From NCBI GenBank assembly GCA_019636625.1, contig JAHBXE010000007.1:102165-166164 (forward strand): a stretch of DNA of 64,000 bases. Direction: 5' to 3'. Origin of the DNA: Phycisphaeraceae bacterium (GTDB taxonomy: Bacteria; Planctomycetota; Phycisphaerae; Phycisphaerales; UBA1924). The notes below the pieces were generated by a model that had not been told where the DNA came from, searched no databases, and saw nothing but the letters and a program-made list of their open reading frames with translations. The translations under genes and the position numbers were made by a program. Shown in pieces: positions 1 to 64,000 of the stretch. Position 1 is the stretch's first letter. Each line of letters begins with the position of its first letter.

Positions 1-113
1 CCTCGCCCCCACGCCTGGGCTCGCGGCTCCGCCGTGTCCTCGGACTGCGGCAGAGCTTCTCCGTGGGTGGCGCTCGCTACAAGGAGTGTTCGAACGAGAC
101 GCTTCGGTCCGCG

Positions 114-749
114 ATGTCGAAGCGAGGGACCGGCCGCAAGGCGTACGACGTGTCCTTTCGCGATGGCTCGCGGATGACGATCGAATGCACGCGCGAGCGG
201 TGCTTCGCGGACCTGGCCCCGCCGCCGAACCTCCCGATGCTCCTTCGAACGGAGCGCCTGCTGCGCCCGGGGATGCGGGTGCTGGTCATTCCCGGGGGCA
301 CGGGGTACAGCGCGGCGATGATCGCGGGCCGGGTCGCCCCCTCGGGCTCGGTGGTCGCGATCGAGCCCGATGCGCAGAGCGTGGAATACGCACGCCACCG
401 GTACCCGATCCAGAACGTCTCGTATGAGTGCGGCGGAGTGGCCGAGCTGCGTGGGGAGCTGGACGGCTCGTTTGATGCGGTGGTGGCGATTGAACCGCGA
501 CCCCTGCCGCCGGGTGAACGGGACGTGGTCGAGTTCTGGCGGCTCGTCGCCCCGGGAGGGTGGCTGCTTGTGGCGCATCCATCCGCCGCCACCGAGCCCG
601 GACGAGCAGAATCCCTTCGCGAGATGTTGGGCGGCATCTGCCGGAGCGAAACGGCCGGCCACCCGAACAGCACCTCGCACATCGGATCCCTCGGCGAAGG
701 CCGCGACGGCTGGGTCGGGGCTGTGGCCCATCGCGAGAAGGTCGAATAA
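114..749 (+). CDS. SAM-dependent methyltransferase, PCMT-like
   Basis: Probably transfers a methyl group from S-adenosylmethionine. The fold resembles protein-L-isoaspartate O-methyltransferase: a glycine-rich SAM loop (VIPGGTGYSAAMIA), then an acidic residue ending strand 2 (VVAIEPDAQSVEYA) and a late strand (FWRLVAPGGWLLV). The protein is about 211 residues from the ATG at 114, close to the usual PCMT length. An upstream GTG at 63 in the same frame would add 17 residues that do not look conserved. The substrate cannot be read from the sequence. It is followed convergently by a glycosyltransferase on the other strand. The SAM-binding fold is confident, the isoaspartyl specificity is not. Confidence 0.75.
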   Translation: MSKRGTGRKAYDVSFRDGSRMTIECTRERCFADLAPPPNLPMLLRTERLLRPGMRVLVIPGGTGYSAAMIAGRVAPSGSVVAIEPDAQSVEYARHRYPIQNVSYECGGVAELRGELDGSFDAVVAIEPRPLPPGERDVVEFWRLVAPGGWLLVAHPSAATEPGRAESLREMLGGICRSETAGHPNSTSHIGSLGEGRDGWVGAVAHREKVE

Positions 750-782
750 CGTTCGCGCCAAACCAGGCAACAACTCAGTCCA

Positions 783-1730
783 TCACCACCCGAGTTCGCG
801 CCGTACCCACTCCACCAGCCGCAGTTCGCCAAGGGCCCGTCTGCGAGCCTCGGCGATGGCCGGCAGGCGGCGATTCCAGATCGAAGGGTCGGCGATGGCC
901 TCGCGGAGGCACTCGAATCCCCTGTCCCCGAGATCGGGCAATCGAATGAACGACTCCGGAGGAATGAGACGATCAACCGCACCCGTGCCGAAGTAGATCG
1001 GCACGCACCAGCACAGCAACGCGTCCCAGATTTTCTCGCTGACGTATTGATCGCCTTCGGAGTGGTTCTCGATCACCAGCGCGAAGCGGGCCGGGCGGAG
1101 CACGGCGGACTTGGAAGCGATCTCTCCGCCGGGCGACAGCTCCGCGGGAAGGCGCCGTCCGAACAGGTGCATCGGAACACCCGCCGCACGCAAACGACGA
1201 AGGAATTCCATCCGGGGGCCGTGGCCCGGCAGGTCTTTCTTGCCGCTGGTCACGCCGACGAGCGGGACGGACTTCTCGGGCGGGCTCTCGGCACGGAGCG
1301 TCGGCACATCGCCCTCGACAGTCCACATCGCGGGGAGCACGAGCTGGTGCGTCGCACGCGGGTCCGGACCGTACACACGCTCGGCCCGCGTGCGCATGTA
1401 CTGGAAGTACCAGTCGCTCGGCACCGTCGGCGGCTCGTACGACAACACCCATGTTCGCGCGGGTTCGCGGTCCAGCCACTCGAAGCCGGGGCAGATGCGC
1501 AGGGGCGCTGTGGACTTGCCCATCAGCTTGTACACCGTCCGTCGCCAGCCTCGCCGCTTGCGGAGCCCGTCGGGCCCGACGATGTAGTCGATCACCAGGA
1601 TGTGGTCCGCCGCGCGGTCACCCGAACGGACCAGCATGTCCCCGTGCCGCCCCAACGGGCCGTCGCACTGGTTCCAGAGAAAGTCCGCCGTACGGTGGTG
1701 TTCGTGAAATACGCCGAGCGCCCGGTCCAT
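783..1730 (-). CDS. Glycosyltransferase family 10 (fucosyltransferase-like)
   Basis: Likely transfers a sugar from a nucleotide donor to a surface glycan. The C-terminal half carries the family-10 donor-binding signature: the segment FALVIENHSEGDQYVSEKIW, followed by a PIYFG motif in which the family normally has a similar (VP)(I/V)(Y/V)xG. The protein has 315 residues, a normal size for bacterial members. I chose the ATG at 1730 because the open frame upstream is antisense to rsfS and has no family features. The start lies only 21 bp from the divergent rsfS start, which leaves little room for two promoters. GDP-fucose as donor is a family expectation and has not been shown. Confidence 0.8.
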   Translation of the reverse strand: MDRALGVFHEHHRTADFLWNQCDGPLGRHGDMLVRSGDRAADHILVIDYIVGPDGLRKRRGWRRTVYKLMGKSTAPLRICPGFEWLDREPARTWVLSYEPPTVPSDWYFQYMRTRAERVYGPDPRATHQLVLPAMWTVEGDVPTLRAESPPEKSVPLVGVTSGKKDLPGHGPRMEFLRRLRAAGVPMHLFGRRLPAELSPGGEIASKSAVLRPARFALVIENHSEGDQYVSEKIWDALLCWCVPIYFGTGAVDRLIPPESFIRLPDLGDRGFECLREAIADPSIWNRRLPAIAEARRRALGELRLVEWVRRELGW

Positions 1731-1751
1731 GCGCGGGCATGATACCGACCT

Positions 1752-2186
1752 ATGCTTGCCCCTCCCATGCCAGGCAAAGAGACAACCAGGAAACCCCCGG
1801 CCGCGGCGGGCGGCTCGGCCGCGGAAGCCAGGGCCATGGCCTTCGCGATCGAGGCGGCCCGCCACCTGAGCGACGACAAGTGCGTGGATGTCCTCGTGCT
1901 GGATGTACGAGCGCTCAGCCAGGTGACGGACTTCATCGTCATCGGCACCGGCACGTCGGACCGGCAGATGCGCAGCTCTCTCAAGAACGTCGAGGAGTTT
2001 GGCGAGGCGAGCGGCAATCCCGTGTTCCGGTCCTCGACGGACGATCGTGCCACGTGGCTCCTCGCGGACTTCGTCGATGTCATCGTGCACGTCTTCGAGC
2101 CCAACGCCCGGGCGCACTACGACCTCGAGATGCTCTGGGGTGATGCGCCCCGGCTCGAGTGGCAGCGCCCGTCACCCAAGCGCTGA
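1752..2186 (+). CDS. rsfS: Ribosomal silencing factor RsfS (Iojap family)
   Basis: Binds ribosomal protein L14 on the 50S subunit and blocks subunit joining when nutrients are short (known for the family). The family core is clear: an N-terminal helix (AFAIEAARHLSDDK), the strand VLVLDVRALSQVTDFIVIG, then TGTSDRQMRS and a C-terminal block ending in YDLEMLWGDAP. Length from the first ATG is 144 residues, slightly longer than usual. An internal ATG at 1836 matches the usual family start better and would leave room for a promoter. The gene ends 4 bp before aroB, so the two are probably co-transcribed. Confidence 0.9.
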   Translation: MLAPPMPGKETTRKPPAAAGGSAAEARAMAFAIEAARHLSDDKCVDVLVLDVRALSQVTDFIVIGTGTSDRQMRSSLKNVEEFGEASGNPVFRSSTDDRATWLLADFVDVIVHVFEPNARAHYDLEMLWGDAPRLEWQRPSPKR

Positions 2187-2190
2187 CGCC

Positions 2191-3369
2191 ATGGTTCCAT
2201 CGCTGGAGAACCGCACGATCCGCGTATCGCCCGGCGGCTCCGCCGCCTCGCCCGCTTACGACGTGACGATCGGCCCCGGCGTTCTGCACTCGCTCGGGTC
2301 GATCCTCCGCCGTCTGTGTCCATCCGAGGCTCGGGCGCTGGTCGTTCATGACAGCGGTGTGCCCGAGCGATACGCCGCGGCGGCCCTCGACTCGCTCCGT
2401 TCGGCTGGCCTTGAGGCGATCGCTTCTTCGTGGCGTGCCAGTGAGTCCACCAAGACCCTCCACGGCGTTGAGGACTTGCTTTCGCTGCTTGCGCGGGAGC
2501 GGTTCGACCGGCGGGGCGTGGTCGTGGCACTGGGGGGTGGCGTGACCGGCGATGTCGCCGGGTTCGCGGCCGGTGTGTACCAGCGCGGGATCGCCTGGGT
2601 CGCCTGCCCGGCCACGCTTCTGGCGATGGTGGATTCGGCGGTCGGAGGGAAAACGGGAGTGAACCTGGCCCTGCCGGGAGGGGATGTGCTCAAGAACATG
2701 GTCGGGGTGGTCCACCACCCGCTGGCGGTCGTGGCGGACACCGAGCTGCTTCCCTCGCTCCCTCCACGGGCGTTCCACTCCGGCCTTGCCGAGTGCGTGA
2801 AGCACGCGATGATCGGCGCCGATTGGGGGGATCCCGAGCTGATGGACTGGACCAAGGCCAACCTGTCCAAGGTCCAGAACCGCGAACCCGCTCCGCTTGT
2901 CGAACTCATCGCCCGCAGCGTGTCTCTCAAGGCGACGGTTGTCGCTGCGGATGAGCGTGAAACCTCCGAAGCCTCGGGCGGGGGCCGGATGGCGTTGAAC
3001 TTCGGGCACACGTTCGGGCACGCCATCGAACCACTCGCCGGCCTGTCATGGAGCGACCACTCCGGGCTGGAGCATGGCGAAGCGGTCGGACTCGGGCTGA
3101 TCGCCGCGGCCCGGTGCGCCCAACGGATGAATCTTGTCTCGCCGGAGGTCGGCGATGAGGCCGAGGACCTGCTCCGCCGGTGCGGCCTTCCAACCCGGGT
3201 GCACGGCCTGCCGGACAATGACACCCTGATCGCCCGGATGCGGCACGACAAGAAGGTCCGAGGGGGTACGCTGAGACTGGTGCTGCCGGTCGCCCGAGGT
3301 CGCGTCCGGGTGGTGGCCGAGCCCCCGATAAAGGCCGTTGCAGCGGGTCTGACAGCCATACGGGCCTGA
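2191..3369 (+). CDS. aroB: 3-dehydroquinate synthase
   Basis: Second step of the shikimate pathway: converts DAHP to 3-dehydroquinate in the cytoplasm, using NAD and a divalent metal. Visible features are the NAD-binding GGGVTGDVAGFAAG, the substrate-binding DSAVGGKTGVN, the metal-ligand glutamate region GLAECVKHAMIGA and the histidine motif NFGHTFGHAIE followed by EHGEAVGLG. The length of 392 residues is somewhat longer than the usual 350-370, mainly at the N-terminus. The ATG at 2191 follows the rsfS stop by 4 bp. A longer in-frame opening runs back to 1999 inside rsfS but shows no conservation. Confidence 0.95.
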   Translation: MVPSLENRTIRVSPGGSAASPAYDVTIGPGVLHSLGSILRRLCPSEARALVVHDSGVPERYAAAALDSLRSAGLEAIASSWRASESTKTLHGVEDLLSLLARERFDRRGVVVALGGGVTGDVAGFAAGVYQRGIAWVACPATLLAMVDSAVGGKTGVNLALPGGDVLKNMVGVVHHPLAVVADTELLPSLPPRAFHSGLAECVKHAMIGADWGDPELMDWTKANLSKVQNREPAPLVELIARSVSLKATVVAADERETSEASGGGRMALNFGHTFGHAIEPLAGLSWSDHSGLEHGEAVGLGLIAAARCAQRMNLVSPEVGDEAEDLLRRCGLPTRVHGLPDNDTLIARMRHDKKVRGGTLRLVLPVARGRVRVVAEPPIKAVAAGLTAIRA

Positions 3370-3471
3370 AGGTTTCGCGGCCCCGCTTCTTTACAATTCG
3401 GGCCCGGACCGATCGTCCCCCAACCGTTCAAGCAGGCTTTGCGCTCGACCCGATAACACTGGCAAGGTCTT

Positions 3472-3490
3472 GGTCCGCCCTTGGCGGGCC
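3472..3490 (+). other. GC-rich hairpin upstream of the parA-like gene
   Basis: An 8-bp stem (GGTCCGCC / GGCGGGCC, one G-T pair) with a 3-base loop lies 23 bp before the GTG start at 3514. It has no T-run, so it is unlikely to be a complete terminator. It may be an RNA structure in the leader. The sequence TACAAT at 3392-3397 could be a -10 element for this transcript, but no matching -35 is evident. Confidence 0.3.
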
Positions 3491-3513
3491 GCCGCGGGTT
3501 CGGAGAACCACCA

Positions 3514-5163
3514 GTGCGCATCATCTCGATCATCAATCAAAAGGGCGGGTGTGGAAAGACGACTTCTGCGATCAACCTCGCGGGCATCACGGCCCGGCGC
3601 GGGTTCCGAACGCTGCTGGTGGACCTCGATCCCCAGTCGCACTGCGCGGCGGGTCTGGCCATCCCTGAGCAACGCATCGATCTGGACATCGGGGATGTCA
3701 TGCTCGCCGGCGCAGATCAACACGTGGATCCGACGCGCCTGTTCTGGCGCGCCAGCCGCAACCTGGATCTTGCGCCCAGCCGCATGAAGCTGGCGGGCCT
3801 CGAATCAAGCCGCGGTGGCCTGGCCGACAAGCCGGACAAGGAACGCCGTCTGGCCAACGTGCTCTCGCGGTTCTCCCGCAACTACGACATCTGCTTTGTG
3901 GACTGTTCTCCCTCCATCGGGTTGCTCACGTACAACGCGCTGGCCGCGGCGACGGACATCCTGATCCCCGTGGAGACGAGTTTCTTCGCTCTCCAGGGCG
4001 CGACCAAGCAGGTGGGAACGATCAAGTCGCTGGCCAAGAAGCTGGGGTCCTCGGCGCCGTACTGGCTCGTCGCCACGATTCACGATGAGGGCAGCGTGCT
4101 GGCGTGCGACCTTCTGGAAGAGCTGCGGCGGCGGTTCGCCAAGCGCGTCGCGCCTCACATCATCCGTCGGGACCCGACGCTGAAGGAGGCCGCCTCGTTC
4201 GGTCAGCCCGTCGTCGAATACGCCCCCAACTCGATGGGTGCCAAGGACTACACCGCACTGGCGGAATGGCTGCTCGAAACCGTCACACCGGGCCACGAGA
4301 GCCGGCCCCGCATTCCCGACGCGCTGCCGGTCGAGGGAGACCTGGCCGCGGAGCCGCCGCATGTCGAGGTGGTCGGCGCGATGGAATCGAAGCTGTCGCT
4401 GGGCAAGCGTTCGCCCGCGAGCGACTCGGCTTCCCTCCGGGAGGCCCCGGGTGTCCCCGTCATCAATCCCCCGTCCGTCTCGCCGGCGTTCCGCGACTTT
4501 TCACCTCCCCCGGCCCCCCCACCCCCGTCCGACCATCCCGCTCCTCCGACCCCCGGAGTGACGGTGTCACCACCCGGCTCGGGGCTGTCCATGGCAGTCG
4601 CGGAGCCGCGCGCAACACAGGCCATCCGAACTGAGGTCTTTGTCAATGTGCAGGCGGAAGTGGCCGAGGCCGCGGAAATCAGCCGCGCCGAGGACATGGC
4701 GCAACGCGCCCGCGTCATGCTGCTCAAGCGGGCGGATGAGCGCCTGCGGCAGATGATCAGCCAGGGCGCGGCGGGCACGACATCCGGGGCGGAGCTGGCC
4801 GAGATAAAGCCGATCCCGCCGGTTGTGCTCCAGGACTCGGTCCGGGCCAAGCAGGAATCCGTGCGGCAGCTTCTTGGGGTTCGCCAGACGCGCAGCGGTG
4901 TCCTCTTCGTTCAGCCGCTGACCGCCGGCCTTCGTGTGTCGGTCGCCGGGGACTTCAACGGCTGGTCCGCGACGGCGTCGGTGCTCAAACGCAATGAAGC
5001 GCTGGGCGTGTTCGAGCTCTGTGTCCCGATGCGGCCCGGTCGATACCGCTACCGCCTCGTGGTCGATGGCCGCTGGACGGCGGATCCGTTCAACGACCAG
5101 TCCGAACCCAACGAGTTCAACGAGCTCAACAGCATCATCGAAGTGGAAGAACAGCAGGGCTGA
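3514..5163 (+). CDS. ParA-family ATPase fused to a CBM48-like domain
   Basis: The N-terminal 260 residues form a ParA/MinD ATPase with deviant Walker A KGGCGKTT at residues 10-17, a switch region FVDCSPSIGLLTYNAL and the strand ILIPVETSFFALQG. A proline-rich linker of about 200 residues follows, containing a short helical stretch. The last 75-90 residues (from about 470) are an early-set / CBM48 glycogen-binding-like domain: VSVAGDFNGWS, then RPGRYRYRLVVDGRW and DPFNDQSEPNEF. I chose the GTG at 3514 because GGAG lies 8 bp upstream and family members begin directly with the first strand. No ParB lies nearby, so a role in plasmid-type partition is not supported. Positioning of a cell component is an inference. 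Confidence 0.88.
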   Translation: MRIISIINQKGGCGKTTSAINLAGITARRGFRTLLVDLDPQSHCAAGLAIPEQRIDLDIGDVMLAGADQHVDPTRLFWRASRNLDLAPSRMKLAGLESSRGGLADKPDKERRLANVLSRFSRNYDICFVDCSPSIGLLTYNALAAATDILIPVETSFFALQGATKQVGTIKSLAKKLGSSAPYWLVATIHDEGSVLACDLLEELRRRFAKRVAPHIIRRDPTLKEAASFGQPVVEYAPNSMGAKDYTALAEWLLETVTPGHESRPRIPDALPVEGDLAAEPPHVEVVGAMESKLSLGKRSPASDSASLREAPGVPVINPPSVSPAFRDFSPPPAPPPPSDHPAPPTPGVTVSPPGSGLSMAVAEPRATQAIRTEVFVNVQAEVAEAAEISRAEDMAQRARVMLLKRADERLRQMISQGAAGTTSGAELAEIKPIPPVVLQDSVRAKQESVRQLLGVRQTRSGVLFVQPLTAGLRVSVAGDFNGWSATASVLKRNEALGVFELCVPMRPGRYRYRLVVDGRWTADPFNDQSEPNEFNELNSIIEVEEQQG

Positions 5164-5209
5164 AGCACTCGCACGCGAATGACCGCCGGAGGCGGGTCAG
5201 GAGCCGTTC

Positions 5210-6532
5210 ATGAGCAGCGTCACACCGCCACGGATTGGCCGGATGATGGGCACGCCGTCCCCGCGATTGGCGGTTGAGCCGGGTGATGGGGCCGACATGT
5301 ACGACGCCTTGAGGGACCTCTTTCTAGGCGGCCAGGATCTTGATCCCAAGGCCGAGGACAAAGAGCATCCGGCTTCAGCTGATACCTCCTTGCCCGTCGA
5401 GGAACCAGTTTGGCCTCGGGTCGAGGTGCTCCTGCTTGGTCATCTTCCCGTCCAACAGTCCGTGTGGGTGATGCAGTACGCAAAGGATGCCGCGGCGCAG
5501 CGCGGCGGACCTGTTGGGCTGCTTCGTCTCCGCGAGGGCGAGGCCACCCTCGATCTCATCGGCTCCGCCGACCCCGCCTCCGGCGATCCGCCAGCCACTG
5601 TCGAAGAAGCCGTCGCCTCCATCGCCGGCCAGATCAAGTCGCTCATTGTCCGTGTGGACCCGGCGACGGAGCGATCGCTGCCGCAGATTGCCGGCATCGA
5701 CGCTATCACGCTCCTGACCGGGGCGGACCAGATGGCGATCGTCGACTCCTACACCACCATCAAGAACATCGTTGCCGCGGCGGACACCCTGCCCCCGCTC
5801 CGACTGGCGATCATGGGCTCAACCATGGAGAAGGCCATGGCCGCGGCGGACAAGATCCAGCACGTGGTCGAGTCCCACCTCAAGGAAACCGTGGAAGTGA
5901 CAGCGTGCCTGGCTCGAATCAACGCCGGCCGCTCGTCTCTGGTGTACCGCGGACTGCTGACCGAACGTGCCGAGCCCCTTCTGTCACGCCTGCGCCAGCT
6001 TCTCTCGCGAAGGGCTGTCGTTCGCGAACACGCTGAGCCAACGCCGCCAGCCCCGAGCATGGAGCCGCCGGTGTCGTCCCGCCTGGGGTTCGCGGCGACG
6101 ACACCTGTTGAACCACCGGCACCCGCGGCGCCACCTGTCTCTCCACTCCCCGTTCCATCGGCGCGCCTGGCGTCGCACATCGCGGGGCTTACGGCGAGCC
6201 CGATCGTGTGCCCGTACCACCAGGGCGTCGAAGTGGCCATAGGCTTTGACGGTCGAGTTCACCTTCTGGCCTCGGCCCCGTCGGCGGAGGCAGGCTGGAA
6301 GGTCGCCGGCGAGTTGCTCGCGGCGGGGCAGTGGGCCGCCGCGCACGCCCCCATTCTCTCCATGGCGATGAAGCAGCCGTCGCCGGCTGGCGGCGCTCTT
6401 CCCGTGCTTCACCTCCTGCTGCCTGAGGCCAAGGGCGCCCGCGACTTCGCGAGGGCGGGCATCAAGCCGCACCTGCTGGCGCCGGTGTGCGTTGAAGGAA
6501 AGTCGGGCTGGTTCTGCACCGAACTGGACTGA
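5210..6532 (+). CDS. MinD/FlhG-like protein without a Walker A motif
   Basis: Unknown function, 440 residues. The section from about residue 65 to 270 follows the strand/helix order of MinD/FlhG ATPases: VEVLLLGHLPVQQSVWVMQY in place of the P-loop segment, and DAITLLTGADQMAIVDSYTT matching the region of MinD that follows the switch, then LRLAIMGSTMEKAMAAADKI. The KGGxGKT motif is absent, so it probably does not hydrolyse ATP. A proline-rich linker (about 280-325) leads to a C-terminal domain (330-440) that I do not recognise. It starts 46 bp after the ParA-CBM48 gene and may be its partner. The homology call rests on pattern only. Confidence 0.7.
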   Translation: MSSVTPPRIGRMMGTPSPRLAVEPGDGADMYDALRDLFLGGQDLDPKAEDKEHPASADTSLPVEEPVWPRVEVLLLGHLPVQQSVWVMQYAKDAAAQRGGPVGLLRLREGEATLDLIGSADPASGDPPATVEEAVASIAGQIKSLIVRVDPATERSLPQIAGIDAITLLTGADQMAIVDSYTTIKNIVAAADTLPPLRLAIMGSTMEKAMAAADKIQHVVESHLKETVEVTACLARINAGRSSLVYRGLLTERAEPLLSRLRQLLSRRAVVREHAEPTPPAPSMEPPVSSRLGFAATTPVEPPAPAAPPVSPLPVPSARLASHIAGLTASPIVCPYHQGVEVAIGFDGRVHLLASAPSAEAGWKVAGELLAAGQWAAAHAPILSMAMKQPSPAGGALPVLHLLLPEAKGARDFARAGIKPHLLAPVCVEGKSGWFCTELD

Positions 6533-6535
6533 GCC

Positions 6536-7867
<1,332 letters not shown>

Positions 7868-8013
7868 TCATCCCTCGCGTCCGGAAACACGTCCGACCCG
7901 CCGCCGCGGGCCCCCGAACGCCTGAACATACAGACGCCCATGGAGCAGATGGGAGTGTATCGGCAGACATCCGCATTGTCTCCACCAAACGTCACCGCTT
8001 CGTCCGCAATCCG

Positions 8014-8388
8014 TTACACGCGTTGATCGCCCGAATCGGGCTTCTCCGGCTCGGGAAGCGGGGCGCCGGTGAGGTCAAAACCCGGGGGCGCGACTCGGTC
8101 CGCCCCCACGCCCCGCGGTCCGGCGGGGGTACGGGGCTTGCCCGCGGCCCTGGATGCCATGGCGTGCCGAGTGGCGTCGTACTCCTCCTCCGAGATTTCC
8201 CCCCTCGCTTTCATGGCACGGAGCTCATCCAGCAGCGACACGTTCTCATCCAGGCCCTGCGGGCCGAGGACCTTCCTTCGATACCAGAGAATCACCAGCG
8301 TCGCCAGAACGATGCACCCGATCGCCGCGCCGACCCAGAACAGGTACTCGCCAAGATCACCCTTCTTCGCCAGGTGGAGCATCCGCAC
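8014..8388 (-). CDS. Small membrane protein with SHOCT-like motif
   Basis: A 124-residue protein with one transmembrane helix near residues 15-35 (LFWVGAAIGCIVLATLVILW) followed by RRKV. The segment LLDELRAMKARGEISEEEYD resembles the short C-terminal SHOCT motif, which is found on many membrane proteins and probably mediates oligomerisation. The tail is rich in proline and glycine. A second ATG two codons in (8382) is equally possible. The gene is 3 bp downstream of the next minus-strand gene and likely shares its transcript. Its function is not known. Confidence 0.7.
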   Translation of the reverse strand: MRMLHLAKKGDLGEYLFWVGAAIGCIVLATLVILWYRRKVLGPQGLDENVSLLDELRAMKARGEISEEEYDATRHAMASRAAGKPRTPAGPRGVGADRVAPPGFDLTGAPLPEPEKPDSGDQRV

Positions 8389-8391
8389 ATC

Positions 8392-9120
8392 CTACCGCCC
8401 GGAACCGATCGCCTCGCGGATCGGCCGTACGAGATGAGGCACAACTTTGGAGTCGAGGATCTCCTCGCCCTGCCTCGCGAGCATGGCGAGCACCTCGCCG
8501 AGCTGCGAGATGGATGTCACCGGGTTGAACTTCCGGAGCGTGAGGTACACGCTGATCGGGTCCTCCCGGCCGGCCCGCCCCCCGGACCGTGTCTTGACCT
8601 CGAAGTTCGCCTCGACCTCGTGATCCCGGAGGATCATGCCGAACGACGGCTGGCAGTCAACGATCTGCGTGTTCGGAAGAGCCAGCGCCCGATCCAGCAG
8701 CGACTCCGACACCAGCGCCTCGTACACCACCTCATCGTGGTTCCGGTGCGACGCCAGGTCGAACCCGAACAGCAGTTCGAGGTAGTCCACATCCAGCGGC
8801 GAAATGCTCAGGAAGTAGGGCGCCAGGTCCAGGATATGGGCATGGAACGCGTACGCATCGCCCAGTTCGGGAGGGTTGACCGAGCCGCCGCGGATGTTGT
8901 TGGCCCGGATGGCAATCCACCGGTGGTCCGGGCTGTTCGGGCCGGCCTCCAACGCCAGTTCGTCCTTGTACTTCCGGAACTGGCTCATCGCCGGGTATTG
9001 CTTCCGAACCCGGTCGAACATGTCCATCACGGTCTGCCGCTCCCGGGGCAGATCGAGCTTCAGGCTCAGCTTCTGGTTGATGTAGAAGTCCGAGCAGATG
9101 GCGCGGTAGCTGTCCGACAT
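8392..9120 (-). CDS. Conserved hypothetical protein
   Basis: A 242-residue cytoplasmic protein with no signal peptide or membrane helix and no motif that I recognise. It has a helical N-terminus (YINQKLSLKLDLPRERQTVM) and a central block with PYFLSISPLDVDYLELLFGF and RNHDEVVYEALV. I chose the ATG at 9120 because the upstream extension to 9192 has no coding character. It is followed 3 bp later by the SHOCT-like membrane protein, so the two probably form an operon. The balanced hydrophobic pattern and lack of low-complexity sequence make it a real gene. Confidence 0.75.
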   Translation of the reverse strand: MSDSYRAICSDFYINQKLSLKLDLPRERQTVMDMFDRVRKQYPAMSQFRKYKDELALEAGPNSPDHRWIAIRANNIRGGSVNPPELGDAYAFHAHILDLAPYFLSISPLDVDYLELLFGFDLASHRNHDEVVYEALVSESLLDRALALPNTQIVDCQPSFGMILRDHEVEANFEVKTRSGGRAGREDPISVYLTLRKFNPVTSISQLGEVLAMLARQGEEILDSKVVPHLVRPIREAIGSGR

Positions 9121-9221
9121 GCCGTGATCCCGTCCGTGGAGGTCCGTTCTCGCGCCTAGTGTACCGGGTTCACGCCGCCCCGGGTGCGGCACAAACGACC
9201 GAACCGAACAGGAGCGTTGAC

Positions 9222-9542
9222 ATGCTGCGTGCTTTCACTTCTGCCGCGATCCTCTCCGCCGCCGCTCTCGGCCTGCTGGCCGGTTGCGCTTCGAACAAGG
9301 GCGCCTGCTGCGATTCGTCCGCCGCGGCCAAGTCCGACGGCAACGTCGCTGTCGTCAACACCATGTGCCCGATCGGTGCCGACGACTTCGAAACCAAGCA
9401 GCGCCCGCCGGAGCTCGCTCGCAACTACAAGGGCACCTCCATCGGCTTCTGCTGCGAAGGCTGCGTGAAGTCGTTCGACAAGATGAGCGAGGAGAAGAAG
9501 GCCGAGGTGGCCAAGGCCGCCCTGGCCAACAAGGCCCTCTGA
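9222..9542 (+). CDS. Small cysteine-rich lipoprotein, YHS/heavy-metal-binding-like
   Basis: A 106-residue lipoprotein. The signal peptide ends at the lipobox LLAGC (Cys22). The mature part contains NTMCPIGADDF and IGFCCEGCVKSFDKM, a pattern like the YHS or heavy-metal-binding region that accompanies copper-handling proteins: two cysteine clusters around a short beta hairpin. An alanine/lysine-rich helix forms the C-terminus. The ATG at 9222 has AGGAG 7-11 bp upstream. It probably binds a metal at the membrane, but this is inferred from cysteine spacing alone. Confidence 0.75.
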   Translation: MLRAFTSAAILSAAALGLLAGCASNKGACCDSSAAAKSDGNVAVVNTMCPIGADDFETKQRPPELARNYKGTSIGFCCEGCVKSFDKMSEEKKAEVAKAALANKAL

Positions 9543-9653
9543 ACCCCCGGTCGGCCCCAACAAAATCCTGATTGTCCGCCCAGCGGCCTTCTGTGATGCA
9601 GATCGTGCTGGCGTTGCCGGCGCATTCTGGTACGCTGCCGTCTCGGGTGTGAT

Positions 9654-10196
9654 ATGAAGGTTGTCCACTACCTCGAGCGAGCCTCGCTTTCGTACGCCCC
9701 TGCCGGGCCGGCGCTGATGGTTTGTGCCGCGCTTGCGGAGCATGGCCATGATGTCATTCTGGTCACGGAGGACCCGGTTGATATCCCCTTGTCCTGGACC
9801 AATGCCCGTTCGCGGGCGCCAAGGGTGGAAGTGATTCCGCCTCTGCTGGGCCGGCTGCGCCTGGTTTCGCGCTGGTCTCGCCGTCACATCGAACGCTGCC
9901 TGTTGAGCGCGCAGTGCCTTCACCTTCACACGATCTCCGAACGGTCATCCGCCGCGGCCGCAGCCATCGCCCATCGGATGGGCATCCCCATCGTCGAGGG
10001 CTTGCCGGAGTCAAGCGGGATGTGGCGGTCGATGATGACCTCTGGACTGAGTCGACCGAACGCCGGCCTTCTCCTCGATCCCGCAGTTTCTGCAACGCTG
10101 GTGTCGCGTCTCGAATCTCTGTACTGGCTCGCCCAGGATGGCGGCTCGCTGGCGGCACGCGCATTTGATATCGCCGCGGCTCGACGCTCCGCCTGA
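9654..10196 (+). CDS. Glycosyltransferase-like N-terminal domain, possibly truncated
   Basis: A 180-residue protein that looks like the first Rossmann domain of a GT-4 type glycosyltransferase. It has MKVVHYLERASLSYAPAGPA at the N-terminus, then MVCAALAEHGHDVILVTEDP and a strand CLHLHTISERSS followed by IAHRMGIPIVEGLP. The nucleotide-sugar-binding C-terminal domain is missing and the gene stops 11 bp from the convergent rny. It may be a remnant of a full-length enzyme or a single-domain protein. Activity is doubtful. Confidence 0.55.
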   Translation: MKVVHYLERASLSYAPAGPALMVCAALAEHGHDVILVTEDPVDIPLSWTNARSRAPRVEVIPPLLGRLRLVSRWSRRHIERCLLSAQCLHLHTISERSSAAAAAIAHRMGIPIVEGLPESSGMWRSMMTSGLSRPNAGLLLDPAVSATLVSRLESLYWLAQDGGSLAARAFDIAAARRSA

Positions 10197-10206
10197 GCCC
10201 CGCGCT

Positions 10207-11793
10207 CTACCTTGCCACTTCAATCGCCCGCGTCTCGCGAAGGACCGTCACCCGGATTTCTCCCGGGAAGGTCATCTCGTCGCTCACGCGTTTGGCGATC
10301 TTCTGCGCGATCAGGTGCGCCTCATCATCGCCGACTCGCCCCGCATCCACCATGACACGCACCTCGCGACCTGCATGAATCGCGTACGCCTCGACGACGC
10401 CCGGCATCGCCAGCGCGATGTCCTGCAGCTCGTTGAGACGCTGGATGTACTTCTCCATGCTCTCCCGCCGGGCGCCGGGTCGGGCCGACGACACCGCGTC
10501 CGCGGCCATCACGATGGGCGTGTAGAAACTCGTGGACGGGATGTCCGCGTGGTGCCCCCCGATCGCGTTGAGCACCGGCTCCTTCTCGCCGTACTGCCGC
10601 GCAAAGTCCATCCCGATCTTGGGGTGCCCGCCCTCCATCTCGTGGTCCATCGCCTTGCCGATGTCGTGCAGGAACCCGCAGCGACGCGCGATGGTCCCGT
10701 CGAGCCCGAGTTGATCCGCGATGATCTGGCACAGGTACGCCACCTCGATCGAGTGCCGCAGCACGTTCTGCCCGTAACTCGTGCGGAAGTGCAGCTTCCC
10801 CATCGCCTCCACGATCTTCGGATGCACGCCCCGAAGGTTCACCTCCAGAATCGCATCCTTCCCGAACTTGATGATCCGATCGTTGATCTCGGATCGCACT
10901 TTCTCGACCACTTCCTCGATCCGCGCCGGGTGCATGCGGCCGTCGGCGATCAACCGCTCGAGCGCCTCCACCGCCACCGCTTGGCGTACCTTGTCGAAGC
11001 ACGACACCACGATTACGCCCGGCGTGTCGTCCACGATGATGTCCACCCCCGTGGCCTTCTCGATCGCCCGGATGTTCCGCCCCTCGCGCCCGATGATCCG
11101 CCCCTTCATGTCGTCCGACGGGATCGCCACCGCCCGCACCGTGCTCTCGGACGTGTGCTCCGTCGCGTACCGCTGAATCGCCATCAGCGTGATTTCCTGC
11201 GCCTTGGTCTTGGCCTGTGCCTCGGCCTCATCCGTGATCTTCCGGACCAGCTTCGCCGCTTCGTGGCGCGTCTCCTCTTCGATCCGGGCCAGCAGCGCCT
11301 CCGTCGCCTGCTGAACCGTCATTCCCGTGATCCGGAGCAGCTGCTCTCGCTGCTGCGCCAGGCTCGCCTCGAGTTCGGCCTTCTGCTTCTCCATGGCCTC
11401 CGCCCGTGCCGCAACAGCCTTCTCCGATCGAGCCAGCGCTGCCTCCCGCTGCGCCAGGGCCTCTTCCTTGCGTTCAAACGCATCTTCCCGCTTGGCCAGA
11501 CGCCGCTCGTTCTCCCGGACCTCCGCCTTCGCCGTCTCGATCTCCGCGTCCGCCTTCTCTTTCCGCGCCAACGCCGCCCGTTCGGCCTCCAGCCGGCTCT
11601 TCTCCGCGGCGTTCTTCGACTCGGTTTCCGCTTCCGCGCGTATCCGCGCCGCCTGTTCACGGGCGTTGCCGATCGTCTTGCCCGCCACCAGGCGGCTGAT
11701 GACCAGTGCACCCGCGGCCCCAACCACAACAGCCACGAGCCCGATGGCCGCCGCGGCTAGATCGCTCACCTGCGCAAGAGTGATTTCAAGCAT
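10207..11793 (-). CDS. rny: Ribonuclease Y
   Basis: Membrane-anchored endoribonuclease that starts mRNA decay. An N-terminal transmembrane helix (about 12-33) is followed by a long charged coiled coil (about 40-200), a KH domain (IPSDDMKGRIIGREGRNIRA) and an HD domain with RRCGFLHDIGKAMDHEMEG. The usual family C-terminus FPGEIRVTVLRE is present. Length 528 is typical. The first ATG at 11793 places the membrane helix correctly. Confidence 0.96.
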   Translation of the reverse strand: MLEITLAQVSDLAAAAIGLVAVVVGAAGALVISRLVAGKTIGNAREQAARIRAEAETESKNAAEKSRLEAERAALARKEKADAEIETAKAEVRENERRLAKREDAFERKEEALAQREAALARSEKAVAARAEAMEKQKAELEASLAQQREQLLRITGMTVQQATEALLARIEEETRHEAAKLVRKITDEAEAQAKTKAQEITLMAIQRYATEHTSESTVRAVAIPSDDMKGRIIGREGRNIRAIEKATGVDIIVDDTPGVIVVSCFDKVRQAVAVEALERLIADGRMHPARIEEVVEKVRSEINDRIIKFGKDAILEVNLRGVHPKIVEAMGKLHFRTSYGQNVLRHSIEVAYLCQIIADQLGLDGTIARRCGFLHDIGKAMDHEMEGGHPKIGMDFARQYGEKEPVLNAIGGHHADIPSTSFYTPIVMAADAVSSARPGARRESMEKYIQRLNELQDIALAMPGVVEAYAIHAGREVRVMVDAGRVGDDEAHLIAQKIAKRVSDEMTFPGEIRVTVLRETRAIEVAR

Positions 11794-12298
11794 GATCCGG
11801 CGCTCCTCGTGCGGGAAGTGGTCACGCCGCTTCCCGCTCGATTCACGCCTGCGACACGATGCGACAACTCACGCCGCCCTACGCGGGAGAGCCGCCCCGG
11901 AAATCCGCTCGATGTGCCTGATCCTGAGCGTGCACGCCCGCTCCCTGATCCCACACGGGATCGGGCGCGAACTTGGAATTCCTTCGGCCGCACGCCATCA
12001 TCGCCAACCCTTCATCGCAATCGCCCGGGGGAGGAACCCGGCGATAACTCATTCGGACTCGAGCCGGACCAACCGCTCCCGGCCCGCAAGGCAAGCACCA
12101 AACTGATTCCCGGTCACAGCACCTTTCACAGGCATGACCGAGTGCGAATGATAGTCGAACCCCCCACCCTTCGTAAACACAATATGAACATCCGATCCCT
12201 TGGCCCCGTCTTGCACAGGAGCGACCAGTATCGGACCGAATAGAGTGTCGGGCTTCCCTTCATGCAGTTTGGATTTTGATAGGAAACGGAACCGCGCC
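11794..12298. other. 505-bp intergenic region with an orphan minus-strand reading frame
   Basis: No convincing gene lies between rny and the lipoprotein at 12299. On the minus strand, 12300 down to 12049 reads as an 83-residue frame. Its composition looks protein-like (for example DVHIVFTKGGGFDYHSHS), but its codons end in A or T far more often than those of neighbouring genes, and no ribosome-binding site is visible. It could be a decayed or acquired fragment. Divergent promoters for rny and the lipoprotein should lie here, but I could not place them. Confidence 0.35.
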
Positions 12299-13144
12299 AT
12301 GACGAGCGTTCGATCACTCTGCCTGCCGCTCTGCGTGCTCGCCTGCGTGCTCCTTCTCGGGGGGTGCCAGCGATCTTCCAGCTTCACTGTCAAGGTGGAA
12401 GGCATGAAGGTCCCGCGCGAGTACCCGCTCTGGGTCGACATTTCCAACTGGAACGGCGAGATCCAGGTCGTCGCCAACGACCGCTACTCCCAGCCCGAAG
12501 TCCGCGCCCGCGTCCGGGCCTTGAGCGACGCCGCCCCCCGGTCCGCCGAGGACCTCCGCAAGACCGTCCGCGTCCGTGCGATCTCGAACGAAGAAGCCGG
12601 CAAGCGCGTTCTTCGAGTGCAGGGAGACGCCGCGGCATCTCCAACGCCCCCGGTTGCCCTGGACCTTCAGGTCCGCGTCCCGCGCTCGTGGGGAGTCCGC
12701 ATCGTCAACAGCGGCGGCACCGTCGAGCTGGTCGGCGTCGCCGGTCCCATCGATGTCCAGAATGGGTCACCGGGCAAGCCGGGCGGCTCCATCGACGTCC
12801 GGACCGGGCGAGCCATCACCGAGCCCGTCACCCTCATCACCCAGAACGGAACCATCCAGTATCTCGTCGGCCCCGGATCAACCGGCAAGATCGAAGCCAC
12901 CACGACCGAAGGCATGCCCTTCGTCGACGCCAGGGTGGGAACTGTGTCCGGCGTGAACTACCAGGGCAACTTGTGGCGTGGGAACCTGGGCGACGCCCGC
13001 AACCCGATCCTCCTCCGCACGCACAAGGGAGACGCCCGCATTCTCGTTCTTGAGAACGCGGGAGAGATCGGCCGCGAATACTGGGATGGATGGCCGGAGT
13101 GGCCGACCTCGCCGCGCTGGATCGCCAAGCTCGGCGGCGAGTGA
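12299..13144 (+). CDS. Putative lipoprotein, adhesin-like beta repeat protein
   Basis: A 281-residue lipoprotein. The signal peptide ends at LLLGGC (Cys23). The mature protein is rich in short beta strands and ends in YWDGWPEWPTSPRW. The central part (VRIVNSGGTVELVGVAGPID and ITQNGTIQYLVG) has the spaced-strand look of the DUF4097/adhesin-type beta-solenoid, but I cannot assign it firmly. The ATG at 12299 has AGGAAACGGA 8-17 bp upstream. It probably sits on the inner face of the outer membrane or on the cytoplasmic membrane. Function unknown. Confidence 0.75.
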   Translation: MTSVRSLCLPLCVLACVLLLGGCQRSSSFTVKVEGMKVPREYPLWVDISNWNGEIQVVANDRYSQPEVRARVRALSDAAPRSAEDLRKTVRVRAISNEEAGKRVLRVQGDAAASPTPPVALDLQVRVPRSWGVRIVNSGGTVELVGVAGPIDVQNGSPGKPGGSIDVRTGRAITEPVTLITQNGTIQYLVGPGSTGKIEATTTEGMPFVDARVGTVSGVNYQGNLWRGNLGDARNPILLRTHKGDARILVLENAGEIGREYWDGWPEWPTSPRWIAKLGGE

Positions 13145-13158
13145 CCGCGACCCGGCCT

Positions 13159-14034
13159 TCAAGCGGCCTTGGCCAGCCGCTGCTTCTGCAACTGCGTCAC
13201 GTACCGCGTGATCTGCGCGACGACAAAGTCGCGGTGCGCGGCGTGGAACGCCCACTCGAAGGCCATCCCCGCGTACAGGTTCTGACCGCTGTCGATGTGC
13301 GTGTGCACCAGCCGCGCCGTCATCGCAATCGGCGCCGGGATGGTGGGCATCAGGTTCACCCGCATCCAGAACAACCGTGCACGGTCCGCCGCCGACGCCT
13401 CCCCCCGCTCGATCAGCAGGCCCGCGCCACCCCCGCCCAGGTTGACCAGCCGCGCGTTGAACCTGGGGCCCACTTCCGGGAGCAGCAACGAGTCATCGTC
13501 GATTCGCGAGGATCCGCCGGAGTTGATCTGGTCCATGATCAGCGCCCGGTTCGCCACCTCCGCCGCGACAACGCTCGAGGGATTGATCAGCGGCCAGCAC
13601 TCCACGCGCGGCAGCGAAAGCTCCGCGGTTGAAATGCGGTAGAAGTTCCGTCGCTGGCAGCGCTCGACGTCATCGGGCATCGCCAGGCGCATCGTTCGCG
13701 TCGACCGCGTCGGCGTTCCCGTCCGCGGCAGCGCCGGCAGCACGCTCGTCCTGAACATCCAGCGGTTCTGTCCGATCGCCATCACGGCGATGAGCGGGAC
13801 GCCGGGCGCCAGTTCGATGGGCTGACCCGCCGCGTTGGGCTGTTCGACCACGATCTCGTCATCGGTGACGGACACGATCCGGACACGCCAGATCAAGTCC
13901 GCCTGCTCCGTCGAGTCCGACTGCCCCGTCGCGCCCTTGGAGGTGGGAATGGTCACCTCGATCGCGCCCTCTCGCTGCGCCATCTGGCGGAGGCAATCCA
14001 GCCACCGCTCCGTCCTCGATCTGTTGGCAGGCAC
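13159..14034 (-). CDS. PilZ-domain protein (cyclic-di-GMP receptor candidate)
   Basis: A 291-residue protein with a YcgR-like arrangement. The N-terminal part (about 20-120) is beta-rich. It is followed by a PilZ domain whose RxxxR motif reads CQRRNFYRIS and whose second motif reads LVNLGGGGAGL, where the usual (D/N)xSxxG serine is replaced by glycine. The GTG at 14034 is preferred over the earlier ATG at 14139 because GGAGAGGGGGAA lies 4-15 bp upstream of it. It probably binds cyclic-di-GMP and may link to the pilus operon further downstream. The serine change could weaken binding. Confidence 0.78.
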   Translation of the reverse strand: MPANRSRTERWLDCLRQMAQREGAIEVTIPTSKGATGQSDSTEQADLIWRVRIVSVTDDEIVVEQPNAAGQPIELAPGVPLIAVMAIGQNRWMFRTSVLPALPRTGTPTRSTRTMRLAMPDDVERCQRRNFYRISTAELSLPRVECWPLINPSSVVAAEVANRALIMDQINSGGSSRIDDDSLLLPEVGPRFNARLVNLGGGGAGLLIERGEASAADRARLFWMRVNLMPTIPAPIAMTARLVHTHIDSGQNLYAGMAFEWAFHAAHRDFVVAQITRYVTQLQKQRLAKAA

Positions 14035-14271
14035 GCTTCCCCCTCTCCATCGCAAGACACCGCGGCCTCTCTCGCCGCTTCGCACAGCATCGGGTCCGGT
14101 GCCCGAACCCTTGAGCACGCCTCGCACAGCGCGGCTCAAACGGACTCCGATAACGCCCGGGCCGAACCCCGCGACCTGAATACTCCCTCCAGTTCAACAA
14201 CACATCCCCCCCTTCTCCCGCTCCCGCCGCAAGCCCGAGTTCCCCCACCCCGGCCCCCACACCCGTTTCCC

Positions 14272-16521
14272 CTAACTCTCGCGAGTCCGCCTCCTCCAAT
14301 CCCGCACCCGTCTGGCCGCCGATTCAAGCTCTCGCCGCTCCTCTCCGGATACGGACTCCCCGCGATAGACCTCGCGGTACATCGCACGCGTGACCCGCTC
14401 CACATCCGCCGCCAGTTGAGCATCTATCCCGCTCAGTTCCGCCGCATGCGCCAAGGGCGGGCGCCACTCCGGCTTGCCCAGCCCCCGCTTTTGCAGCCAC
14501 CGCAGCATCCAGGCGTAGGCGCCCGTGCTGATCTCACCCCGCGGAGAAGCGACCCCGCGGCGACGCATTCCACGCGGGCCGCTCCGCCCCCGACCCAGCG
14601 CCATCCGCAGCAGAACCTGAAACGCAATACCCAGCGATGCCACCGCCGCGAACACGACCAGCCCGCTGGCCAGCGCGTTGACCATCAGCCGCGGGCCACC
14701 GGCACGCATTCGCTGCGAGAACCGCTCGACGCGGCCAAGGAAGCCGGGATTCTCTTCCTGGTTGGGCCCGAGCAGGCTCTGGCGCGTCTGCTCGTTGAAC
14801 GCAACGAACGAGGAGTTCCACGCATATTCCATCGCCTCCAGCGCCTGCCGCAGACGCCCCATCAGGCCCGGCGCCGCCCGGTGGATGCGGTCCAGCGCCG
14901 CCGGCGGTGTGGGATCAAAGAGCCGCCACCTCGCCCCGACGTCCTCGACCTCCACCCACGCGTGCGCGTTCGCCTCACGCACCGTGTACGCCCCCGTCGT
15001 GGTCGAGAACTCCGTCGCCACGTACCCCGTGACCATCCGCGCGTTGATTCCCACGGCGCGGCACAGCAACACCATCGCCGACGCCATGTACTCGCAGTGC
15101 CCCTGCTTCCGGTCGAACAAGAAGTGCTCGACCGGGTCCACGCCCCGGGGCGGCGCCTCCATCTCCAGCGTGTAAGTCATGGACGACCGCAGGTAGTCTT
15201 GAATGGCCCGCGCTGCCCGGGCATCTTCATCAATCGAGCGAACATTCGGATCGGCCTCGATTCCCGCCCGCGTCAGGATCTGCACCGCAAGGTCCCGGAT
15301 TCGCTCCGACTCGACGTCGAACACCTGCCGCTCCTGCACCGGAGGGTCTACCGGCGCCAGCTCGAACGGCACCGACCAGACCGTGTAGTCCAGCAGCGAG
15401 GAGTCCGACCGCCTCTCCAGGATCCCGGACTCTCCCGTGCGGAAGCGGCCCGTGCCCTGGAAACGCACCTGCGCCGGGGCCCAGATCGCGAACACCGGCT
15501 GCCACTGGCTGCGATTGGATGCACGCGAGTTCCCTCGCACCGAAACCGTCTGCTCAATCACCGCGCCGCGACGCATCTTCACGGGAATGTCGGTTCCCGG
15601 AGAGAACAGGGTCGCCTGGCCCCGTCTCGGCTCCGCCGCGGTCCACTTGCTGTTCTGGTACTCCGTCAGCACCGCGCCGCGAAGGTAGTACGACGAATCC
15701 GGACTGCCGATGTTCTGCCCGGTCGAATCCTTCACCACCAGATCAAGCACGATCGCCTGCGACTCCGACAGGATGCCCTGCGATCCCAGTGTCACGCTCG
15801 ACGTGAACCCCGTTCGCTGGCCCCGAGGCGTGGTCCCGAAACTCCCGAACACGTTCTCCCCGACCCCCCGGGGCATGAGAACGAACACGAACACCGACAA
15901 CCCAAGCGTGCCCACCGTGGCAATCCCAGAGGTCCAACGCAGGCCCCGCCGAAATGTCGACACCGACGTCTCCGGCCCCGAGCCCCCGCCCTCCGCCGCG
16001 TGCACAGCGCCCTTATGAAGCTGGAACAGCATCACCGTCAGGATGAGCAGCGGGAGAAACACCACCAGGATCACGCCCGTCCACAAACTATTGGAATCCA
16101 GCATCGCCGCGATGGCGAGGAACACCGCGAGGCTCAGAATCTGCGCATCATCCCGCGGCGCCCGTCGATCCCCGATCTTGATGATCTGAATCAGGACCAC
16201 CACCTGCGCAATGGTCTCGACCTCCAGCCGCCCCTGCGCCCGCAGAATGGCAAACCCCAGCACGGCAAAGAGCAGGATGTTGACGACAAACCGAGGCAAC
16301 AGAAACCGCCCACCGCTCCCCACCCCCCCGCTGCCCCGACGGGTCGAGAGCCGCCACAACATCACCACCGTCGGACCCGCCAGCACGGCAAACTCCGGCG
16401 ACTCCGCCGCGACCGAATAGGCCAGGACGCCAAGCACCACCAGCGTGAGCGCGCTCCGGTTGTACCAGCGGGCCAGCGTCACGCTTGTTTCCCCCCGCTG
16501 TTCACCGCCCACGGCCGCCAA
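14272..16521 (-). CDS. Transglutaminase-like membrane protein (TgpA/DUF3488 type)
   Basis: A 749-residue membrane protein. Several transmembrane helices occupy the first 200 residues, then an extracytoplasmic beta region, then a transglutaminase-like core. The catalytic cysteine is Cys476 in KQGHCEYMASAM, the histidine lies in ANAHAWVEVED and the aspartate in RLFDPTPP. One more membrane helix (near 645-670) and a cytoplasmic tail follow. The start overlaps the end of the DUF58 gene by 43 bp. The transglutaminase/DUF58 pair is common in bacteria, usually beside a MoxR ATPase, which is not seen here. The substrate is unknown. Confidence 0.88.
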   Translation of the reverse strand: MAAVGGEQRGETSVTLARWYNRSALTLVVLGVLAYSVAAESPEFAVLAGPTVVMLWRLSTRRGSGGVGSGGRFLLPRFVVNILLFAVLGFAILRAQGRLEVETIAQVVVLIQIIKIGDRRAPRDDAQILSLAVFLAIAAMLDSNSLWTGVILVVFLPLLILTVMLFQLHKGAVHAAEGGGSGPETSVSTFRRGLRWTSGIATVGTLGLSVFVFVLMPRGVGENVFGSFGTTPRGQRTGFTSSVTLGSQGILSESQAIVLDLVVKDSTGQNIGSPDSSYYLRGAVLTEYQNSKWTAAEPRRGQATLFSPGTDIPVKMRRGAVIEQTVSVRGNSRASNRSQWQPVFAIWAPAQVRFQGTGRFRTGESGILERRSDSSLLDYTVWSVPFELAPVDPPVQERQVFDVESERIRDLAVQILTRAGIEADPNVRSIDEDARAARAIQDYLRSSMTYTLEMEAPPRGVDPVEHFLFDRKQGHCEYMASAMVLLCRAVGINARMVTGYVATEFSTTTGAYTVREANAHAWVEVEDVGARWRLFDPTPPAALDRIHRAAPGLMGRLRQALEAMEYAWNSSFVAFNEQTRQSLLGPNQEENPGFLGRVERFSQRMRAGGPRLMVNALASGLVVFAAVASLGIAFQVLLRMALGRGRSGPRGMRRRGVASPRGEISTGAYAWMLRWLQKRGLGKPEWRPPLAHAAELSGIDAQLAADVERVTRAMYREVYRGESVSGEERRELESAARRVRDWRRRTRES

Positions 16522-17765
16522 CCCCGGCTCGGCGCAGCGGGGGGTTCCGCGACAGATGCCGCTAGCCTCTTCTTTGCCCGTTCGAGCCCTTCCCCGGGCG
16601 TGAGCCAGCGCTCGACATCTCGCCAGCCGATGTGGACGCTCCGGGCAGAACCAAAGCCCCGATCAACCTCGCCCGCGTGGATCACCACGTTTGCCCCCCC
16701 GCGAATCGCCGCCGAGGGAAACTCCACGGGATCCGCGACGGCCACGTTCAACTCCGCCAGCAGTTCCAGCATCCCGCGAATCGACCGCGCCGACACCCGA
16801 GGCGGCACGACAATGCCCCGATTCGTCCCCACGTCCGACCCGTCGGACTCGCGACCGATCGAGTTTCCAACCCCGGGCACGCAAAGCCCAACCGCCGCCC
16901 CCTCCGAGGCGCACACGCCGACCAAAGACGACGCCATCGCCACCGCTGTTTCCGCGGCAAGCCGATCCCCCGACGGCTCCAGCCGAAGCACGATCCACAA
17001 CTTCCTGGGCGAGGGCGTCGTGTTCTGGCGAACGAGCAGTTGCCCCGTCCGTGCCGACCGCCTCCAGGCGATCATCCGTGGATTGTCCCCCTCGCTGTAC
17101 TCGCGGATGCCGTACAACTCCTCCCCCATTCCCGGCTGCAGCGCCGCCCCAACCCCGGAGAGCGACCTCGCCGTCAACCGCTCCAGCACGCCGCGGCGAA
17201 CCGGGAGCGAAACCGGGTACACCACGATCCGCGCGGGCTGCGCGATCGCGATGGACTTCTTCGCCAGCCCGAACGGGAACGTCGACCACGCACGAACCTC
17301 GTCCAGTTGAACCACACCCCGCCGCCGGGCCTCCACCAGCGCCTCGCTCTCCACCTCGCCCTTGGCCGGGACGAACGGCACGAACGCCCGCGGCCGCTGG
17401 ATGCTCCCGCTGCCGGACGATTCCCCGGGCTCCACTTCCATCACGTTCAACCCGAACGCGGGCACCAGCCGGTTCAGGTTGCGGAGCCGGTAGCGAACAC
17501 GGACCTTCTCCCCCACGTGCACCGAACCCCCCGGCAGCGCCCGCTCCATCCGCACACCCAGCAGCGCCCCGCCGCTCAGCACCCCCGACACCACAAGCCC
17601 GCCGATCGCCAGGCCCAGCGCCGTGAACAGGAGGTTGTTCTGGCTGTTGAGCGCCCCGATCGCGATGAACAGGATCACCAGGATGTACAGAACGCCCGGC
17701 GTGTGGAAGTGGTACCGTCTGCGGATCCCGCCCCCACTCCCTCGCGTTGAACCACTCCCGGTCAT
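16479..17765 (-). CDS. DUF58 domain membrane protein
   Basis: A 428-residue protein with two transmembrane helices near residues 24-65 (VLYILVILFIAIGALNSQNN and the following helix). A beta-rich part follows, then the DUF58 signature REYSEGDNPRMIAWRRSART, which is diagnostic for the family. The C-terminal half has a von Willebrand A-like pattern (KLWIVLRLEPSG). It overlaps the lipoprotein gene upstream by 4 bp and the transglutaminase gene downstream by 43 bp, so all three are probably co-translated. The role is unclear. The family is linked to MoxR-type complex assembly. Confidence 0.9.
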   Translation of the reverse strand: MTGSGSTRGSGGGIRRRYHFHTPGVLYILVILFIAIGALNSQNNLLFTALGLAIGGLVVSGVLSGGALLGVRMERALPGGSVHVGEKVRVRYRLRNLNRLVPAFGLNVMEVEPGESSGSGSIQRPRAFVPFVPAKGEVESEALVEARRRGVVQLDEVRAWSTFPFGLAKKSIAIAQPARIVVYPVSLPVRRGVLERLTARSLSGVGAALQPGMGEELYGIREYSEGDNPRMIAWRRSARTGQLLVRQNTTPSPRKLWIVLRLEPSGDRLAAETAVAMASSLVGVCASEGAAVGLCVPGVGNSIGRESDGSDVGTNRGIVVPPRVSARSIRGMLELLAELNVAVADPVEFPSAAIRGGANVVIHAGEVDRGFGSARSVHIGWRDVERWLTPGEGLERAKKRLAASVAEPPAAPSRGWRPWAVNSGGKQA

Positions 17766-18184
17766 TTCGCCCCTGTCGCGGCCCCCGCGCGGCCCATCGG
17801 GGGCAAGATGATCAGCAGCTTCCGACCAGCGGGCGGGATGATCATCTCCCCGCTCGCCTGGCGGAATCCTTCGGCCTCCGCCACCACTTCGATCGGCCTC
17901 GTGTACGACACTCCCTCGCGAAGCTTCAAGGAAAAGCTCCCATCACGCCTCGACGTCGCGTCCCCGATCAGCGTTCGCGCCGATCCGCCCCGCGCGGAAA
18001 TCTCGGCGCCGTCGATACCCGCTCCCGCCCCCGACAGCCGCGCGTCATTCCCATCTACGACGGCAATGAAGCTGATGTTGCCTGAAATCACCCGCCCCTC
18101 AAGAACCGGCGTGTTGCTGCACCCCGCCGCCAACGCCGCCACCCCGAGACAAGCCGCCGCCCGTGCCGACATCCATGCGCCCAT
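17762..18184 (-). CDS. Small lipoprotein with carboxypeptidase-regulatory-like fold
   Basis: A 140-residue lipoprotein. The signal peptide ends at ALAAGC (Cys22). The mature region (VLEGRVISGNISFIAVV, then GDATSRRDGSFSLKL and VVAEAEGFRQASGEM) resembles the carboxypeptidase regulatory-like beta-sandwich found in surface proteins. The ATG at 18184 has AGGAAGG upstream. It overlaps the DUF58 gene by 4 bp and heads the three-gene operon. Function unknown. Confidence 0.78.
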   Translation of the reverse strand: MGAWMSARAAACLGVAALAAGCSNTPVLEGRVISGNISFIAVVDGNDARLSGAGAGIDGAEISARGGSARTLIGDATSRRDGSFSLKLREGVSYTRPIEVVAEAEGFRQASGEMIIPPAGRKLLIILPPMGRAGAATGAK

Positions 18185-18224
18185 GTTGATTCCTTCCTGT
18201 CACTCGCAACCCGCCGAAACAGGT

Positions 18225-18839
18225 TCATGCCGAGCCCGGCAGTTCCGTCGCCGAGGGCAGATCCTTCAGGCTCGCCAGCCCGAACGCGTCCAGAAACTCC
18301 TTCGTCGTCCCGTACAGGATCGGCCGCCCCAGTTCTTCCGCCCGTCCCTTGATCGTCACCAGCCGCCGATCCATCAACGATCGCAGAATCTCCCCGCACG
18401 ACACGCCGCGAATCGCCTCCAGGTGCGCCCGCGTGATCGGCTGCTTGTACGCGATGATCGAGAGCGTCTCGATCGCGGCCCGGCCCAGCTTGTTGCTCGC
18501 TCGGGCCCGGTGAAACGCCGCCAGCACCGGCGCGAACGCGGGCAGTGTCATCAGCCGGTACCCACCGGCCACCTTCTCAATCCGGAATGACCGCCCCGTC
18601 GACTCGTACGCCTCGTTCAACGCCCCGATCGCCAGTTCCACCGGCTCCGGCCCGGGAAGCCCCATCGCCTCCGCCAGTTTCGCGCTCGCGATCGGCTTAT
18701 CCAGGCTCAGCAGAACCGCCTCAATCGACGACGCCAGGTTGTCCGGGTTCACCACGCCCCGTTCCACGGGCTTGAGGGTCGAAGGCCGCTTGGCGGCTTC
18801 CGATCGACGGTCTTCCTTGACGGCTGTGTTCTCGGACAT
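18225..18839 (-). CDS. scpB: Segregation and condensation protein B
   Basis: Subunit of the SMC-ScpAB condensin. It has two winged-helix domains: the first contains SIEAVLLSLDKPIASAKLAE, the second AIETLSIIAYKQPITRAHLE followed by VSCGEILRSLMDRRLVTIKG and YGTTKEFLDAFGLASLKDLP. The length of 204 is normal. scpA is not seen next to it. The start at 18839 has no clear ribosome-binding site, so its exact position is less certain. It is separated from the lipoprotein gene by 40 bp. Confidence 0.95.
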   Translation of the reverse strand: MSENTAVKEDRRSEAAKRPSTLKPVERGVVNPDNLASSIEAVLLSLDKPIASAKLAEAMGLPGPEPVELAIGALNEAYESTGRSFRIEKVAGGYRLMTLPAFAPVLAAFHRARASNKLGRAAIETLSIIAYKQPITRAHLEAIRGVSCGEILRSLMDRRLVTIKGRAEELGRPILYGTTKEFLDAFGLASLKDLPSATELPGSA

Positions 18840-19000
18840 AGTGCAATGCTACCCGATCGCCCCCTCCCCGTCCCACTCCACACCGAACCCGCCCCGCTTC
18901 AGGCCCGGCGTCTCGGACTGTCCCACTGAAGGTATCGGCCAGACCCGCCGATGCTCGTGATGCACCTTCCTCTTCACCCGGCCCGCCCGGAAGGACCCCA

Positions 19001-19408
19001 ATGCCAACCCCAGATGCCCCCATCCCGGTCGTTCTCGCCGACGATGACGCCCACATCACCTGCGTTGTCGCCATGCAGCTCGAAAAGGCCGGCTACAAGG
19101 TCACCGTCGCCCGCGACGGCGAAGAAGCCCTCGACGCGACCATCCAGGGCCGCCCCGCCCTCGTCATCACCGACCTCCAGATGCCGCGCATGAGCGGGCT
19201 TGAACTCGCCCTCAAGCTCCGGCAAACCCCCGAGGTCGCCTCCACGCCCGTCATCATGCTCACCGCCCGCGGCTACCTCGCCGACGAGTCCCTCCTTGCC
19301 AAGACCAACATCAAGCGGATCCTCGCCAAGCCCTTCAGCGCCCGCGAGGTGGTCAAGCTCGCGGGTGAAGTCATCGCCAATCCAAACTCAGGGGCGGCCG
19401 CGGCATGA
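19001..19408 (+). CDS. Single-domain response regulator (CheY-like)
   Basis: A 135-residue receiver domain with no output domain. The acidic pocket is DDD at 14-16, the phosphorylated aspartate is Asp58 in VITDLQMPRMSG, the conserved threonine is in MLTARG and the lysine is Lys110 in LAKPFS. The start has GGAAGGA upstream. It overlaps the HD-GYP gene by 4 bp (ATGA), so the two are co-translated. It probably passes a phosphorylation signal to the HD-GYP protein or to the pilus. The cognate kinase is not adjacent, although one lies at 31643-33490. Confidence 0.93.
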   Translation: MPTPDAPIPVVLADDDAHITCVVAMQLEKAGYKVTVARDGEEALDATIQGRPALVITDLQMPRMSGLELALKLRQTPEVASTPVIMLTARGYLADESLLAKTNIKRILAKPFSAREVVKLAGEVIANPNSGAAAA

Positions 19409-21075
19409 ATCCCACCTCTCCATCGCCCACCATTCCGCCCCCGCCGACTCGCGCGAGCTCCGCGCTGTTCGACGCCGCGCGTGACCGCTGCCGCGCCCAG
19501 TCCCTCGCCGTCTGGCGAGCCGACACCGCCGGCACCCTGGTTGCCGAGCCCGATGAACCCGGCCTCGCGGGCCTGTGGCTCCGCTCCGGGACCATCACCT
19601 CGCTGATCAGCACCGCCGCCCGCGAACTCGCCGGCCAGGCCGCCCCCCAGCTTCGCGAACTCTTTCCCGGCTGCTGGCTGGTGCCGATCATCCACGAAGC
19701 CAGGCGCCGCCGCACGGCGCTCACCCTCGCCGTTGCCCTCTCCCCAGCCGCTCTTGACGCACAGACCTTCCGCGACGCGTGCGCCGCATCGGGTCTCGAT
19801 CTTCATGCCACCCGCCTCACCATGCGAAAGGTCGCCGTCTTCGATGCCGCCGGCGTGCAGCGCGCCGCCTCCGCCCTTCAATGGATGGTCAACGACCTCG
19901 CCGCGCTGACGGAACACACCGACGTCGTCCAGGGCTTCACCAACGAGCTCACCCAGTCCTACGAGACCATCGACCTCCTCTACGCCCTCGGCCGCTCCAT
20001 GCTCGACCTCAACAACCCCGAGCGCTTCATCGCCCTTGTCTGCGACCGCCTCCACGAAACACTCCCCTTCGGCTACCTGGCCTGCCAGTTCGTCAACGAA
20101 CCCAAGCTCGTCGGCCAGCTCGCCGGACGCCTCCTCTCCCGCGGCACGCTCCCCAACGACCCCAACCAGATCACCTCCGCCATGTCCCGCCTGCTCACCA
20201 GGCCGGCGGGTGAGATCCGCGGCTTCCTCGCCGCGGACGCAAACGACGCCCACGCGCAGGACCGCCCCACGGAAGGGCGCATCCTCGTCCAGCCCGTCAC
20301 ACTCGACGGCAAGCTCGCCGCCGTGATCATCTGCGGCAACAAGCACGGCGAGGACCCGCAGGTCAACAGCTACGACATGCAGCTCATCGAGGCCGCCTCC
20401 GGCTACACCGGCGCCTTCCTCGAAAACGCGCGACTGGTCCGCAACCAGCAGGCGATGTTCATGGGCACCCTCCAGGCCCTCACCGCCGCCATCGACGCGA
20501 AAGATCGGTACACCTGCGGCCATTCCGAGCGCGTGGCCCACCTTGCCTCGCGCCTCGCGCTCGCCTCGGGCCACACGCCCGAGCAGGCCGAACGCATCCA
20601 CATCTCCGGCCTCGTGCACGACGTCGGCAAGATCGGCGTCCCGGAAGCCGTGCTCTGCAAGCCCGGCCGCCTCACCGACGACGAGTTCGCCCTCATCAAG
20701 CTCCACCCCGAGATCGGCCACCGCATCCTCAAGGACATCCCCATGCTTGAGGATGTCCTCCCCGCCGTCCTCCACCACCACGAGCGCTACGACGGCCGCG
20801 GCTACCCGCACGGCCTTTCCGGCCAGGCGATCCCCTTGGCCGCGCGCATCATGTGCCTTGCGGATACGTTCGACGCCATGTCCTCCAACCGCGCCTACCG
20901 CCCCGCCATGCCCCGCGCCAAGGTGCTTGAAGAAATCGCACGCTGCGCCGGGACGCAGTTCGACCCCGACCTCGCCCGCGTGTTCGTCGCCATGGACTTC
21001 TCGACCTACGACGCCATGGTCGCCCAGCACGCGCAGCAGTACGGTCCGCAGCGCGTCGTGCTCGCCGCGGCGTGA
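19405..21075 (+). CDS. GAF + HD-GYP cyclic-di-GMP phosphodiesterase
   Basis: A 556-residue protein. The first 170 residues are not recognised. A GAF-like sensor domain follows at about 190-350. The C-terminus is an HD-GYP domain with HSERVAHLASRLA, then HDVGKIG (His405, Asp406) and HHERYDGRGYPHG with GYP at 466-468. HD-GYP enzymes degrade cyclic-di-GMP to GMP. All the metal-ligand residues appear intact, so the enzyme is probably active. Its start overlaps the CheY-like gene stop by 4 bp. It may lower cyclic-di-GMP near the PilZ and PilB proteins encoded close by. Confidence 0.92.
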   Translation: MNPTSPSPTIPPPPTRASSALFDAARDRCRAQSLAVWRADTAGTLVAEPDEPGLAGLWLRSGTITSLISTAARELAGQAAPQLRELFPGCWLVPIIHEARRRRTALTLAVALSPAALDAQTFRDACAASGLDLHATRLTMRKVAVFDAAGVQRAASALQWMVNDLAALTEHTDVVQGFTNELTQSYETIDLLYALGRSMLDLNNPERFIALVCDRLHETLPFGYLACQFVNEPKLVGQLAGRLLSRGTLPNDPNQITSAMSRLLTRPAGEIRGFLAADANDAHAQDRPTEGRILVQPVTLDGKLAAVIICGNKHGEDPQVNSYDMQLIEAASGYTGAFLENARLVRNQQAMFMGTLQALTAAIDAKDRYTCGHSERVAHLASRLALASGHTPEQAERIHISGLVHDVGKIGVPEAVLCKPGRLTDDEFALIKLHPEIGHRILKDIPMLEDVLPAVLHHHERYDGRGYPHGLSGQAIPLAARIMCLADTFDAMSSNRAYRPAMPRAKVLEEIARCAGTQFDPDLARVFVAMDFSTYDAMVAQHAQQYGPQRVVLAAA

Positions 21076-21092
21076 ACCCCGTACATCCTTCC

Positions 21093-22370
21093 TCAGCGGA
21101 CCACCTGCCGGAACGATCCGGACTTGGGAACCATGACATAGGACGAAGCAAACCCCGGCGGCGGGTCGTACCACACCCGATCCGAGTACACCCCCATGAG
21201 CGTCCCCGCCACGGTCAGGTTCATCCCCACCACCACCGCGCCGTCAACCATCAGCTCCCCATCCACTCGAGCCGCCTGGGACACGAACACCAGGCCGTTG
21301 ATCATCGATGGATAGACGTCTGTCACCGACGTGTTGGATACGTTCGCGTACGGCGTCCCCGCCGGGTTGAAGTTCGTGGACCACTCCGCCTCCGACAACG
21401 GCTTGAGCCGCGTGTCAAAGTTCATCGGCCCCTTCACCAGCAACGCGGGAAGGTTCGCCTCCGCGGGCTCCCACGTCACCGATCCAGCCACCTTGGAGGC
21501 CGCCCCCGCATTCAGCACCACCAGCGTGCCCACGATGCGGCAGTTCTGGATCTCGATGGTCTTGCCCTCGCAGTCGATCCAGTAGATCCCACGAGCGTTC
21601 ACATCCGTCGCCGACTTCTTGTACGGATTGCTGCTCGAACTGAGCACCAGCCGCTCCAGCCGGCCACCGCTCAACGATGCGTACATGATCTCCGTCCCCG
21701 CGGCTGTGTACCAGTCAAACAGATCCCCCGCCGGCATCACCATCGCCGTCGCGCCGCTGGTTTGTCCACCGGAGTACGTCCCTCCCGAGACGCTTCCTCC
21801 GGAGCGAACTCGGCTCCGAACCTTCGCCCCGCTCGCTGTGATGTTGCCATTCGCCGCCACCAGCCCGTACCCGCCGATGACCCCCTTGTCGATCTGCACC
21901 GCCCCGCCGACCGCCACCGCCGCGGCCAGACTCGACACCGGCACGGCGCGAGGCAACAGCGTCTGGCTGAAGATCTGCACGGCCCCTTGCCCACCAGGGG
22001 TCACCGAACCAATGTACCCCACCGAGGTCACCTCGACGGGATCCAGATCCGAGTTGCTCAGGTCGCCATCCGCCGGGTCCAGCAGCTTCACCTGGACCTT
22101 CGCCCGGCCTAGCGTTCGCTCCGCAAGAACTCCCGCCGTGCTCGCCGTACGCTTGCGCCACAGCGGCGTCGAGGCCACCACGTTCCTCGCCCAGTCCAAG
22201 CCCACCACCGCCGCGGCACGCGCATCCAGCATGTCGACCACCGCCTGATCTCGCCGCCGCTGCGCCTGCACGAGGGCCAGACCGGTGAGCCCCAATGTGG
22301 TCACAACCGCGGCGGTCGCGATCACCGACAGGTAAACCGTGCCCCGATGATGTGATCGATCAGTCTTCAT
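21093..22370 (-). CDS. PilX-like pilus or secretion protein, last gene of the operon
   Basis: A 425-residue protein with a single N-terminal membrane helix (VYLSVIATAAVVTTLGLTGL) after the charged MKTDRSHHRGT. This resembles the PilX/GspK-like minor pseudopilins, although the GFxxxE motif is missing. The rest is beta-rich with many small and polar residues, as expected for an exported tip or adhesion domain. It starts 3 bp from the stop of the PilV-like gene and is the last gene of the cluster. A role at the pilus tip is an inference from position. Confidence 0.68.
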   Translation of the reverse strand: MKTDRSHHRGTVYLSVIATAAVVTTLGLTGLALVQAQRRRDQAVVDMLDARAAAVVGLDWARNVVASTPLWRKRTASTAGVLAERTLGRAKVQVKLLDPADGDLSNSDLDPVEVTSVGYIGSVTPGGQGAVQIFSQTLLPRAVPVSSLAAAVAVGGAVQIDKGVIGGYGLVAANGNITASGAKVRSRVRSGGSVSGGTYSGGQTSGATAMVMPAGDLFDWYTAAGTEIMYASLSGGRLERLVLSSSSNPYKKSATDVNARGIYWIDCEGKTIEIQNCRIVGTLVVLNAGAASKVAGSVTWEPAEANLPALLVKGPMNFDTRLKPLSEAEWSTNFNPAGTPYANVSNTSVTDVYPSMINGLVFVSQAARVDGELMVDGAVVVGMNLTVAGTLMGVYSDRVWYDPPPGFASSYVMVPKSGSFRQVVR

Positions 22371-22373
22371 CCG

Positions 22374-22985
22374 TCACTTGGCCAGGATGGCCGTCACTTC
22401 CTTCACAAGCACCTGCACCGGCCCGGGCGCCGCCTGCTGCTCCCATACGCCCGAACGAAGCAAGCTCGCACTCGCCACTTCTCGACGACCGCGATACACC
22501 GTCACCTTCACGACCTTCACGGCCAGCGGTGAGCCCGCGTTCGGATCGCTCCGGGTTCCCGCGACCACTTCCGTCGTCCGCGACCACACCTTCGCACCCG
22601 AACCGCTCAGACCGGGGAGCACGCTCCCGTCCGCGGCGCGGGGCGGCTTCTCGGCCAGGCCGTGGTAGTCATCGATGTCGTCAAAGGCCGCCCGGCTTTC
22701 CCCGTTGACTTCCCCCGCATCCGGACCAATCGGCGCCGAGGCATCCGAAGGTTCCTGGAACTTCTTCGCGTCAATCTCCCGGATCAGTTCCTCCGCCAGC
22801 ATCCGGCCCGTCAAACGATCCTCCGCGACCTGTTGCGAAGCACGCACCGCGCTCACGGCGCTGAGCACCGCTCCCGCCAAAAGCGACAGCACCATCATCG
22901 CCGCGACGGACTCGATGATCGAGAACCCGCGCCGGCACTCCGGCGGCCTTTGGGTCGTCATACACCGGGCGGGCGCCATCATCAC
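22374..22985 (-). CDS. PilV-like minor pseudopilin
   Basis: A 203-residue protein with a class III prepilin signal, RRGFSIIESVAAMMVLSLLA, cleaved between Gly and Phe; Glu at +5 is present. A long N-terminal alpha helix and a short globular part follow. It starts by overlapping the next upstream gene by 4 bp (22982-22985). It probably helps prime or tip the pseudopilus. Which minor pseudopilin type it is cannot be decided from the sequence alone. Confidence 0.82.
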   Translation of the reverse strand: MMMAPARCMTTQRPPECRRGFSIIESVAAMMVLSLLAGAVLSAVSAVRASQQVAEDRLTGRMLAEELIREIDAKKFQEPSDASAPIGPDAGEVNGESRAAFDDIDDYHGLAEKPPRAADGSVLPGLSGSGAKVWSRTTEVVAGTRSDPNAGSPLAVKVVKVTVYRGRREVASASLLRSGVWEQQAAPGPVQVLVKEVTAILAK

Positions 22986-24049
22986 GGCACCTCCGGCGTG
23001 TTGACAATCTGCACCTGCGACCGCATCGGCGGCACGCCAGACAACTCCAGTTTCACGTCGGCACGCGTCGTCCGATCCACCTGCACAGCGGATTCATCCA
23101 CGCGCTTCAACGTCGCGTACACCTCGCACGGGATGACGTTCAGCCCATTCTGCGACCAGGCCCCGCTGGAATACGTCCACATCGACTGTTCCGCGAGCAA
23201 CGCCAGCACGATGTACGACACCCGCATCGAGGTTGTCCCATCATGGCTGGCCAGCACGATCGCCACTTCCTGCCCCGGCGCCAGCGCCGGCGCACCGGCG
23301 AAGGAGGCCTCAACCATCGCACTGGACGTAGACAGCGATGAAGCCGGGATCGTGGTCGAGGCGATGACCGTGTCCGACGGCATCCCGGCGGCCGTTGTCG
23401 GACGCAGCTCCACCCGCGTCGTCCCCCCTGTGCCCTGCTTCGAGCAATACACCCGCACCCGCGTCACGGTCCACGCCGCCGTTCCCGCCGGCAGGCTGGG
23501 CAGCACCGTCTGCGCCAGTGACTTCGAACTGTCCACAAGCTGCGGCATCGTGACCCCCAGCGACGGCGCATCCCACACGCGCGTTTCCGCCACGCCAATC
23601 CGCCTGCTTGCAAAAAGCTCCTTCCCCGTCTCGACCGTGAACGCCAGACCAAAGCCAGTCACGGACCGCACCAGCGCCTGACCCGTGCCCCCGTTCACGC
23701 TGTACAACAGCGGCGAGCCCGAAGCGCCGGACCATTCGTACCGCAGCGACTCTTCCTTCGAGTCCCCATCCCGATCCGCCACTTCGATCGTCACCGCCTT
23801 GTCCGTCGCCTCCACGACCTTGGTGGCCTGGGACAGATCAAGCGTCAACTGTTCCATCGCCGCGGCCGCCGAATGCGTGCTCCCGCCGGAACTCTTCCGA
23901 TCCGGAATCGCACGCGATGCAACAAACATCAGCGACGCCATTGCCAGCAGCAACACCGCCGAAACCGCCGTGCTGAGCACCGCCTCGATGAGCGTGAATC
24001 CACGCCCCGCCAGCAAACCACCGGATGCGTGATGGCAAGCCCGCATCAA
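22982..24049 (-). CDS. Minor pseudopilin (GspJ/PilW-like)
   Basis: A 355-residue prepilin with the signal GRGFTLIEAVLSTAVSAVLL after a 16-residue leader. The globular domain (YEWSGASGSPLLYSVNG, then VRSVTGFGLAFTVETGK) has the pattern of GspJ/PilW, including a type II secretion-like central fold. The remaining C-terminal part is specific to this organism. Two ATG codons at the start are possible. It is flanked by GspH-like and PilV-like genes. Confidence 0.8.
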   Translation of the reverse strand: MMRACHHASGGLLAGRGFTLIEAVLSTAVSAVLLLAMASLMFVASRAIPDRKSSGGSTHSAAAAMEQLTLDLSQATKVVEATDKAVTIEVADRDGDSKEESLRYEWSGASGSPLLYSVNGGTGQALVRSVTGFGLAFTVETGKELFASRRIGVAETRVWDAPSLGVTMPQLVDSSKSLAQTVLPSLPAGTAAWTVTRVRVYCSKQGTGGTTRVELRPTTAAGMPSDTVIASTTIPASSLSTSSAMVEASFAGAPALAPGQEVAIVLASHDGTTSMRVSYIVLALLAEQSMWTYSSGAWSQNGLNVIPCEVYATLKRVDESAVQVDRTTRADVKLELSGVPPMRSQVQIVNTPEVP

Positions 24050-24058
24050 TCCACTCCA

Positions 24059-24565
24059 TCAGGGACCGACCACCGTGCAGACGCCCGTCTGACCGTTCAG
24101 TTGCACCTTCGCCGACCACCCGTTCGCCAGCAGCGTGACCGAGCCGTCGCTCGCCGTCCCGAATCCGGAGAACACCACGCGTGACGATCCCCCGAAGCTG
24201 GCATCCTTGAGCTGCACGCGGTACGGGTCCGACGTCACCACCACCGTAGACACCACCCCGCTCGACTCATCGTTGATCGAAGCGGAGAGCGTCTCCTGAT
24301 CCCCCATCACCACCATGTACGCCGACTTGTCCCCCGCCGTGAACCTCACCTGCACCGGCCCGCTGTTGGCCCGAGCCAGCCGACGCGCCAACTCCAGATC
24401 CGCCACCACGCGCCGCGCCGCGGCCTTCACCCGGTACCGCGCCGAGGCCGACGCGTACCGCGGCACCGCCATGCCCGCGACCAGCGAAATGACCGCGAGC
24501 ACGATCACGAGTTCAACCAGTGTGAACCCGCGCCGTGCCCGCGCCATGATCATTCGATCACCCAT
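24059..24565 (-). CDS. GspH/FimT-like minor pseudopilin
   Basis: A 168-residue prepilin with the signal RRGFTLVELVIVLAVISLVA cleaved after glycine. The globular part contains LELARRLARANSGPVQVRFT, typical of GspH/FimT. It starts only 12 bp after the GspG stop, so it is in the same operon. The frame continues with MGDRMIMARA before the signal, so a second ATG (24553 or 24547) could be the real start. Confidence 0.85.
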   Translation of the reverse strand: MGDRMIMARARRGFTLVELVIVLAVISLVAGMAVPRYASASARYRVKAAARRVVADLELARRLARANSGPVQVRFTAGDKSAYMVVMGDQETLSASINDESSGVVSTVVVTSDPYRVQLKDASFGGSSRVVFSGFGTASDGSVTLLANGWSAKVQLNGQTGVCTVVGP

Positions 24566-24577
24566 TCACGCCGCGAA

Positions 24578-25024
24578 TCACCAGGCGTCGTACGTCGCGT
24601 TGCCCGTGTTCGCCTTGAAGTCGTTGTTCGCGTACACCCACGCCACACCCGCGCCCGCGGACGTCGCGATCGTGTTGCTGTCCTTGTTCGCGCCGATCCC
24701 CAGCTTCGGAATCTCCTTGATGTACGGGCCGTACGGGTGCGTCGAGGGCCGCGTCGCCGCGCCCGACACGCCGCCGTTCCCGTCCGACCACTTCGTCAGG
24801 GCGTTCACGATGTCCGCCGACGCCGGGTAGTTCCCGCCGTTCTCCGTCTGGAACAGCTCCAGCGCGTTCCGCATCAGCGACAAGTTCGCCTTCAGCGAGT
24901 TCTCCGCCGCGGCCGTGGCCCCGCGGCTCATCCGAGGAATCGCGATCGCGGCGATGATGCCGATGATCACGACGACAATGACCAGTTCAATCAAGCTAAA
25001 CGCGCGGCGACGCATGGACAGCAT
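24578..25024 (-). CDS. gspG: Major pseudopilin GspG-like
   Basis: A 148-residue prepilin: RRRAFSLIELVIVVVIIGII is the class III signal. The residue before the cleavage site is alanine rather than the usual glycine, which is tolerated but less common. Glu at +5 is present. The C-terminal domain carries GPYIKEIPKLGIGANKDS and AWVYANNDFKANTGNATYDAW, matching the GspG-like C-terminal loop. The start at 25024 has GGGAG upstream. It probably builds the main pseudopilus filament. Confidence 0.88.
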   Translation of the reverse strand: MLSMRRRAFSLIELVIVVVIIGIIAAIAIPRMSRGATAAAENSLKANLSLMRNALELFQTENGGNYPASADIVNALTKWSDGNGGVSGAATRPSTHPYGPYIKEIPKLGIGANKDSNTIATSAGAGVAWVYANNDFKANTGNATYDAW

Positions 25025-25116
25025 GTGAAAGCTCCCTGGTGGCCCGGATGGACATTCGCCCCCGGCTCCACGTCGGAGCTATCGACCACACCACGCCCGC
25101 ACTTCAGTCGTGCACG

Positions 25117-25719
25117 TTATTGATCCGGATCTTCTGGCCCACCCTGGCCAGCACGCCGCGGCACGATCGCGTTATCGGGCATCGTGCCCCGCAGCGCCAG
25201 CGTCACCCTCTGGCCCGCACGCTCCAGCGTCGCCGACCGATCCTCGATCGAGACCACGGTCCAGCCATCCACCGTGTCGCCCACACGCCTCGCGACCTTC
25301 CCGATCACCGCGACCGCCGTGTCGTTCACCTTCGACACCGCCCGCAGCTCATGCCGCGCCGCGAACTCGGAAGCCGTCGCCAGCTCACCAGCAACCTTGG
25401 TCTCCTGCGTGGCCGCCGCGCTGACCGCTACTCCCCGCCAGGGCTGCTGGAACGGGTTTCGTTCCGTCGCGCCGTCGCCCGTAGCCGCCACCAGCTTGTC
25501 CGCCAGCGTCGGCCCCGGCGCCACTCCGGCTTCCACCGCCGCGGGCTTGCTGGCGCCGGAGGTCGCCGGTGCGGCCTCCGCCACGTGCGCACCCGCATCC
25601 TGCGGCAACGTCGCAGCCCCCGCCCCGGCCGGCAGGAAGAACAGCCGGTCCGCGACAAACGCCACCGCCGCGAGTCCGAGAAACGCGGCATACGCCTTGC
25701 GCTGTTTCGTCAGTTTCAC
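25117..25719 (-). CDS. PilP/GspC-like inner-membrane protein
   Basis: About 200 residues from a GTG at 25719: a single transmembrane helix (AFLGLAAVAFVADRLFFL), an alanine-rich linker, and a C-terminal domain ending in VDGWTVVSIEDRSATLERAG, the small beta domain (HR/PilP-like) that docks on the secretin. The ORF is open to an ATG at 25809, but this would run into the PilO-like gene by 44 bp. The GTG gives a 46-bp gap, has no strong ribosome-binding site, and starts 7 residues before the helix. The secretin itself is not in the window. Confidence 0.7.
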   Translation of the reverse strand: MKLTKQRKAYAAFLGLAAVAFVADRLFFLPAGAGAATLPQDAGAHVAEAAPATSGASKPAAVEAGVAPGPTLADKLVAATGDGATERNPFQQPWRGVAVSAAATQETKVAGELATASEFAARHELRAVSKVNDTAVAVIGKVARRVGDTVDGWTVVSIEDRSATLERAGQRVTLALRGTMPDNAIVPRRAGQGGPEDPDQ

Positions 25720-25765
25720 ACACCAACAAGAAGAAACACCTGCGCCGGTTGCCACCACCGCCGTG

Positions 25766-26368
25766 TCATTTCTTTCCGGTTCCGGAGACCGGGGCCGCAT
25801 ACCACGCAAGGTTTACCACGAACTTCAGGTCCACCTCGGCATCCGGCTCGGCGTCGCCGACCGCCGGCGACCGCTCCAGCGTCAATCCCGTCAACCCCGT
25901 GTCCCCGAAATCAGCCCGCAGCCTCCTCAGGAACTCCACAACGGCCCCGTACCCCCCGACCCCGGACAGCCGGATGGGAACAACCGTGAACCGGGGCAGG
26001 CGCGTCGCCGCCGAAGGCTTGATCTCATTCACGCGAAGCCCGAACCCTTCCGCCACCGCCGTCAACTTCGACACGTGCGCGTTCAGCGCATCCTCCCGCC
26101 GCAGCTGAATCGCCGACGCCTCGATCTCCGCCCTCAACCGCGCAAGCTCCCGATCCTGTGTCGAGGCCAGCTTCGCCTTCGTGTGCGCAACGTCCCGCTG
26201 CGAAGCCAGCTCCACCTCCATCGCACGGAGCCCCGCCTGCGCCTGCTGCAGCGGCTCCACCCCGGCGAAGTACCACACCCCCGCCGCCAGCCCGATCAGC
26301 CCCGCGCCCACCGCATCGATGTGCCACAGCGGCCGCTTCGCCATCGCCCGCGCCAGCGCCTGGATCAT
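25766..26368 (-). CDS. PilO-like assembly protein
   Basis: A 200-residue protein with one N-terminal membrane helix (AVGAGLIGLAAGVWYFAGVE), a coiled coil (about 35-90, LASQRDVAHTKAKLASTQDR) and a ferredoxin-like C-terminal part (FTVVPIRLSGVGGYGAVVEF). This is the PilO layout. The start at 26368 overlaps the PilN-like stop by 4 bp. The upstream frame to 26452 is glycine-rich and has no counterpart in the family. It partners with PilN in the inner-membrane platform. Confidence 0.82.
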   Translation of the reverse strand: MIQALARAMAKRPLWHIDAVGAGLIGLAAGVWYFAGVEPLQQAQAGLRAMEVELASQRDVAHTKAKLASTQDRELARLRAEIEASAIQLRREDALNAHVSKLTAVAEGFGLRVNEIKPSAATRLPRFTVVPIRLSGVGGYGAVVEFLRRLRADFGDTGLTGLTLERSPAVGDAEPDAEVDLKFVVNLAWYAAPVSGTGKK

Positions 26369-27024
26369 TCGTCCTTCCCCCCCGCCTTCGAACCCGCGGC
26401 CCCCGCCGTTGCCCCTCCCGCCCCACCCGCCGAAGGGTCCGTCAACTCGCACTCCACCTGAAACGCAACCTCCTGCGCATTGCCGCCGGCTCCACGGACC
26501 GTCTCCACCAGCGCCACCCGCTCAAACGCCGGTGAATCTTCCAGTTCCAGCACGAAGCCCGAGGCCGCCGCCGGCGACACCGCCACCCCTTTGATCGTCA
26601 ACTTCAACCGTTCCGGACGGCCCTGACCCGCCCCGCCCGAACCCCTGCCCTCGATCGGCTCAAGCACCAGCGACGTCAACGCCGCCCGCTCCCCGAGCTT
26701 CCCCGCCACAAGCCCCATCAGCCGGCTCCAGTCCGGCTGCTCCCCAACCGCCCGGTTCGCCTGCCGCACCGCCCCCGCCTCGCGGATCTCCACCCGCTGC
26801 CGCGCGATCCGCTTCTCGCTCTCCGCGATCTTCGACGCCACTTCATCCTTCGCCGCACGCAGCGCCGACTCATCCAGCGTCCCGCCAAACCGCTGCACGG
26901 CGTACGACACGGCCAGCAGCCCCACGCACACCGGCACCACGCCCATCCACACCTTGATCCGCGCCGCACACCGGCGCGACCGCAGTCGCGACGCGGGAAT
27001 CAGATTCGTGTTCGGGATGCTCAT
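26365..27024 (-). CDS. PilN-like assembly protein
   Basis: A 219-residue protein. The N-terminus MSIPNTNLIPASRL carries the NLIP motif that binds PilM in PilN. A membrane helix follows (VWMGVVPVCVGLLAVSYAVQ), then a coiled coil (about 60-100) and a ferredoxin-like domain (PERLKLTIKGVAVSPAAASG). The ATG at 27024 overlaps the PilM stop by 4 bp, which sets the start. It works with PilM and PilO. Confidence 0.86.
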   Translation of the reverse strand: MSIPNTNLIPASRLRSRRCAARIKVWMGVVPVCVGLLAVSYAVQRFGGTLDESALRAAKDEVASKIAESEKRIARQRVEIREAGAVRQANRAVGEQPDWSRLMGLVAGKLGERAALTSLVLEPIEGRGSGGAGQGRPERLKLTIKGVAVSPAAASGFVLELEDSPAFERVALVETVRGAGGNAQEVAFQVECELTDPSAGGAGGATAGAAGSKAGGKDE

Positions 27025-28154
27025 GCCGCCTTCCTCCTCAGGCCCGACAGCACGCCCCGCCAACCGCTCATGTCGATCCCCGCTCGCGGCCTCATCGCCA
27101 GCCCCGCCGCCACCGCCAGCGCCGCATCCCGCCCACGTTCACCGGCGCTCGCATCCCCCATCCCCGCCACGCTCTCCAGCCGTACCACCTTCGCCACCAG
27201 GTCGAGCTCCGACGCGATCTTGGCGCCAAGCTCCTCAATCCCCGCCCCGGGACCCATCAGCAGCACCGGCCCGATCCCGCACGCATACTTGTGGAGTGCG
27301 TACGCCAGCACCGTCCGAAGCTCCTGCACAACCTGACCGACATGGTCCTCCACGACGCCCTTCACCGTCCCCGCCGCCATGCCCCCCAGTTCCCCGCTCG
27401 ACACTCCCTGGCCGCCGCACACCGCCTCCATCAACAGGTCCACCCCCTCCACACCCCGAAGCTGGTCCTGGAGCACGCGCCGAACGCTGTCCAGCCCGCA
27501 GTCCTTCACCACGCGGTCGTACACCACGCACCCGCCGTGAAGCACCGACACCGACAACGCCGCGTCCCCAAGATCCACAATCGCCCGAAGAACGCCGGCG
27601 CCCCCCTCCGACCCCGTCGCCGCCAGCCCCGCACGCGCCATCGCGCAGCACCGGCAGTCCAGCGCCTCCACCACCACGCCCGCCCCGGCCTCCACCGCCT
27701 CCACCAGCGCCTCCGCCTCCGCGTGCCCAAGCCCCATCGCCATCACGTGCGTTGCTTCGCTCCCTCCCCCTCGCGTCGGCCGCGGCACATCCCACACCGC
27801 CACCTCCACTTCCCCGACCTCCCTCTTCACCGACCGCGCCAGCTCCTGCTTCGCCAACTCCTCCACCGGCGCGCCCGAACTCCGAGGCGGCAGCTCCAGC
27901 GCCGCGCTGAACACCGTCGTCTCCGGCGCCGCCATCACCACCCGACGGCCCGTGAACCCCTGCCGGCACAGCACCTCCCACACACGCCCACTCTCATCCA
28001 CCGTCAGCGCCCCGCTCCCCGCGCCTGCACCCCGCGGCAGCCGCACCGCCGCCGCAACATCAAACCCGCCACCCGGCCGCGGCGCAAGCTGCACCGCCGA
28101 GACCGACTTCGACCCCACATCCAGCCCGATCGGCGTCCGACGTTCCCCCATCAT
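27021..28154 (-). CDS. pilM: PilM-type actin-like ATPase
   Basis: A 377-residue cytoplasmic protein with the actin-like nucleotide-binding pattern: IGLDVGSKSVSAVQLAP at the N-terminus, IVDLGDAALSVSVLHGG in the middle and VLLMGPGAGIEELGAKIASE near the C-terminus. PilM binds the PilN NLIP peptide and ties the membrane platform to the motor. It overlaps PilC by 4 bp upstream and PilN-like by 4 bp downstream. Confidence 0.9.
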   Translation of the reverse strand: MMGERRTPIGLDVGSKSVSAVQLAPRPGGGFDVAAAVRLPRGAGAGSGALTVDESGRVWEVLCRQGFTGRRVVMAAPETTVFSAALELPPRSSGAPVEELAKQELARSVKREVGEVEVAVWDVPRPTRGGGSEATHVMAMGLGHAEAEALVEAVEAGAGVVVEALDCRCCAMARAGLAATGSEGGAGVLRAIVDLGDAALSVSVLHGGCVVYDRVVKDCGLDSVRRVLQDQLRGVEGVDLLMEAVCGGQGVSSGELGGMAAGTVKGVVEDHVGQVVQELRTVLAYALHKYACGIGPVLLMGPGAGIEELGAKIASELDLVAKVVRLESVAGMGDASAGERGRDAALAVAAGLAMRPRAGIDMSGWRGVLSGLRRKAA

Positions 28155-29404
28155 GGCGCTCCCCCTCCCCCGCCACCGGCCGACGCCGTCAGGTCAAACA
28201 GCGGCATGAACATGCTCGTCGCCATCAGCCCCACCACCACGCCCAGCGTGATCAGGATCAGCGGCTCCACCAGGCTCGTGAGCGACTTGATCACCACCTC
28301 GTTCTGCTCCTCGATGAAGTCCGCCATGCTCGAAAGCACCGGCCCGACCTGCCCCGACCGCTCCCCGCTCTTGAGCGCTTCGCACACGGACGCATCGATC
28401 AGCCCGCCCCGCCCCGAGATGGCCGACGACAGCGGCTCCCCGCGCTGCAGAAGTTCCGACGCCTTGTTCATCAGCTCCGCGTACCGCAGGTTCCCGCTCG
28501 CATCCCGCGTCAGCTCCAGGCTCTCCAGCATCGGCACCCGGCTTTCGAGCAGCACGCCCATCAGCCGCGCAAACCGCGCCGTCCCCAGCCCCCTCACCAG
28601 CCGCCCGACCTGCGGCAGCCCGACCAGGGCCCCATCCACCACGTACCGCCCCGACGGCGTCCTGATCCACCACACCCCTCCCGCCACCGCGCCACCGACC
28701 CCAAGAAGCACCGCCCACCAGTACGCCAGCAGGAACTCCGACCCCGCCATCAGCATCTTCGTCGTCGGCGGCAGAGGCACATCCATGGATCCGAACAATC
28801 CCGCAAACCGCGGCATCACGAACACCATCATCACCAGCACCACCACCACCGAAACCACCATCAGCACGCACGGGTACACCATCGCCCCCACCAGCTGCTG
28901 CTTGATCTTCACCTGCTTCCGCACCAGGTCGGCCAGCCGCGTCAGCATCTCCCCGAGATTGCCGCCCGCCTCACCCGCCCTTACCAGGCTGCGGCACACC
29001 GAGTCGAACGACCGCGGGTAGGCCATCATCGCCTCGCTGAGCGTCTGCCCCTCTTCCACTTTCGCCCGAACGCCCACCAGCACGGAAAGCCACTTCTCAT
29101 CCGTCGTCTGCTTCTCCAGCGCCTGCATCGCATCCACCAGCGGCGTCCCCGTCTTCACCAGCACGGCCAACTGACGCAGGAACGAGGCCAGGTTCTTCGA
29201 CCCGCCCTTCACGCCGCTCGCCGACTTCGCGATCGGTGCCACCCCGCCGCCCCGCGCCGCGGCCGCCGCCGATGCCGGCCCGATCTCCGACACAAACAGC
29301 CCCTGCCGGCGCAGCGCCTCCGACGCCTCCGCCGGCGAGGCCGCCTCGATCGTCTCGCTCCTCACCTTCCCCGACTTGTCAAAGGCGCGATAGGCGAACT
29401 TCAT
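28151..29404 (-). CDS. pilC: Type IV pilus / type II secretion platform protein (PilC/GspF)
   Basis: A 417-residue inner-membrane protein with two GspF domains. The first contains FLRQLAVLVKTGTPLVDAMQ and AGEAGGNLGEMLTRLADLV, followed by a membrane helix (VLMVVSVVVVLVMMVFVMP). The second contains FARLMGVLLESRVPMLESLE and SGERSGQVGPVLSSMADFI, and ends with a membrane helix (VEPLILITLGVVVGLMATSM). It overlaps the PilB/GspE gene by 4 bp and pilM by 4 bp. Confidence 0.94.
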   Translation of the reverse strand: MKFAYRAFDKSGKVRSETIEAASPAEASEALRRQGLFVSEIGPASAAAAARGGGVAPIAKSASGVKGGSKNLASFLRQLAVLVKTGTPLVDAMQALEKQTTDEKWLSVLVGVRAKVEEGQTLSEAMMAYPRSFDSVCRSLVRAGEAGGNLGEMLTRLADLVRKQVKIKQQLVGAMVYPCVLMVVSVVVVLVMMVFVMPRFAGLFGSMDVPLPPTTKMLMAGSEFLLAYWWAVLLGVGGAVAGGVWWIRTPSGRYVVDGALVGLPQVGRLVRGLGTARFARLMGVLLESRVPMLESLELTRDASGNLRYAELMNKASELLQRGEPLSSAISGRGGLIDASVCEALKSGERSGQVGPVLSSMADFIEEQNEVVIKSLTSLVEPLILITLGVVVGLMATSMFMPLFDLTASAGGGGGGAP

Positions 29405-31278
29405 GCCGCCGCCTCCCGCATCTCAGGCCCCGCCGCCGGCCCCACCTTGGCCTTGACAGCCGACGACGCCCCCTCATCCCCATCGCTGTGCGTCACCATC
29501 AGCACTTCTTCGAGGCTCGTCTTCCCCGCCAGCGCCAGCAGCACGCCCTCTTCCCGCAACGTCTTGGCCCCCGTCCTCCGCATCGCCTCCCGCAGGTCGT
29601 GCGCCGCCGCCCCCTCGTGCACCATCCGGCGAAGCTGCGGCGTCACTTCCATCACCTCGTACACGCCCAGCCGCCCCTGGCACCCGCTGTCGTGGCACTG
29701 CTGACATCCCGCCCCCTTCCGGAACGGCCGCCCCACGTACTCGCTCGGGTTGAGCCCCGCATCCGCCAGCGTCTCCGCGCTCGGGTGGTACTTCGTCTCG
29801 CAGCTCGGGCACACCGTCCGAACCAGCCGCTGCGCCACCACCCCCTGGATCGCGGGAGACAGCAGGTACGGCTCGATCCCCATGTCCACCAGCCGCGCCA
29901 CCGCCCCCGGCGCATCGTTCGTGTGCAGCGTCGCCAGCACCTGGTGCCCGGTGAGCGCCGCCTGCACCGCCACCCGCGCCGTTTCCTCGTCCCGGATTTC
30001 GCCGACCATGATGATGTCCGGGTCCTGCCGCAGGATGCTCCGCAGCGCCGCCGCGAATGACAGCCCGATCTGGTCGTTGATCTGGATCTGGTTCACGAGG
30101 TCGAGCTGGTATTCCACCGGGTCCTCAACCGTCACGATGTTCACTTCTGGGCTGCGTAGAAGATCCAGCGCCGAGTACAGCGTCGTCGTTTTCCCGCTCC
30201 CCGTCGGTCCCGTCACCAGCACCAGCCCGTGCGGCCGTTCCAGGATCGACTTGAACGTCGCGAGCACCTCGGACCGCATCCCCAGGTCTTCCATCCGGAC
30301 CTTCAGATTCTGCTTGTCCAGGATCCGCATCACCAGCTTCTCGCCCAGCAGCGTCGGCAGGCTCGACACACGCAGGTCGATCTCCCGACCCTCCGCCACG
30401 ATCCGCACGCGCCCGCCCTGCGGCAGACGCTTCTCCGCAATGTCCATCTTCCCGATCACCTTCACACGCGACACGATCGCCGCGTGCATCCCCGCCGGCG
30501 GCTTCATCAGGTCCCGGAGCACCCCATCCTTCCGGTAGCGGATCCGCGTCCCCTTCTTGTCCGGCTCCACGTGAATATCCGACGCCCCCTCCCGCACCGC
30601 CGTCAGCAGCGCGACGTTCACGAGGTTGACGATCGGGCTGCCCGCAACCATCCGGTCCAGGTCCGTCGTCGGGCCGTCGTCAACGCTCTCCCGTTCCACC
30701 ACCTCCACGTCGCTCTCCGCCAGCGACGTCAGGAACTCGTCCACATCCACATCACCCGTCGCGTACTTCTTGATGTACTCAAGAATGTTCGCCTCGAGCG
30801 CCAGCACCGGCCGGATCCGGCACCCCGTGATCGCCTTGAGCCGGTCGATGCTCGGCAGCGACTGCGGCTCCGCCATCGCCACCGTCATCACCCCGTGCAC
30901 CTTGAACATCGGGATCGCCTTCAGCCGCGTCGCCTCCTCCTCCCCGATCTGCTTCACCAGCGCCGGATCAATCAGGCCGTGCCGGAGCTGGCACCCGCGG
31001 ATGTTCAGCACCTTCGCCAGAGCCCGAACCAGCACCGCGTTCGAGATCACCCCCTGATCAACCAGCATCTCCCCGAGCATCCGGCCCGATGCCCGCTGCT
31101 GCGCCAGCGCCCGCTTGAGCTGCTCCTCCGACAGCAACCCCTCGCGCAGCAGAACCTCGCCCACGCGCAGCGGTCGTCCACCGCCCACACCCTTGGGTGT
31201 GCGCGCCGACTCCGCCGCCTCGGGCTTCTCCGCGCCCGTCGGCTCCTTCTTCCCGGGCTCTGGCCGCTGCTCGCCCAC
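29401..31278 (-). CDS. pilB: Pilus/secretion assembly ATPase (PilB/GspE) with MshEN domain
   Basis: A 625-residue hexameric motor. After a charged leader come two MshEN-type motifs (LRVGEVLLREGLLSEEQLKR and MLGEMLVDQGVISNAVLVRA), which bind cyclic-di-GMP in related proteins. The ATPase core has Walker [11 protein letters not shown], the Asp box MVGEIRDEETA and the His box VLATLHTNDAP. A four-cysteine zinc site is CPSC and CQQC. The C-terminal tail after TSLEEVLMVTHSD is longer than usual. It overlaps pilC by 4 bp and follows the STAS gene by 9 bp. Confidence 0.95.
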   Translation of the reverse strand: MGEQRPEPGKKEPTGAEKPEAAESARTPKGVGGGRPLRVGEVLLREGLLSEEQLKRALAQQRASGRMLGEMLVDQGVISNAVLVRALAKVLNIRGCQLRHGLIDPALVKQIGEEEATRLKAIPMFKVHGVMTVAMAEPQSLPSIDRLKAITGCRIRPVLALEANILEYIKKYATGDVDVDEFLTSLAESDVEVVERESVDDGPTTDLDRMVAGSPIVNLVNVALLTAVREGASDIHVEPDKKGTRIRYRKDGVLRDLMKPPAGMHAAIVSRVKVIGKMDIAEKRLPQGGRVRIVAEGREIDLRVSSLPTLLGEKLVMRILDKQNLKVRMEDLGMRSEVLATFKSILERPHGLVLVTGPTGSGKTTTLYSALDLLRSPEVNIVTVEDPVEYQLDLVNQIQINDQIGLSFAAALRSILRQDPDIIMVGEIRDEETARVAVQAALTGHQVLATLHTNDAPGAVARLVDMGIEPYLLSPAIQGVVAQRLVRTVCPSCETKYHPSAETLADAGLNPSEYVGRPFRKGAGCQQCHDSGCQGRLGVYEVMEVTPQLRRMVHEGAAAHDLREAMRRTGAKTLREEGVLLALAGKTSLEEVLMVTHSDGDEGASSAVKAKVGPAAGPEMREAAA

Positions 31279-31287
31279 CCCGACCTC

Positions 31288-31623
31288 CTACAGAAAGCTC
31301 CGGACCGCCGAGTTCACATCCGAGTAGTGCTCCACCATCCCCGCCAGTTCCGTCAGCTCCAGCACCTCCCGCACCGTCTCGTTCGCCCCGCACAGCTTCA
31401 GCGACATCCCCCCCTGCGTCATTTCCTCGCTCAGGTCCGCGATAACCTCCAGCCCCCGGCTGTCCACGTACGCCACCGCCGAGGCGTCCACCACCAGCCG
31501 CCCCAGGCACGCCGACGCCGCCTCCGTCGCCCGCTTCTTGAACTGGTCAGCATCCGGGCCCACCAGCGGCCCCCGTGGCTTGATCACCCGCACCGCGCCC
31601 TTGGTCTGCTCCAGGAACTCCAC
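31288..31623 (-). CDS. STAS-domain protein
   Basis: A 111-residue single STAS domain similar to anti-anti-sigma factors (SpoIIAA-like): VRVIKPRGPLVGPDADQFKK, LVVDASAVAYVDSRGLEVIA with the conserved serine at about 55, and LKLCGANETVREVLELTELA. Its partner switch kinase is not seen in the window. It lies between the histidine kinase and the pilus ATPase on the same strand. It may relay a signal to pilus assembly or to another system. The exact role is not known. Confidence 0.88.
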   Translation of the reverse strand: MEFLEQTKGAVRVIKPRGPLVGPDADQFKKRATEAASACLGRLVVDASAVAYVDSRGLEVIADLSEEMTQGGMSLKLCGANETVREVLELTELAGMVEHYSDVNSAVRSFL

Positions 31624-31642
31624 GCCGTCCCCCTCCCGTTCC

Positions 31643-33490
31643 CTACGCCGCCTCCGCCATCGTCGGGATCGTCATCGTGAACGTGCTCCCCTTGTTCAGC
31701 TCCGACCGCACCGAGATATCCCCCCCGTGCAGCCGCACCACTTCCCGCGCCAGCGCCAGCCCCAGCCCCGTCCCCGTGATCCCGTCCACCCGCTTGTCCT
31801 TGGCGCGATAGAACTTCTCGAAGATCAGCTCCGTCTCCTCCGCGCTGATCCCGATCCCCGTGTCGATCACCTCCACCACCACGCTCGACGGATCCGCCTC
31901 CACCTTCACCGTCACGCTCCCGCCCTCGGGCGTGTACTTGAGCGCGTTGCCCACCAGGTTGTGCAGCGCCAGCGTGATCTTGTCCCGGTCCCCACGCATC
32001 GGCGGCAGTTTCGGCGGCAGCTCGAACCGCAGCTCGATCCCCTTCTCCTTCGCCGTCGCCGCAAAGTCAACGCGAAGATCCTCGAACAGCGTCTCCAGCC
32101 GCACATCCGACGCCCGCAGCTTGAACGACCCCGCCTCGATCTCCGACACGCTCAGCATGTCCCCCACGATCCGCTCCAGCCGCCGGCTCTCGCTGTTGAT
32201 CACATCCAGGCACTTGGCCCGCATCGCCGGGTCGCTGTCCCCCACCTCGATCGCCTGCTCCACGTACAGCCGGATGTTCGTCAGCGGCGTCCGCAGCTCG
32301 TGCGTCGCCTGCGCCACGAACGAGTTCCTCGCCTCATCCGCGACTCGCTGCTGCGTCACATCCTCGATCATCACCACCACCGATGCGGTCGTATCCTCCT
32401 TCCGCACCGGCCGCACGTTGCACCGCAGCACGCCCCCACCCTCCGCCTCCGCACGCTTCATCTCGATCGTCGTCCGGTGCCGAACCGTCCCCGACGCCAC
32501 ACCGCGGATCGCCTCCCGCAGCGCCGGGTCCTTCACAAACTCCTCGATCGACGCCCCCACCATCGCCTCCCGCTTGGCCCGCAGGAAGATCGCCGCCGCG
32601 CCGTTGGCATACCGGACCATCAGCCGGTCGTCCACCATCACCATCCCCTGCCACAGCGCATCGCACGCGTACGCCAGGTCCGCCTTCACATCCCCGCGCG
32701 TCCCCAGCGTTTCTTTCGCCCGCTCCCCAGCCACCTGCTTCCGCAGTTGCTCGCGCTCGCTGATGAGCTGGTTCCAGGCCGCCGCCTCCGGCCCAAACCG
32801 CCCGCTCACCTCGAGCGCCGCGGCCGAACTCTCCCCTCGCTGAAGCGCCCGCAGCGCCTCCCCGATCGCCCCGACGCCGCGCAGCCGTCGCTTCAGCCGC
32901 CTGTACACGAGCAGCAACGCGATGAACCCCGCCGCGCCCGCCGCCCCCAACCCCGTCTGCGCCTCCCAACCGGCCCACCTCGGGTACACCACCTCGCGCG
33001 AAAGCTCCAGCTTCATCTTCTCCGACCGCGTCACCACCTCAAAGCTGGCGTTGATGTACCTCGGATCCGACAGCTCACCGGGTGGAATCGGCTCCGCTCG
33101 TGCCGGCCCGCTCCCCTTCGTCCGCACCGCCACTTTCGGCGGCGCCCCATCCGCCACCAACTCCCCATCCTCGCCCACCAGCCGGCACCGACGGAACTCC
33201 CCCTCCTTCGTCGCGTTCAGCAGCAGCATCTTCACGGCGGACTCGTTGCCCGCCCCCAGCAGCGGCTCCACGCTCGCCACCAGCAGCCGACCCGCGCTCT
33301 CCACCCGCGCCGACAGCTCATCCCGCGCCAGTTGCCGCTGCGACAGGATCGTCCACGCACCGCCCCCGGCAATCGCCATCAGCAGGATTGCCGCCACCGC
33401 CAGGCCCGTCGAGGCCACCATCGACTCCCCACGCTGCAAGTAGCGCGGCGGCGATGCCCGGGGCCCAGGTTGTGTCGGCGTGCTCTGCAT
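31643..33490 (-). CDS. Membrane histidine kinase
   Basis: A 615-residue sensor kinase. An N-terminal membrane helix (about 27-47), a periplasmic region, a second helix (GLGAAGAAGFIALLLVYRRL) and a PAS-like domain (around 270-385) lead to the HisKA domain with His397 in ATHELRTPLTN. The ATPase part has LVGNALKYT, IDTGIGIS and GTGLGLALAREV. No receiver domain is attached. The first ATG at 33490 has no good ribosome-binding site. The ATG at 33421 has GGGGAG just upstream and is an alternative that keeps the first helix. The cognate regulator is not adjacent. Confidence 0.9.
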   Translation of the reverse strand: MQSTPTQPGPRASPPRYLQRGESMVASTGLAVAAILLMAIAGGGAWTILSQRQLARDELSARVESAGRLLVASVEPLLGAGNESAVKMLLLNATKEGEFRRCRLVGEDGELVADGAPPKVAVRTKGSGPARAEPIPPGELSDPRYINASFEVVTRSEKMKLELSREVVYPRWAGWEAQTGLGAAGAAGFIALLLVYRRLKRRLRGVGAIGEALRALQRGESSAAALEVSGRFGPEAAAWNQLISEREQLRKQVAGERAKETLGTRGDVKADLAYACDALWQGMVMVDDRLMVRYANGAAAIFLRAKREAMVGASIEEFVKDPALREAIRGVASGTVRHRTTIEMKRAEAEGGGVLRCNVRPVRKEDTTASVVVMIEDVTQQRVADEARNSFVAQATHELRTPLTNIRLYVEQAIEVGDSDPAMRAKCLDVINSESRRLERIVGDMLSVSEIEAGSFKLRASDVRLETLFEDLRVDFAATAKEKGIELRFELPPKLPPMRGDRDKITLALHNLVGNALKYTPEGGSVTVKVEADPSSVVVEVIDTGIGISAEETELIFEKFYRAKDKRVDGITGTGLGLALAREVVRLHGGDISVRSELNKGSTFTMTIPTMAEAA

Positions 33491-33770
33491 CAGCGCGGAC
33501 CATCCCTCTCGAAAACGACCGGATTCTCGGGTCCACTATCGACCAAGGGCCCTCTAACTTGAACCCCCGCCGCGAGTTATGCGCTGCGACACCCCGCCCC
33601 GCCCCACTTCCGCCCCACCGCCACAAGACACCCCTTCCGATAACGCCCTTCCCCCGCCCTCTGGGAGTGCCTATTATCTGTTGGAACAGGCTTTTCGTCC
33701 CCACGCCGCACGGGACGTCCGGTAAGCCCCACCCGCCGCCGCGGCAGGCAATCCTCAAGGAATCCAGCCC

Positions 33771-34388
33771 ATGCGTAAACCTCTCCTGATCGCCACTCTC
33801 CTCGCCTCCACCTCGCTCGGCGCGATCGCCCTCGCCCCGCGCATCGCTCCCGCGACCTCCCCGGCCCCGGCCGCAACCACCGCCGCCGCCTACACCATCG
33901 ACGGCGTCCACTCCGCCGTCGTCTTCCGCTGCAAGCACCTCAACACCGCCTACGCCTACGGCATGTTCTCCAAGATCTCCGGCTCCCTTTCCTTCGATGA
34001 CGCCTCCCCCGAATCCAGCTCGCTCAGCATCACCGTCGAAACCAGCAGCGTCTCCACCGGCAACGCCAAGCGCGACGGCCACCTCAAGTCCAACGACTTC
34101 TTCGCCTCCGACGAGTTCCCCAACGCCACCTTCAAGTCCAAGTCCTTCAAGAAGACCGGCGACAACACCTTCGATGTCACGGGCGACTTCACCCTCCGCG
34201 GCACAACCAAGGAGATCACCGTCAAGCTCGAAAAGACCGGCCAGGGCAAGGGCCAGGGCGGCAAGGAGCTCATCGGCTTTGAAACCACCTTCACCATCAA
34301 CCGCCTCGACTACGGCGTCAAGTTCATGGAAGGCGCCCTCGGCAACGATGTCCGCCTCACCGTCTCCATTGAAGCCGGCAAGAACTGA
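33771..34388 (+). CDS. YceI-family lipid-binding-like periplasmic protein
   Basis: A 205-residue secreted protein. The signal peptide (about 1-22, LLIATLLASTSLGAIALA) is followed by the YceI beta-barrel: YTIDGVHSAVVFRCKHLNTA, KRDGHLKSNDFFASDEFPNA, FDVTGDFTLRGTTKEITVKL and GFETTFTINRLDYGVKF. YceI proteins bind polyisoprenoid chains in a lipocalin-like pocket. Length is normal. The upstream 280 bp hold the sequence TATTAT at 33672-33677 as a possible -10, without a clear -35. Confidence 0.93.
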   Translation: MRKPLLIATLLASTSLGAIALAPRIAPATSPAPAATTAAAYTIDGVHSAVVFRCKHLNTAYAYGMFSKISGSLSFDDASPESSSLSITVETSSVSTGNAKRDGHLKSNDFFASDEFPNATFKSKSFKKTGDNTFDVTGDFTLRGTTKEITVKLEKTGQGKGQGGKELIGFETTFTINRLDYGVKFMEGALGNDVRLTVSIEAGKN

Positions 34389-34465
34389 TCGTCGATCCTT
34401 TGAATGAACCCCGCGGCCGCGGAGCACCCCTCCGCGGCCGCCGTTCCATACCGCGAGGCCACATC

Positions 34466-35338
34466 ATGGAAGAACAAGCCCTCAAGGGTGTTATCCCCCC
34501 GATCGTCGCCACCCTCTTCTTCCTCCTCATCGCCTGGCGCCCCTGGAAGCGATCCGGCACACCCAACGGCGCCTGGGGCAGCGCCCTCGGCCTCGCCATC
34601 GGCTACGCCATCGCCGACATCCTCGTCCGCGGCACCCACACCAACCTCTACCACGTCTTCCCGCGCAGCGGCAGCAACTGGCACCCCTACATCGCCGTCG
34701 CCACCGGCGCCCTCATCGCCGCGCTTTCTTCCTACAAGAAAATCGGCGCCCGCCTCCCCGTCTCCATCCTCCTCACCGCCCTCGCCTGCACGCTCTACTT
34801 CCGCAGCATGTTCGTCGCCGACTGGAAGGGCACGCTCCCCGTCATCGGCATCGCCACCGCCGTCGGCCTCCTCATGTGGATGGGCGTCTGGTCCGCCGCG
34901 CACAAGGCCACCGGCGCACGCATCCCCCTCATGCTCTGGGCCGCCGCCACCGGCTCCGCCCTCATCCTCCTCCAGTCCCACAACCTCGCGCTCGCGCAGA
35001 TGGCCGGCGCCCTCGCCGCCTCCATGGGCGTCTTCATCATCCTCGGCTGGCTCCGCCCCTCCATCCCCGCCGTCACCGCCGCCATCCCGGTCTACATCCT
35101 CGTCATGCTCGGCCTGTTCATCGTCGCCCGTGGCTTCACGAAACCCTGGGAGACCTCCCACTGGTCCATCGCCCTCGCCGCCGTCGCCGTGGCCTCTCCC
35201 TGCCTCACACTCCTCCTGCCCTTCCGCAAACTCAAACCCTGGCTCGGCACGCTCGCCGGCCTCCTCCTCACCCTCGCCATCTCCGCCATCGGCCTCGCCC
35301 TCACCCCCAGCGGCTTCGACTTCAGCGGATTGAAGTGA
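34466..35338 (+). CDS. Multi-pass membrane protein, unknown
   Basis: A 290-residue integral membrane protein with about eight hydrophobic helices, beginning with VIPPIVATLFFLLIAW after MEEQALKG. The last helix is LLLTLAISAIGLAL. No motif identifies a substrate. The ATG at 34466 was chosen because the upstream frame is proline- and arginine-rich and leads straight from the preceding gene. The gene runs parallel to YceI with a 77-bp gap. Codon use is strongly biased to C-ending codons, as in its neighbours. Confidence 0.75.
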   Translation: MEEQALKGVIPPIVATLFFLLIAWRPWKRSGTPNGAWGSALGLAIGYAIADILVRGTHTNLYHVFPRSGSNWHPYIAVATGALIAALSSYKKIGARLPVSILLTALACTLYFRSMFVADWKGTLPVIGIATAVGLLMWMGVWSAAHKATGARIPLMLWAAATGSALILLQSHNLALAQMAGALAASMGVFIILGWLRPSIPAVTAAIPVYILVMLGLFIVARGFTKPWETSHWSIALAAVAVASPCLTLLLPFRKLKPWLGTLAGLLLTLAISAIGLALTPSGFDFSGLK

Positions 35339-35407
35339 CACTCCTGCTGACCTCGGCCGAGTTGATCCCAATCAGCTCGCTCAACCTGAACGTTTCTGAC
35401 TCTGCTT

Positions 35408-35507
35408 CAGACCGAAGGTCTGCTCGTGAGTAGCCGGGGGTGAAGCGAGGCTCGGCGAGCGCCACCCCCGGACCCGTCCACGATTCACTTCGCAGTCTGA
35501 AGGACTG
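35408..35507. repeat. Group of three palindromic repeats upstream of argC
   Basis: Two short copies of the same palindrome, CAGACCGAAGGTCTG (35408-35422) and CAGTCTGAAGGACTG (35493-35507), each followed by a YTCGTG tail, flank a larger hairpin. The central hairpin has the stem CCGGGGGTG / CACCCCCGG (35434-35442 with 35463-35471, loop 20 bases). The shared tail and symmetry suggest a dispersed REP-like element. The element lies in the 240-bp gap between the membrane-protein gene and argC. Confidence 0.75.
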
Positions 35508-35578
35508 TTCGTGCCCCTCTCAATCCGCTTGCTCCCGGCACCTCTCCGCACATCGCCCACCAACGCAATAATCCCCCA

Positions 35579-36658
35579 ATGCCAACCCCAACCAAAGTCG
35601 CCATCATCGGCGCCGCCGGCTACTCCGGCGGTGAACTCATCTCCATCCTCCTCAACCACCCGCACGCCGAGATCGTCGGCCTCTTCGGCTCCGGGCGCAG
35701 CGACAAACCAACCAACATCGCCGACCTCCACCCGCACCTCCGCTCGCGCATCGACCTCGACGTCCGCCCCGCCGAACTCAACGCCCTCAAGGAAACCAAC
35801 GCCGACGCCGTCTTCCTCGCCACACCCCACGAGGCCAGCATCCACTGGGTCCAGGACCTCCGCAGCCTCCCCCGCGCCCCCAAGCTCCTCGACCTCTCGG
35901 GCGCCTTCCGCCTCCCCGCCAGCCTCTACCCAAAGTTCTACGGCTTCGAGCACGAACACCCAGACTTGTTGAAGCTCGCCGTCTACGGCCTCCCCGAGCT
36001 CAACCGCGCCAAGATCAAGACCGCGAGCCTCATCGCCGTCCCAGGCTGCTACCCCACCTCCGCCATCCTCCCCATCGCGCCCCTCGCCCGCGCCGGCGCC
36101 GTCCGCACTGGCACCCGCATCATCATCGACTCCACCAGCGGCGTCTCCGGCGCCGGCCGCTCCCCCACCACCAAGTCCCTCTTCTGCGAAGTCTCCCTCC
36201 AGCCCTACAACGTCCTCAAGCACCGCCACAACCCCGAAATCAACATCCATTCCGGCGCCAACACCCTCTTCACCCCCCACCTCGGCCCCTACGCCCGCGG
36301 CATCCTGTCCACCATCCACATCGACCTCAGCGAGGGCACCGGCGGCTGGCCCACCCACCGAATCGCCGAAACCCTCGCCGCCGCCTACGCCAACGAACCC
36401 TTCATCCGCCTCTACAACTCCGAACGCCAGGGCTGGCCCTCCATCGCCGCCGTCGAACGCACAAACTTCTGCGACATCGCCTTCGCCCTCGACGAGCAGC
36501 ACCGCCACCTCATCGTCGTCAGCGCCATCGACAACCTCGTCAAAGGCGCCGCCGGCCAGGCCGTCCAGTGCTTCAACCTTCTTTTCAACTACCCCGAAAC
36601 CACTGCCCTTCTCTCCCGCTTTCCCTCGCCGAGGGAGGTGGCTGGAGTGACAGAGTGA
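35579..36658 (+). CDS. argC: N-acetyl-gamma-glutamyl-phosphate reductase
   Basis: Third step of arginine synthesis: reduces N-acetylglutamyl phosphate with NADPH. The NADP loop AIIGAAGYSGGELI, the catalytic cysteine in VPGCYPTSAI and the motif SGVSGAGRSP are all present, with HRHNPEI downstream. Length 359 is normal. The stop overlaps the argB start by 4 bp (GTGA), so translation is probably coupled. This is the first gene of the argC-B-F-G set. No ArgR site was recognised upstream. Confidence 0.96.
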   Translation: MPTPTKVAIIGAAGYSGGELISILLNHPHAEIVGLFGSGRSDKPTNIADLHPHLRSRIDLDVRPAELNALKETNADAVFLATPHEASIHWVQDLRSLPRAPKLLDLSGAFRLPASLYPKFYGFEHEHPDLLKLAVYGLPELNRAKIKTASLIAVPGCYPTSAILPIAPLARAGAVRTGTRIIIDSTSGVSGAGRSPTTKSLFCEVSLQPYNVLKHRHNPEINIHSGANTLFTPHLGPYARGILSTIHIDLSEGTGGWPTHRIAETLAAAYANEPFIRLYNSERQGWPSIAAVERTNFCDIAFALDEQHRHLIVVSAIDNLVKGAAGQAVQCFNLLFNYPETTALLSRFPSPREVAGVTE

Positions 36659-37590
36659 TAGGCCCCCTCATCATCAAGATCGGCGGCGCCGGCGTCGACG
36701 ACCCCCTCTCCCAGTCCCCGCTCTGGCACGCCCTCCAACAGGCCCACGACATCCTCCAGGGCCAACTTATCCTCATCCACGGCGGCGGCCGCGCCGTCGA
36801 TCAACACCTCGATCGCCTCAACATCAAGACCGACCGCCGAGACGGCCTCCGCATCACACCCTCCGACCTCATGCCCGAAATCACCGCCGTCCTCGCCGGC
36901 CGCGTCAACAAGGCCCTCATCGCCGCCATCCAAACCGCCACGCGCGGCAGCCTCCCCTGCGTCGGCCTCACCCTCGGCGACGGCTTCGGCTCCATCAACT
37001 GCGAACGCATCTCCACCCCAGACCTGGGTCAAGTCGGCCGCATCTCCTCCACCAGCCCCGGTACCGGCCGCCTCTTCCACACCCTCCTCGCCGCCCGCTA
37101 CCTCCCCGTCATCGCCACCATCGGCCTCGACAATCACGGCCAGCTCCTCAACATCAACGCCGACGATGCCGCCTCCGGCATCGCCCGCATCATGCACGCC
37201 CGCAACGTCATCCTCCTCACCGACGTCCCCGGCATCCTCGACAAGTCCAAGTCCCTCATCCCCCAGGTCGACGCCACCGCCATCGACCGCCTCATCGCCG
37301 ACGGCACCATCTCCGGCGGAATGATCCCCAAGGCCAAGGCCGCCCTCGCCGCCGCCCAAGCCGCCAACATCCCCACCACCATCGCCTCCTGGAACAACCC
37401 CGACGACCTCATCCGCCTCGCCCGCGGCCACCAAATCGGCACCCAAGTCCTCCCCTCCCCCGTCCCTCCAACCCTGCCATCACCTCCGATCGTGCCATCA
37501 CCTCCAACCGTGCCATCACCTTGCGGCCGCTTTGGGCCGCAAGGTGATGCATCCCCGCCCAACCGCGCCGAAACCACCCGACGCCCCTGA
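36655..37590 (+). CDS. argB: Acetylglutamate kinase with a repetitive C-terminal tail
   Basis: Second step of arginine synthesis: phosphorylates N-acetylglutamate. Markers are LIIKIGGAGVDD, LILIHGGGRAVDQHL, then LLNINADDAASGIA and SGGMIPKAKAALAAA. The GTG at 36655 overlaps the argC stop by 4 bp. The longer frame from 36568 lies inside argC and is not conserved. The family normally ends near GTQVL. Here about 45 more residues follow, made of six-residue repeats of the type VPSPPT. This tail arises from an 18-bp DNA repeat and a hairpin (see repeat at 37473). Codons are almost all C-ending. Confidence 0.93.
   Translation: MIGPLIIKIGGAGVDDPLSQSPLWHALQQAHDILQGQLILIHGGGRAVDQHLDRLNIKTDRRDGLRITPSDLMPEITAVLAGRVNKALIAAIQTATRGSLPCVGLTLGDGFGSINCERISTPDLGQVGRISSTSPGTGRLFHTLLAARYLPVIATIGLDNHGQLLNINADDAASGIARIMHARNVILLTDVPGILDKSKSLIPQVDATAIDRLIADGTISGGMIPKAKAALAAAQAANIPTTIASWNNPDDLIRLARGHQIGTQVLPSPVPPTLPSPPIVPSPPTVPSPCGRFGPQGDASPPNRAETTRRP
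37473..37549. repeat. 18-bp tandem repeats plus perfect 15-bp hairpin in the argB tail
   Basis: Two full copies and one partial copy of an 18-bp unit with the consensus CSTGCCATCACCTCCRAY run from 37473 to 37520. They merge into a perfect inverted repeat whose arms are CATCACCTTGCGGCC (37514-37528) and its complement (37535-37549), with a 6-base loop. The left arm reuses the repeat core CATCACC. The element lies inside the reading frame of argB, before argF. It may act as an mRNA structure or be an inserted mobile repeat. Confidence 0.8.
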
Positions 37591-37673
37591 TCCCCTCCAC
37601 CCCGTTCCAACCGGAACTCCGCTGTCCATTTCACGTAACAAGTAGCTCGCACTTCCCCGGACCTCGAAAACCA

Positions 37674-38678
37674 ATGCCCACGATGCCCCCCACCACCTCC
37701 CCCGCCTCCCTCAAGAACGCCGACCTCCTCACCCTCGCCTCTCTCGACGCCGCGCAGATCGAGGAACTCTTCATCACCGCCGCGGCCACGAAACGCGACA
37801 TCGCCCCCTACCGCCGCGCCCTCGACGGCAAGACCATCATCCTCCTCTTCGAAAAGCCCTCCCTCCGCACCCGCGTCACCTTCGAAGTCGGCCCCGGCAA
37901 GATGGGCGCCAAGACCATCTTCTTCGACCACTCCAAGGAACGCGTGGGTGCCCGCGAATCCGTCAAGGACTACGGCCGCAATCTCGAACGCTGGGTCGAC
38001 TGCATCGTCGCCCGCGTCTTCTCGCAGGACGTCCTCGAAGAACTCGCCGCCAACTGCGCCGTCCCCGTCATCAACGCCCTCTCCGATTCCTTCCACCCCT
38101 GCCAGGCCCTCGCCGACTACTTCACCCTCGCCGAAAAACTCGGCGCCAAGCAAGGCGTGAAGGCGGGCCTCGCCAGGCTCCGCGGCTTTCGACTCGCCTA
38201 CATCGGCGACGGCAACAACGTCTGCGCCTCGCTCATGCACGGCGCCGCCAAGCTCGGCGTCCAGTTCACCGTCATCTGCCCCAAGGGCTACCAACCCGAA
38301 CCCGCCGTGATCGAAGAAGCCCGCGCCATGGCCGGCGCCTCCGGCGGCACCATCACCATCTCCCACGACCCAGGCGCCATCAAGGGCGCCCAGGCCGTCT
38401 ACACCGACACCTGGGTCTCCATGGGCGACGAGGCCGAGAAGGTCAAACGCATGAGCGCCTTCGCCAAGTTCCGCGTCGATGAGAAACTCATGGACCTCGC
38501 CACCAACGGCGCGAGCGGCGGGCCCGCCCCCTTCTTCATGCACTGCCTCCCCGCCCACCGCGGCGCCGAAGTCACCGACGCCGTCATCGACTCCCCCTCC
38601 TCCATCGTCTACGACCAGGCCGAGAACCGCATGCACGTCCAGAATGCGCTGCTGTTGCATATGCTCGGCGGCGTCTGA
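37674..38678 (+). CDS. argF: Ornithine carbamoyltransferase
   Basis: Sixth step of arginine synthesis: makes citrulline from ornithine and carbamoyl phosphate. Carbamoyl-phosphate site KPSLRTRVTFE, then HPCQALADY, the ornithine-loop DTWVSMG and HCLPAHRG with the catalytic cysteine are all present. Length 334 is close to normal. The SMG loop supports ornithine rather than N-acetyl- or N-succinyl-ornithine as substrate, although this is not conclusive. No argD lies between argB and argF. Confidence 0.93.
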   Translation: MPTMPPTTSPASLKNADLLTLASLDAAQIEELFITAAATKRDIAPYRRALDGKTIILLFEKPSLRTRVTFEVGPGKMGAKTIFFDHSKERVGARESVKDYGRNLERWVDCIVARVFSQDVLEELAANCAVPVINALSDSFHPCQALADYFTLAEKLGAKQGVKAGLARLRGFRLAYIGDGNNVCASLMHGAAKLGVQFTVICPKGYQPEPAVIEEARAMAGASGGTITISHDPGAIKGAQAVYTDTWVSMGDEAEKVKRMSAFAKFRVDEKLMDLATNGASGGPAPFFMHCLPAHRGAEVTDAVIDSPSSIVYDQAENRMHVQNALLLHMLGGV

Positions 38679-38690
38679 GCGTTGTCCTTG

Positions 38691-38714
38691 GTGGCACGCC
38701 TCTCCGAGGCGTGC
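38691..38714. repeat. Palindromic element between argF and argG
   Basis: GCACGCCTC (38694-38702) and its perfect complement GAGGCGTGC (38706-38714) are separated by TCC. It is preceded by TTGGTGG, the same leader found in units of the 45-bp tandem array after argG. It resembles the REP-like family seen there and could act as an attenuator or transcript stabiliser between argF and argG. It ends 27 bp before the argG start. Confidence 0.7.
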
Positions 38715-38740
38715 GAGAACGAAGTAGAAAGAGATCCCTC

Positions 38741-39946
38741 ATGGCAAAGCGCATCGCCCTCGCCTACTCCGGCGGCCTCGACACCTCCTGCATCGTCCCC
38801 TGGCTCAAGGAAACCATCCCCGGCGCCGAGGTCGTCTGCATCGTCGGCGACGTCGGCCAGGGCTCCGACGAACTCGCCGGCGTCGAGCAGAAAGCCAGGA
38901 ACTCCGGCGCCGTCGAATGCCACATCGTCGACCTCAAGGTCGAGTTCATCGACGACTACGTCATCCCCACCATGATTGCCGGCGCCATTTACGAAGGCCG
39001 CTACCTCCTCGGCACCGCCATCGCCCGCCCCATCCTCGCCAAGGCCCAGGTCGACGTCGCCCGCAAGACCAGGTGCACCGCCCTCTCCCACGGCTGCACC
39101 GGCAAGGGCAACGACCAGGTCCGCTTCGAGTCCGCCTGGGCCGCTCTCGCCCCCGACCTCGAAACCATCATCCCCTGGCGCCACGACAAGTGGAACCTCT
39201 CCGGCCGCGTCGCCATGCTCGACTACCTCAAGGCCCGCAACATCCCCACCACCGCCTCCGCCACAAAAATCTACTCCCGCGACCGCAACCTCTGGCACAT
39301 CTCCCACGAGGGCGGCTCCATAGAAGACCCCGCCAACGCCCCGCCCGACGACGCCTGGATGCTCACCACCGACCCCGCCAAGGCCCCCGACACCCCCGAA
39401 GACATCTCCCTTTCCTTCACCAGCGGCCGCCCCACCGCCCTCAACAACAAACCCCTCCCCGCCTGGAAGATCGTCCACGAACTCAACGACCTCGCCGGAA
39501 AGCACGGCGTCGGCCGCGTTGACCTCGTCGAAAACCGCCGCGTCGGAATGAAGTCCCGCGGCCTCTACGAAACCCCCGGCGGCACCGTCATCACCGAGGC
39601 CCTCCGCGCCCTCGAAGAACTCGTCCTCGACCGCGAAACCCGCCACTACCGCGAACACCTCGGCCTCACCTTCGCCGAACTCGTCTACGACGGCCGCTGG
39701 TTCACCCCCCTCCGCGAAGCCCTCTGGGCCGCCGCGGCCAAAATCGCCGAACCCCTCACCGGCCAGATCACCGTCCGCCTCTTCAAAGGCCGCGCCACCC
39801 CCATCAAACGCACCAGCCCCAACTCCCTCTACGCCGAAAAGATGGTCTCCTTCGAGGGCGAAGAAATCTACAGCCAGAAAGACGCCGGCGGCTTCATCAA
39901 ACTCCTGAGCCTCCCCGAACGCATCCGCGCGATGAAACACAAGTAA
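38741..39946 (+). CDS. argG: Argininosuccinate synthase
   Basis: Seventh step of arginine synthesis: joins citrulline and aspartate with ATP. ATP-pyrophosphatase loop LAYSGGLDTSCIVPWL, followed by LSHGCTGKGNDQVRFE and the aspartate/citrulline motif DLVENRRVGMKSRGLYETPG. Length 401 is normal. The ATG at 38741 was chosen because the family starts with MAKRIALAYSGG. The extension to 38711 is not conserved. argH is not in the window after it. Confidence 0.96.
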   Translation: MAKRIALAYSGGLDTSCIVPWLKETIPGAEVVCIVGDVGQGSDELAGVEQKARNSGAVECHIVDLKVEFIDDYVIPTMIAGAIYEGRYLLGTAIARPILAKAQVDVARKTRCTALSHGCTGKGNDQVRFESAWAALAPDLETIIPWRHDKWNLSGRVAMLDYLKARNIPTTASATKIYSRDRNLWHISHEGGSIEDPANAPPDDAWMLTTDPAKAPDTPEDISLSFTSGRPTALNNKPLPAWKIVHELNDLAGKHGVGRVDLVENRRVGMKSRGLYETPGGTVITEALRALEELVLDRETRHYREHLGLTFAELVYDGRWFTPLREALWAAAAKIAEPLTGQITVRLFKGRATPIKRTSPNSLYAEKMVSFEGEEIYSQKDAGGFIKLLSLPERIRAMKHK

Positions 39947-39961
39947 GCGCCCTCACTGCTA

Positions 39962-40180
39962 GCTCTGGTGCCACTGGCCACAGGCTCTGAGTGGCCAGTG
40001 TCCTTCGCTTTGGTGGCACTGGCCACAGGCTCCGAGTGGCCAGTGTCCTTTGCTCTGGTGCCACTGGCCACAGGCTCCGAGTGGCCGGTGTCCTTCGCTT
40101 TGGTGGCACTGGCCACAGGCTTTGAGTGGCCAGTGTCCTTTGCTCTGGTGCCACTGGCCACAGGCTTTGAGTGGCCAGTG
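39962..40180. repeat. 45-bp tandem array of five hairpin units after argG
   Basis: Five units, 39962-40006, 40007-40051, 40052-40096, 40097-40141 and a partial one 40142-40180. Each contains a 10-bp stem CACTGGCCAC / GTGGCCAGTG around a 9-base loop (AGGCTCTGA, AGGCTCCGA or AGGCTTTGA). One arm of unit 3 has a single change (GGCCGGTG). Leaders alternate between GCTCTGGTGC and GCTTTGGTGG, giving an A-B-A-B-A order, so the array probably grew by 90-bp duplications. Since 45 is divisible by three, open frames run through it on both strands. Confidence 0.93.
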
Positions 40181-40684
40181 CGCAGACTTCCCCCCTATGA
40201 AGGCCAGGGTTCCCCACCACCCCCAGTGACAACGTGTTGTCACTCCCACCCAAATCTACCCCCTTGCTTCCCCCGCCCCGCGCTGTACCTTTCCCACATG
40301 GTCGCTCAGACCCTTCAAGACCCCACTCCCGCCGCGGCACCCACACCCCCGCCGCCCTCACCTCTCCCTCAGAACACCCCTCCGACTTTGCCATTTGCGA
40401 TTTGCCACTTTCCTCCCCCCTCCCCCCACAACCCTCCCCACATCATCGACATCACCCCGGCGACGTCAATGACAACCTCCCCCGCCTTCCCCGACTCCAC
40501 CTAGCACATATCTGTGCTGTCTCCCCCTCTCGCCCCCATCCCCCTCCCTCCCCACCCGGGCGCCGATTTTTCGCCGCGCCGGCACGACTTCCGACCAACC
40601 CCCCCATACCCTTTGCCCCCCCCCCCCCCGCCTCGTACGCACATATTCAGACGTCCCCCTCCGTAATCCCCGGAGTCGCCACCG
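40181..40684. other. 504-bp region without a convincing gene, C-rich
   Basis: The stretch between the tandem array and the antiporter gene is pyrimidine-rich, mainly C, with a run of 14 C at 40616-40629. A 68-residue frame at 40298-40504 is proline/threonine-rich and looks spurious. The promoter for the antiporter probably lies here, but no canonical -35/-10 pair was recognised. The antiporter start at 40685 has no strong ribosome-binding site. Confidence 0.6.
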
Positions 40685-41941
40685 ATGAAGAAAGTGCTCA
40701 TCTACTCCCTGCTCCTCCTCCTCGGCCTCATCGGGTCGCAGTTCCTCCCCGCGCTCGCCGGCGACCACTACAAAACCATCTTCCAGTTCGTCCTTCCCTT
40801 GACGATGATCTGCCTCGCCTACATCATGATCAACGTCGGCCGCGAGTTTGAAATCGACAAGTCCAATCTCCGCCAGTACGGCTGGGACTACGTCGTCGGC
40901 GCCACCGCCGCCGCCTTCCCCTGGATCTTCTGCTGCCTCTACTTCATCTTCGTTCTCATCCCCAGCGACCACTGGGACGCCTGGCCCGTCTGGAAGGAAT
41001 CCCTCCTCGCCTCCCGTTTCGCCGCGCCCACCAGCGCCGGCGTCCTCTTCTCCATGCTCGCCGCCGCCGGCCTCGCCGCCACCTGGGTCTTCCGCAAGGC
41101 CCGCATCCTCGCCATCTTCGACGACCTCGACACCGTCCTCCTCATGATCCCCCTCAAGATGGCCATGGTCGGCTTCCGGTGGCAACTGGCCGTCATCGTC
41201 CTCATCATGGTCGTCCAGTTGATCATCGCCTACCGCTTCCTCCACGCCTGGAAGCTCCCCTCCTCCTGGAAGGCCATCCTCGGCTACTCCTGCATCCTCG
41301 TCCTCATCGTGGAGATCATCCACCACGTCTCCATGAAGGTGGACCAGAACGTCCCCATCCACATCGAGGTCCTCCTCCCCGCCTTCGTCATCGGCTGCGT
41401 CATGCGCCACCCCGACGGCCACGACCCCAGCGCCCACCACCACCCCGACCCCGCCGAGGCACGCGCCAACACCTGGATCAGCGGCACCTTCATGGTCCTC
41501 GTCGGCCTCTCCATGCCCGCCATCGCCGACACCATGCGCGGCGGCGGCGGACCCGAAGGCCTCGGTCAGACCGTCACCGAAGGCGCCCTCCTCGCCGTCA
41601 CCCCATCCATGGACTGGGGCACCATCGCCTTCCACGTCCTCATCGTCACGCTCATCGCCAACCTCGGCAAGATGTTCCCCGCCCTCTGCTACCGCAAGGA
41701 GGCCACCTGGCAGGAACGCCTCGCCGTCGCCGTCGGCATGTGGCCCCGCGGCGAAGTCGGCGCCGGCGTCCTCGTCATCTCCCTCTCCTACGGCATCGGC
41801 GGACCCGTCGTCGTCATCGCCATGCTCTCCCTCGCCCTCAACCTGATCCTCACCGGCGCTTTCATCTGGTGGGTCAAGCGCCTCCTCGCCTCCGCCGACC
41901 GCGCCAAGGCCAACGGCCTCGTCCCCGCGAGCACAGCCTGA
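40685..41941 (+). CDS. Cation/proton antiporter-like membrane protein
   Basis: A 418-residue membrane protein with about 12 predicted helices, starting with a hydrophobic signal anchor (VLIYSLLLLLGLIGSQFLP). LAIFDDLDTVLLMIPLKMAM contains the paired aspartates expected in sodium/proton or KefB-type exchangers. Helices near the C-terminus (RGEVGAGVLVISLSYGIGGP) match the same family. A short histidine-rich loop HPDGHDPSAHHHPD lies in the cytoplasmic or periplasmic part and may bind metal. The ion is not known. Confidence 0.82.
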   Translation: MKKVLIYSLLLLLGLIGSQFLPALAGDHYKTIFQFVLPLTMICLAYIMINVGREFEIDKSNLRQYGWDYVVGATAAAFPWIFCCLYFIFVLIPSDHWDAWPVWKESLLASRFAAPTSAGVLFSMLAAAGLAATWVFRKARILAIFDDLDTVLLMIPLKMAMVGFRWQLAVIVLIMVVQLIIAYRFLHAWKLPSSWKAILGYSCILVLIVEIIHHVSMKVDQNVPIHIEVLLPAFVIGCVMRHPDGHDPSAHHHPDPAEARANTWISGTFMVLVGLSMPAIADTMRGGGGPEGLGQTVTEGALLAVTPSMDWGTIAFHVLIVTLIANLGKMFPALCYRKEATWQERLAVAVGMWPRGEVGAGVLVISLSYGIGGPVVVIAMLSLALNLILTGAFIWWVKRLLASADRAKANGLVPASTA

Positions 41942-41993
41942 CCACGTGCTTGCCCCCTCCGCCCCGCCCCGTTCTCCGCCGTTCCATCACCGT

Positions 41994-42926
41994 CTAATCC
42001 GGCCACTCCCCCACGAACACCTCCACCGCCGGGCCCGTCATGTACACCCGCCCGTTCTTCTCATCCCATCGCACATCCAGGTCCCCACCCACAAGGTGGA
42101 GCTGCGCCCGCCGCGCCAGCCGCCCCCCCGCCACGCCCGCGACCAGCACAGCACACGCCCCCGTCCCGCACGCCCGCGTAATCCCCGCCCCCCGCTCCCA
42201 CGTCCGCATCGTCGCCGACGTCGGGCCCTCCACCTGCGCAAAGTGCACGTTCGTCCGGTTCGGGAAGATCTCCAGGTTCTCGTACACCGGTCCCACAATA
42301 TCAAGCGGCACGCGACTGACATCTCGACAGAACAGCACGAGGTGCGGGTTCCCCATCGACACGCACGTCATCTTGTCCTCAAGCCCGCAGTCCTTCATCC
42401 ACCCCGTCCCGTTCGACCCGCCGAACGCCACGTCAAACTCCGAGTTCGGGATGTACTTGCCCAGCGGAAAGTCCACCACCTTCCCCCCCGGCGCCGGCCG
42501 CGGCAGCTCCACGGGCACCTTCTCCGCGTCAAAGATCGGCTCCCCCATGTCCACCGAAGCGATGGAGAGCTTGCCATCTTCCGTGATGTAGTCAACCGCC
42601 AGCACCCCGCGCCCCGTCTGCACCATCATCGGCGACCGGCGCAGCCCCAGCCGGTCGTACGCGAACTTGGCAACGCACCGCACCCCGTTGCCGCACATCT
42701 CCGATTCCGATCCGTCCGCGTTGAACATCCGCATCCGCACATCCGCCGTGCGATCCGTCGGCTTGCAGACCAGGATGATCCCATCGCCCCCGACTCCCGT
42801 GTGCCTGTCGCTCATCACCCGCGCCAGCGCGGGCAGATCCTTCTTCGACATCAACTGCGGATCCGTGTACGAATCCAGGTAGACGTAGTCATTCCCGATC
42901 CCGTGCATCTTGACAAATCGCACCAT
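41994..42926 (-). CDS. dapF: Diaminopimelate epimerase
   Basis: Epimerises LL- to meso-diaminopimelate for lysine and peptidoglycan. The two catalytic cysteines are in SEMCGNGVRCVAK and TRACGTGACAVL. KMHGIGNDYVYLDSY is the N-terminal signature. The ATG at 42926 has GGAGG 3-7 bp upstream. An in-frame extension to 43022 inside the protease gene has no support. Length 310 is slightly longer than average. It overlaps the protease gene by 38 bp. Confidence 0.95.
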   Translation of the reverse strand: MVRFVKMHGIGNDYVYLDSYTDPQLMSKKDLPALARVMSDRHTGVGGDGIILVCKPTDRTADVRMRMFNADGSESEMCGNGVRCVAKFAYDRLGLRRSPMMVQTGRGVLAVDYITEDGKLSIASVDMGEPIFDAEKVPVELPRPAPGGKVVDFPLGKYIPNSEFDVAFGGSNGTGWMKDCGLEDKMTCVSMGNPHLVLFCRDVSRVPLDIVGPVYENLEIFPNRTNVHFAQVEGPTSATMRTWERGAGITRACGTGACAVLVAGVAGGRLARRAQLHLVGGDLDVRWDEKNGRVYMTGPAVEVFVGEWPD

Positions 42927-44406
42927 CAACCTCCATGCGCTGAAAACCGTCCTCCCGGCCCTTTCCGTGCCGCTCAGACGATACGCCGGACCAGACCACA
43001 AGACCCGCCGCGGCCAGCCCAACCAAAGCCGCGACCACCGCGATCACCCGCCCCAGCCGATCGATGGGCAGCCGATCGGCCCGCAGGCCCGCCAGCGCCT
43101 CCAGCCGTTGCTGTCTCGCCGCGATGGACCCGTGCCTCCACGTGAACCGATGCCGCGGGATGTGGTTCAGCCTCGCGACCGACTCGAGTGCCCCGCGCAT
43201 CGCCTCCACCGCCTCCGGCGTCAACTCCACCGGCCCATCCGCTCGCCGGTGATAGCCGCTCATGTGCTGCACGGCGAACGCGTCCGCCTGCCACTCGAAC
43301 CGCCGGCTCACCAGCCCGAACACCAGCAGCCCCACCCCCAGCGACGCCCCTCCCGCCACCGCCTGCGCCCACTCCGCGTTCGTCAGCCCCGGCCGCACCA
43401 ACTCCATCCCGACCAGCACCAGCCACGACACGACGGTGATCGACCCGATGGCCGAAGCGCCCAGCCAGAGGATGTGATGGCGCCGGACGTGCCCCAGCTC
43501 GTGCGCCATCACGGCCTCGATCTGCTGCATCGGCAGATGCTCGATGAGGGCATCGGTCAGCAGGATGTAGCGGAACCGCGGCACGAACCCCATCACGGCG
43601 CCGTTGATCATCGTCCCGTGCGTCCGCCAGACCAGCAGGTCCCGCACGCGGATGCCCTGGTCGCGGCACATGGCCTCGAGCCGGTCCCGCAGCGGGCCGG
43701 GCCCGAGGGAGACCGTGTCCCACAGCCGTCGCATCACGGCGGGCATCACCAGCAGCAGCGCCAGGATGCCCGCGAACTGGGCCGCCCCGGCTTCCACGGA
43801 ACTGAGTATGTGCCGCTGGGCCCAGCGGTCGGTCTGCTCGCCCCAGGTCATGATGCAGGCGATGGGGATGAGCACCCAGAGCACTTGGTGCCGCAGCGAG
43901 CCGGCGATGTACTGCCACCGCGTGAGCATCGGCGGGAGCGATCGGCCCTGGTCCAGCGCGCCGATGATGACGCTCTCCCGCAAACGCCGGTCCACCGGGA
44001 AGAACGAGTAGAAGCCAAGGGTGAGCACGGTGAGCACCGGCAGGCAGGCCAGGAGTTCATCGATGCCGACGAGGTTCCCGGTGGCGTGCCGCACCGCGTC
44101 GAGCCAGCCCAGCGCCAGCACGTTGAACGCGTGAAGCCCGACGGCCGCGAGGCGCGAGAGCAGGAGCACCACCTCCGCCCGCTGGGCATCGCGGTAGCGG
44201 CCGCGTTGATCGAGTCGCCGGCCCAGGCGCCAGATGACCAGGTGCGATGCGGCCCACACCGCCGCGAGCGAGGCGACCGAGCACGCGGCGACAAGACCCG
44301 GCGTGGCGCCGGACCAGCGACCCAGCCAGTGCCACAGCACCGGCGCCTCCATGCCATCGCGGAGGTACACGGCGGCAAAGCAGGCGATGAGCAGGATGTG
44401 CATCAT
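42889..44406 (-). CDS. M48-family metalloprotease (HtpX/STE24-like)
   Basis: A 505-residue membrane protease. The zinc motif is HELGH at residues 302-306 (MAHELGHVRRHH) and a downstream glutamate is in FEWQADAFAVQHM. At least five hydrophobic helices precede the motif and one to two follow. Family members degrade misfolded membrane proteins. The ATG at 44406 (or 44403) was chosen because it begins directly at a hydrophobic helix (MMHILLIACFAAVYL) and lies 19 bp after the stop of the upstream lipoprotein gene. It ends inside dapF (38-bp overlap). Confidence 0.88.
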   Translation of the reverse strand: MMHILLIACFAAVYLRDGMEAPVLWHWLGRWSGATPGLVAACSVASLAAVWAASHLVIWRLGRRLDQRGRYRDAQRAEVVLLLSRLAAVGLHAFNVLALGWLDAVRHATGNLVGIDELLACLPVLTVLTLGFYSFFPVDRRLRESVIIGALDQGRSLPPMLTRWQYIAGSLRHQVLWVLIPIACIMTWGEQTDRWAQRHILSSVEAGAAQFAGILALLLVMPAVMRRLWDTVSLGPGPLRDRLEAMCRDQGIRVRDLLVWRTHGTMINGAVMGFVPRFRYILLTDALIEHLPMQQIEAVMAHELGHVRRHHILWLGASAIGSITVVSWLVLVGMELVRPGLTNAEWAQAVAGGASLGVGLLVFGLVSRRFEWQADAFAVQHMSGYHRRADGPVELTPEAVEAMRGALESVARLNHIPRHRFTWRHGSIAARQQRLEALAGLRADRLPIDRLGRVIAVVAALVGLAAAGLVVWSGVSSERHGKGREDGFQRMEVDGAICQDARDRE

Positions 44407-44425
44407 CGGGCGTCCGCACCCCGGT

Positions 44426-45892
44426 TCACGGCTTGGCCACCACGCCGAGGTCAATGACGGCGCCTTCGGGCGTGAAGACGTCCACGTTCAGCGAGCGGGT
44501 CGAAACCCAGGTGAACACGAGGCACGTGCGCCCGAAGCGGGCGGCGTACTGCAGGTCGCCGCGGCTCGGGCCAGCGTAGGCGGAGTTGCGTGAGTCCTGC
44601 GCGTGGAAGTGGTAGTGGGCGATGCTGTGGTCGCCCTGGGCGAACATGTCGCTGGAGGCGACGAACTCGGTGTCGCTCTTGCGTGTGCCGGGGCGGGGGG
44701 GATAGAGGACCACGGCGAAGGTCCCGTTGGGCTCGGCGCGGAGCAGCCCGCCGTACTCGGCCGTTCGGTCGTCCTTGTCCATCGCCGCCTGGGAGAACAG
44801 AGCGGCGGGCACGCCCTGCTGCCGCACCGCCTCGTCGATGACGAGGATCGCGAGCAGGTCGCCCCACGACAATGTGCGTTTCCAGTCGGGCAGGCGTTCG
44901 GAGCGGGTCTTGACCTCGCCCGGCTCTGTCGCGGATCGGCGGTAGGTCTTGCGGTCGGCCAGACGGCTTTCGAGTTGGGCGTAGAGCTGGTCGAACGAAG
45001 CGGCGGTCCACTCCGGGCGGTGCTCGGAGGCCCAGCGCAGCGGCTCCAGGTGCCTGATGCGGAGTCGCACCGATTGCTCTCCGGAAAGCTTCCCCACGGC
45101 GGACGCGGCCCCGGTCCACCACTCGCGGTGCGCGGGCGTCCGACCGGATCGGAGCGAGGTGAGCCACGTGAGCTCCTCACCGGTGTCGGGCAGGACCTTG
45201 AGCTCGTTCATCGCGGCGCGAAGGTCGTCCACCACGCCGCCCGAATCCTCCGACACCAAGGCCCAGCGGACTGTCCCGTCGGGGTCGAGCCGGCGGAGCA
45301 CGTTCCACGCGTCGGAGCGGATCTTGTCCGGCGGCACGAGGCCGAAGGGCCCGCCATCATCCGGTGGATCGCGGAACACGCGGTACACCACGCCCTCGAG
45401 GGACTCCGCGGGGTTCAGCTTCCGCAGGGCCGCGGCCTCGGGACGCTCCCGGTCCGCCACGCCGATCCACTCGACGGACAGGCTCCGCACCAGCGCGGGC
45501 GTCGTTTCCTTCCAACCGTTCTTCTCCGCCGCGGCGGAGAGCACGGTGGTTACCGCGGGCTCGGACTCGCGCGGGAGCATGAGCCGGACCATGTTGCGTG
45601 TGTCCTCGCGTCCCCGCTCATCGGTATCGGAGAGCAGACGAGCGATCGCGGCCTGCCGCAGGGGCAAGGCCCAGTGGCGCGACCAGGCCACGGTCTTGAG
45701 GTCTTCGCGCACGGCGATGCGGTCGAGCGTCCCTTCCTGTGCCATCCGCCACGCGCGGTCGATGGCCTGTTCTCGGGCCGGCACGGAGAGGGACGGGTTG
45801 CGCAGGTCCGTCAGCGGGTCGGTCTGGCGCGGCTTGGCGCTGCACGAAACCACCGCCGCGGCGGCCAAAGCGGGGAGGAGAGCCTTGAGCAT
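44426..45892 (-). CDS. Lipoprotein with JAB/MPN-like C-terminal region
   Basis: A 488-residue lipoprotein. The signal peptide ends at AVVSC (Cys17). The first part is helical with repeated short helices (HEAT-like: WRMAQEGTLDRIAVREDLKT). The C-terminal 140 residues contain HYHFHAQDSRNSAYAGPSRG followed by DLQYAARFGRTCLVFTWVST, which recalls the HxH...SxxD metal motif of JAB/MPN isopeptidases. An acidic residue upstream of this motif was not identified. It starts 29 bp from the divergent NifU-like gene. Function is not known. Confidence 0.72.
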   Translation of the reverse strand: MLKALLPALAAAAVVSCSAKPRQTDPLTDLRNPSLSVPAREQAIDRAWRMAQEGTLDRIAVREDLKTVAWSRHWALPLRQAAIARLLSDTDERGREDTRNMVRLMLPRESEPAVTTVLSAAAEKNGWKETTPALVRSLSVEWIGVADRERPEAAALRKLNPAESLEGVVYRVFRDPPDDGGPFGLVPPDKIRSDAWNVLRRLDPDGTVRWALVSEDSGGVVDDLRAAMNELKVLPDTGEELTWLTSLRSGRTPAHREWWTGAASAVGKLSGEQSVRLRIRHLEPLRWASEHRPEWTAASFDQLYAQLESRLADRKTYRRSATEPGEVKTRSERLPDWKRTLSWGDLLAILVIDEAVRQQGVPAALFSQAAMDKDDRTAEYGGLLRAEPNGTFAVVLYPPRPGTRKSDTEFVASSDMFAQGDHSIAHYHFHAQDSRNSAYAGPSRGDLQYAARFGRTCLVFTWVSTRSLNVDVFTPEGAVIDLGVVAKP

Positions 45893-45945
45893 CGTGGCGA
45901 GTTTAGCGCTGCGGGTCGGGGGTGCGGTCTATGATGACGTCCGGC

Positions 45946-46206
45946 ATGTCCGACGTTCCCGACACGACCGAAGCGAGCCGCGTGCGCGACAAGGTGGCGA
46001 AGGTGCTGAACCTGATCCGCCCGGCTGTGCAATCCGACGGCGGCGACCTGGAGCTCGTTGACATCACGCCCGAGGGGATCGTGCGGATCAGGCTTCACGG
46101 CGCCTGCGTCGGATGTCCTTCGAGCACGATGACGTTGCAAGTGGGAATCGAACGCAACCTTCGGACGCATGTGCCCGAGGTTCGGGGTGTCGAAGCCGTG
46201 GCCTGA
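45946..46206 (+). CDS. NifU C-terminal-domain protein (Fe-S cluster scaffold)
   Basis: An 86-residue NifU-like domain with the family CxxC motif: GDLELVDITPEGIVRIRLHG and ACVGCPSSTMTLQ. It holds or transfers iron-sulfur clusters. An ATG at 45931 in the same frame (preceded by GGGGG) could add five residues. The start at 45946 gives the usual MSD beginning. No other suf or isc genes are seen in the window. Confidence 0.88.
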   Translation: MSDVPDTTEASRVRDKVAKVLNLIRPAVQSDGGDLELVDITPEGIVRIRLHGACVGCPSSTMTLQVGIERNLRTHVPEVRGVEAVA

Positions 46207-46422
46207 GGCCCCGCTCCGACTGCAAACGGCCCGATTCAGCGTCCGGAACTCTCCGTACAAACCCCTAGCTTGGGCGTGAATTCGTCGGCACTTGACGCGA
46301 TTGAGGGCCGATAGCCGGAGAAACCCGGGCGTGGCGTGCGAATGGGCTATCGCGACGGCCGGAATCGCGGTATGCTGCGCGTGGTGGGTCCGACGGTGCG
46401 TCGTAAGGACTGGAGGTCCAAG

Positions 46423-46680
46423 ATGTTGGTGATTACGAGGCGTGAAGGCGAGGAGGTCGTCATCGGCGACCCGCGCAACCCGATCGGGGTCGTGCGCATC
46501 GCCTCCATCAAGGGTGACCGCGTGCGGGTGGCGTTCGACTTCCCGCGTCAGATTGATGTGCACCGGCGCGAAGTCGCCGACCAGATCATCGCGGGCGGCG
46601 CCGCGACGGTCAATGGGCACGTCGTCAATGGCCACGCCGTGGCCGGTGAGATTACCCCCAACGGAGCGACGGCGGAGTAA
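46423..46680 (+). CDS. csrA: Carbon storage regulator CsrA
   Basis: An 85-residue RNA-binding protein. The N-terminal core MLVITRREGEEVVIGD, followed by VVRIASIKGDRVRVAFDFP and DVHRREV, has the beta-strand and arginine pattern used to bind GGA motifs in leaders. A 25-residue tail rich in G/A/N follows and is not part of the usual core. The start has GGAGG 7-11 bp upstream. An upstream frame to 46336 is not conserved. CsrA often controls motility and pilus genes; a link to the pilus operon is possible but not shown. Confidence 0.92.
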   Translation: MLVITRREGEEVVIGDPRNPIGVVRIASIKGDRVRVAFDFPRQIDVHRREVADQIIAGGAATVNGHVVNGHAVAGEITPNGATAE

Positions 46681-46706
46681 GTCTGCTCGACTCGAGCTTC
46701 CTGCTC

Positions 46707-46726
46707 CGGCGCCCGAGGCGGCGCCG
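46707..46726. terminator. GC hairpin between csrA and ndk
   Basis: A perfect 7-bp stem CGGCGCC / GGCGCCG with a six-base loop lies in the 51-bp gap between the two convergent genes. There is no run of T on either strand, so termination may depend on Rho or be inefficient. It may still act as a common end for both transcripts. Confidence 0.4.
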
Positions 46727-46731
46727 TGGGC

Positions 46732-47202
46732 TTACTCCGGCTTTCCACCGCTCAGGTCGTACACCCACCCCTCGATCGCGCGGGGGAAGGTGAGCACTTC
46801 ACCGGCCTTGAAGAAGAGCTTGAATTCGCGCTCCGCGGCTTCGGGGCTGTCGCTGCCGTGGATCAGGTTGAAGCTGTTGGAAACGCCGAAGTCGCCTCGG
46901 ATCGTGCCGGGGTTGGCCTTCGACCCGAACGTTGCGCCCATCATGTTGCGGCAGATGGTGATGGCGCCGTTGCCGCGGATGGCGAGCACGAGGACCGGGG
47001 CGCTGGTCATGAACTTCACCAGTCCGGGGTAGAACGGCTTGGCCTTGTGCGCCTCGTAGTGGGTCGCGGCGAGTTCCTGCGAGATCTGCATGAGCTTGCA
47101 GCCGACGACCTGAAGGCCCTTGTCCTCGAAGCGGGTGAGAATCCGGCCCATCAGGCCGCGCTGCACGGCGTCGGGCTTCAGAATGATCAGGGTGGTTTCC
47201 AC
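46732..47202 (-). CDS. ndk: Nucleoside diphosphate kinase
   Basis: Transfers phosphate between nucleoside triphosphates and diphosphates through a phosphohistidine. TLIILKPDAVQRGLMGRILT is the N-terminus. The active-site histidine is in FNLIHGSDSPEAAEREF. Length 156 is slightly longer than the usual 140-150, at the C-terminus. The GTG at 47202 was chosen because GGAG lies 7-10 bp upstream and the family begins exactly here. The open frame to 47529 is not conserved. Confidence 0.95.
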   Translation of the reverse strand: METTLIILKPDAVQRGLMGRILTRFEDKGLQVVGCKLMQISQELAATHYEAHKAKPFYPGLVKFMTSAPVLVLAIRGNGAITICRNMMGATFGSKANPGTIRGDFGVSNSFNLIHGSDSPEAAEREFKLFFKAGEVLTFPRAIEGWVYDLSGGKPE

Positions 47203-47331
47203 GTGAATCTCCGGTTTTTTCGGGGGGCGAGTATAGCCGCGAAGGGGCTTCGGGTCCCGGATCTTCGATGTTTCCTGATTGAATCCCCGGCCCGCCGATG
47301 AGGCTACGTTTGGTGCTTCAGGAGCGATTCG

Positions 47332-48459
47332 ATGGCACGGATGGCGATCTCGGGCGCGGCGGGGACGACGGTACGGATCGGGGGGCGGGAGGTCGTCTCG
47401 TTCGGGGGGTGCAACTACCTTGGACTGTCGTACCACCCGGAGGTCCTGGCGGCGTTGCAGCGCGGGTTGTCGCACTACGGGATCAGCACATCCGCCTCGC
47501 GCGAGACGACGGGGAACACCGTTGCCCACGATGCGTTGGAATCAGCGGTGCGGGACTTCCTCGGGGTCGAATCGGCGGTTGTCGTCCCGGACGGGTACAC
47601 GGCGAATCTCGCCGCGGCGCAGGCGCTGGCGGGAACACACAGGTATGCGGTGATTGACGCGCGGTGCCACCGGAGCATCCGCGAATCGCTGGCGTGCGCC
47701 GGGATGACGGTCGCGGAGTACGCGCACCTTGACGCGGAGCAAGCGGCCGAGCGCGTGCGGGAGTTTGCGGCGTTGGGGCTGGTGTCCGTCTGGACCGACG
47801 GCGTGTTCGCGGCGGATGGCTCTGTGGCGCCCGTCGCGGATCTGGCCGCGGCTTGCGATGAGCACGGCGCTGCCCTCATCGTGGACGATTGCCACGGGTT
47901 GTTCACGATGGGTCCGGGAGGGCGAGGAACCGCGGCCCAGGCGGGGCTGCGGGACCATCCATCGATCACCATCACGTCGACACTCGCAAAGGGGGTTGGT
48001 TGCCACGGAGGCTTCGTGGCCGGTTCCAACATGATCGCCGACATGGTTCGGGACCGGTCGACGGCGTACATCTGCACGACACCGGTATCGCCGGCCATCG
48101 CCTGTGCGGCGGTGGAGGCGTTCGGCGTGGTGCAGCGCGAGCCGGAGCTTGTGGACCGACTGCGGCGAAATGCGGACGAGCTCTCCAGGGGTCTCATCCG
48201 GGCGGGGCTCCGGATCGAGAACCACGGCACACCGGTGTTCGCCTTCACCACCGAGGGCGACATGCGAGCACTGCACGAATCGCTCCTCGAACACGGGTTC
48301 CTGGCGCCGCTGATCGAGTATCCGGATGGGCCGGCGCCGCGGTACTTCCGGCTGTCCGTGTCTACCTTGCACACCCGGGACCAGATCGCGGGCCTGTGCG
48401 CGGCACTGGGCCGCTCGCTTCGCGCTGTGGGCCCGAAGGGTGCGCTGGCGGGCCAGTAG
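47332..48459 (+). CDS. Alpha-oxoamine synthase (BioF/KBL-like)
   Basis: A 375-residue PLP enzyme of the aminotransferase class-I fold. GGCNYLGLSYHPEVLAAL and GISTSASRETTGNTVAHDAL are typical of 8-amino-7-oxononanoate synthase and 2-amino-3-ketobutyrate ligase. The PLP lysine is Lys220 in TSTLAKGVGCHGG. The usual DEAH(S/G) motif is DDCHGLF, so the conserved residue after the first aspartate is changed. The product could be a biotin precursor or an amino ketone. No bio genes lie next to it. Confidence 0.85.
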   Translation: MARMAISGAAGTTVRIGGREVVSFGGCNYLGLSYHPEVLAALQRGLSHYGISTSASRETTGNTVAHDALESAVRDFLGVESAVVVPDGYTANLAAAQALAGTHRYAVIDARCHRSIRESLACAGMTVAEYAHLDAEQAAERVREFAALGLVSVWTDGVFAADGSVAPVADLAAACDEHGAALIVDDCHGLFTMGPGGRGTAAQAGLRDHPSITITSTLAKGVGCHGGFVAGSNMIADMVRDRSTAYICTTPVSPAIACAAVEAFGVVQREPELVDRLRRNADELSRGLIRAGLRIENHGTPVFAFTTEGDMRALHESLLEHGFLAPLIEYPDGPAPRYFRLSVSTLHTRDQIAGLCAALGRSLRAVGPKGALAGQ

Positions 48460-48533
48460 TCGAGCCCGCGTCGGCCGCAGATGGTTGCACTTGGGTAAAC
48501 ATCGGCCGTCGGCGGGGATGGACGGGAGAACGC

Positions 48534-48635
48534 ATGTCCAAGCGGATTACGGCTTGGGAAGAGCAATCAGCGGCTGGGGCGTGTCGCGCCTTCATCGAGG
48601 TGGATCGCCGCAAGGACCAAACCGCCGCGATTTGA
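48534..48635 (+). CDS. Possible 33-residue small protein
   Basis: ATG at 48534 is preceded by GGGAG 6-10 bp upstream and encodes a 33-residue peptide that starts MSKRITAWEEQ and ends DRRKDQTAAI. The only support is the ribosome-binding site and lack of an alternative gene in the 209-bp gap. It is placed between the oxoamine synthase gene and the tRNA. Function unknown; probably doubtful. Confidence 0.25.
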   Translation: MSKRITAWEEQSAAGACRAFIEVDRRKDQTAAI

Positions 48636-48659
48636 CTTGGACGGACGGCGGCCTAGGGT
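48632..48659 (+). promoter_or_regulatory. Candidate promoter for the initiator tRNA
   Basis: TTGACT (48632-48637) and TAGGGT (48654-48659) are separated by 16 bases. The -35 matches five of six positions and the -10 only three. The tRNA starts nine bases after the -10. The position is right for a stable-RNA promoter but the -10 is weak. Confidence 0.4.
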
Positions 48660-48668
48660 TGACCAGAC

Positions 48669-48742
<74 letters not shown>

Positions 48743-48747
48743 TTGCC

Positions 48748-48782
48748 GGGCCGGTTGCGAAAGCAGCCGGCCCACTGGTTTT
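48748..48782 (+). terminator. Intrinsic-like terminator after tRNA-fMet
   Basis: An 11-bp stem (48748-48758 with 48763-48773, one G-T pair) with a GAAA tetraloop starts six bases after the tRNA and is followed by ACTGGTTTT. The T-run is short but the stem is strong and GC-rich, so it probably ends the tRNA transcript. Confidence 0.7.
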
Positions 48783-48790
48783 CAGGAAGC

Positions 48791-48826
48791 GCGGCCGAGA
48801 GACCTCGGTCGCGTTTTCGCTTTTTG
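48791..48826 (+). terminator. Second terminator, T-rich
   Basis: Stem GCGGCCGA / TCGGTCGC (48791-48798, 48805-48812, one G-T pair) with a six-base loop, followed by TTTTCGCTTTTT. It lies directly after the first terminator. Two tandem terminators protect the following island from tRNA read-through. Confidence 0.7.
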
Positions 48827-49150
48827 GCCCACGTTCCGAGGGGTTTTGCAGACGGGCGGCACGCGAACCGGGTCTCTCGCCGGTCGCGTGGTCATCACCG
48901 GTTCCCGCCCGTCGGGTGCCTCGGCGGCGGATTTGGCGAAAGGTCTCTCGGTGTCTCTCTTCGTCGGGCGCCCGGGTTAAGAGGGTTTCGCGCTCGTGGA
49001 GGCGTGCGCGAAGGGGCCCATCGGCCCCGCGGAGCGAGCGCAACGGTCTACTGCTGACGGCCCCGCTGGTTCATGGCGCGGGCACCATGCACTCCCGCCG
49101 CATAGGGAGCCACTACCGGAGCGCACGACGCGCGGCCTCGCAGGAACCGC
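48827..49150. other. 324-bp region without a recognisable gene
   Basis: The stretch between the terminators and the first small recombinase-module gene shows no recognisable product in any frame. One open minus-strand frame that crosses the tRNA is rejected as an artefact. The attachment site and promoter of the recombinase module may lie here, but I cannot point to either. Confidence 0.5.
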
Positions 49151-49369
49151 ATGATGCGAACGCAAGATCCCGAGACCATGACGCCCGCGGAACGCGACGC
49201 CGAAGTCGCGAGCATCCTGGCGCGCGGCCTGGTTCGCGCCGTTCGTGCGGATCGCGACCCCGCTTCGCGTTCCACCCGGGACATTGGCGAGCCAATGGAA
49301 TCCTCGGCAAGTGGACTTGAACTCCCGCAGCATGCGGACCTCAGTGTCGCCACACGGCCCCGGGGTTAG
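49151..49369 (+). CDS. Small protein of the serine-recombinase module
   Basis: A 72-residue protein with the start MMRTQDPETMTPAERDAEVA, followed by SILARGLVRAVRADRD and a C-terminal stretch ELPQHADLSVATRP. I recall small proteins of this type (MTPAERRxEVAxILAxGxxR pattern) preceding DUF2924 and recombinase genes in other bacteria. The second ATG (49154) or the one at 49178 could be the start; GGAA lies 5-8 bases before the first two. Function unknown; part of the same module. Confidence 0.6.
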   Translation: MMRTQDPETMTPAERDAEVASILARGLVRAVRADRDPASRSTRDIGEPMESSASGLELPQHADLSVATRPRG

Positions 49370-49399
49370 GGCTCCGGGCCGATGCGAGCAGGAGTCCAC

Positions 49400-49906
49400 A
49401 TGTCCGACGCGATGCAGCGACAACTCGACGAACTTCAACGTATGACCACAGGCGACCTCGTCTCGCGCTACGAGGAACTGCACCGCCACGCCTGCCGCAC
49501 GCGGCACCGCGCGTACCTGATCCGCAAGATCGCGTGGCGCATCCAGGCCAACGCGGAGGGCGACCTGACCGAACGGGCGCGGCGTCGCGCGGCGGAACTG
49601 GCCGACGATGCGGAAGTCCGGACGATGGCCCCGCGCTCGTTCGTCTCACCGCCGCAGCCCGGCGAGATTCGCACCCGCGTGCGGTCGCTTGACCCGAAGG
49701 ACCGCCGTGACCCACGGCTACCGCCCCCCGGCTCCGCGATCGTCCGCCAGTACAAAGGTCGGACCATCCGGGTGTCGGTGCTTGCCGACGGTGAAGGCTT
49801 CGAGTTCGACGGCGAGCGGTACCGAACGCTGTCGGTGGTTGCCAAGAAGGTGACGGGCCAGCACATCAACGGGTACCGCTTCTTCGGACTGCGGGGTGCC
49901 CGATGA
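49400..49906 (+). CDS. DUF2924 domain protein
   Basis: A 168-residue protein. N-terminal helices (QRQLDELQRMTTGDLVSRYE) and the C-terminal block YKGRTIRVSVLADGEGFEFD with RYRTLSVVAKKVTGQ and NGYRFFGL match DUF2924, a family found almost always next to large serine recombinases. The ATG at 49400 has GGAG 6-9 bp upstream. It overlaps the recombinase gene by 4 bp (ATGA). Probably helps recombination or its regulation. Confidence 0.85.
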   Translation: MSDAMQRQLDELQRMTTGDLVSRYEELHRHACRTRHRAYLIRKIAWRIQANAEGDLTERARRRAAELADDAEVRTMAPRSFVSPPQPGEIRTRVRSLDPKDRRDPRLPPPGSAIVRQYKGRTIRVSVLADGEGFEFDGERYRTLSVVAKKVTGQHINGYRFFGLRGAR

Positions 49907-51501
49907 GCAAGCGACCCCGCGCGTCCAGCGTGACGGTGGAACGCACCCGAGGAACAGCGACCGCCCCGCCGGTGCGGTGCGCGATCTACACGCGCAAGAG
50001 CAGCGAGGAAGGGCTCGAGCAGGAGTTCAACTCCCTCGACGCACAGCGCGAGGCCGGCGAGGCCTACATCGCCAGCCAGCGGAACGAGGGTTGGGTGTGC
50101 CTGCCGAACCGGTACGACGACGGTGGGTTCTCTGGCGGGAGTATGGAACGCCCGTCCCTCGAACGCCTGCTCAAGGACATCGAGGCGGGCAAGATCGACT
50201 GCGTCGTGGTCTACAAGGTGGACCGGCTCAGCCGGTCCCTCATGGACTTCGCGCGGATCATGGAGGCGTTCGACCGCAGGGGCGTCTCGTTCGTCTCGGT
50301 GACGCAGCAGTTCAACACGACCAGCTCGATGGGCAGGCTAACGCTCAACATCCTGCTGTCGTTCGCGCAGTTCGAACGCGAGATCATCGGGGAGCGCATC
50401 CGAGACAAGATCGCCGCCCAGAAGCGCCGCGGCAAGTGGGCGGGCGGGGTGCCCATCCTCGGGTACGACGTCGACCGCTCGGGCGGCAGCCCCCGCCTGG
50501 TCGTGAACCCCACGGAGGCCGTTCGGGTCCGGGAGATCTTCCAGATCTACCTGGATGCGGGCTCGCTCCAGCGTGCAGTGGCAGAGTTGAAACGTCGGGA
50601 GTGGACGAACAAGCGTCGCCTCACACGCAAGGGCGAAACGAAGGGTGGCCGACCGTTCGACGCCGGCACGCTTCATGCGCTACTGACCAACCCGATCCTG
50701 ACCGGCAAGATCGTTCACAAGGGACTGTCCTACGACGGTGAGCACGAGGGAGTTGTCGATCCCACTCTCTTCGATCGCGTACGCCAGCAGTTGGCGGAGA
50801 ACGGCCGATCTGGCGGGGCCGAGGTGCGGAACAAGTACGGCGCGCTCCTTCGCGGCGTTCTCCGGTGCAAGCACTGCGATTGCGCCATGATCCACACGTT
50901 CTACGGCAAGAAGGGCCGGTACTACCGCTACTACCGATGCTTGCACGCGATCAAGAACGGGGCCCGCACCTGCGCGGCGGCAACGCTGCCGGGCCTGGAG
51001 ATCGAGAGACTCGTGGTTGATGAGATCCGGGCGCTCGGCAATGACCGCGGGCTGCTCGACCGCACTCTTGCCGAGGCGAAGGTGAACGTGGAAGCGGAAC
51101 AAACGGCGCTGTCGACGGAACGACGGGCTATCCACGCCGCGTTGGCCCGGATGGATAGAGAACTCCGGGCATTTGTCGCTGACAACGGCGGCGGCGCGGC
51201 GGCGACCGCACGGCTGGCCAATATCCATGAACAAATCACCGGCGCACGCGCTCGCCTTGGCGAGGTCGATGAGCGGCTGGGCGAGATCGAGAGCGCCACC
51301 ATCACCCGCGATGAGGCCCGGAAGGCACTCAATGGGTTCGATGGGGTGTGGTCCCAGCTATCCCCCCGCGAGCAGGCTCGGGTCTTGAAGTTGCTGCTTT
51401 CAAAGATTGAGTACGACCCTGCGAACGCCAGCATCGCGGTCACGTTCCGGGCGACCGGCATTGCCGCTTTGTGCCGCGGGAGACTGGAGGAAGCCGCGTG
51501 A
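49903..51501 (+). CDS. Large serine recombinase
   Basis: A 532-residue site-specific recombinase. The resolvase-type catalytic domain has the nucleophilic serine at Ser33 in YTRKSSEEG and the conserved VVYKVDRLSRSLMDFARIME. A recombinase domain follows (WAGGVPILGYDVDR and RVREIFQIYLDAGS), then a zinc ribbon (RCKHCDCAMIH ... CAAATLP) and a coiled coil. It joins att sites without a tRNA preference and probably moved this island. Overlaps the DUF2924 gene by 4 bp and the next gene by 4 bp. Confidence 0.95.
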   Translation: MSKRPRASSVTVERTRGTATAPPVRCAIYTRKSSEEGLEQEFNSLDAQREAGEAYIASQRNEGWVCLPNRYDDGGFSGGSMERPSLERLLKDIEAGKIDCVVVYKVDRLSRSLMDFARIMEAFDRRGVSFVSVTQQFNTTSSMGRLTLNILLSFAQFEREIIGERIRDKIAAQKRRGKWAGGVPILGYDVDRSGGSPRLVVNPTEAVRVREIFQIYLDAGSLQRAVAELKRREWTNKRRLTRKGETKGGRPFDAGTLHALLTNPILTGKIVHKGLSYDGEHEGVVDPTLFDRVRQQLAENGRSGGAEVRNKYGALLRGVLRCKHCDCAMIHTFYGKKGRYYRYYRCLHAIKNGARTCAAATLPGLEIERLVVDEIRALGNDRGLLDRTLAEAKVNVEAEQTALSTERRAIHAALARMDRELRAFVADNGGGAAATARLANIHEQITGARARLGEVDERLGEIESATITRDEARKALNGFDGVWSQLSPREQARVLKLLLSKIEYDPANASIAVTFRATGIAALCRGRLEEAA

Positions 51502-51887
51502 CGACCGTTGTGAGGCCCATCCACTTCGCCGTAAAGGCCCGCCGCAATCGCCTCGTGGTCGGCCCCGAAGCCCCCGAGGTCGCCCCGCCTGGCCGAGTGC
51601 CCCGTATCGCCCGCCTGATGGCGTTGGCGATCAAGTACGACGACCTCTTGCGGCGTGGCGTGGTCGCGGACCTGTCGGCCCTCGCCGGACTGTGCCAGGT
51701 CACGCAGCCGCGGATGACGCAGATCATGAACCTCCTTCACCTCGCGCCGGACATTCAGGAGGAGGTTCTGTTCCTACCGCCCGTCGAGGAGGGGCGTGAC
51801 CCGATCCACGAGCACATGCTCCGCGATGTGACCCGTTCGCTGGATTGGCGGAAGCAACGCCGGGCTTGGAAGGCGATCGGCAGGTAG
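51498..51887 (+). CDS. Small HTH-like protein of the recombinase module
   Basis: A 129-residue protein. The GTG at 51498 overlaps the recombinase stop by 4 bp. A helix-turn-helix-like region (SALAGLCQVTQPRMTQIMNL) lies around residue 70-95 and resembles the ParB/KorB-type HTH. The rest is basic. It probably binds DNA at the att site or regulates the recombinase. A longer frame to 51471 lies inside the recombinase. Confidence 0.7.
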   Translation: MTTVVRPIHFAVKARRNRLVVGPEAPEVAPPGRVPRIARLMALAIKYDDLLRRGVVADLSALAGLCQVTQPRMTQIMNLLHLAPDIQEEVLFLPPVEEGRDPIHEHMLRDVTRSLDWRKQRRAWKAIGR

Positions 51888-52047
51888 CGGTCCCGGTCCG
51901 ACGGTAGGGATCACGAGTTCTGGCTCCGGACGAGGTTCCCGGGCTGCGAATGCGGCTGGTCTCGGTTACACTCAGCGTGCAGCGTTTATTACACGCCGCA
52001 CGCCTCCCCAGCACCACCCGCCACCCAACCGCCAATCCCCAGACGCC

Positions 52048-54192
52048 ATGCACAACTTCAGCGACAAGGTTTCTCTGATTTGGCAGGTCGCGGATCTGCT
52101 CCGCGGCCCGTACCGCCCCAACCAGTACGGAAAGGTCATCCTCCCCCTGACGGTGCTGCGCCGGCTCGACTGCGTGCTCGAGTCCACGCGAGAGAAGGTC
52201 CGCACCAAGGCCGAGGAACTGAAGCGCAAGGGCACGCCGATCAAGAACCTGGAGCCGGTGCTCAACCGCGCCGCCATGCCGCCGGACTGGCCCAAGGACC
52301 GCCCCTTCCCGCTGCACAACACGAGCAAGTTCGACTTCCGCACGCTTGCGGGCGACCCCAACAACATCGCCAAGAACCTGACCCACTACATCAAGTGCTT
52401 CTCCTCCAAAGCACGCGAGATCATCGAGTACTTCGGGTTTGCGGAGCACATCGAGAAGCTGGACAAGGCCAACCGCCTCTACCTGATCGTCTCGAAGTTC
52501 GCCACCATCGACCTGCACCCGGCCACGGTGACCAACGTCGAGATGGGCTACATCTTCGAGGAGCTGATCCGGAAGTTCAGCGAAGCCGCGAACGAGACGG
52601 CGGGCGATCACTTCACGCCGCGCGAGGTCATCCGGCTGATCGTCAACCTGCTCTTCACGCCCGACGGCGATGTCCTGACGCGCAAGGGCATCGTCAAGAC
52701 GCTGTTCGACCCGGCGTGCGGCACCGGCGGCATGCTCTCCGTTGCCGAGGAGTACCTCGCTGAACTGAATCCCGACGCGCGGCTCGAAGTCTTCGGCCAG
52801 GACTACAACCCGGAGTCCTACGCGATCTGCGGCTCGGACATGCTCATCAAGGGCCAGAACATCGACCACATCAAGTTCGGCGACTCGTTCACGGACGACG
52901 GGTTCCCGAGCGAGCACTACGACTACATGCTGGCCAATCCGCCCTTCGGGGTTGAGTGGAAGCCTGAAGAAGATGAGATCCGCAAGGAGCACGAGACGTT
53001 GAAGATGGCCGGTCGGTTCGGCGCCGGCCTGCCCCGCATCAATGACGGCTCCCTGCTGTTCCTCCAGCACATGATCTCAAAGATGAAGCCGGTGGATCTG
53101 AAGAAGGACAACGGCGGCACGCGCATCGGCATCGTCTTCAACGGCTCCCCGCTCTTCACCGGCGATGCGGGGTCGGGCGAGAGCGAGATCCGCCGCTGGA
53201 TCATCGAGAACGACTGGCTCGAGGCCATCGTCGCGCTTCCTGACGAGCTGTTCTACAACACGGGCATCTTCACCTACGTCTGGATCGTCTCCAACCGCAA
53301 GGAGCCGCGCCGGCGCGGAATGGTCCAGCTCATCAACGCCGTCTCTTTCGCCCAGAAGATGCGAAAGTCGCTGGGGAACAAGCGCCAGGAGATCGGTGAC
53401 GGCAAGGACGACAAGCCCGACCACGTCGGCGCGATCACGCGCCTGTATGGCGAGTTCGCGGTCGGCCAGTACTCGAAGGTGTTCGACAACGCCGACTTCG
53501 GCTACCGCCAGATCACCGTCGAGCGCCCGCTTCGACTTCGATTCCAGGTGACGCCAGGGGGCGTGGCGGCGTTGCGCGAATCCGGTCCGTTCAAGAAGCT
53601 TGCAGAGGACGCGGACACCAAACCGAAGAGGCGCGGGCGGAAGGCCAAGGGCAAGGAAGCCGAGACGGACTCCACGACCACGCCCGCCCCCGCCGCCAAG
53701 CCCGCTGGGGAGGCGATCGTCGGCGTCCTCGAGGGCTTGCCGGCGGGCGAGGTCTGGATGGACCGGGCCGAGTTCCTGACGGATCTGGAGACCGCGTTCG
53801 ACGCGGCGGATGTGAAACTGTCCGCACCGATTCGCAAGGCCATTGTCGCAGCGCTCGGCGCACGCGACGAGAACGCCGCGATCTGCGTGGATGACGATGG
53901 CAACCCCGAGCCCGACCCGGAACTCCGCGACTACGAGAACGTTCCATTGAAGGAGGACATCTTCGAATACTTCGACCGCGAGGTGAAGCCCCACGTTCCC
54001 GATGCCTGGATCAGCACCGACGAGAAGCACCGCGATAAGAAGGATGGCAAGGTCGGCATCGTCGGGTACGAGATCCCGTTGACACGGCACTTCTATGTCT
54101 ACCAGCCGCCGCGCGACCTGTCGGCCATCGCGGCAGACATCACAGGTCTTGAGAAAGACATCGTGCGGATGCTCGCGGAGGTGACCAAGTGA
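52048..54192 (+). CDS. hsdM: Type I restriction-modification methyltransferase subunit
   Basis: N6-adenine methyltransferase of the type I complex. HsdM N-terminal domain (NFSDKVSLIWQVADLLRGPY), SAM motif FDPACGTGGMLSVAEEYL, catalytic motif NPPFGVEW. A lysine- and alanine-rich linker and a long C-terminal extension bring the length to 714, longer than the usual 500. The upstream 160 bp hold TTACACT and GTTTATTACACG. The stop overlaps hsdS by 4 bp (ATGA-type). Confidence 0.95.
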   Translation: MHNFSDKVSLIWQVADLLRGPYRPNQYGKVILPLTVLRRLDCVLESTREKVRTKAEELKRKGTPIKNLEPVLNRAAMPPDWPKDRPFPLHNTSKFDFRTLAGDPNNIAKNLTHYIKCFSSKAREIIEYFGFAEHIEKLDKANRLYLIVSKFATIDLHPATVTNVEMGYIFEELIRKFSEAANETAGDHFTPREVIRLIVNLLFTPDGDVLTRKGIVKTLFDPACGTGGMLSVAEEYLAELNPDARLEVFGQDYNPESYAICGSDMLIKGQNIDHIKFGDSFTDDGFPSEHYDYMLANPPFGVEWKPEEDEIRKEHETLKMAGRFGAGLPRINDGSLLFLQHMISKMKPVDLKKDNGGTRIGIVFNGSPLFTGDAGSGESEIRRWIIENDWLEAIVALPDELFYNTGIFTYVWIVSNRKEPRRRGMVQLINAVSFAQKMRKSLGNKRQEIGDGKDDKPDHVGAITRLYGEFAVGQYSKVFDNADFGYRQITVERPLRLRFQVTPGGVAALRESGPFKKLAEDADTKPKRRGRKAKGKEAETDSTTTPAPAAKPAGEAIVGVLEGLPAGEVWMDRAEFLTDLETAFDAADVKLSAPIRKAIVAALGARDENAAICVDDDGNPEPDPELRDYENVPLKEDIFEYFDREVKPHVPDAWISTDEKHRDKKDGKVGIVGYEIPLTRHFYVYQPPRDLSAIAADITGLEKDIVRMLAEVTK

Positions 54193-55652
54193 CCCCCGCT
54201 CTCCCGACACTATTCTCAGCCACAGGGGACGGGGGAGTACAGGTTGCGTCATCGGTGCGAGCGGACGGCGCCTCTGCCGGGCACTACGCGAACACGCGCG
54301 AGAGTGGTAACTCGTGGCTTGGGCGCGTGCCGGCACACTGGGGCGTTGAGAAGTTGAAGTTCATCGCCCGTGCACAGTTCAGCAACGTGGACAAGAAAAC
54401 AGAGGACGGCGAGCAGCCCGTCCGCTTATGCAACTACGTGGATGTCTACTACCACGCCCGGATCACCGCAGACATCGATTTCATGGAGGCGACCGCCGAA
54501 CCCCGCGAGGTAGCGAAGTTCCAGTTGCAGCCGGGCGACGTGCTCATCACGAAGGACTCGGAAGATCCCAACGACATCTGCGTCCCGGCGGTCGTCGCGG
54601 AGCCGTTGCCGGGCGTGCTGTGCGGATACCACCTCGCACAGGTCCGGCCCGATCCCGCGCGGACGCATGGCCCGTACCTTATGTATGCGTTCGCATCGTC
54701 CGGCATCCGCGATCAGTTCCGGATGCGGGCCAATGGGATCACCCGCTTTGGGCTTTCGCAGGACGACATTTGCAGCGCGCTCTTTCCCCTGCCCCCTCGT
54801 CCTGAGCAGGAGGCGATCGCGGCGTGGCTGGACGAGCGGACGCGGCGGATCGATGAGTTGGTCGCGGCCAAGCGGCGTCTGATCGCGCTGTTGGCCGAAC
54901 ATCGCACCGCCCTGATCACCCACGCCGTCACGAACGGCCTGAACCCCGCTGCCGCCTTGAAGCCCTCCGGCATCGACTGGCTCGGCGACGTGCCTCGACA
55001 TTGGGCAGTCGCCCCGATGTACGCCCGATACTCCGTCGAGCTGGGCAAGATGCTCGACGCGAAGCAGATTACCGGCGAACATCTGGTGCCATACATCCGA
55101 AACGTGGACGTGCGATGGGACAGTGTGAACGTTGATGACTTGCCCGAGATGGACATCGAGCCGCACGAGTACCACCGCTTCATCTTGCAGTCTGGCGACA
55201 TGGTGGCCTGCGAAGGAGGTGAGGTCGGGCGTGCCGCGTTCTGGCGGGGAGAGCTCGACCAGTGCGCCTACCAGAAGGCAATCCACCGAATCCGACCGCT
55301 GAAGCCCGCCCAGGACTACCCGAGATTCCTGTATTACGTCATGTACACGGGGTCCAAGTGCGGCGTGTTCATCGCGGGCGGTAACCCGAACACGATCCCG
55401 CATCTCACCGGAGAAGCGTTGAGGGTGTATCGCTTCGCATTTCCTCCCATCGACGAGCAACGCGCCATCGTCACCCACCTCGACGCCGCCTCCGCGAAGC
55501 TCGACGCCCTCACCGCCGCCACCGAAAACGCCATCGCCCACCTGACCGAGTACCGCCAAGCCCTGATCTCCGCCGCCGTCACGGGGAAGATCAACATCTT
55601 CGCCGGGGAGAGTGCCCACGCACGCGGGATGGAGGCACGACATAGCCCATGA
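54189..55652 (+). CDS. hsdS: Type I restriction-modification specificity subunit
   Basis: Recognises the DNA target. Two target-recognition domains start at LGRVPAHWGVEKLKF and LGDVPRHWAVAPMYA; each is followed by a conserved coiled coil (RPEQEAIAAWLDERTRRIDE and DEQRAIVTHLDAASAKLDAL). The two halves recognise different half-sites that cannot be predicted here. The C-terminal tail after AAVTGKINIFAGE is a little longer than usual. GTG start at 54189 is coupled to hsdM; its stop overlaps darT by 4 bp. Confidence 0.92.
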   Translation: MTPALPTLFSATGDGGVQVASSVRADGASAGHYANTRESGNSWLGRVPAHWGVEKLKFIARAQFSNVDKKTEDGEQPVRLCNYVDVYYHARITADIDFMEATAEPREVAKFQLQPGDVLITKDSEDPNDICVPAVVAEPLPGVLCGYHLAQVRPDPARTHGPYLMYAFASSGIRDQFRMRANGITRFGLSQDDICSALFPLPPRPEQEAIAAWLDERTRRIDELVAAKRRLIALLAEHRTALITHAVTNGLNPAAALKPSGIDWLGDVPRHWAVAPMYARYSVELGKMLDAKQITGEHLVPYIRNVDVRWDSVNVDDLPEMDIEPHEYHRFILQSGDMVACEGGEVGRAAFWRGELDQCAYQKAIHRIRPLKPAQDYPRFLYYVMYTGSKCGVFIAGGNPNTIPHLTGEALRVYRFAFPPIDEQRAIVTHLDAASAKLDALTAATENAIAHLTEYRQALISAAVTGKINIFAGESAHARGMEARHSP

Positions 55653-56281
55653 CCGCCCTGTACCACATCACGCATGTGGGGAACCTTCCCGGCATTATTG
55701 CCGCGCGCGGGCTTTGGTGCGATGCGGTGCGCACGGCAAAGGTGGCCAAGGGGATGAAGGTTGTCGGGATTGCCCACCAGCACATCAAGGACCGGCGAGC
55801 GCGGAAGGTTGTCCGGAAGGCCGCGGGCGGGACACTGGCCGACTACGTGCCGTTCTATTTCGCGCCGCGGTCACCGATGCTCTTCACGATTTCGCGCGGC
55901 AACGTCGTGGGGTACAACGGCGGGCAGGAGCAGGTCGTCCATCTGGTCTCGACGGTGGAGATCGCGTGCGGCCTGAACAAGCCGTGGTGCTTCACCGACG
56001 GGCACGCGGACATGGAGATCAGCAAGCAGTTCGAGAAACTCACCAGCCTCGACAAGATCGACTGGAACATCATGAAGGAGATCTGGTGGAACGACACGAT
56101 CCAAGACGGCGACCGCAAGCGGCGGCGTCAGGCCGAGTTCCTGGTCCACCAGATGTTCCCGTGGACGGGGGTGGCGGAGATCGGCGTGATGTCCGAGAAG
56201 ATCGCGGCCCTGGTCCGGGCGGCCTTGAACGGGGCGAAGCACAGGCCAAAGGTGGTCGTCCGAGCCGGTTGGTACTATTGA
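55649..56281 (+). CDS. darT: DarT-type DNA ADP-ribosyltransferase toxin
   Basis: Modifies thymidine in single-stranded DNA with ADP-ribose from NAD (known for the family). NAD-binding start ALYHITHVGNLPGIIAARGL, then YVPFYFAPRSPMLFTI, and the catalytic glutamate Glu163 in RRRQAEFLVHQMF. A 210-residue length is normal. It overlaps hsdS by 4 bp and lies 9 bp before darG. Position inside the type I operon suggests co-expression with hsdM and hsdS. Confidence 0.93.
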   Translation: MTALYHITHVGNLPGIIAARGLWCDAVRTAKVAKGMKVVGIAHQHIKDRRARKVVRKAAGGTLADYVPFYFAPRSPMLFTISRGNVVGYNGGQEQVVHLVSTVEIACGLNKPWCFTDGHADMEISKQFEKLTSLDKIDWNIMKEIWWNDTIQDGDRKRRRQAEFLVHQMFPWTGVAEIGVMSEKIAALVRAALNGAKHRPKVVVRAGWYY

Positions 56282-56290
56282 GGCAGAGCC

Positions 56291-57331
56291 ATGATCGAAC
56301 CGGGAAAGGACAATCTGCTGGAGGCGAACGTCGAGGCCCTCGTCAACACGGTCAACACCGTGGGCGTGATGGGCAAGGGCATCGCGCTGCAGTTCAAGAA
56401 GGCCTTTCCGGAGAACTTCGAGGTCTACGCCAGGGCGTGCGAGGCGGGCGAGGTGCAGCCGGGCAAGATGCTCACTGTCGATCTGAACCGACTCACCAAC
56501 CCGCGCTTCATCATCAACTTCCCGACCAAGCGCGACTGGAAGCACAAGGCGCGGCTGAAGGACATCGAGGCGGGTCTTCCGGCCCTTATCGAGGAAGTCC
56601 GGCGGCTTCAGATCACGTCGATCGCCGTGCCACCGCTCGGCTGCGGCAACGGTGGGTTGGACTGGCGGGAGGTGCGGCCACTGATCGAGACGGCATTCGC
56701 GGAGGTGCCCGAGGTGCGCGTCCTGCTGTTCGCGCCCAAGGGCGCACCCGAGGCAACGGCGATGCCGATCAACACGCAGCGGCCCAATATGACCCCCGGG
56801 CGTGCCGCGGTCGTGGCGGTCATGAGCCGGTACGCGGTGGTCGGCTACAGCCTCACGCTTTTGGAAGTGCAGAAGCTGCTGTACTTTCTCCAGGAGGCGG
56901 GCGAGGACCTCAAGATGCCCTTCGCCAAGGCGGCCTATGGGCCGTACGCGGACACGCTGCGGCACGTGCTCGACAAGATGGATGGGCACTTCATCCGCGG
57001 GTGGGGCGATGGAGCGAACAAGCCGGAGACGCCGCTCGAAGTCGTGCCCGAGGCGGTGGACGAGGCCGAGGCGTTCCTGGGCGCACAGTCGGCGACCCAT
57101 CAACGCTTGGAGCGCGTGGCCGAGCTGATCGAGGGCTTCGAGACTCCGTACGGCATGGAACTGCTCAGCAGCGTGCATTGGGTCGCCCAGCACGAAGATC
57201 TTGCGGCGAGAACGGACGCGGCCAAGGCTGCAGCGGCTGTGTCGGCATGGAACGAGCGCAAACGGCAGATGTTCCAGGCCGAGCACGTCGAACTCGCGTG
57301 GGGTCGCCTCAAGGAACGCGGCTGGATTTGA
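56291..57331 (+). CDS. darG: DarG-type antitoxin, macrodomain ADP-ribosyl glycohydrolase
   Basis: Removes ADP-ribose from DNA and neutralises DarT. The macrodomain spans about residues 1-155: ALVNTVNTVGVMGKGIALQF with the catalytic lysine region, and VPPLGCGNGGLDW. The C-terminal domain (about 170-346) contains LTLLEVQKLLYFLQEAGEDL and KAAYGPYADTLRHVLDKMDG, the part that binds DarT in other systems. Length 346 is normal. It follows darT after 9 bp and ends 75 bp before hsdR. Confidence 0.94.
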   Translation: MIEPGKDNLLEANVEALVNTVNTVGVMGKGIALQFKKAFPENFEVYARACEAGEVQPGKMLTVDLNRLTNPRFIINFPTKRDWKHKARLKDIEAGLPALIEEVRRLQITSIAVPPLGCGNGGLDWREVRPLIETAFAEVPEVRVLLFAPKGAPEATAMPINTQRPNMTPGRAAVVAVMSRYAVVGYSLTLLEVQKLLYFLQEAGEDLKMPFAKAAYGPYADTLRHVLDKMDGHFIRGWGDGANKPETPLEVVPEAVDEAEAFLGAQSATHQRLERVAELIEGFETPYGMELLSSVHWVAQHEDLAARTDAAKAAAAVSAWNERKRQMFQAEHVELAWGRLKERGWI

Positions 57332-57406
57332 CGGCGCTCCGCCTCGCCTGCTCTGAGTCCACGTTCATCGCGCTCGGCCGCGCTGTACTGCGCAACGGAG
57401 GTGGCC

Positions 57407-60400
57407 GTGCCCGCTGACTACAAAGAGAAGGCATTCGAGACGGCCATCGAGGAACACCTCCTCGCCCACGGCTACGCCAAGGGTGACAATCGTGACTACG
57501 ACGCCGCGTCGGCACCGAACGGGTACGACCGCGCTCGCGGGCTGTTCCCCGGCGTGTTCGTCGCGTTCGTGAAGGCAACCCAGCCGCAAGCCTGGTCAGC
57601 GCTCGAGAAGCTCCACGGCGCGGGCACCAGCGACGTTCTGGTGGATGCCCTGTGCAAGGCGATCGCCGGGAGCGATCGTGGGTCTTTGGAGATCATCCGG
57701 CACGGCTTCAAATGCTACGGCCGGCAGATTGATGTGGCGTTCTTCAAACCGTCCAGCGGGCTGAACCCCGAGACCCTGTGTCTGTACGCGATGAACGTGC
57801 TCACGGTCACGCGGCAGGTCTACTACTCCGGCACGTGCGAGAAGAGCATCGATGTCGTGCTCGCGCTCAACGGTGTGCCCATCGTCACGGCGGAGCTCAA
57901 GAACCCGATGAGCGGGCAGACCGCCGAGCACGCCAAGACCCAGTATCGGCTGGATCGGGATGAGCGGGAACTCTTGTTTGCGTTCAAACAGCGAGCGCTC
58001 GTCCATTTCGCGGTCGATCCCGATGTGGTCTGGATGACGACGCGCCTGCGGGGAAAGGAGACGTTCTTCCTGCCATTCAACAAGGGCAACGGGACCGGGG
58101 CCGGGAACCCGGAGAACCCTGCCGGGCATCGCACTTCGTACCTGTGGGAGCAGACCTGGCAGAGAGACTCGCTGCTTGACATCATCGCCCGGCTCCTCCA
58201 CCTCCAGGTGGAGGAAAGGCGGTTCACGTCGGGCACGGCCGGGCGCAAGGTGCGCAAGGAGACGATGATCTTTCCGCGCTACCACCAGCTGGATGTCGTG
58301 CGCCGGATGGAGGCGGACGCGAGGGCGCTGGGCGCTGGCCACAACTACCTCGTGCAGCACTCGGCCGGAAGCGGCAAGAGCAACTCCATCGGGTGGCTGG
58401 CCCATCGGTTGGCCAGCCTGCACGATGATGCCGACCGCCGCGTGTTCGACTCGGTCATCGTTGTGACGGATCGCGTCGTCCTGGATCAGCAGCTCCAGGA
58501 TACCATCTACCAGTTCGAGCACAAGCATGGTGTGGTGCAGAAGATCGATGAGAACTCGGCACAGCTGGCGGAGGCGATCAGGACCGGCGTTCCGATCATC
58601 ATCACGACGTTGCAGAAGTTCCCGTTCGTGACGGAGAAGGTCGCGGGGCTGCCCGACCGCCGGTACGCGGTCATCGTTGACGAAGCGCACAGCAGCCAGT
58701 CCGGGGAAACGGCGACGGAGCTCAAGGGCGTCCTCGCCGCCGATCACATCCGGCAGGAGGCGAGGAAGCAGGCCGAAGCCCAGGGCATCAAGGAGGGCGA
58801 GGAGGGAGCCGACGCGGAGGAAGAGATCCTCCGCACCATGCTGAAGCGAGGTCGCCAGCCGAACATTTCGTTCTTCGCGTTCACCGCCACGCCGAAGTAC
58901 AAGACTCTGGAAGTGTTCGGGCGGATGGGTACCGATGGCCGGCCGGCGCCATTCCATCTCTACAGCATGCGTCAGGCGATCGAGGAGGGCTTCATCCTTG
59001 ATGTGCTCCGCAACTACACGACGTACAAGACGTACTTCGGCCTCATCAAGTCGATCGAGGATGACCCCAACGTCTCGAAGCGCAAGGCCGCCAAGGCGCT
59101 GGCCCGCTTTATGACGCTGCACCCGCACAACCTGGAGCAGAAGACCGAGATCATGGTCGAACACTTCCGTGCATCGACGCGGCACAAGATCGGCGGCAAG
59201 GCCAAGGCGATGGTGGTCACCGCAAGCCGGATGCACGCGGTCCGGTACAAGCAGGCCTTCGACAAGTACATCAAGGACAATGGCTACACGGACGTCAAGA
59301 CGCTGGTCGCGTTCTCGGGCACGGTCGTCGACGACCTCGACCCGAACAAGCACTACACCGAGGGCGGCATGAACGCGGGGATCGACGGCAAAGAACTGCC
59401 GGAGAAGTTCGCCACCGAAGAGTTCCAGATCCTGCTCGTCGCGGAGAAGTACCAGACGGGCTTCGATCAGCCGCTCTTGCACACGATGTACGTGGACAAG
59501 CGCCTGGCCGGCATCCAGGCCGTGCAGACCCTCTCGCGCCTGAACCGCACGCACGCGGGCAAGGACGACACGTTCGTGCTGGACTTCTACAACGAGCGCA
59601 CGGAGATCCTCGAGGCGTTCAAGCCCTACTACGAGCAGCCGATCGTCGGCGAACGGTCTGATCCGCAGCAGCTCTACACGCTGCAGGCACGTTTGGCCGA
59701 GTTCGGCGTCTACCGCGTCGAAGAGGTCGAACAGTTCTGCGCTGTGTTCTTCCGAGGGAAGGCCAACCAATCCCCGGCAGACCACGCGAAGATGAACGCG
59801 ATTCTCGATCCGGCGGTCGAGCGGTTCAAGGCTCTGCGCGACGACGTTCGCGCCACCATGCCCGAAAAAGAATGGGTGAAGGCCAAGGAGGAGGCTCAGG
59901 AGGAGTTCCGCGGGTTGCTGTTCGCGTTCCGGGGGCTGTACGCGTTCCTGTCACAGGTCATCCCGTTTGGCGACAGCGACCTGGAGAAGCTCTACACGTA
60001 CACGCGGTTCTTGGCGGCAAAGCTTCCTCGCCGCGCCCTCGGCCCGCAGTACAACTTCGACGATGAGGTCGCACTCAAGTACTACCGCCTCCAGAAGATC
60101 AGTGAGGGGTCGATCGTGCTGGAGCCGGGCGCCGGCGGTGAACTGAAGGGCCCAACAGCCGTCGGCACAGGCATGTCGGGTGATGAGGAGGTCGAGCTCT
60201 CCCAGCTGATCGACATCCTCAACGAGCGGTTCGGCACGGACTTCAAGCCCGCCGACCAGCTCTTTCTGGATTCGGTTCGGGAGGATGCCGTCGCCAACGA
60301 GGCCCTCCGGCAGGCGGCGTCAGCGAACTCGATTGAGAACTTCAAGTTCGTGTTCGGCAAGGCGCTCGAGGGTCTGTTCATCGACCGGATGGAGCAGAAC

Positions 60401-60526
60401 GAGGAGATCTTCGCCCGGTTCATGAACGAGCCCAACTTTCAGCGCCTGGTGGAGGAGCACCTCCGCAGGCAGGTCTATGAGCAGATCCGGTCGGAACAGG
60501 CGGGCGGAGAACAACCTGTCGGTTGA
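57407..60526 (+). CDS. hsdR: Type I restriction endonuclease/translocase subunit
   Basis: Cleaves and translocates DNA. Nuclease motif with the catalytic DxxxxxELK pattern (GVPIVTAELKNPMSG), Walker A QHSAGSGKSNSIGW, DEAH-type box VIVDEAHSSQSGE, helicase motif VAEKYQTGFDQPLLHTMYVD. Length 1039 is normal. The GTG at 57407 was chosen because GGAGG lies 5-9 bp upstream; the GTG at 57401 would be directly at that site. It follows darG after 75 bp, so the modification genes and the nuclease are separated by darTG. Confidence 0.94.
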   Translation: MPADYKEKAFETAIEEHLLAHGYAKGDNRDYDAASAPNGYDRARGLFPGVFVAFVKATQPQAWSALEKLHGAGTSDVLVDALCKAIAGSDRGSLEIIRHGFKCYGRQIDVAFFKPSSGLNPETLCLYAMNVLTVTRQVYYSGTCEKSIDVVLALNGVPIVTAELKNPMSGQTAEHAKTQYRLDRDERELLFAFKQRALVHFAVDPDVVWMTTRLRGKETFFLPFNKGNGTGAGNPENPAGHRTSYLWEQTWQRDSLLDIIARLLHLQVEERRFTSGTAGRKVRKETMIFPRYHQLDVVRRMEADARALGAGHNYLVQHSAGSGKSNSIGWLAHRLASLHDDADRRVFDSVIVVTDRVVLDQQLQDTIYQFEHKHGVVQKIDENSAQLAEAIRTGVPIIITTLQKFPFVTEKVAGLPDRRYAVIVDEAHSSQSGETATELKGVLAADHIRQEARKQAEAQGIKEGEEGADAEEEILRTMLKRGRQPNISFFAFTATPKYKTLEVFGRMGTDGRPAPFHLYSMRQAIEEGFILDVLRNYTTYKTYFGLIKSIEDDPNVSKRKAAKALARFMTLHPHNLEQKTEIMVEHFRASTRHKIGGKAKAMVVTASRMHAVRYKQAFDKYIKDNGYTDVKTLVAFSGTVVDDLDPNKHYTEGGMNAGIDGKELPEKFATEEFQILLVAEKYQTGFDQPLLHTMYVDKRLAGIQAVQTLSRLNRTHAGKDDTFVLDFYNERTEILEAFKPYYEQPIVGERSDPQQLYTLQARLAEFGVYRVEEVEQFCAVFFRGKANQSPADHAKMNAILDPAVERFKALRDDVRATMPEKEWVKAKEEAQEEFRGLLFAFRGLYAFLSQVIPFGDSDLEKLYTYTRFLAAKLPRRALGPQYNFDDEVALKYYRLQKISEGSIVLEPGAGGELKGPTAVGTGMSGDEEVELSQLIDILNERFGTDFKPADQLFLDSVREDAVANEALRQAASANSIENFKFVFGKALEGLFIDRMEQNEEIFARFMNEPNFQRLVEEHLRRQVYEQIRSEQAGGEQPVG

Positions 60527-60532
60527 TATGTG

Positions 60533-60548
60533 GTGTGTAGTAAACACT
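60533..60548. promoter_or_regulatory. Imperfect palindrome upstream of the XRE gene
   Basis: GTGTGT (60533-60538) and ACACT (60544-60548) form an imperfect inverted repeat, with a 5-base spacer, in the 66-bp gap between hsdR and the XRE gene. The half-sites match those of the perfect palindrome at 61753-61769. This would fit an operator for the XRE repressor, which usually controls its own gene. No binding evidence is available. Confidence 0.45.
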
Positions 60549-60592
60549 GGACAGTTGCACCGGGCGTGGGTACGCTCGCGGAGTTGGAAACC

Positions 60593-60958
60593 ATGTCGTC
60601 CAAGAAGAAGACCTTCGGGGAGCTGATCCGCGAGAAGCGGACGGAGAAGAAGCTCACCCTGCGCAAGTTCGCTGATCGGGTGGGGCTGAGCCCCACCTAC
60701 GTGTCGCAGTTCGAGCAAGGGAACTTCGCCCCCCCACCCGCCGATCGCATCCGGAAGATGGCGGAGGTGCTCGAGGCCAATGCGGACGAGCTGATCGCCG
60801 CCGCGGGCCGCATGGCGGAAGAAGTGGCGGGCCTGATCGAGAAGAGGCCGCTCGAGATGGCCTCGTTCCTGCGTCACGCCAAGGGCTTGACGCCGCAACA
60901 GATCGAGCAACTGACCAAAATGGCCGAGGACATGAGCAAGAAACCCAAGAAGGACTGA
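60593..60958 (+). CDS. XRE-family transcriptional regulator
   Basis: A 121-residue repressor. HTH motif at about residues 8-60: GELIREKRTEKKLTLRKFAD and RVGLSPTYVSQFEQGNF. A short C-terminal helical region follows (LTPQQIEQLTKMAEDM). The ATG at 60593 has GGAG 9-12 bp upstream. It lies 6 bp before an ImmA/IrrE-type protease gene; such pairs often work as repressor and repressor-cleaving protease that relieve control after stress. Confidence 0.92.
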   Translation: MSSKKKTFGELIREKRTEKKLTLRKFADRVGLSPTYVSQFEQGNFAPPPADRIRKMAEVLEANADELIAAAGRMAEEVAGLIEKRPLEMASFLRHAKGLTPQQIEQLTKMAEDMSKKPKKD

Positions 60959-60964
60959 ACCTGC

Positions 60965-61723
60965 ATGCGGTCTATGACCACGACCAAGCAACCCAACGAA
61001 CCGAAGTTTCTGCCCGACAAGCACATCGAGGAACACGCCGATGTGCTGCTCGCCCAGTACGCCCAGCAGAGCGGGGAACCGCTCGCGCCCGGGATTCCCG
61101 TCGACGACATCGCGGAAGTTTTCCTGGGCCTCACGGTCGAGATGATGGACCTTCAGACCCTGTTCGGCGATCCGGAGGTCAACGGCGCGATCTGGATTCC
61201 CCAGAAGAAGATCGGGATCGACCAGAGCCTTGATACCCACGCGAACAAGCGGAAAGAGGGGCGGTACCACTACACGCTCGCCCACGAAATCGGGCACTGG
61301 TGGTTGCATCGTCATCTCTACACCCCTGACACGACGCAGGGCACGCTGCATGCCGGTGCCGCGGAGGCGCGGCCGACGTACGTGTGCCGGGACGGGTCCA
61401 AAGCCGCGGTCGAGATTCAGGCGAACAAATTTGCGGCGTACCTTTTGATGCCCACGAAGCTCGTTTTGGCCTGCTGGCGCGAGGTCCACGGCCTGGATGC
61501 GATCACGCTCGACTCCCTGCGCCCGAGGCAACAGAAGATTATCGCCGCAGAGGTGCTTCACCGGGGCGGCCTGTCGATGGACCCGAAGTCCATCGACAAC
61601 GCCCTGCTCGAGCACATCGCCCGCCCCGTTGCCATAAAGTTCAAGGTGTCTGCAGAGGCGATGATGTACCGCCTCGAAGCGCTGGACCTGTTGCAGCGCA
61701 AGTCGGAGCCGAGGTTGTTCTGA
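60965..61723 (+). CDS. ImmA/IrrE-family metallopeptidase
   Basis: A 252-residue zinc protease. HEIGH motif at residues 107-111 in LAHEIGHWWLHRH; EIQANKFAAYLLMPTKLVL supplies the third zinc-ligand region. In ICEBs1 ImmA cleaves the XRE repressor ImmR (known). The gene starts 6 bp after the XRE gene, so it probably acts on it. ATG at 60974 is an alternative start. The cut would release the operator found upstream of the unknown pair. Confidence 0.9.
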   Translation: MRSMTTTKQPNEPKFLPDKHIEEHADVLLAQYAQQSGEPLAPGIPVDDIAEVFLGLTVEMMDLQTLFGDPEVNGAIWIPQKKIGIDQSLDTHANKRKEGRYHYTLAHEIGHWWLHRHLYTPDTTQGTLHAGAAEARPTYVCRDGSKAAVEIQANKFAAYLLMPTKLVLACWREVHGLDAITLDSLRPRQQKIIAAEVLHRGGLSMDPKSIDNALLEHIARPVAIKFKVSAEAMMYRLEALDLLQRKSEPRLF

Positions 61724-61752
61724 CCCGGCTCTTTTTTTTCGGTTTATCGTTT

Positions 61753-61769
61753 AGTGTGTTATACACACT
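61753..61769. promoter_or_regulatory. Perfect 17-bp palindrome, candidate operator
   Basis: AGTGTGT-TAT-ACACACT is a perfect palindrome 36 bp before the start of the unknown gene at 61805. It overlaps a possible -10 element (TATACA). Upstream lies a T-run (61732-61739) that may act as the terminator of the ImmA gene or as part of the -35. The GTGTGT/ACACT half-sites recur upstream of the XRE gene, which suggests one regulator for both. Confidence 0.7.
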
Positions 61770-61804
61770 GCATTCAGTCACTCAACCCCGTCGGAGACGA
61801 TCCC

Positions 61805-62974
61805 ATGAGCAAGCCGTTCGATCCTCGGAAAATTCTCAAGCACATCCGCAACGACCTGTTGCGCCCCTTCTTCGACCTGCACGGCGGGCTTGAGGGCGTG
61901 GCGTGGCAGGGGCTGAGCGACACGGACATGGACACCGTCTTCGCCGCCTGGCAGAAGATGCCCGACGACAAGCGGGAGATCGTCCAGGTTGTGCTCCAGG
62001 ACATCAACGAACTCGCAGATGATCGCGGCGTCAAGGTGCTCGTCGAGGAGATTCAGCGGAGCTCGCCGGAACGGCTCCCAGAATGCCACGCCTACGCCGG
62101 CAAGGCCGACCGGGCGATGTGGACCTACTTGAACGTGCGCACCGCGTTCAGCTGGGCCGCGCACTTCGCCCGCGCCGACGCCCTGTCGTCCGGTCGCTAC
62201 TGGATCAAGCGCAACACGCTCCCGAAGCAGGCGATCACGGTGACCGCCGCGCACAAGACGGCGCTGCAAGAGGCGCTGACCGGCTTCTACTGGAGCACCC
62301 AGATGCGCGGCCGGTTCTGCGTCATCGAGCATTACCAACGTACCAACGGGAGTGACTACTTCTTCGCCTACCTGGAGGACTATCCCGACGCGCCCGCGGT
62401 CTTCGAGGCCAACGGCCAGGTCGTCCGCCGCGAAGAGCGCCGGGCGTTCGACAACGTCTTCGTGTTCAACCCCTCGGATGGCTCCCTGGAGATGTTCGCG
62501 CCGGGCGGCAAGGCCGTGTATGAGCCGCTCCAAAAGGCGTTCTGCAAGGCGGTCATGGGGCTCGACGTCGGGCCGGCCGATCCGCTGCGTCCGGCGTACG
62601 CGCTGGATCACCTCCTCAAACCGAACCGGGCCATGCCCACCGAGCCCGCGGATCGCATCGCCGAAGTCAAGATCACGCGCGCGCGGCTCCAGATCGTGGA
62701 CCGTCCGGCGGAGTATGTCGAGCTGGGTATCGATCGCCGCGGAGGCGGGGGGCTCGATCGAGCCATCCAGGAGTACCTCAACACCTCCCGGCTTCCTCTT
62801 GACCGCCTGCGCGTGAGGCAGATGTCCTTCCAGCTTGTGTTCGCGGGCAACACGCGGGCACGCAGCGTCAGCTTCAGCGTGAGCTGTCCGAACTCCTGTG
62901 ACCTCAAGAGCCGTCCCGATGCCCAGCGGGCGATCGGGGAGCGTTGCCTCCGGCTCTGGGGAGTCACGCAATGA
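61805..62974 (+). CDS. Unknown protein, first of a coupled pair in the island
   Basis: A 389-residue protein without recognisable family. It is helix-rich at the N-terminus (KILKHIRNDLLRPFFDLHGG, DKREIVQVVLQDINELADDR) and mixed later (FYWSTQMRGRFCVIEHYQRT, then VKITRARLQIVDRPAEYVEL). No signal peptide, no membrane helix and no nucleotide-binding loop. The ATG at 61805 has GGAG 8-11 bp upstream. It overlaps the next gene by 4 bp (ATGA). The palindrome upstream suggests repressor control. The position beside RM, DarTG and XRE-ImmA suggests a defence or mobile-element role. Confidence 0.8.
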   Translation: MSKPFDPRKILKHIRNDLLRPFFDLHGGLEGVAWQGLSDTDMDTVFAAWQKMPDDKREIVQVVLQDINELADDRGVKVLVEEIQRSSPERLPECHAYAGKADRAMWTYLNVRTAFSWAAHFARADALSSGRYWIKRNTLPKQAITVTAAHKTALQEALTGFYWSTQMRGRFCVIEHYQRTNGSDYFFAYLEDYPDAPAVFEANGQVVRREERRAFDNVFVFNPSDGSLEMFAPGGKAVYEPLQKAFCKAVMGLDVGPADPLRPAYALDHLLKPNRAMPTEPADRIAEVKITRARLQIVDRPAEYVELGIDRRGGGGLDRAIQEYLNTSRLPLDRLRVRQMSFQLVFAGNTRARSVSFSVSCPNSCDLKSRPDAQRAIGERCLRLWGVTQ

Positions 62975-63936
62975 CCACGGCCCTCTCGATCCTCTGGGCG
63001 TGTTTCGACTCGGCTGAACCGCAGTTCTCGTACCGCGAAGTTCACTCCTGGCCCGAGGCGAACAGGAAGTGGTTGTTGGAGTCCGGCGTGCTTGTCGAAT
63101 CGGGCGCGGCCACATCGATTGCCTGTCCCACTTGCCCCGACGCGCACGTTGAAGAAGTTCTCGAGCTGCCGGACTCCACCCCGCCTCGCTTCTTCATCCC
63201 GTGCCCAGAGGAGGTGCGGGTCGAGATCGCTCTCGAACACCTCCGGCAGTGGACCGTGGATATGGACGCCGTCGCGGCGATCATTGCGCGGGCGCTCACG
63301 CTCGCCGGCGGCGTCAGGGTAGTGTCACCCGGGCGGCTCTGGAGGCTGGGCACGACCAAGCTGGGGGCGACGTCGCGCGAAGTGGTTCTGATGCGGCGAC
63401 AGAATGGGGAGGACGGCGCGAGCGTCGCCGCCCACATCGGCCAGACGGGCAGACCCATCGTGCTGTTCGCGGGTGGTGAACCCGCAGCGTCGATCTGGCC
63501 GGGTCGGACGCCGGCGTGCATCGCGTTGCCGCGCGTGATGTCGCACAACGGAGTGTCGCTCGAGGCCAACGCCCTGCTTCTGCATGAACTGGTGAGCCGT
63601 GCGGACGATCTCCAGTCGCAGCTGCACGCGGTCCCGATCGATCCAAAGGGCAAGAAGCTGATCGTGCGCCGTCAACTCAAAGCCGAGCTCGCCTCGCACC
63701 TGGACGATAGCAACCTCGTGGCGGCCTACCGGCAGCATGGTTCCATGCGGAAAGCGGCGAAGGCCCTGACCTCCGAACGCGGGACACCCGTCACGAAGGA
63801 CACGGTGGCACGAGCCGTGGCCCGCGCGGGCGGAGCGAAGGCGGTGATGAACGTCGAAGACAGCGAGTCGGTGGGGCGCTCTGTCGCGTCGCACCGCCGC
63901 GACAGAGGAAAGAACATGGATCGATACCGCAACTAG
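62971..63936 (+). CDS. Unknown protein with zinc-ribbon-like and HTH-like parts
   Basis: A 321-residue protein. It has CPTCPDAH at about residues 51-58, where a zinc ribbon could be formed with a later FIPCPEEV cysteine. The middle has LWRLGTTKLGATSREVVLMR, and the C-terminus SMRKAAKALTSERGTPVTKD looks like a helix-turn-helix that could bind DNA. It overlaps the preceding gene by 4 bp and is probably co-translated with it. Family not recognised. The last 64 bases of the window after it hold no gene that I can support. Confidence 0.78.
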   Translation: MTTALSILWACFDSAEPQFSYREVHSWPEANRKWLLESGVLVESGAATSIACPTCPDAHVEEVLELPDSTPPRFFIPCPEEVRVEIALEHLRQWTVDMDAVAAIIARALTLAGGVRVVSPGRLWRLGTTKLGATSREVVLMRRQNGEDGASVAAHIGQTGRPIVLFAGGEPAASIWPGRTPACIALPRVMSHNGVSLEANALLLHELVSRADDLQSQLHAVPIDPKGKKLIVRRQLKAELASHLDDSNLVAAYRQHGSMRKAAKALTSERGTPVTKDTVARAVARAGGAKAVMNVEDSESVGRSVASHRRDRGKNMDRYRN

Positions 63937-64000
63937 CTGGTCCTGCAAGCGCTTGCGCACCATCTGCATCGTTTCGGGTCAACGTCGGTCTTGTGCAACC

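Follow-up and report, generated by a model that had tools for sequence, protein, structure and literature searches.

What do two adjoining genes of no recognisable family do directly behind an XRE repressor and an ImmA protease? The earlier note saw in them an inducible effector pair belonging to a defence island. We suggest that the two genes, here called A and B, encode DNA-binding proteins that a temperate phage makes as a pair early in lytic growth; they would be repressed by the XRE protein, released by ImmA and comparable to lambda RexA, a reading to which we give an even chance. It is based on gene order in relatives, on the linkage and co-divergence of A and B, on the association of an upstream site with ImmA, and on the predicted fold of A. 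The relevant features of the window (the whole 64,000-nucleotide stretch that was analysed) are the following.

49903..51501, plus strand: large serine recombinase, probable prophage integrase (Resolvase 1.1e-38, Recombinase 3e-12, Zn_ribbon_recom 6.7e-12)
51471..51887, plus strand: small ORF that follows the recombinase gene and matches nothing in Pfam at E 0.01
52048..55652, plus strand: cargo, type I RM, hsdM (52048-54192) and hsdS (54189-55652), named from translation
55649..57331, plus strand: cargo, DarT (55649-56281; Pfam DarT 3e-59) and a macro-domain DarG-type protein (56291-57331; Macro 1.4e-23)
57401..60526, plus strand: cargo, hsdR-like gene, named from translation
60533..60547, minus strand: candidate operator ahead of XRE, reading GTGTTTACTACACAC on that strand, related to the site at 61753-61769
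60593..60958, plus strand: XRE-type repressor, ImmR/CapH-like (Pfam HTH_31 1.9e-12, HTH_3 6.3e-12; PADLOC capH 2.2e-16)
60965..61723, plus strand: ImmA/IrrE-type metalloprotease (Peptidase_M78 7.2e-11; PADLOC capP 3.1e-19; HEIGH at residue 107)
61705..61739, plus strand: candidate intrinsic terminator, a hairpin and eight T, overlapping the immA stop codon
61753..61769, plus strand: candidate operator ahead of A, with the sequence AGTGTGTTATACACACT within cGTTTAGTGTGTTATACACACTG
61805..62974, plus strand: gene A (P0001), 389 aa, a helical N-terminus followed by two alpha/beta domains
62971..63936, plus strand: gene B (P0002), 321 aa, with a C52/C55/H59/C78 set and a helical, HTH-like C-terminus

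A and B are a two-gene family without a named family in the libraries searched. As had been noted, they are coupled by an ATGA overlap (A ends at 62974, B begins at 62971) and escape recognition: neither matched any family in PADLOC (at E 1) or NCBIfam, Pfam gave nothing above cut-off for either, and A had no Pfam match even at E 5. A did match phrog_37634, of unknown function, with E 2.6e-30, and a search of phage records with A at E 0.01 returned no match. We found 360 homologues of A and 66 of B; in 107 of the 108 loci B lies directly after A, and the two genes co-diverge. The pair is present in 39 of the 298 Phycisphaerae genomes searched and also in other classes of Planctomycetota. The zinc-ribbon-like cysteines previously pointed out in B are well kept among its 65 representatives (Cys or His stands at column C52 in 60, at C55 in 64, at H59 in 55 and at C78 in all 65), whereas its proposed C-terminal HTH is weak by sequence, HTH_50 scoring 18.4 bits where the cut-off is 27, although the predicted model of B (pLDDT 83.5, pTM 0.64) does place helices at that end. 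B also has one stretch with a mean hydropathy of 1.77 (sliding window of 19 residues) and is predicted to be globular.

The order of genes in relatives is serine recombinase, cargo, XRE, ImmA, A, B, a sigma-like gene, Sak4, SSB, helicase and primase, the recombinase homologues preceding A there as in the window. One relative, G002, carries integrase, replication, terminase, portal, capsid and tail genes within one element, and terminase and portal genes are also present in another, G171. By blastn against three relatives (L003, L004 and L006), similarity runs from the hsdR-like gene to 63908, at 84-87% over 6.5 kb. The window holds only the left part of the prophage, its contig stopping with the window, after B; a terminase homologue (86%) is found elsewhere in this genome, on another contig of 7.5 kb, and a query with the G171 primase found no match in that genome. 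The type I RM genes, DarT and the macro protein are indeed upstream, as the earlier note stated, but the "defence island" that they were taken to form is the cargo slot of a prophage between integrase and repressor. In close relatives A and B open the early gene block of the prophage, and a stand-alone effector pair is not supported. Both the prophage setting and the coincidence of contig end and window end had been overlooked in that reading. In G002, G644 and others the recombinase likewise has a similar small ORF behind it; the likeness to 51471..51887 was judged by eye.

How is the pair controlled? The XRE repressor adjoins an M78 protease with HEXXH (HEIGH here), the make-up of a switch of the ImmR-ImmA type; the start codon of the XRE gene is uncertain, an in-frame GTG lying at 60530. 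Among 83 loci with room to see ImmA, the protease gene is directly upstream of A in 51 and not in the other 32; therefore, the pair does not depend on the XRE-ImmA switch. The 17-bp palindrome that had been reported upstream of A is real, though not perfect: at 61753-61769 two arms of 7 bp flank 3 bases (7+3+7), and an 8+1+8 version occurs in four relatives (L004, L005, L006 and L014). Even when 3 mismatches were allowed, a search matched only the site itself, on each strand, against a shuffle average of 0.03 matches. The related site announced upstream of the repressor could be located, at 60533-60547. Where immA immediately precedes A, 23 of 31 representatives have a GTTTA[CG] core, a motif chosen post hoc after inspection of the sequences, in front of A, and 8 lack it; where it does not, the count is 1 of 32 (0 of 9 when only the same side of the tree is counted). 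Of 27 representatives, 12 also have the core in front of XRE, and shuffles reached at most 10 upstream of A and 6 upstream of XRE. Since the site tracks the presence of ImmA, control of A and B by XRE-ImmA, as originally proposed, is supported. In the window a hairpin with eight T behind it also parts immA from A. The hairpin has a predicted stability of -16.7 kcal/mol (z -2.34, with 6 of 200 shuffles equally stable), and in five relatives it is weaker (z -1.23 to +0.39). A terminator pattern scan with loops limited to 3-8 missed it, and a promoter scan found no sigma-70 promoter.

The model of A (pLDDT 85.1, pTM 0.78) has a predicted RdgC/CENP-N-type fold. With this model as query, Foldseek returned the RdgC-type fold, with a best E of 1.7e-3 and, for the CENP and RdgC rows, rmsd values of 4.7-6.5 A; the fold of CENP-N residues 1-207 was matched with an rmsd of 5.2 A over 187 residues, and identity in the CENP rows was 6-11%. 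RdgC of bacteria and CENP-N of the eukaryotic kinetochore are both DNA-binding proteins; the hallmarks of RdgC are a ring dimer, DNA binding and RecA inhibition, and CENP-N and CENP-L correspond to yeast Chl4 and Iml3. According to the RexA paper (PMC11077077), RexA is structurally RdgC/Iml3/Chl4-like, and the fold family takes it in; no RexA entry was among the 50 Foldseek rows listed for A. At the sequence level hhalign found no link between A and RdgC (probability 0.1%) or between A and four RexA sequences (0.5%), and the control comparison of RdgC with RexA, which are known structural relatives, likewise fails at 0.1%. The A profile (A1) had five matches among PDB sequences at E 1, with CENP-N and CENP-L absent from them, and the RdgC family PF04381 was absent from the window's genome.

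We therefore propose the following sequence of events for an early-lytic pair. During lysogeny, XRE likely binds 61753-61769 and represses A and B. Upon DNA damage, ImmA would cleave XRE, by analogy with its action on ImmR, and the pair would be switched on. A may clamp DNA as a dimer, in the way that RdgC and lambda RexA bind it, and B could supply the target of the pair or regulate the early promoter. As lytic growth starts, both proteins are predicted to bind DNA together, which would stabilise the lytic state in a RexA-like manner and ready the phage DNA for the Sak4/SSB/primase module behind the pair.

The chromosomal copies of A raise a second reading, namely that A and B are a Rex-like exclusion or defence pair of prophages and chromosomal defence loci whose timing alone is set by XRE-ImmA; we regard this as rather unlikely. 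The fold family does contain RexA (PMC11077077), and the starred off-phage clade, which has eight representatives, has defence systems beside A in five of the seven that were scanned (all but L164), a raw count. These are HmaB and HmaC (L131, where A begins 62 bp after hmaC on the same strand), Cas3g/Cas1g/Cas2g of Cas I-G (L143), IetA and IetS (L154), HEC-07 with an MTase (L152), and a type IIG RM (L156). However, L141 and L155 have no defence system among two neighbours each, ImmA was not detected beside any of the eight, and PADLOC is without a match for either protein. Lambda rex is expressed in the lysogen, whereas the prophage pair is preceded by a candidate operator and a candidate terminator, the position expected of an early gene. 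The expected co-occurrence with XRE-ImmA and with defence genes thus holds in part: many homologues do adjoin ImmA and a divergent, defence-linked chromosomal clade does exist, but without detected XRE-ImmA, so that neither arrangement accounts for the other. The defence neighbours suggest another use of A and B, the same DNA-binding activity probably being used there, and the best reading is that some copies of the phage pair entered defence loci.

A role in initiating or regulating replication of the mobile element, with B on an origin or early promoter and A loading or protecting DNA, seems improbable to us. Primase or helicase genes stand behind the pair in several unlike elements, including the Sak4/SSB/PrimPol phages, a tyrosine-integrase element with a Toprim/D5-type primase (L144), and L153 and L158, where these genes were read from translations; yet no replication module adjoins the chromosomal copies that neighbour Hma, IetAS and Cas I-G. 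Least credible, and in our judgement highly improbable, is that A or B is a directionality factor for prophage excision by the serine integrase: the pair is an early gene of serine-recombinase phages and residues 293-326 of A weakly resemble phrog_6474, a recombination directionality factor, but with E 0.1, which is chance level, and the pair also accompanies a tyrosine integrase (L144) and occurs in L131, L143 and L154 without any integrase seen.

On the early-lytic reading, A and B mark the first early genes in a widespread group of planctomycete prophages, and because the candidate operator tracks the XRE-ImmA switch, that switch is testable. If A is a DNA clamp of the RexA/RdgC type, the lambda RexA story would reach an unrelated phage group, and if its closeness to CENP-N/L reflects descent, it would bear on the origin of these kinetochore subunits. 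A directly testable defence candidate is the chromosomal branch that neighbours Hma, IetAS and Cas I-G. A more daring proposal, in which we place little confidence, is that A is a CENP-N/CENP-L-type phage DNA clamp from the prokaryotic pool behind the kinetochore subunits, that the transferable pair locks the lytic state, and that bacterial defence loci (Hma, IetAS, Cas I-G and others) took over one branch of the pair for Rex-like action against phages.

Several known systems invite comparison. The best PADLOC defence models for the two switch proteins are capH and capP of CBASS, but here A and B lie behind the switch, and in relatives phage replication genes come next; no CBASS gene was identified, and A and B match no PADLOC model at E 1. 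In ImmR-ImmA of ICEBs1 (in which ImmA cleaves ImmR) and in phage CI-like/MpaR pairs, too, an M78 (DUF955) protease comes after a small XRE repressor, the genes that are to be released lie close by, and both promoters have candidate operators; unlike in those systems, repressor, protease and released block here share one strand and are parted by a candidate terminator. RdgC has no sequence match to A, which carries an extra helical N-terminus, and CENP-N and CENP-L are eukaryotic chromosome proteins whose likeness to A is one of predicted fold. Lambda RexA, a DNA-binding protein that sits beside the repressor and biases the lytic decision, differs from A in lacking sequence similarity to it, in that A sits behind its own candidate operator, and in its membrane partner RexB, which B does not recognisably resemble. 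Nevertheless, RexA and the Rex-like actinophage proteins are phage proteins adjoining a repressor, as A is here; the Sbash homologue of RexA, at 372 residues, may be set beside the 389 of A; and RexA is linked to RdgC, Iml3 and Chl4, the same families that the predicted fold of A matches.

A 166-kb contig ends with the window (G000:C39:102165-166164), and the four genes described in the earlier note are all present on the plus strand, with genes A and B coupled through an ATGA overlap:

60593-60958, plus strand: XRE, the candidate repressor, matching HTH families and capH
60965-61723, plus strand: ImmA, the metalloprotease, matching Peptidase_M78 and capP
61805-62974, plus strand: A (389 aa), matching phrog_37634 (E 2.6e-30)
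62971-63936, plus strand: B (321 aa), with the ATGA overlap with A

PADLOC and NCBIfam models gave no matches to A or B, and none of the Pfam models searched scored above cut-off; phrog_37634 is itself a family of unknown function. Sequence searches returned 360 homologues of A (the best 120 being listed) and 66 of B. A was found in 39 of 298 Phycisphaerae genomes, in 35 of the 231 better ones and, with a family profile, in 22 of 392 genomes across the phylum. We collected 109 loci, near-duplicates included: 42 viral contigs found via A and 7 via B, 11 genome contigs, the window and genome stretches. In 107 of the 108 loci with A, B lies directly 3' of it in the same orientation, and the sole exception, L025, looks chimeric. 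A is full-length in 102 of the 108 (68 representatives below 90% identity), and the A and B distances of 65 representatives correlate at r 0.90, the largest of 2000 permutations reaching 0.29. Four columns of B hold Cys or His in most of 65 representatives (C52, 60; C55, 64; H59, 55; C78, all 65), a pattern that would be compatible with a metal site. The model of B (pLDDT 83.5, pTM 0.64) had no clear match in the PDB; its C-terminal helices 241-285 are similar to a transposase HTH.

The setting of A-B is a prophage. Three related loci (L003, L004 and L006) align with the window at 84-87% over 57408-63908 and continue past B with genes beyond the end of the window's contig. In related loci these include a sigma-70 region 2 protein, a Sak4-like ATPase, a DUF669-type SSB, a helicase (named from sequence), a primase-polymerase and a ParB-methylase, and 80 of the 95 loci with the 3 kb of room needed have at least one early phage gene downstream on the same strand, a count that takes in L131, an Hma locus adjoining prophage remnants. 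The element of genome G002 extends to terminase, portal, head/protease, major tail and tape-measure genes. The window's own genome has a terminase homologue (86%) on another contig, of 7.5 kb; a search of that genome for the primase-polymerase of genome G171 gave no match. Downstream of B in L011 is a small sigma-70 region 2 protein (12335-12913), and since matches to it were found behind B in many loci, these phages may encode their own sigma factor.

Serine recombinases lie upstream of the pair in related loci, and the slot from recombinase to XRE has varied content, many loci giving matches to hsdM- and hsdR-like genes there. Within the prophage's type I RM cargo the window has DarT and a macro-domain protein (55649-57331); this DarT was matched in one of 77 loci compared, the window itself, and in none of the 40 of a second comparison. 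A small ORF without a Pfam match (window 51471-51887) overlaps the recombinase end, and similar ORFs occur 3' of the recombinase in G002 and G644. In L005 (6320-8722) a recombinase is fused in frame to the end of an hsdR-like gene, probably through a deletion or an assembly join.

XRE-ImmA control of the pair, as the earlier note had proposed, is supported by the association of a candidate operator with ImmA, which lies directly 5' of A in 51 of the 83 loci with the 2 kb of room needed. In ImmA-bearing loci a GTTTA[CG] element, its core defined after inspection of these same sequences, occurs about 30-56 bp ahead of the start of A, commonly in the form GTTTACTGTTCA..GGAC, and is mirrored 5' of XRE. 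It was present 5' of A in 23 of 31 ImmA-bearing representatives (1000 mononucleotide shuffles: mean 2.4, maximum 10) and 5' of XRE in 12 of 27 (mean 1.4, maximum 6), whereas in representatives without an adjoining ImmA it was present 5' of A in 1 of 32, at least 90 bp upstream being required. It was found 5' of B in 1 of 31, and 5' of none of the four other early genes compared (sigma 0/27, Sak4 0/24, DUF669 0/18, helicase 0/20). Because relatives are not independent, the count was repeated for the phage side of the tree alone (45 rows), giving 23 of 31 with ImmA versus 0 of 9 lacking it, with five rows of less than 90 bp upstream left out; one of these five, L045, has the site, on a contig that starts too close to it to show any ImmA. 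The window's site (61753-61769), AGTGTGTTATACACACT, had been described as a perfect 17-bp palindrome; it is in fact 7+3+7, and the perfect 8+1+8 arms are those of four relatives. A hairpin followed by eight T overlaps the immA stop in the window (z -2.34; 6 of 200 shuffles equally stable), but the same folding in five relatives gave z -1.23 to +0.39, so these results do not show that a terminator is conserved. A sigma-70 promoter was looked for and none was found.

The pair had been read as part of a defence island. It belongs instead to a prophage, and what stands of that reading is that a separate branch of the family adjoins defence systems. On a tree of 66 A representatives, two short, divergent rows of the 68 being left out, all 12 copies labelled off-phage fall within one 21-row part, with 4 changes of label versus a shuffled mean of 11.1, and eight of them group in a starred clade (99/90). 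There the neighbours of A are HmaB and HmaC (L131; HmaC also in L145, a near copy), Cas3g/Cas1g/Cas2g (L143), IetA and IetS (L154), HEC-07 and a methylase (L152) or type IIG RM genes (L156); in L141 and L155 the two neighbours scanned at each locus had no PADLOC match, in a scan that leaves out L164. ImmA matches beside A are absent from all eight. In two genomes (L131:3950-12832 and L145:8787-18342), A-B follows an HmaC-type ATPase gene by about 60 bp on the same strand, as if in the Hma operon. The complete genome G171 has three copies of the pair (G171:C1:211000-310999 and 3108000-3127999; L126-L131): the first within a prophage that has terminase and portal genes, the second in another prophage, where gene A is fragmented, and the third behind Hma genes, adjoining phage remnants. 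Elsewhere, a LexA-type repressor (LexA_DNA_bind, Peptidase_S24) replaces XRE-ImmA directly 5' of A in L160 (4473-6321), which also has a serine recombinase, and L144 combines a Toprim/D5-type primase with an integrase that reads as tyrosine-type from its sequence; the regulator varies while the A-B pair is constant.

In ImmR-ImmA systems, a signal such as DNA damage leads the protease to cut the repressor, and lytic genes are transcribed (PMC6872733; see also PMC12637031). If these are a guide, the promoter of A would be held by XRE, XRE would be removed by ImmA, and A-B would be the first early proteins to follow. That the pair acts in Rex-like exclusion we consider rather unlikely, and a role in replication of the element improbable; a role in excision seems very improbable. 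The reading we favor, with about an even chance of being right, is by analogy that A acts like RexA, partnered by a DNA-binding B: lambda RexA is an RdgC-fold protein, encoded beside CI, which binds DNA without sequence preference and favors the lytic state (PMC11077077).
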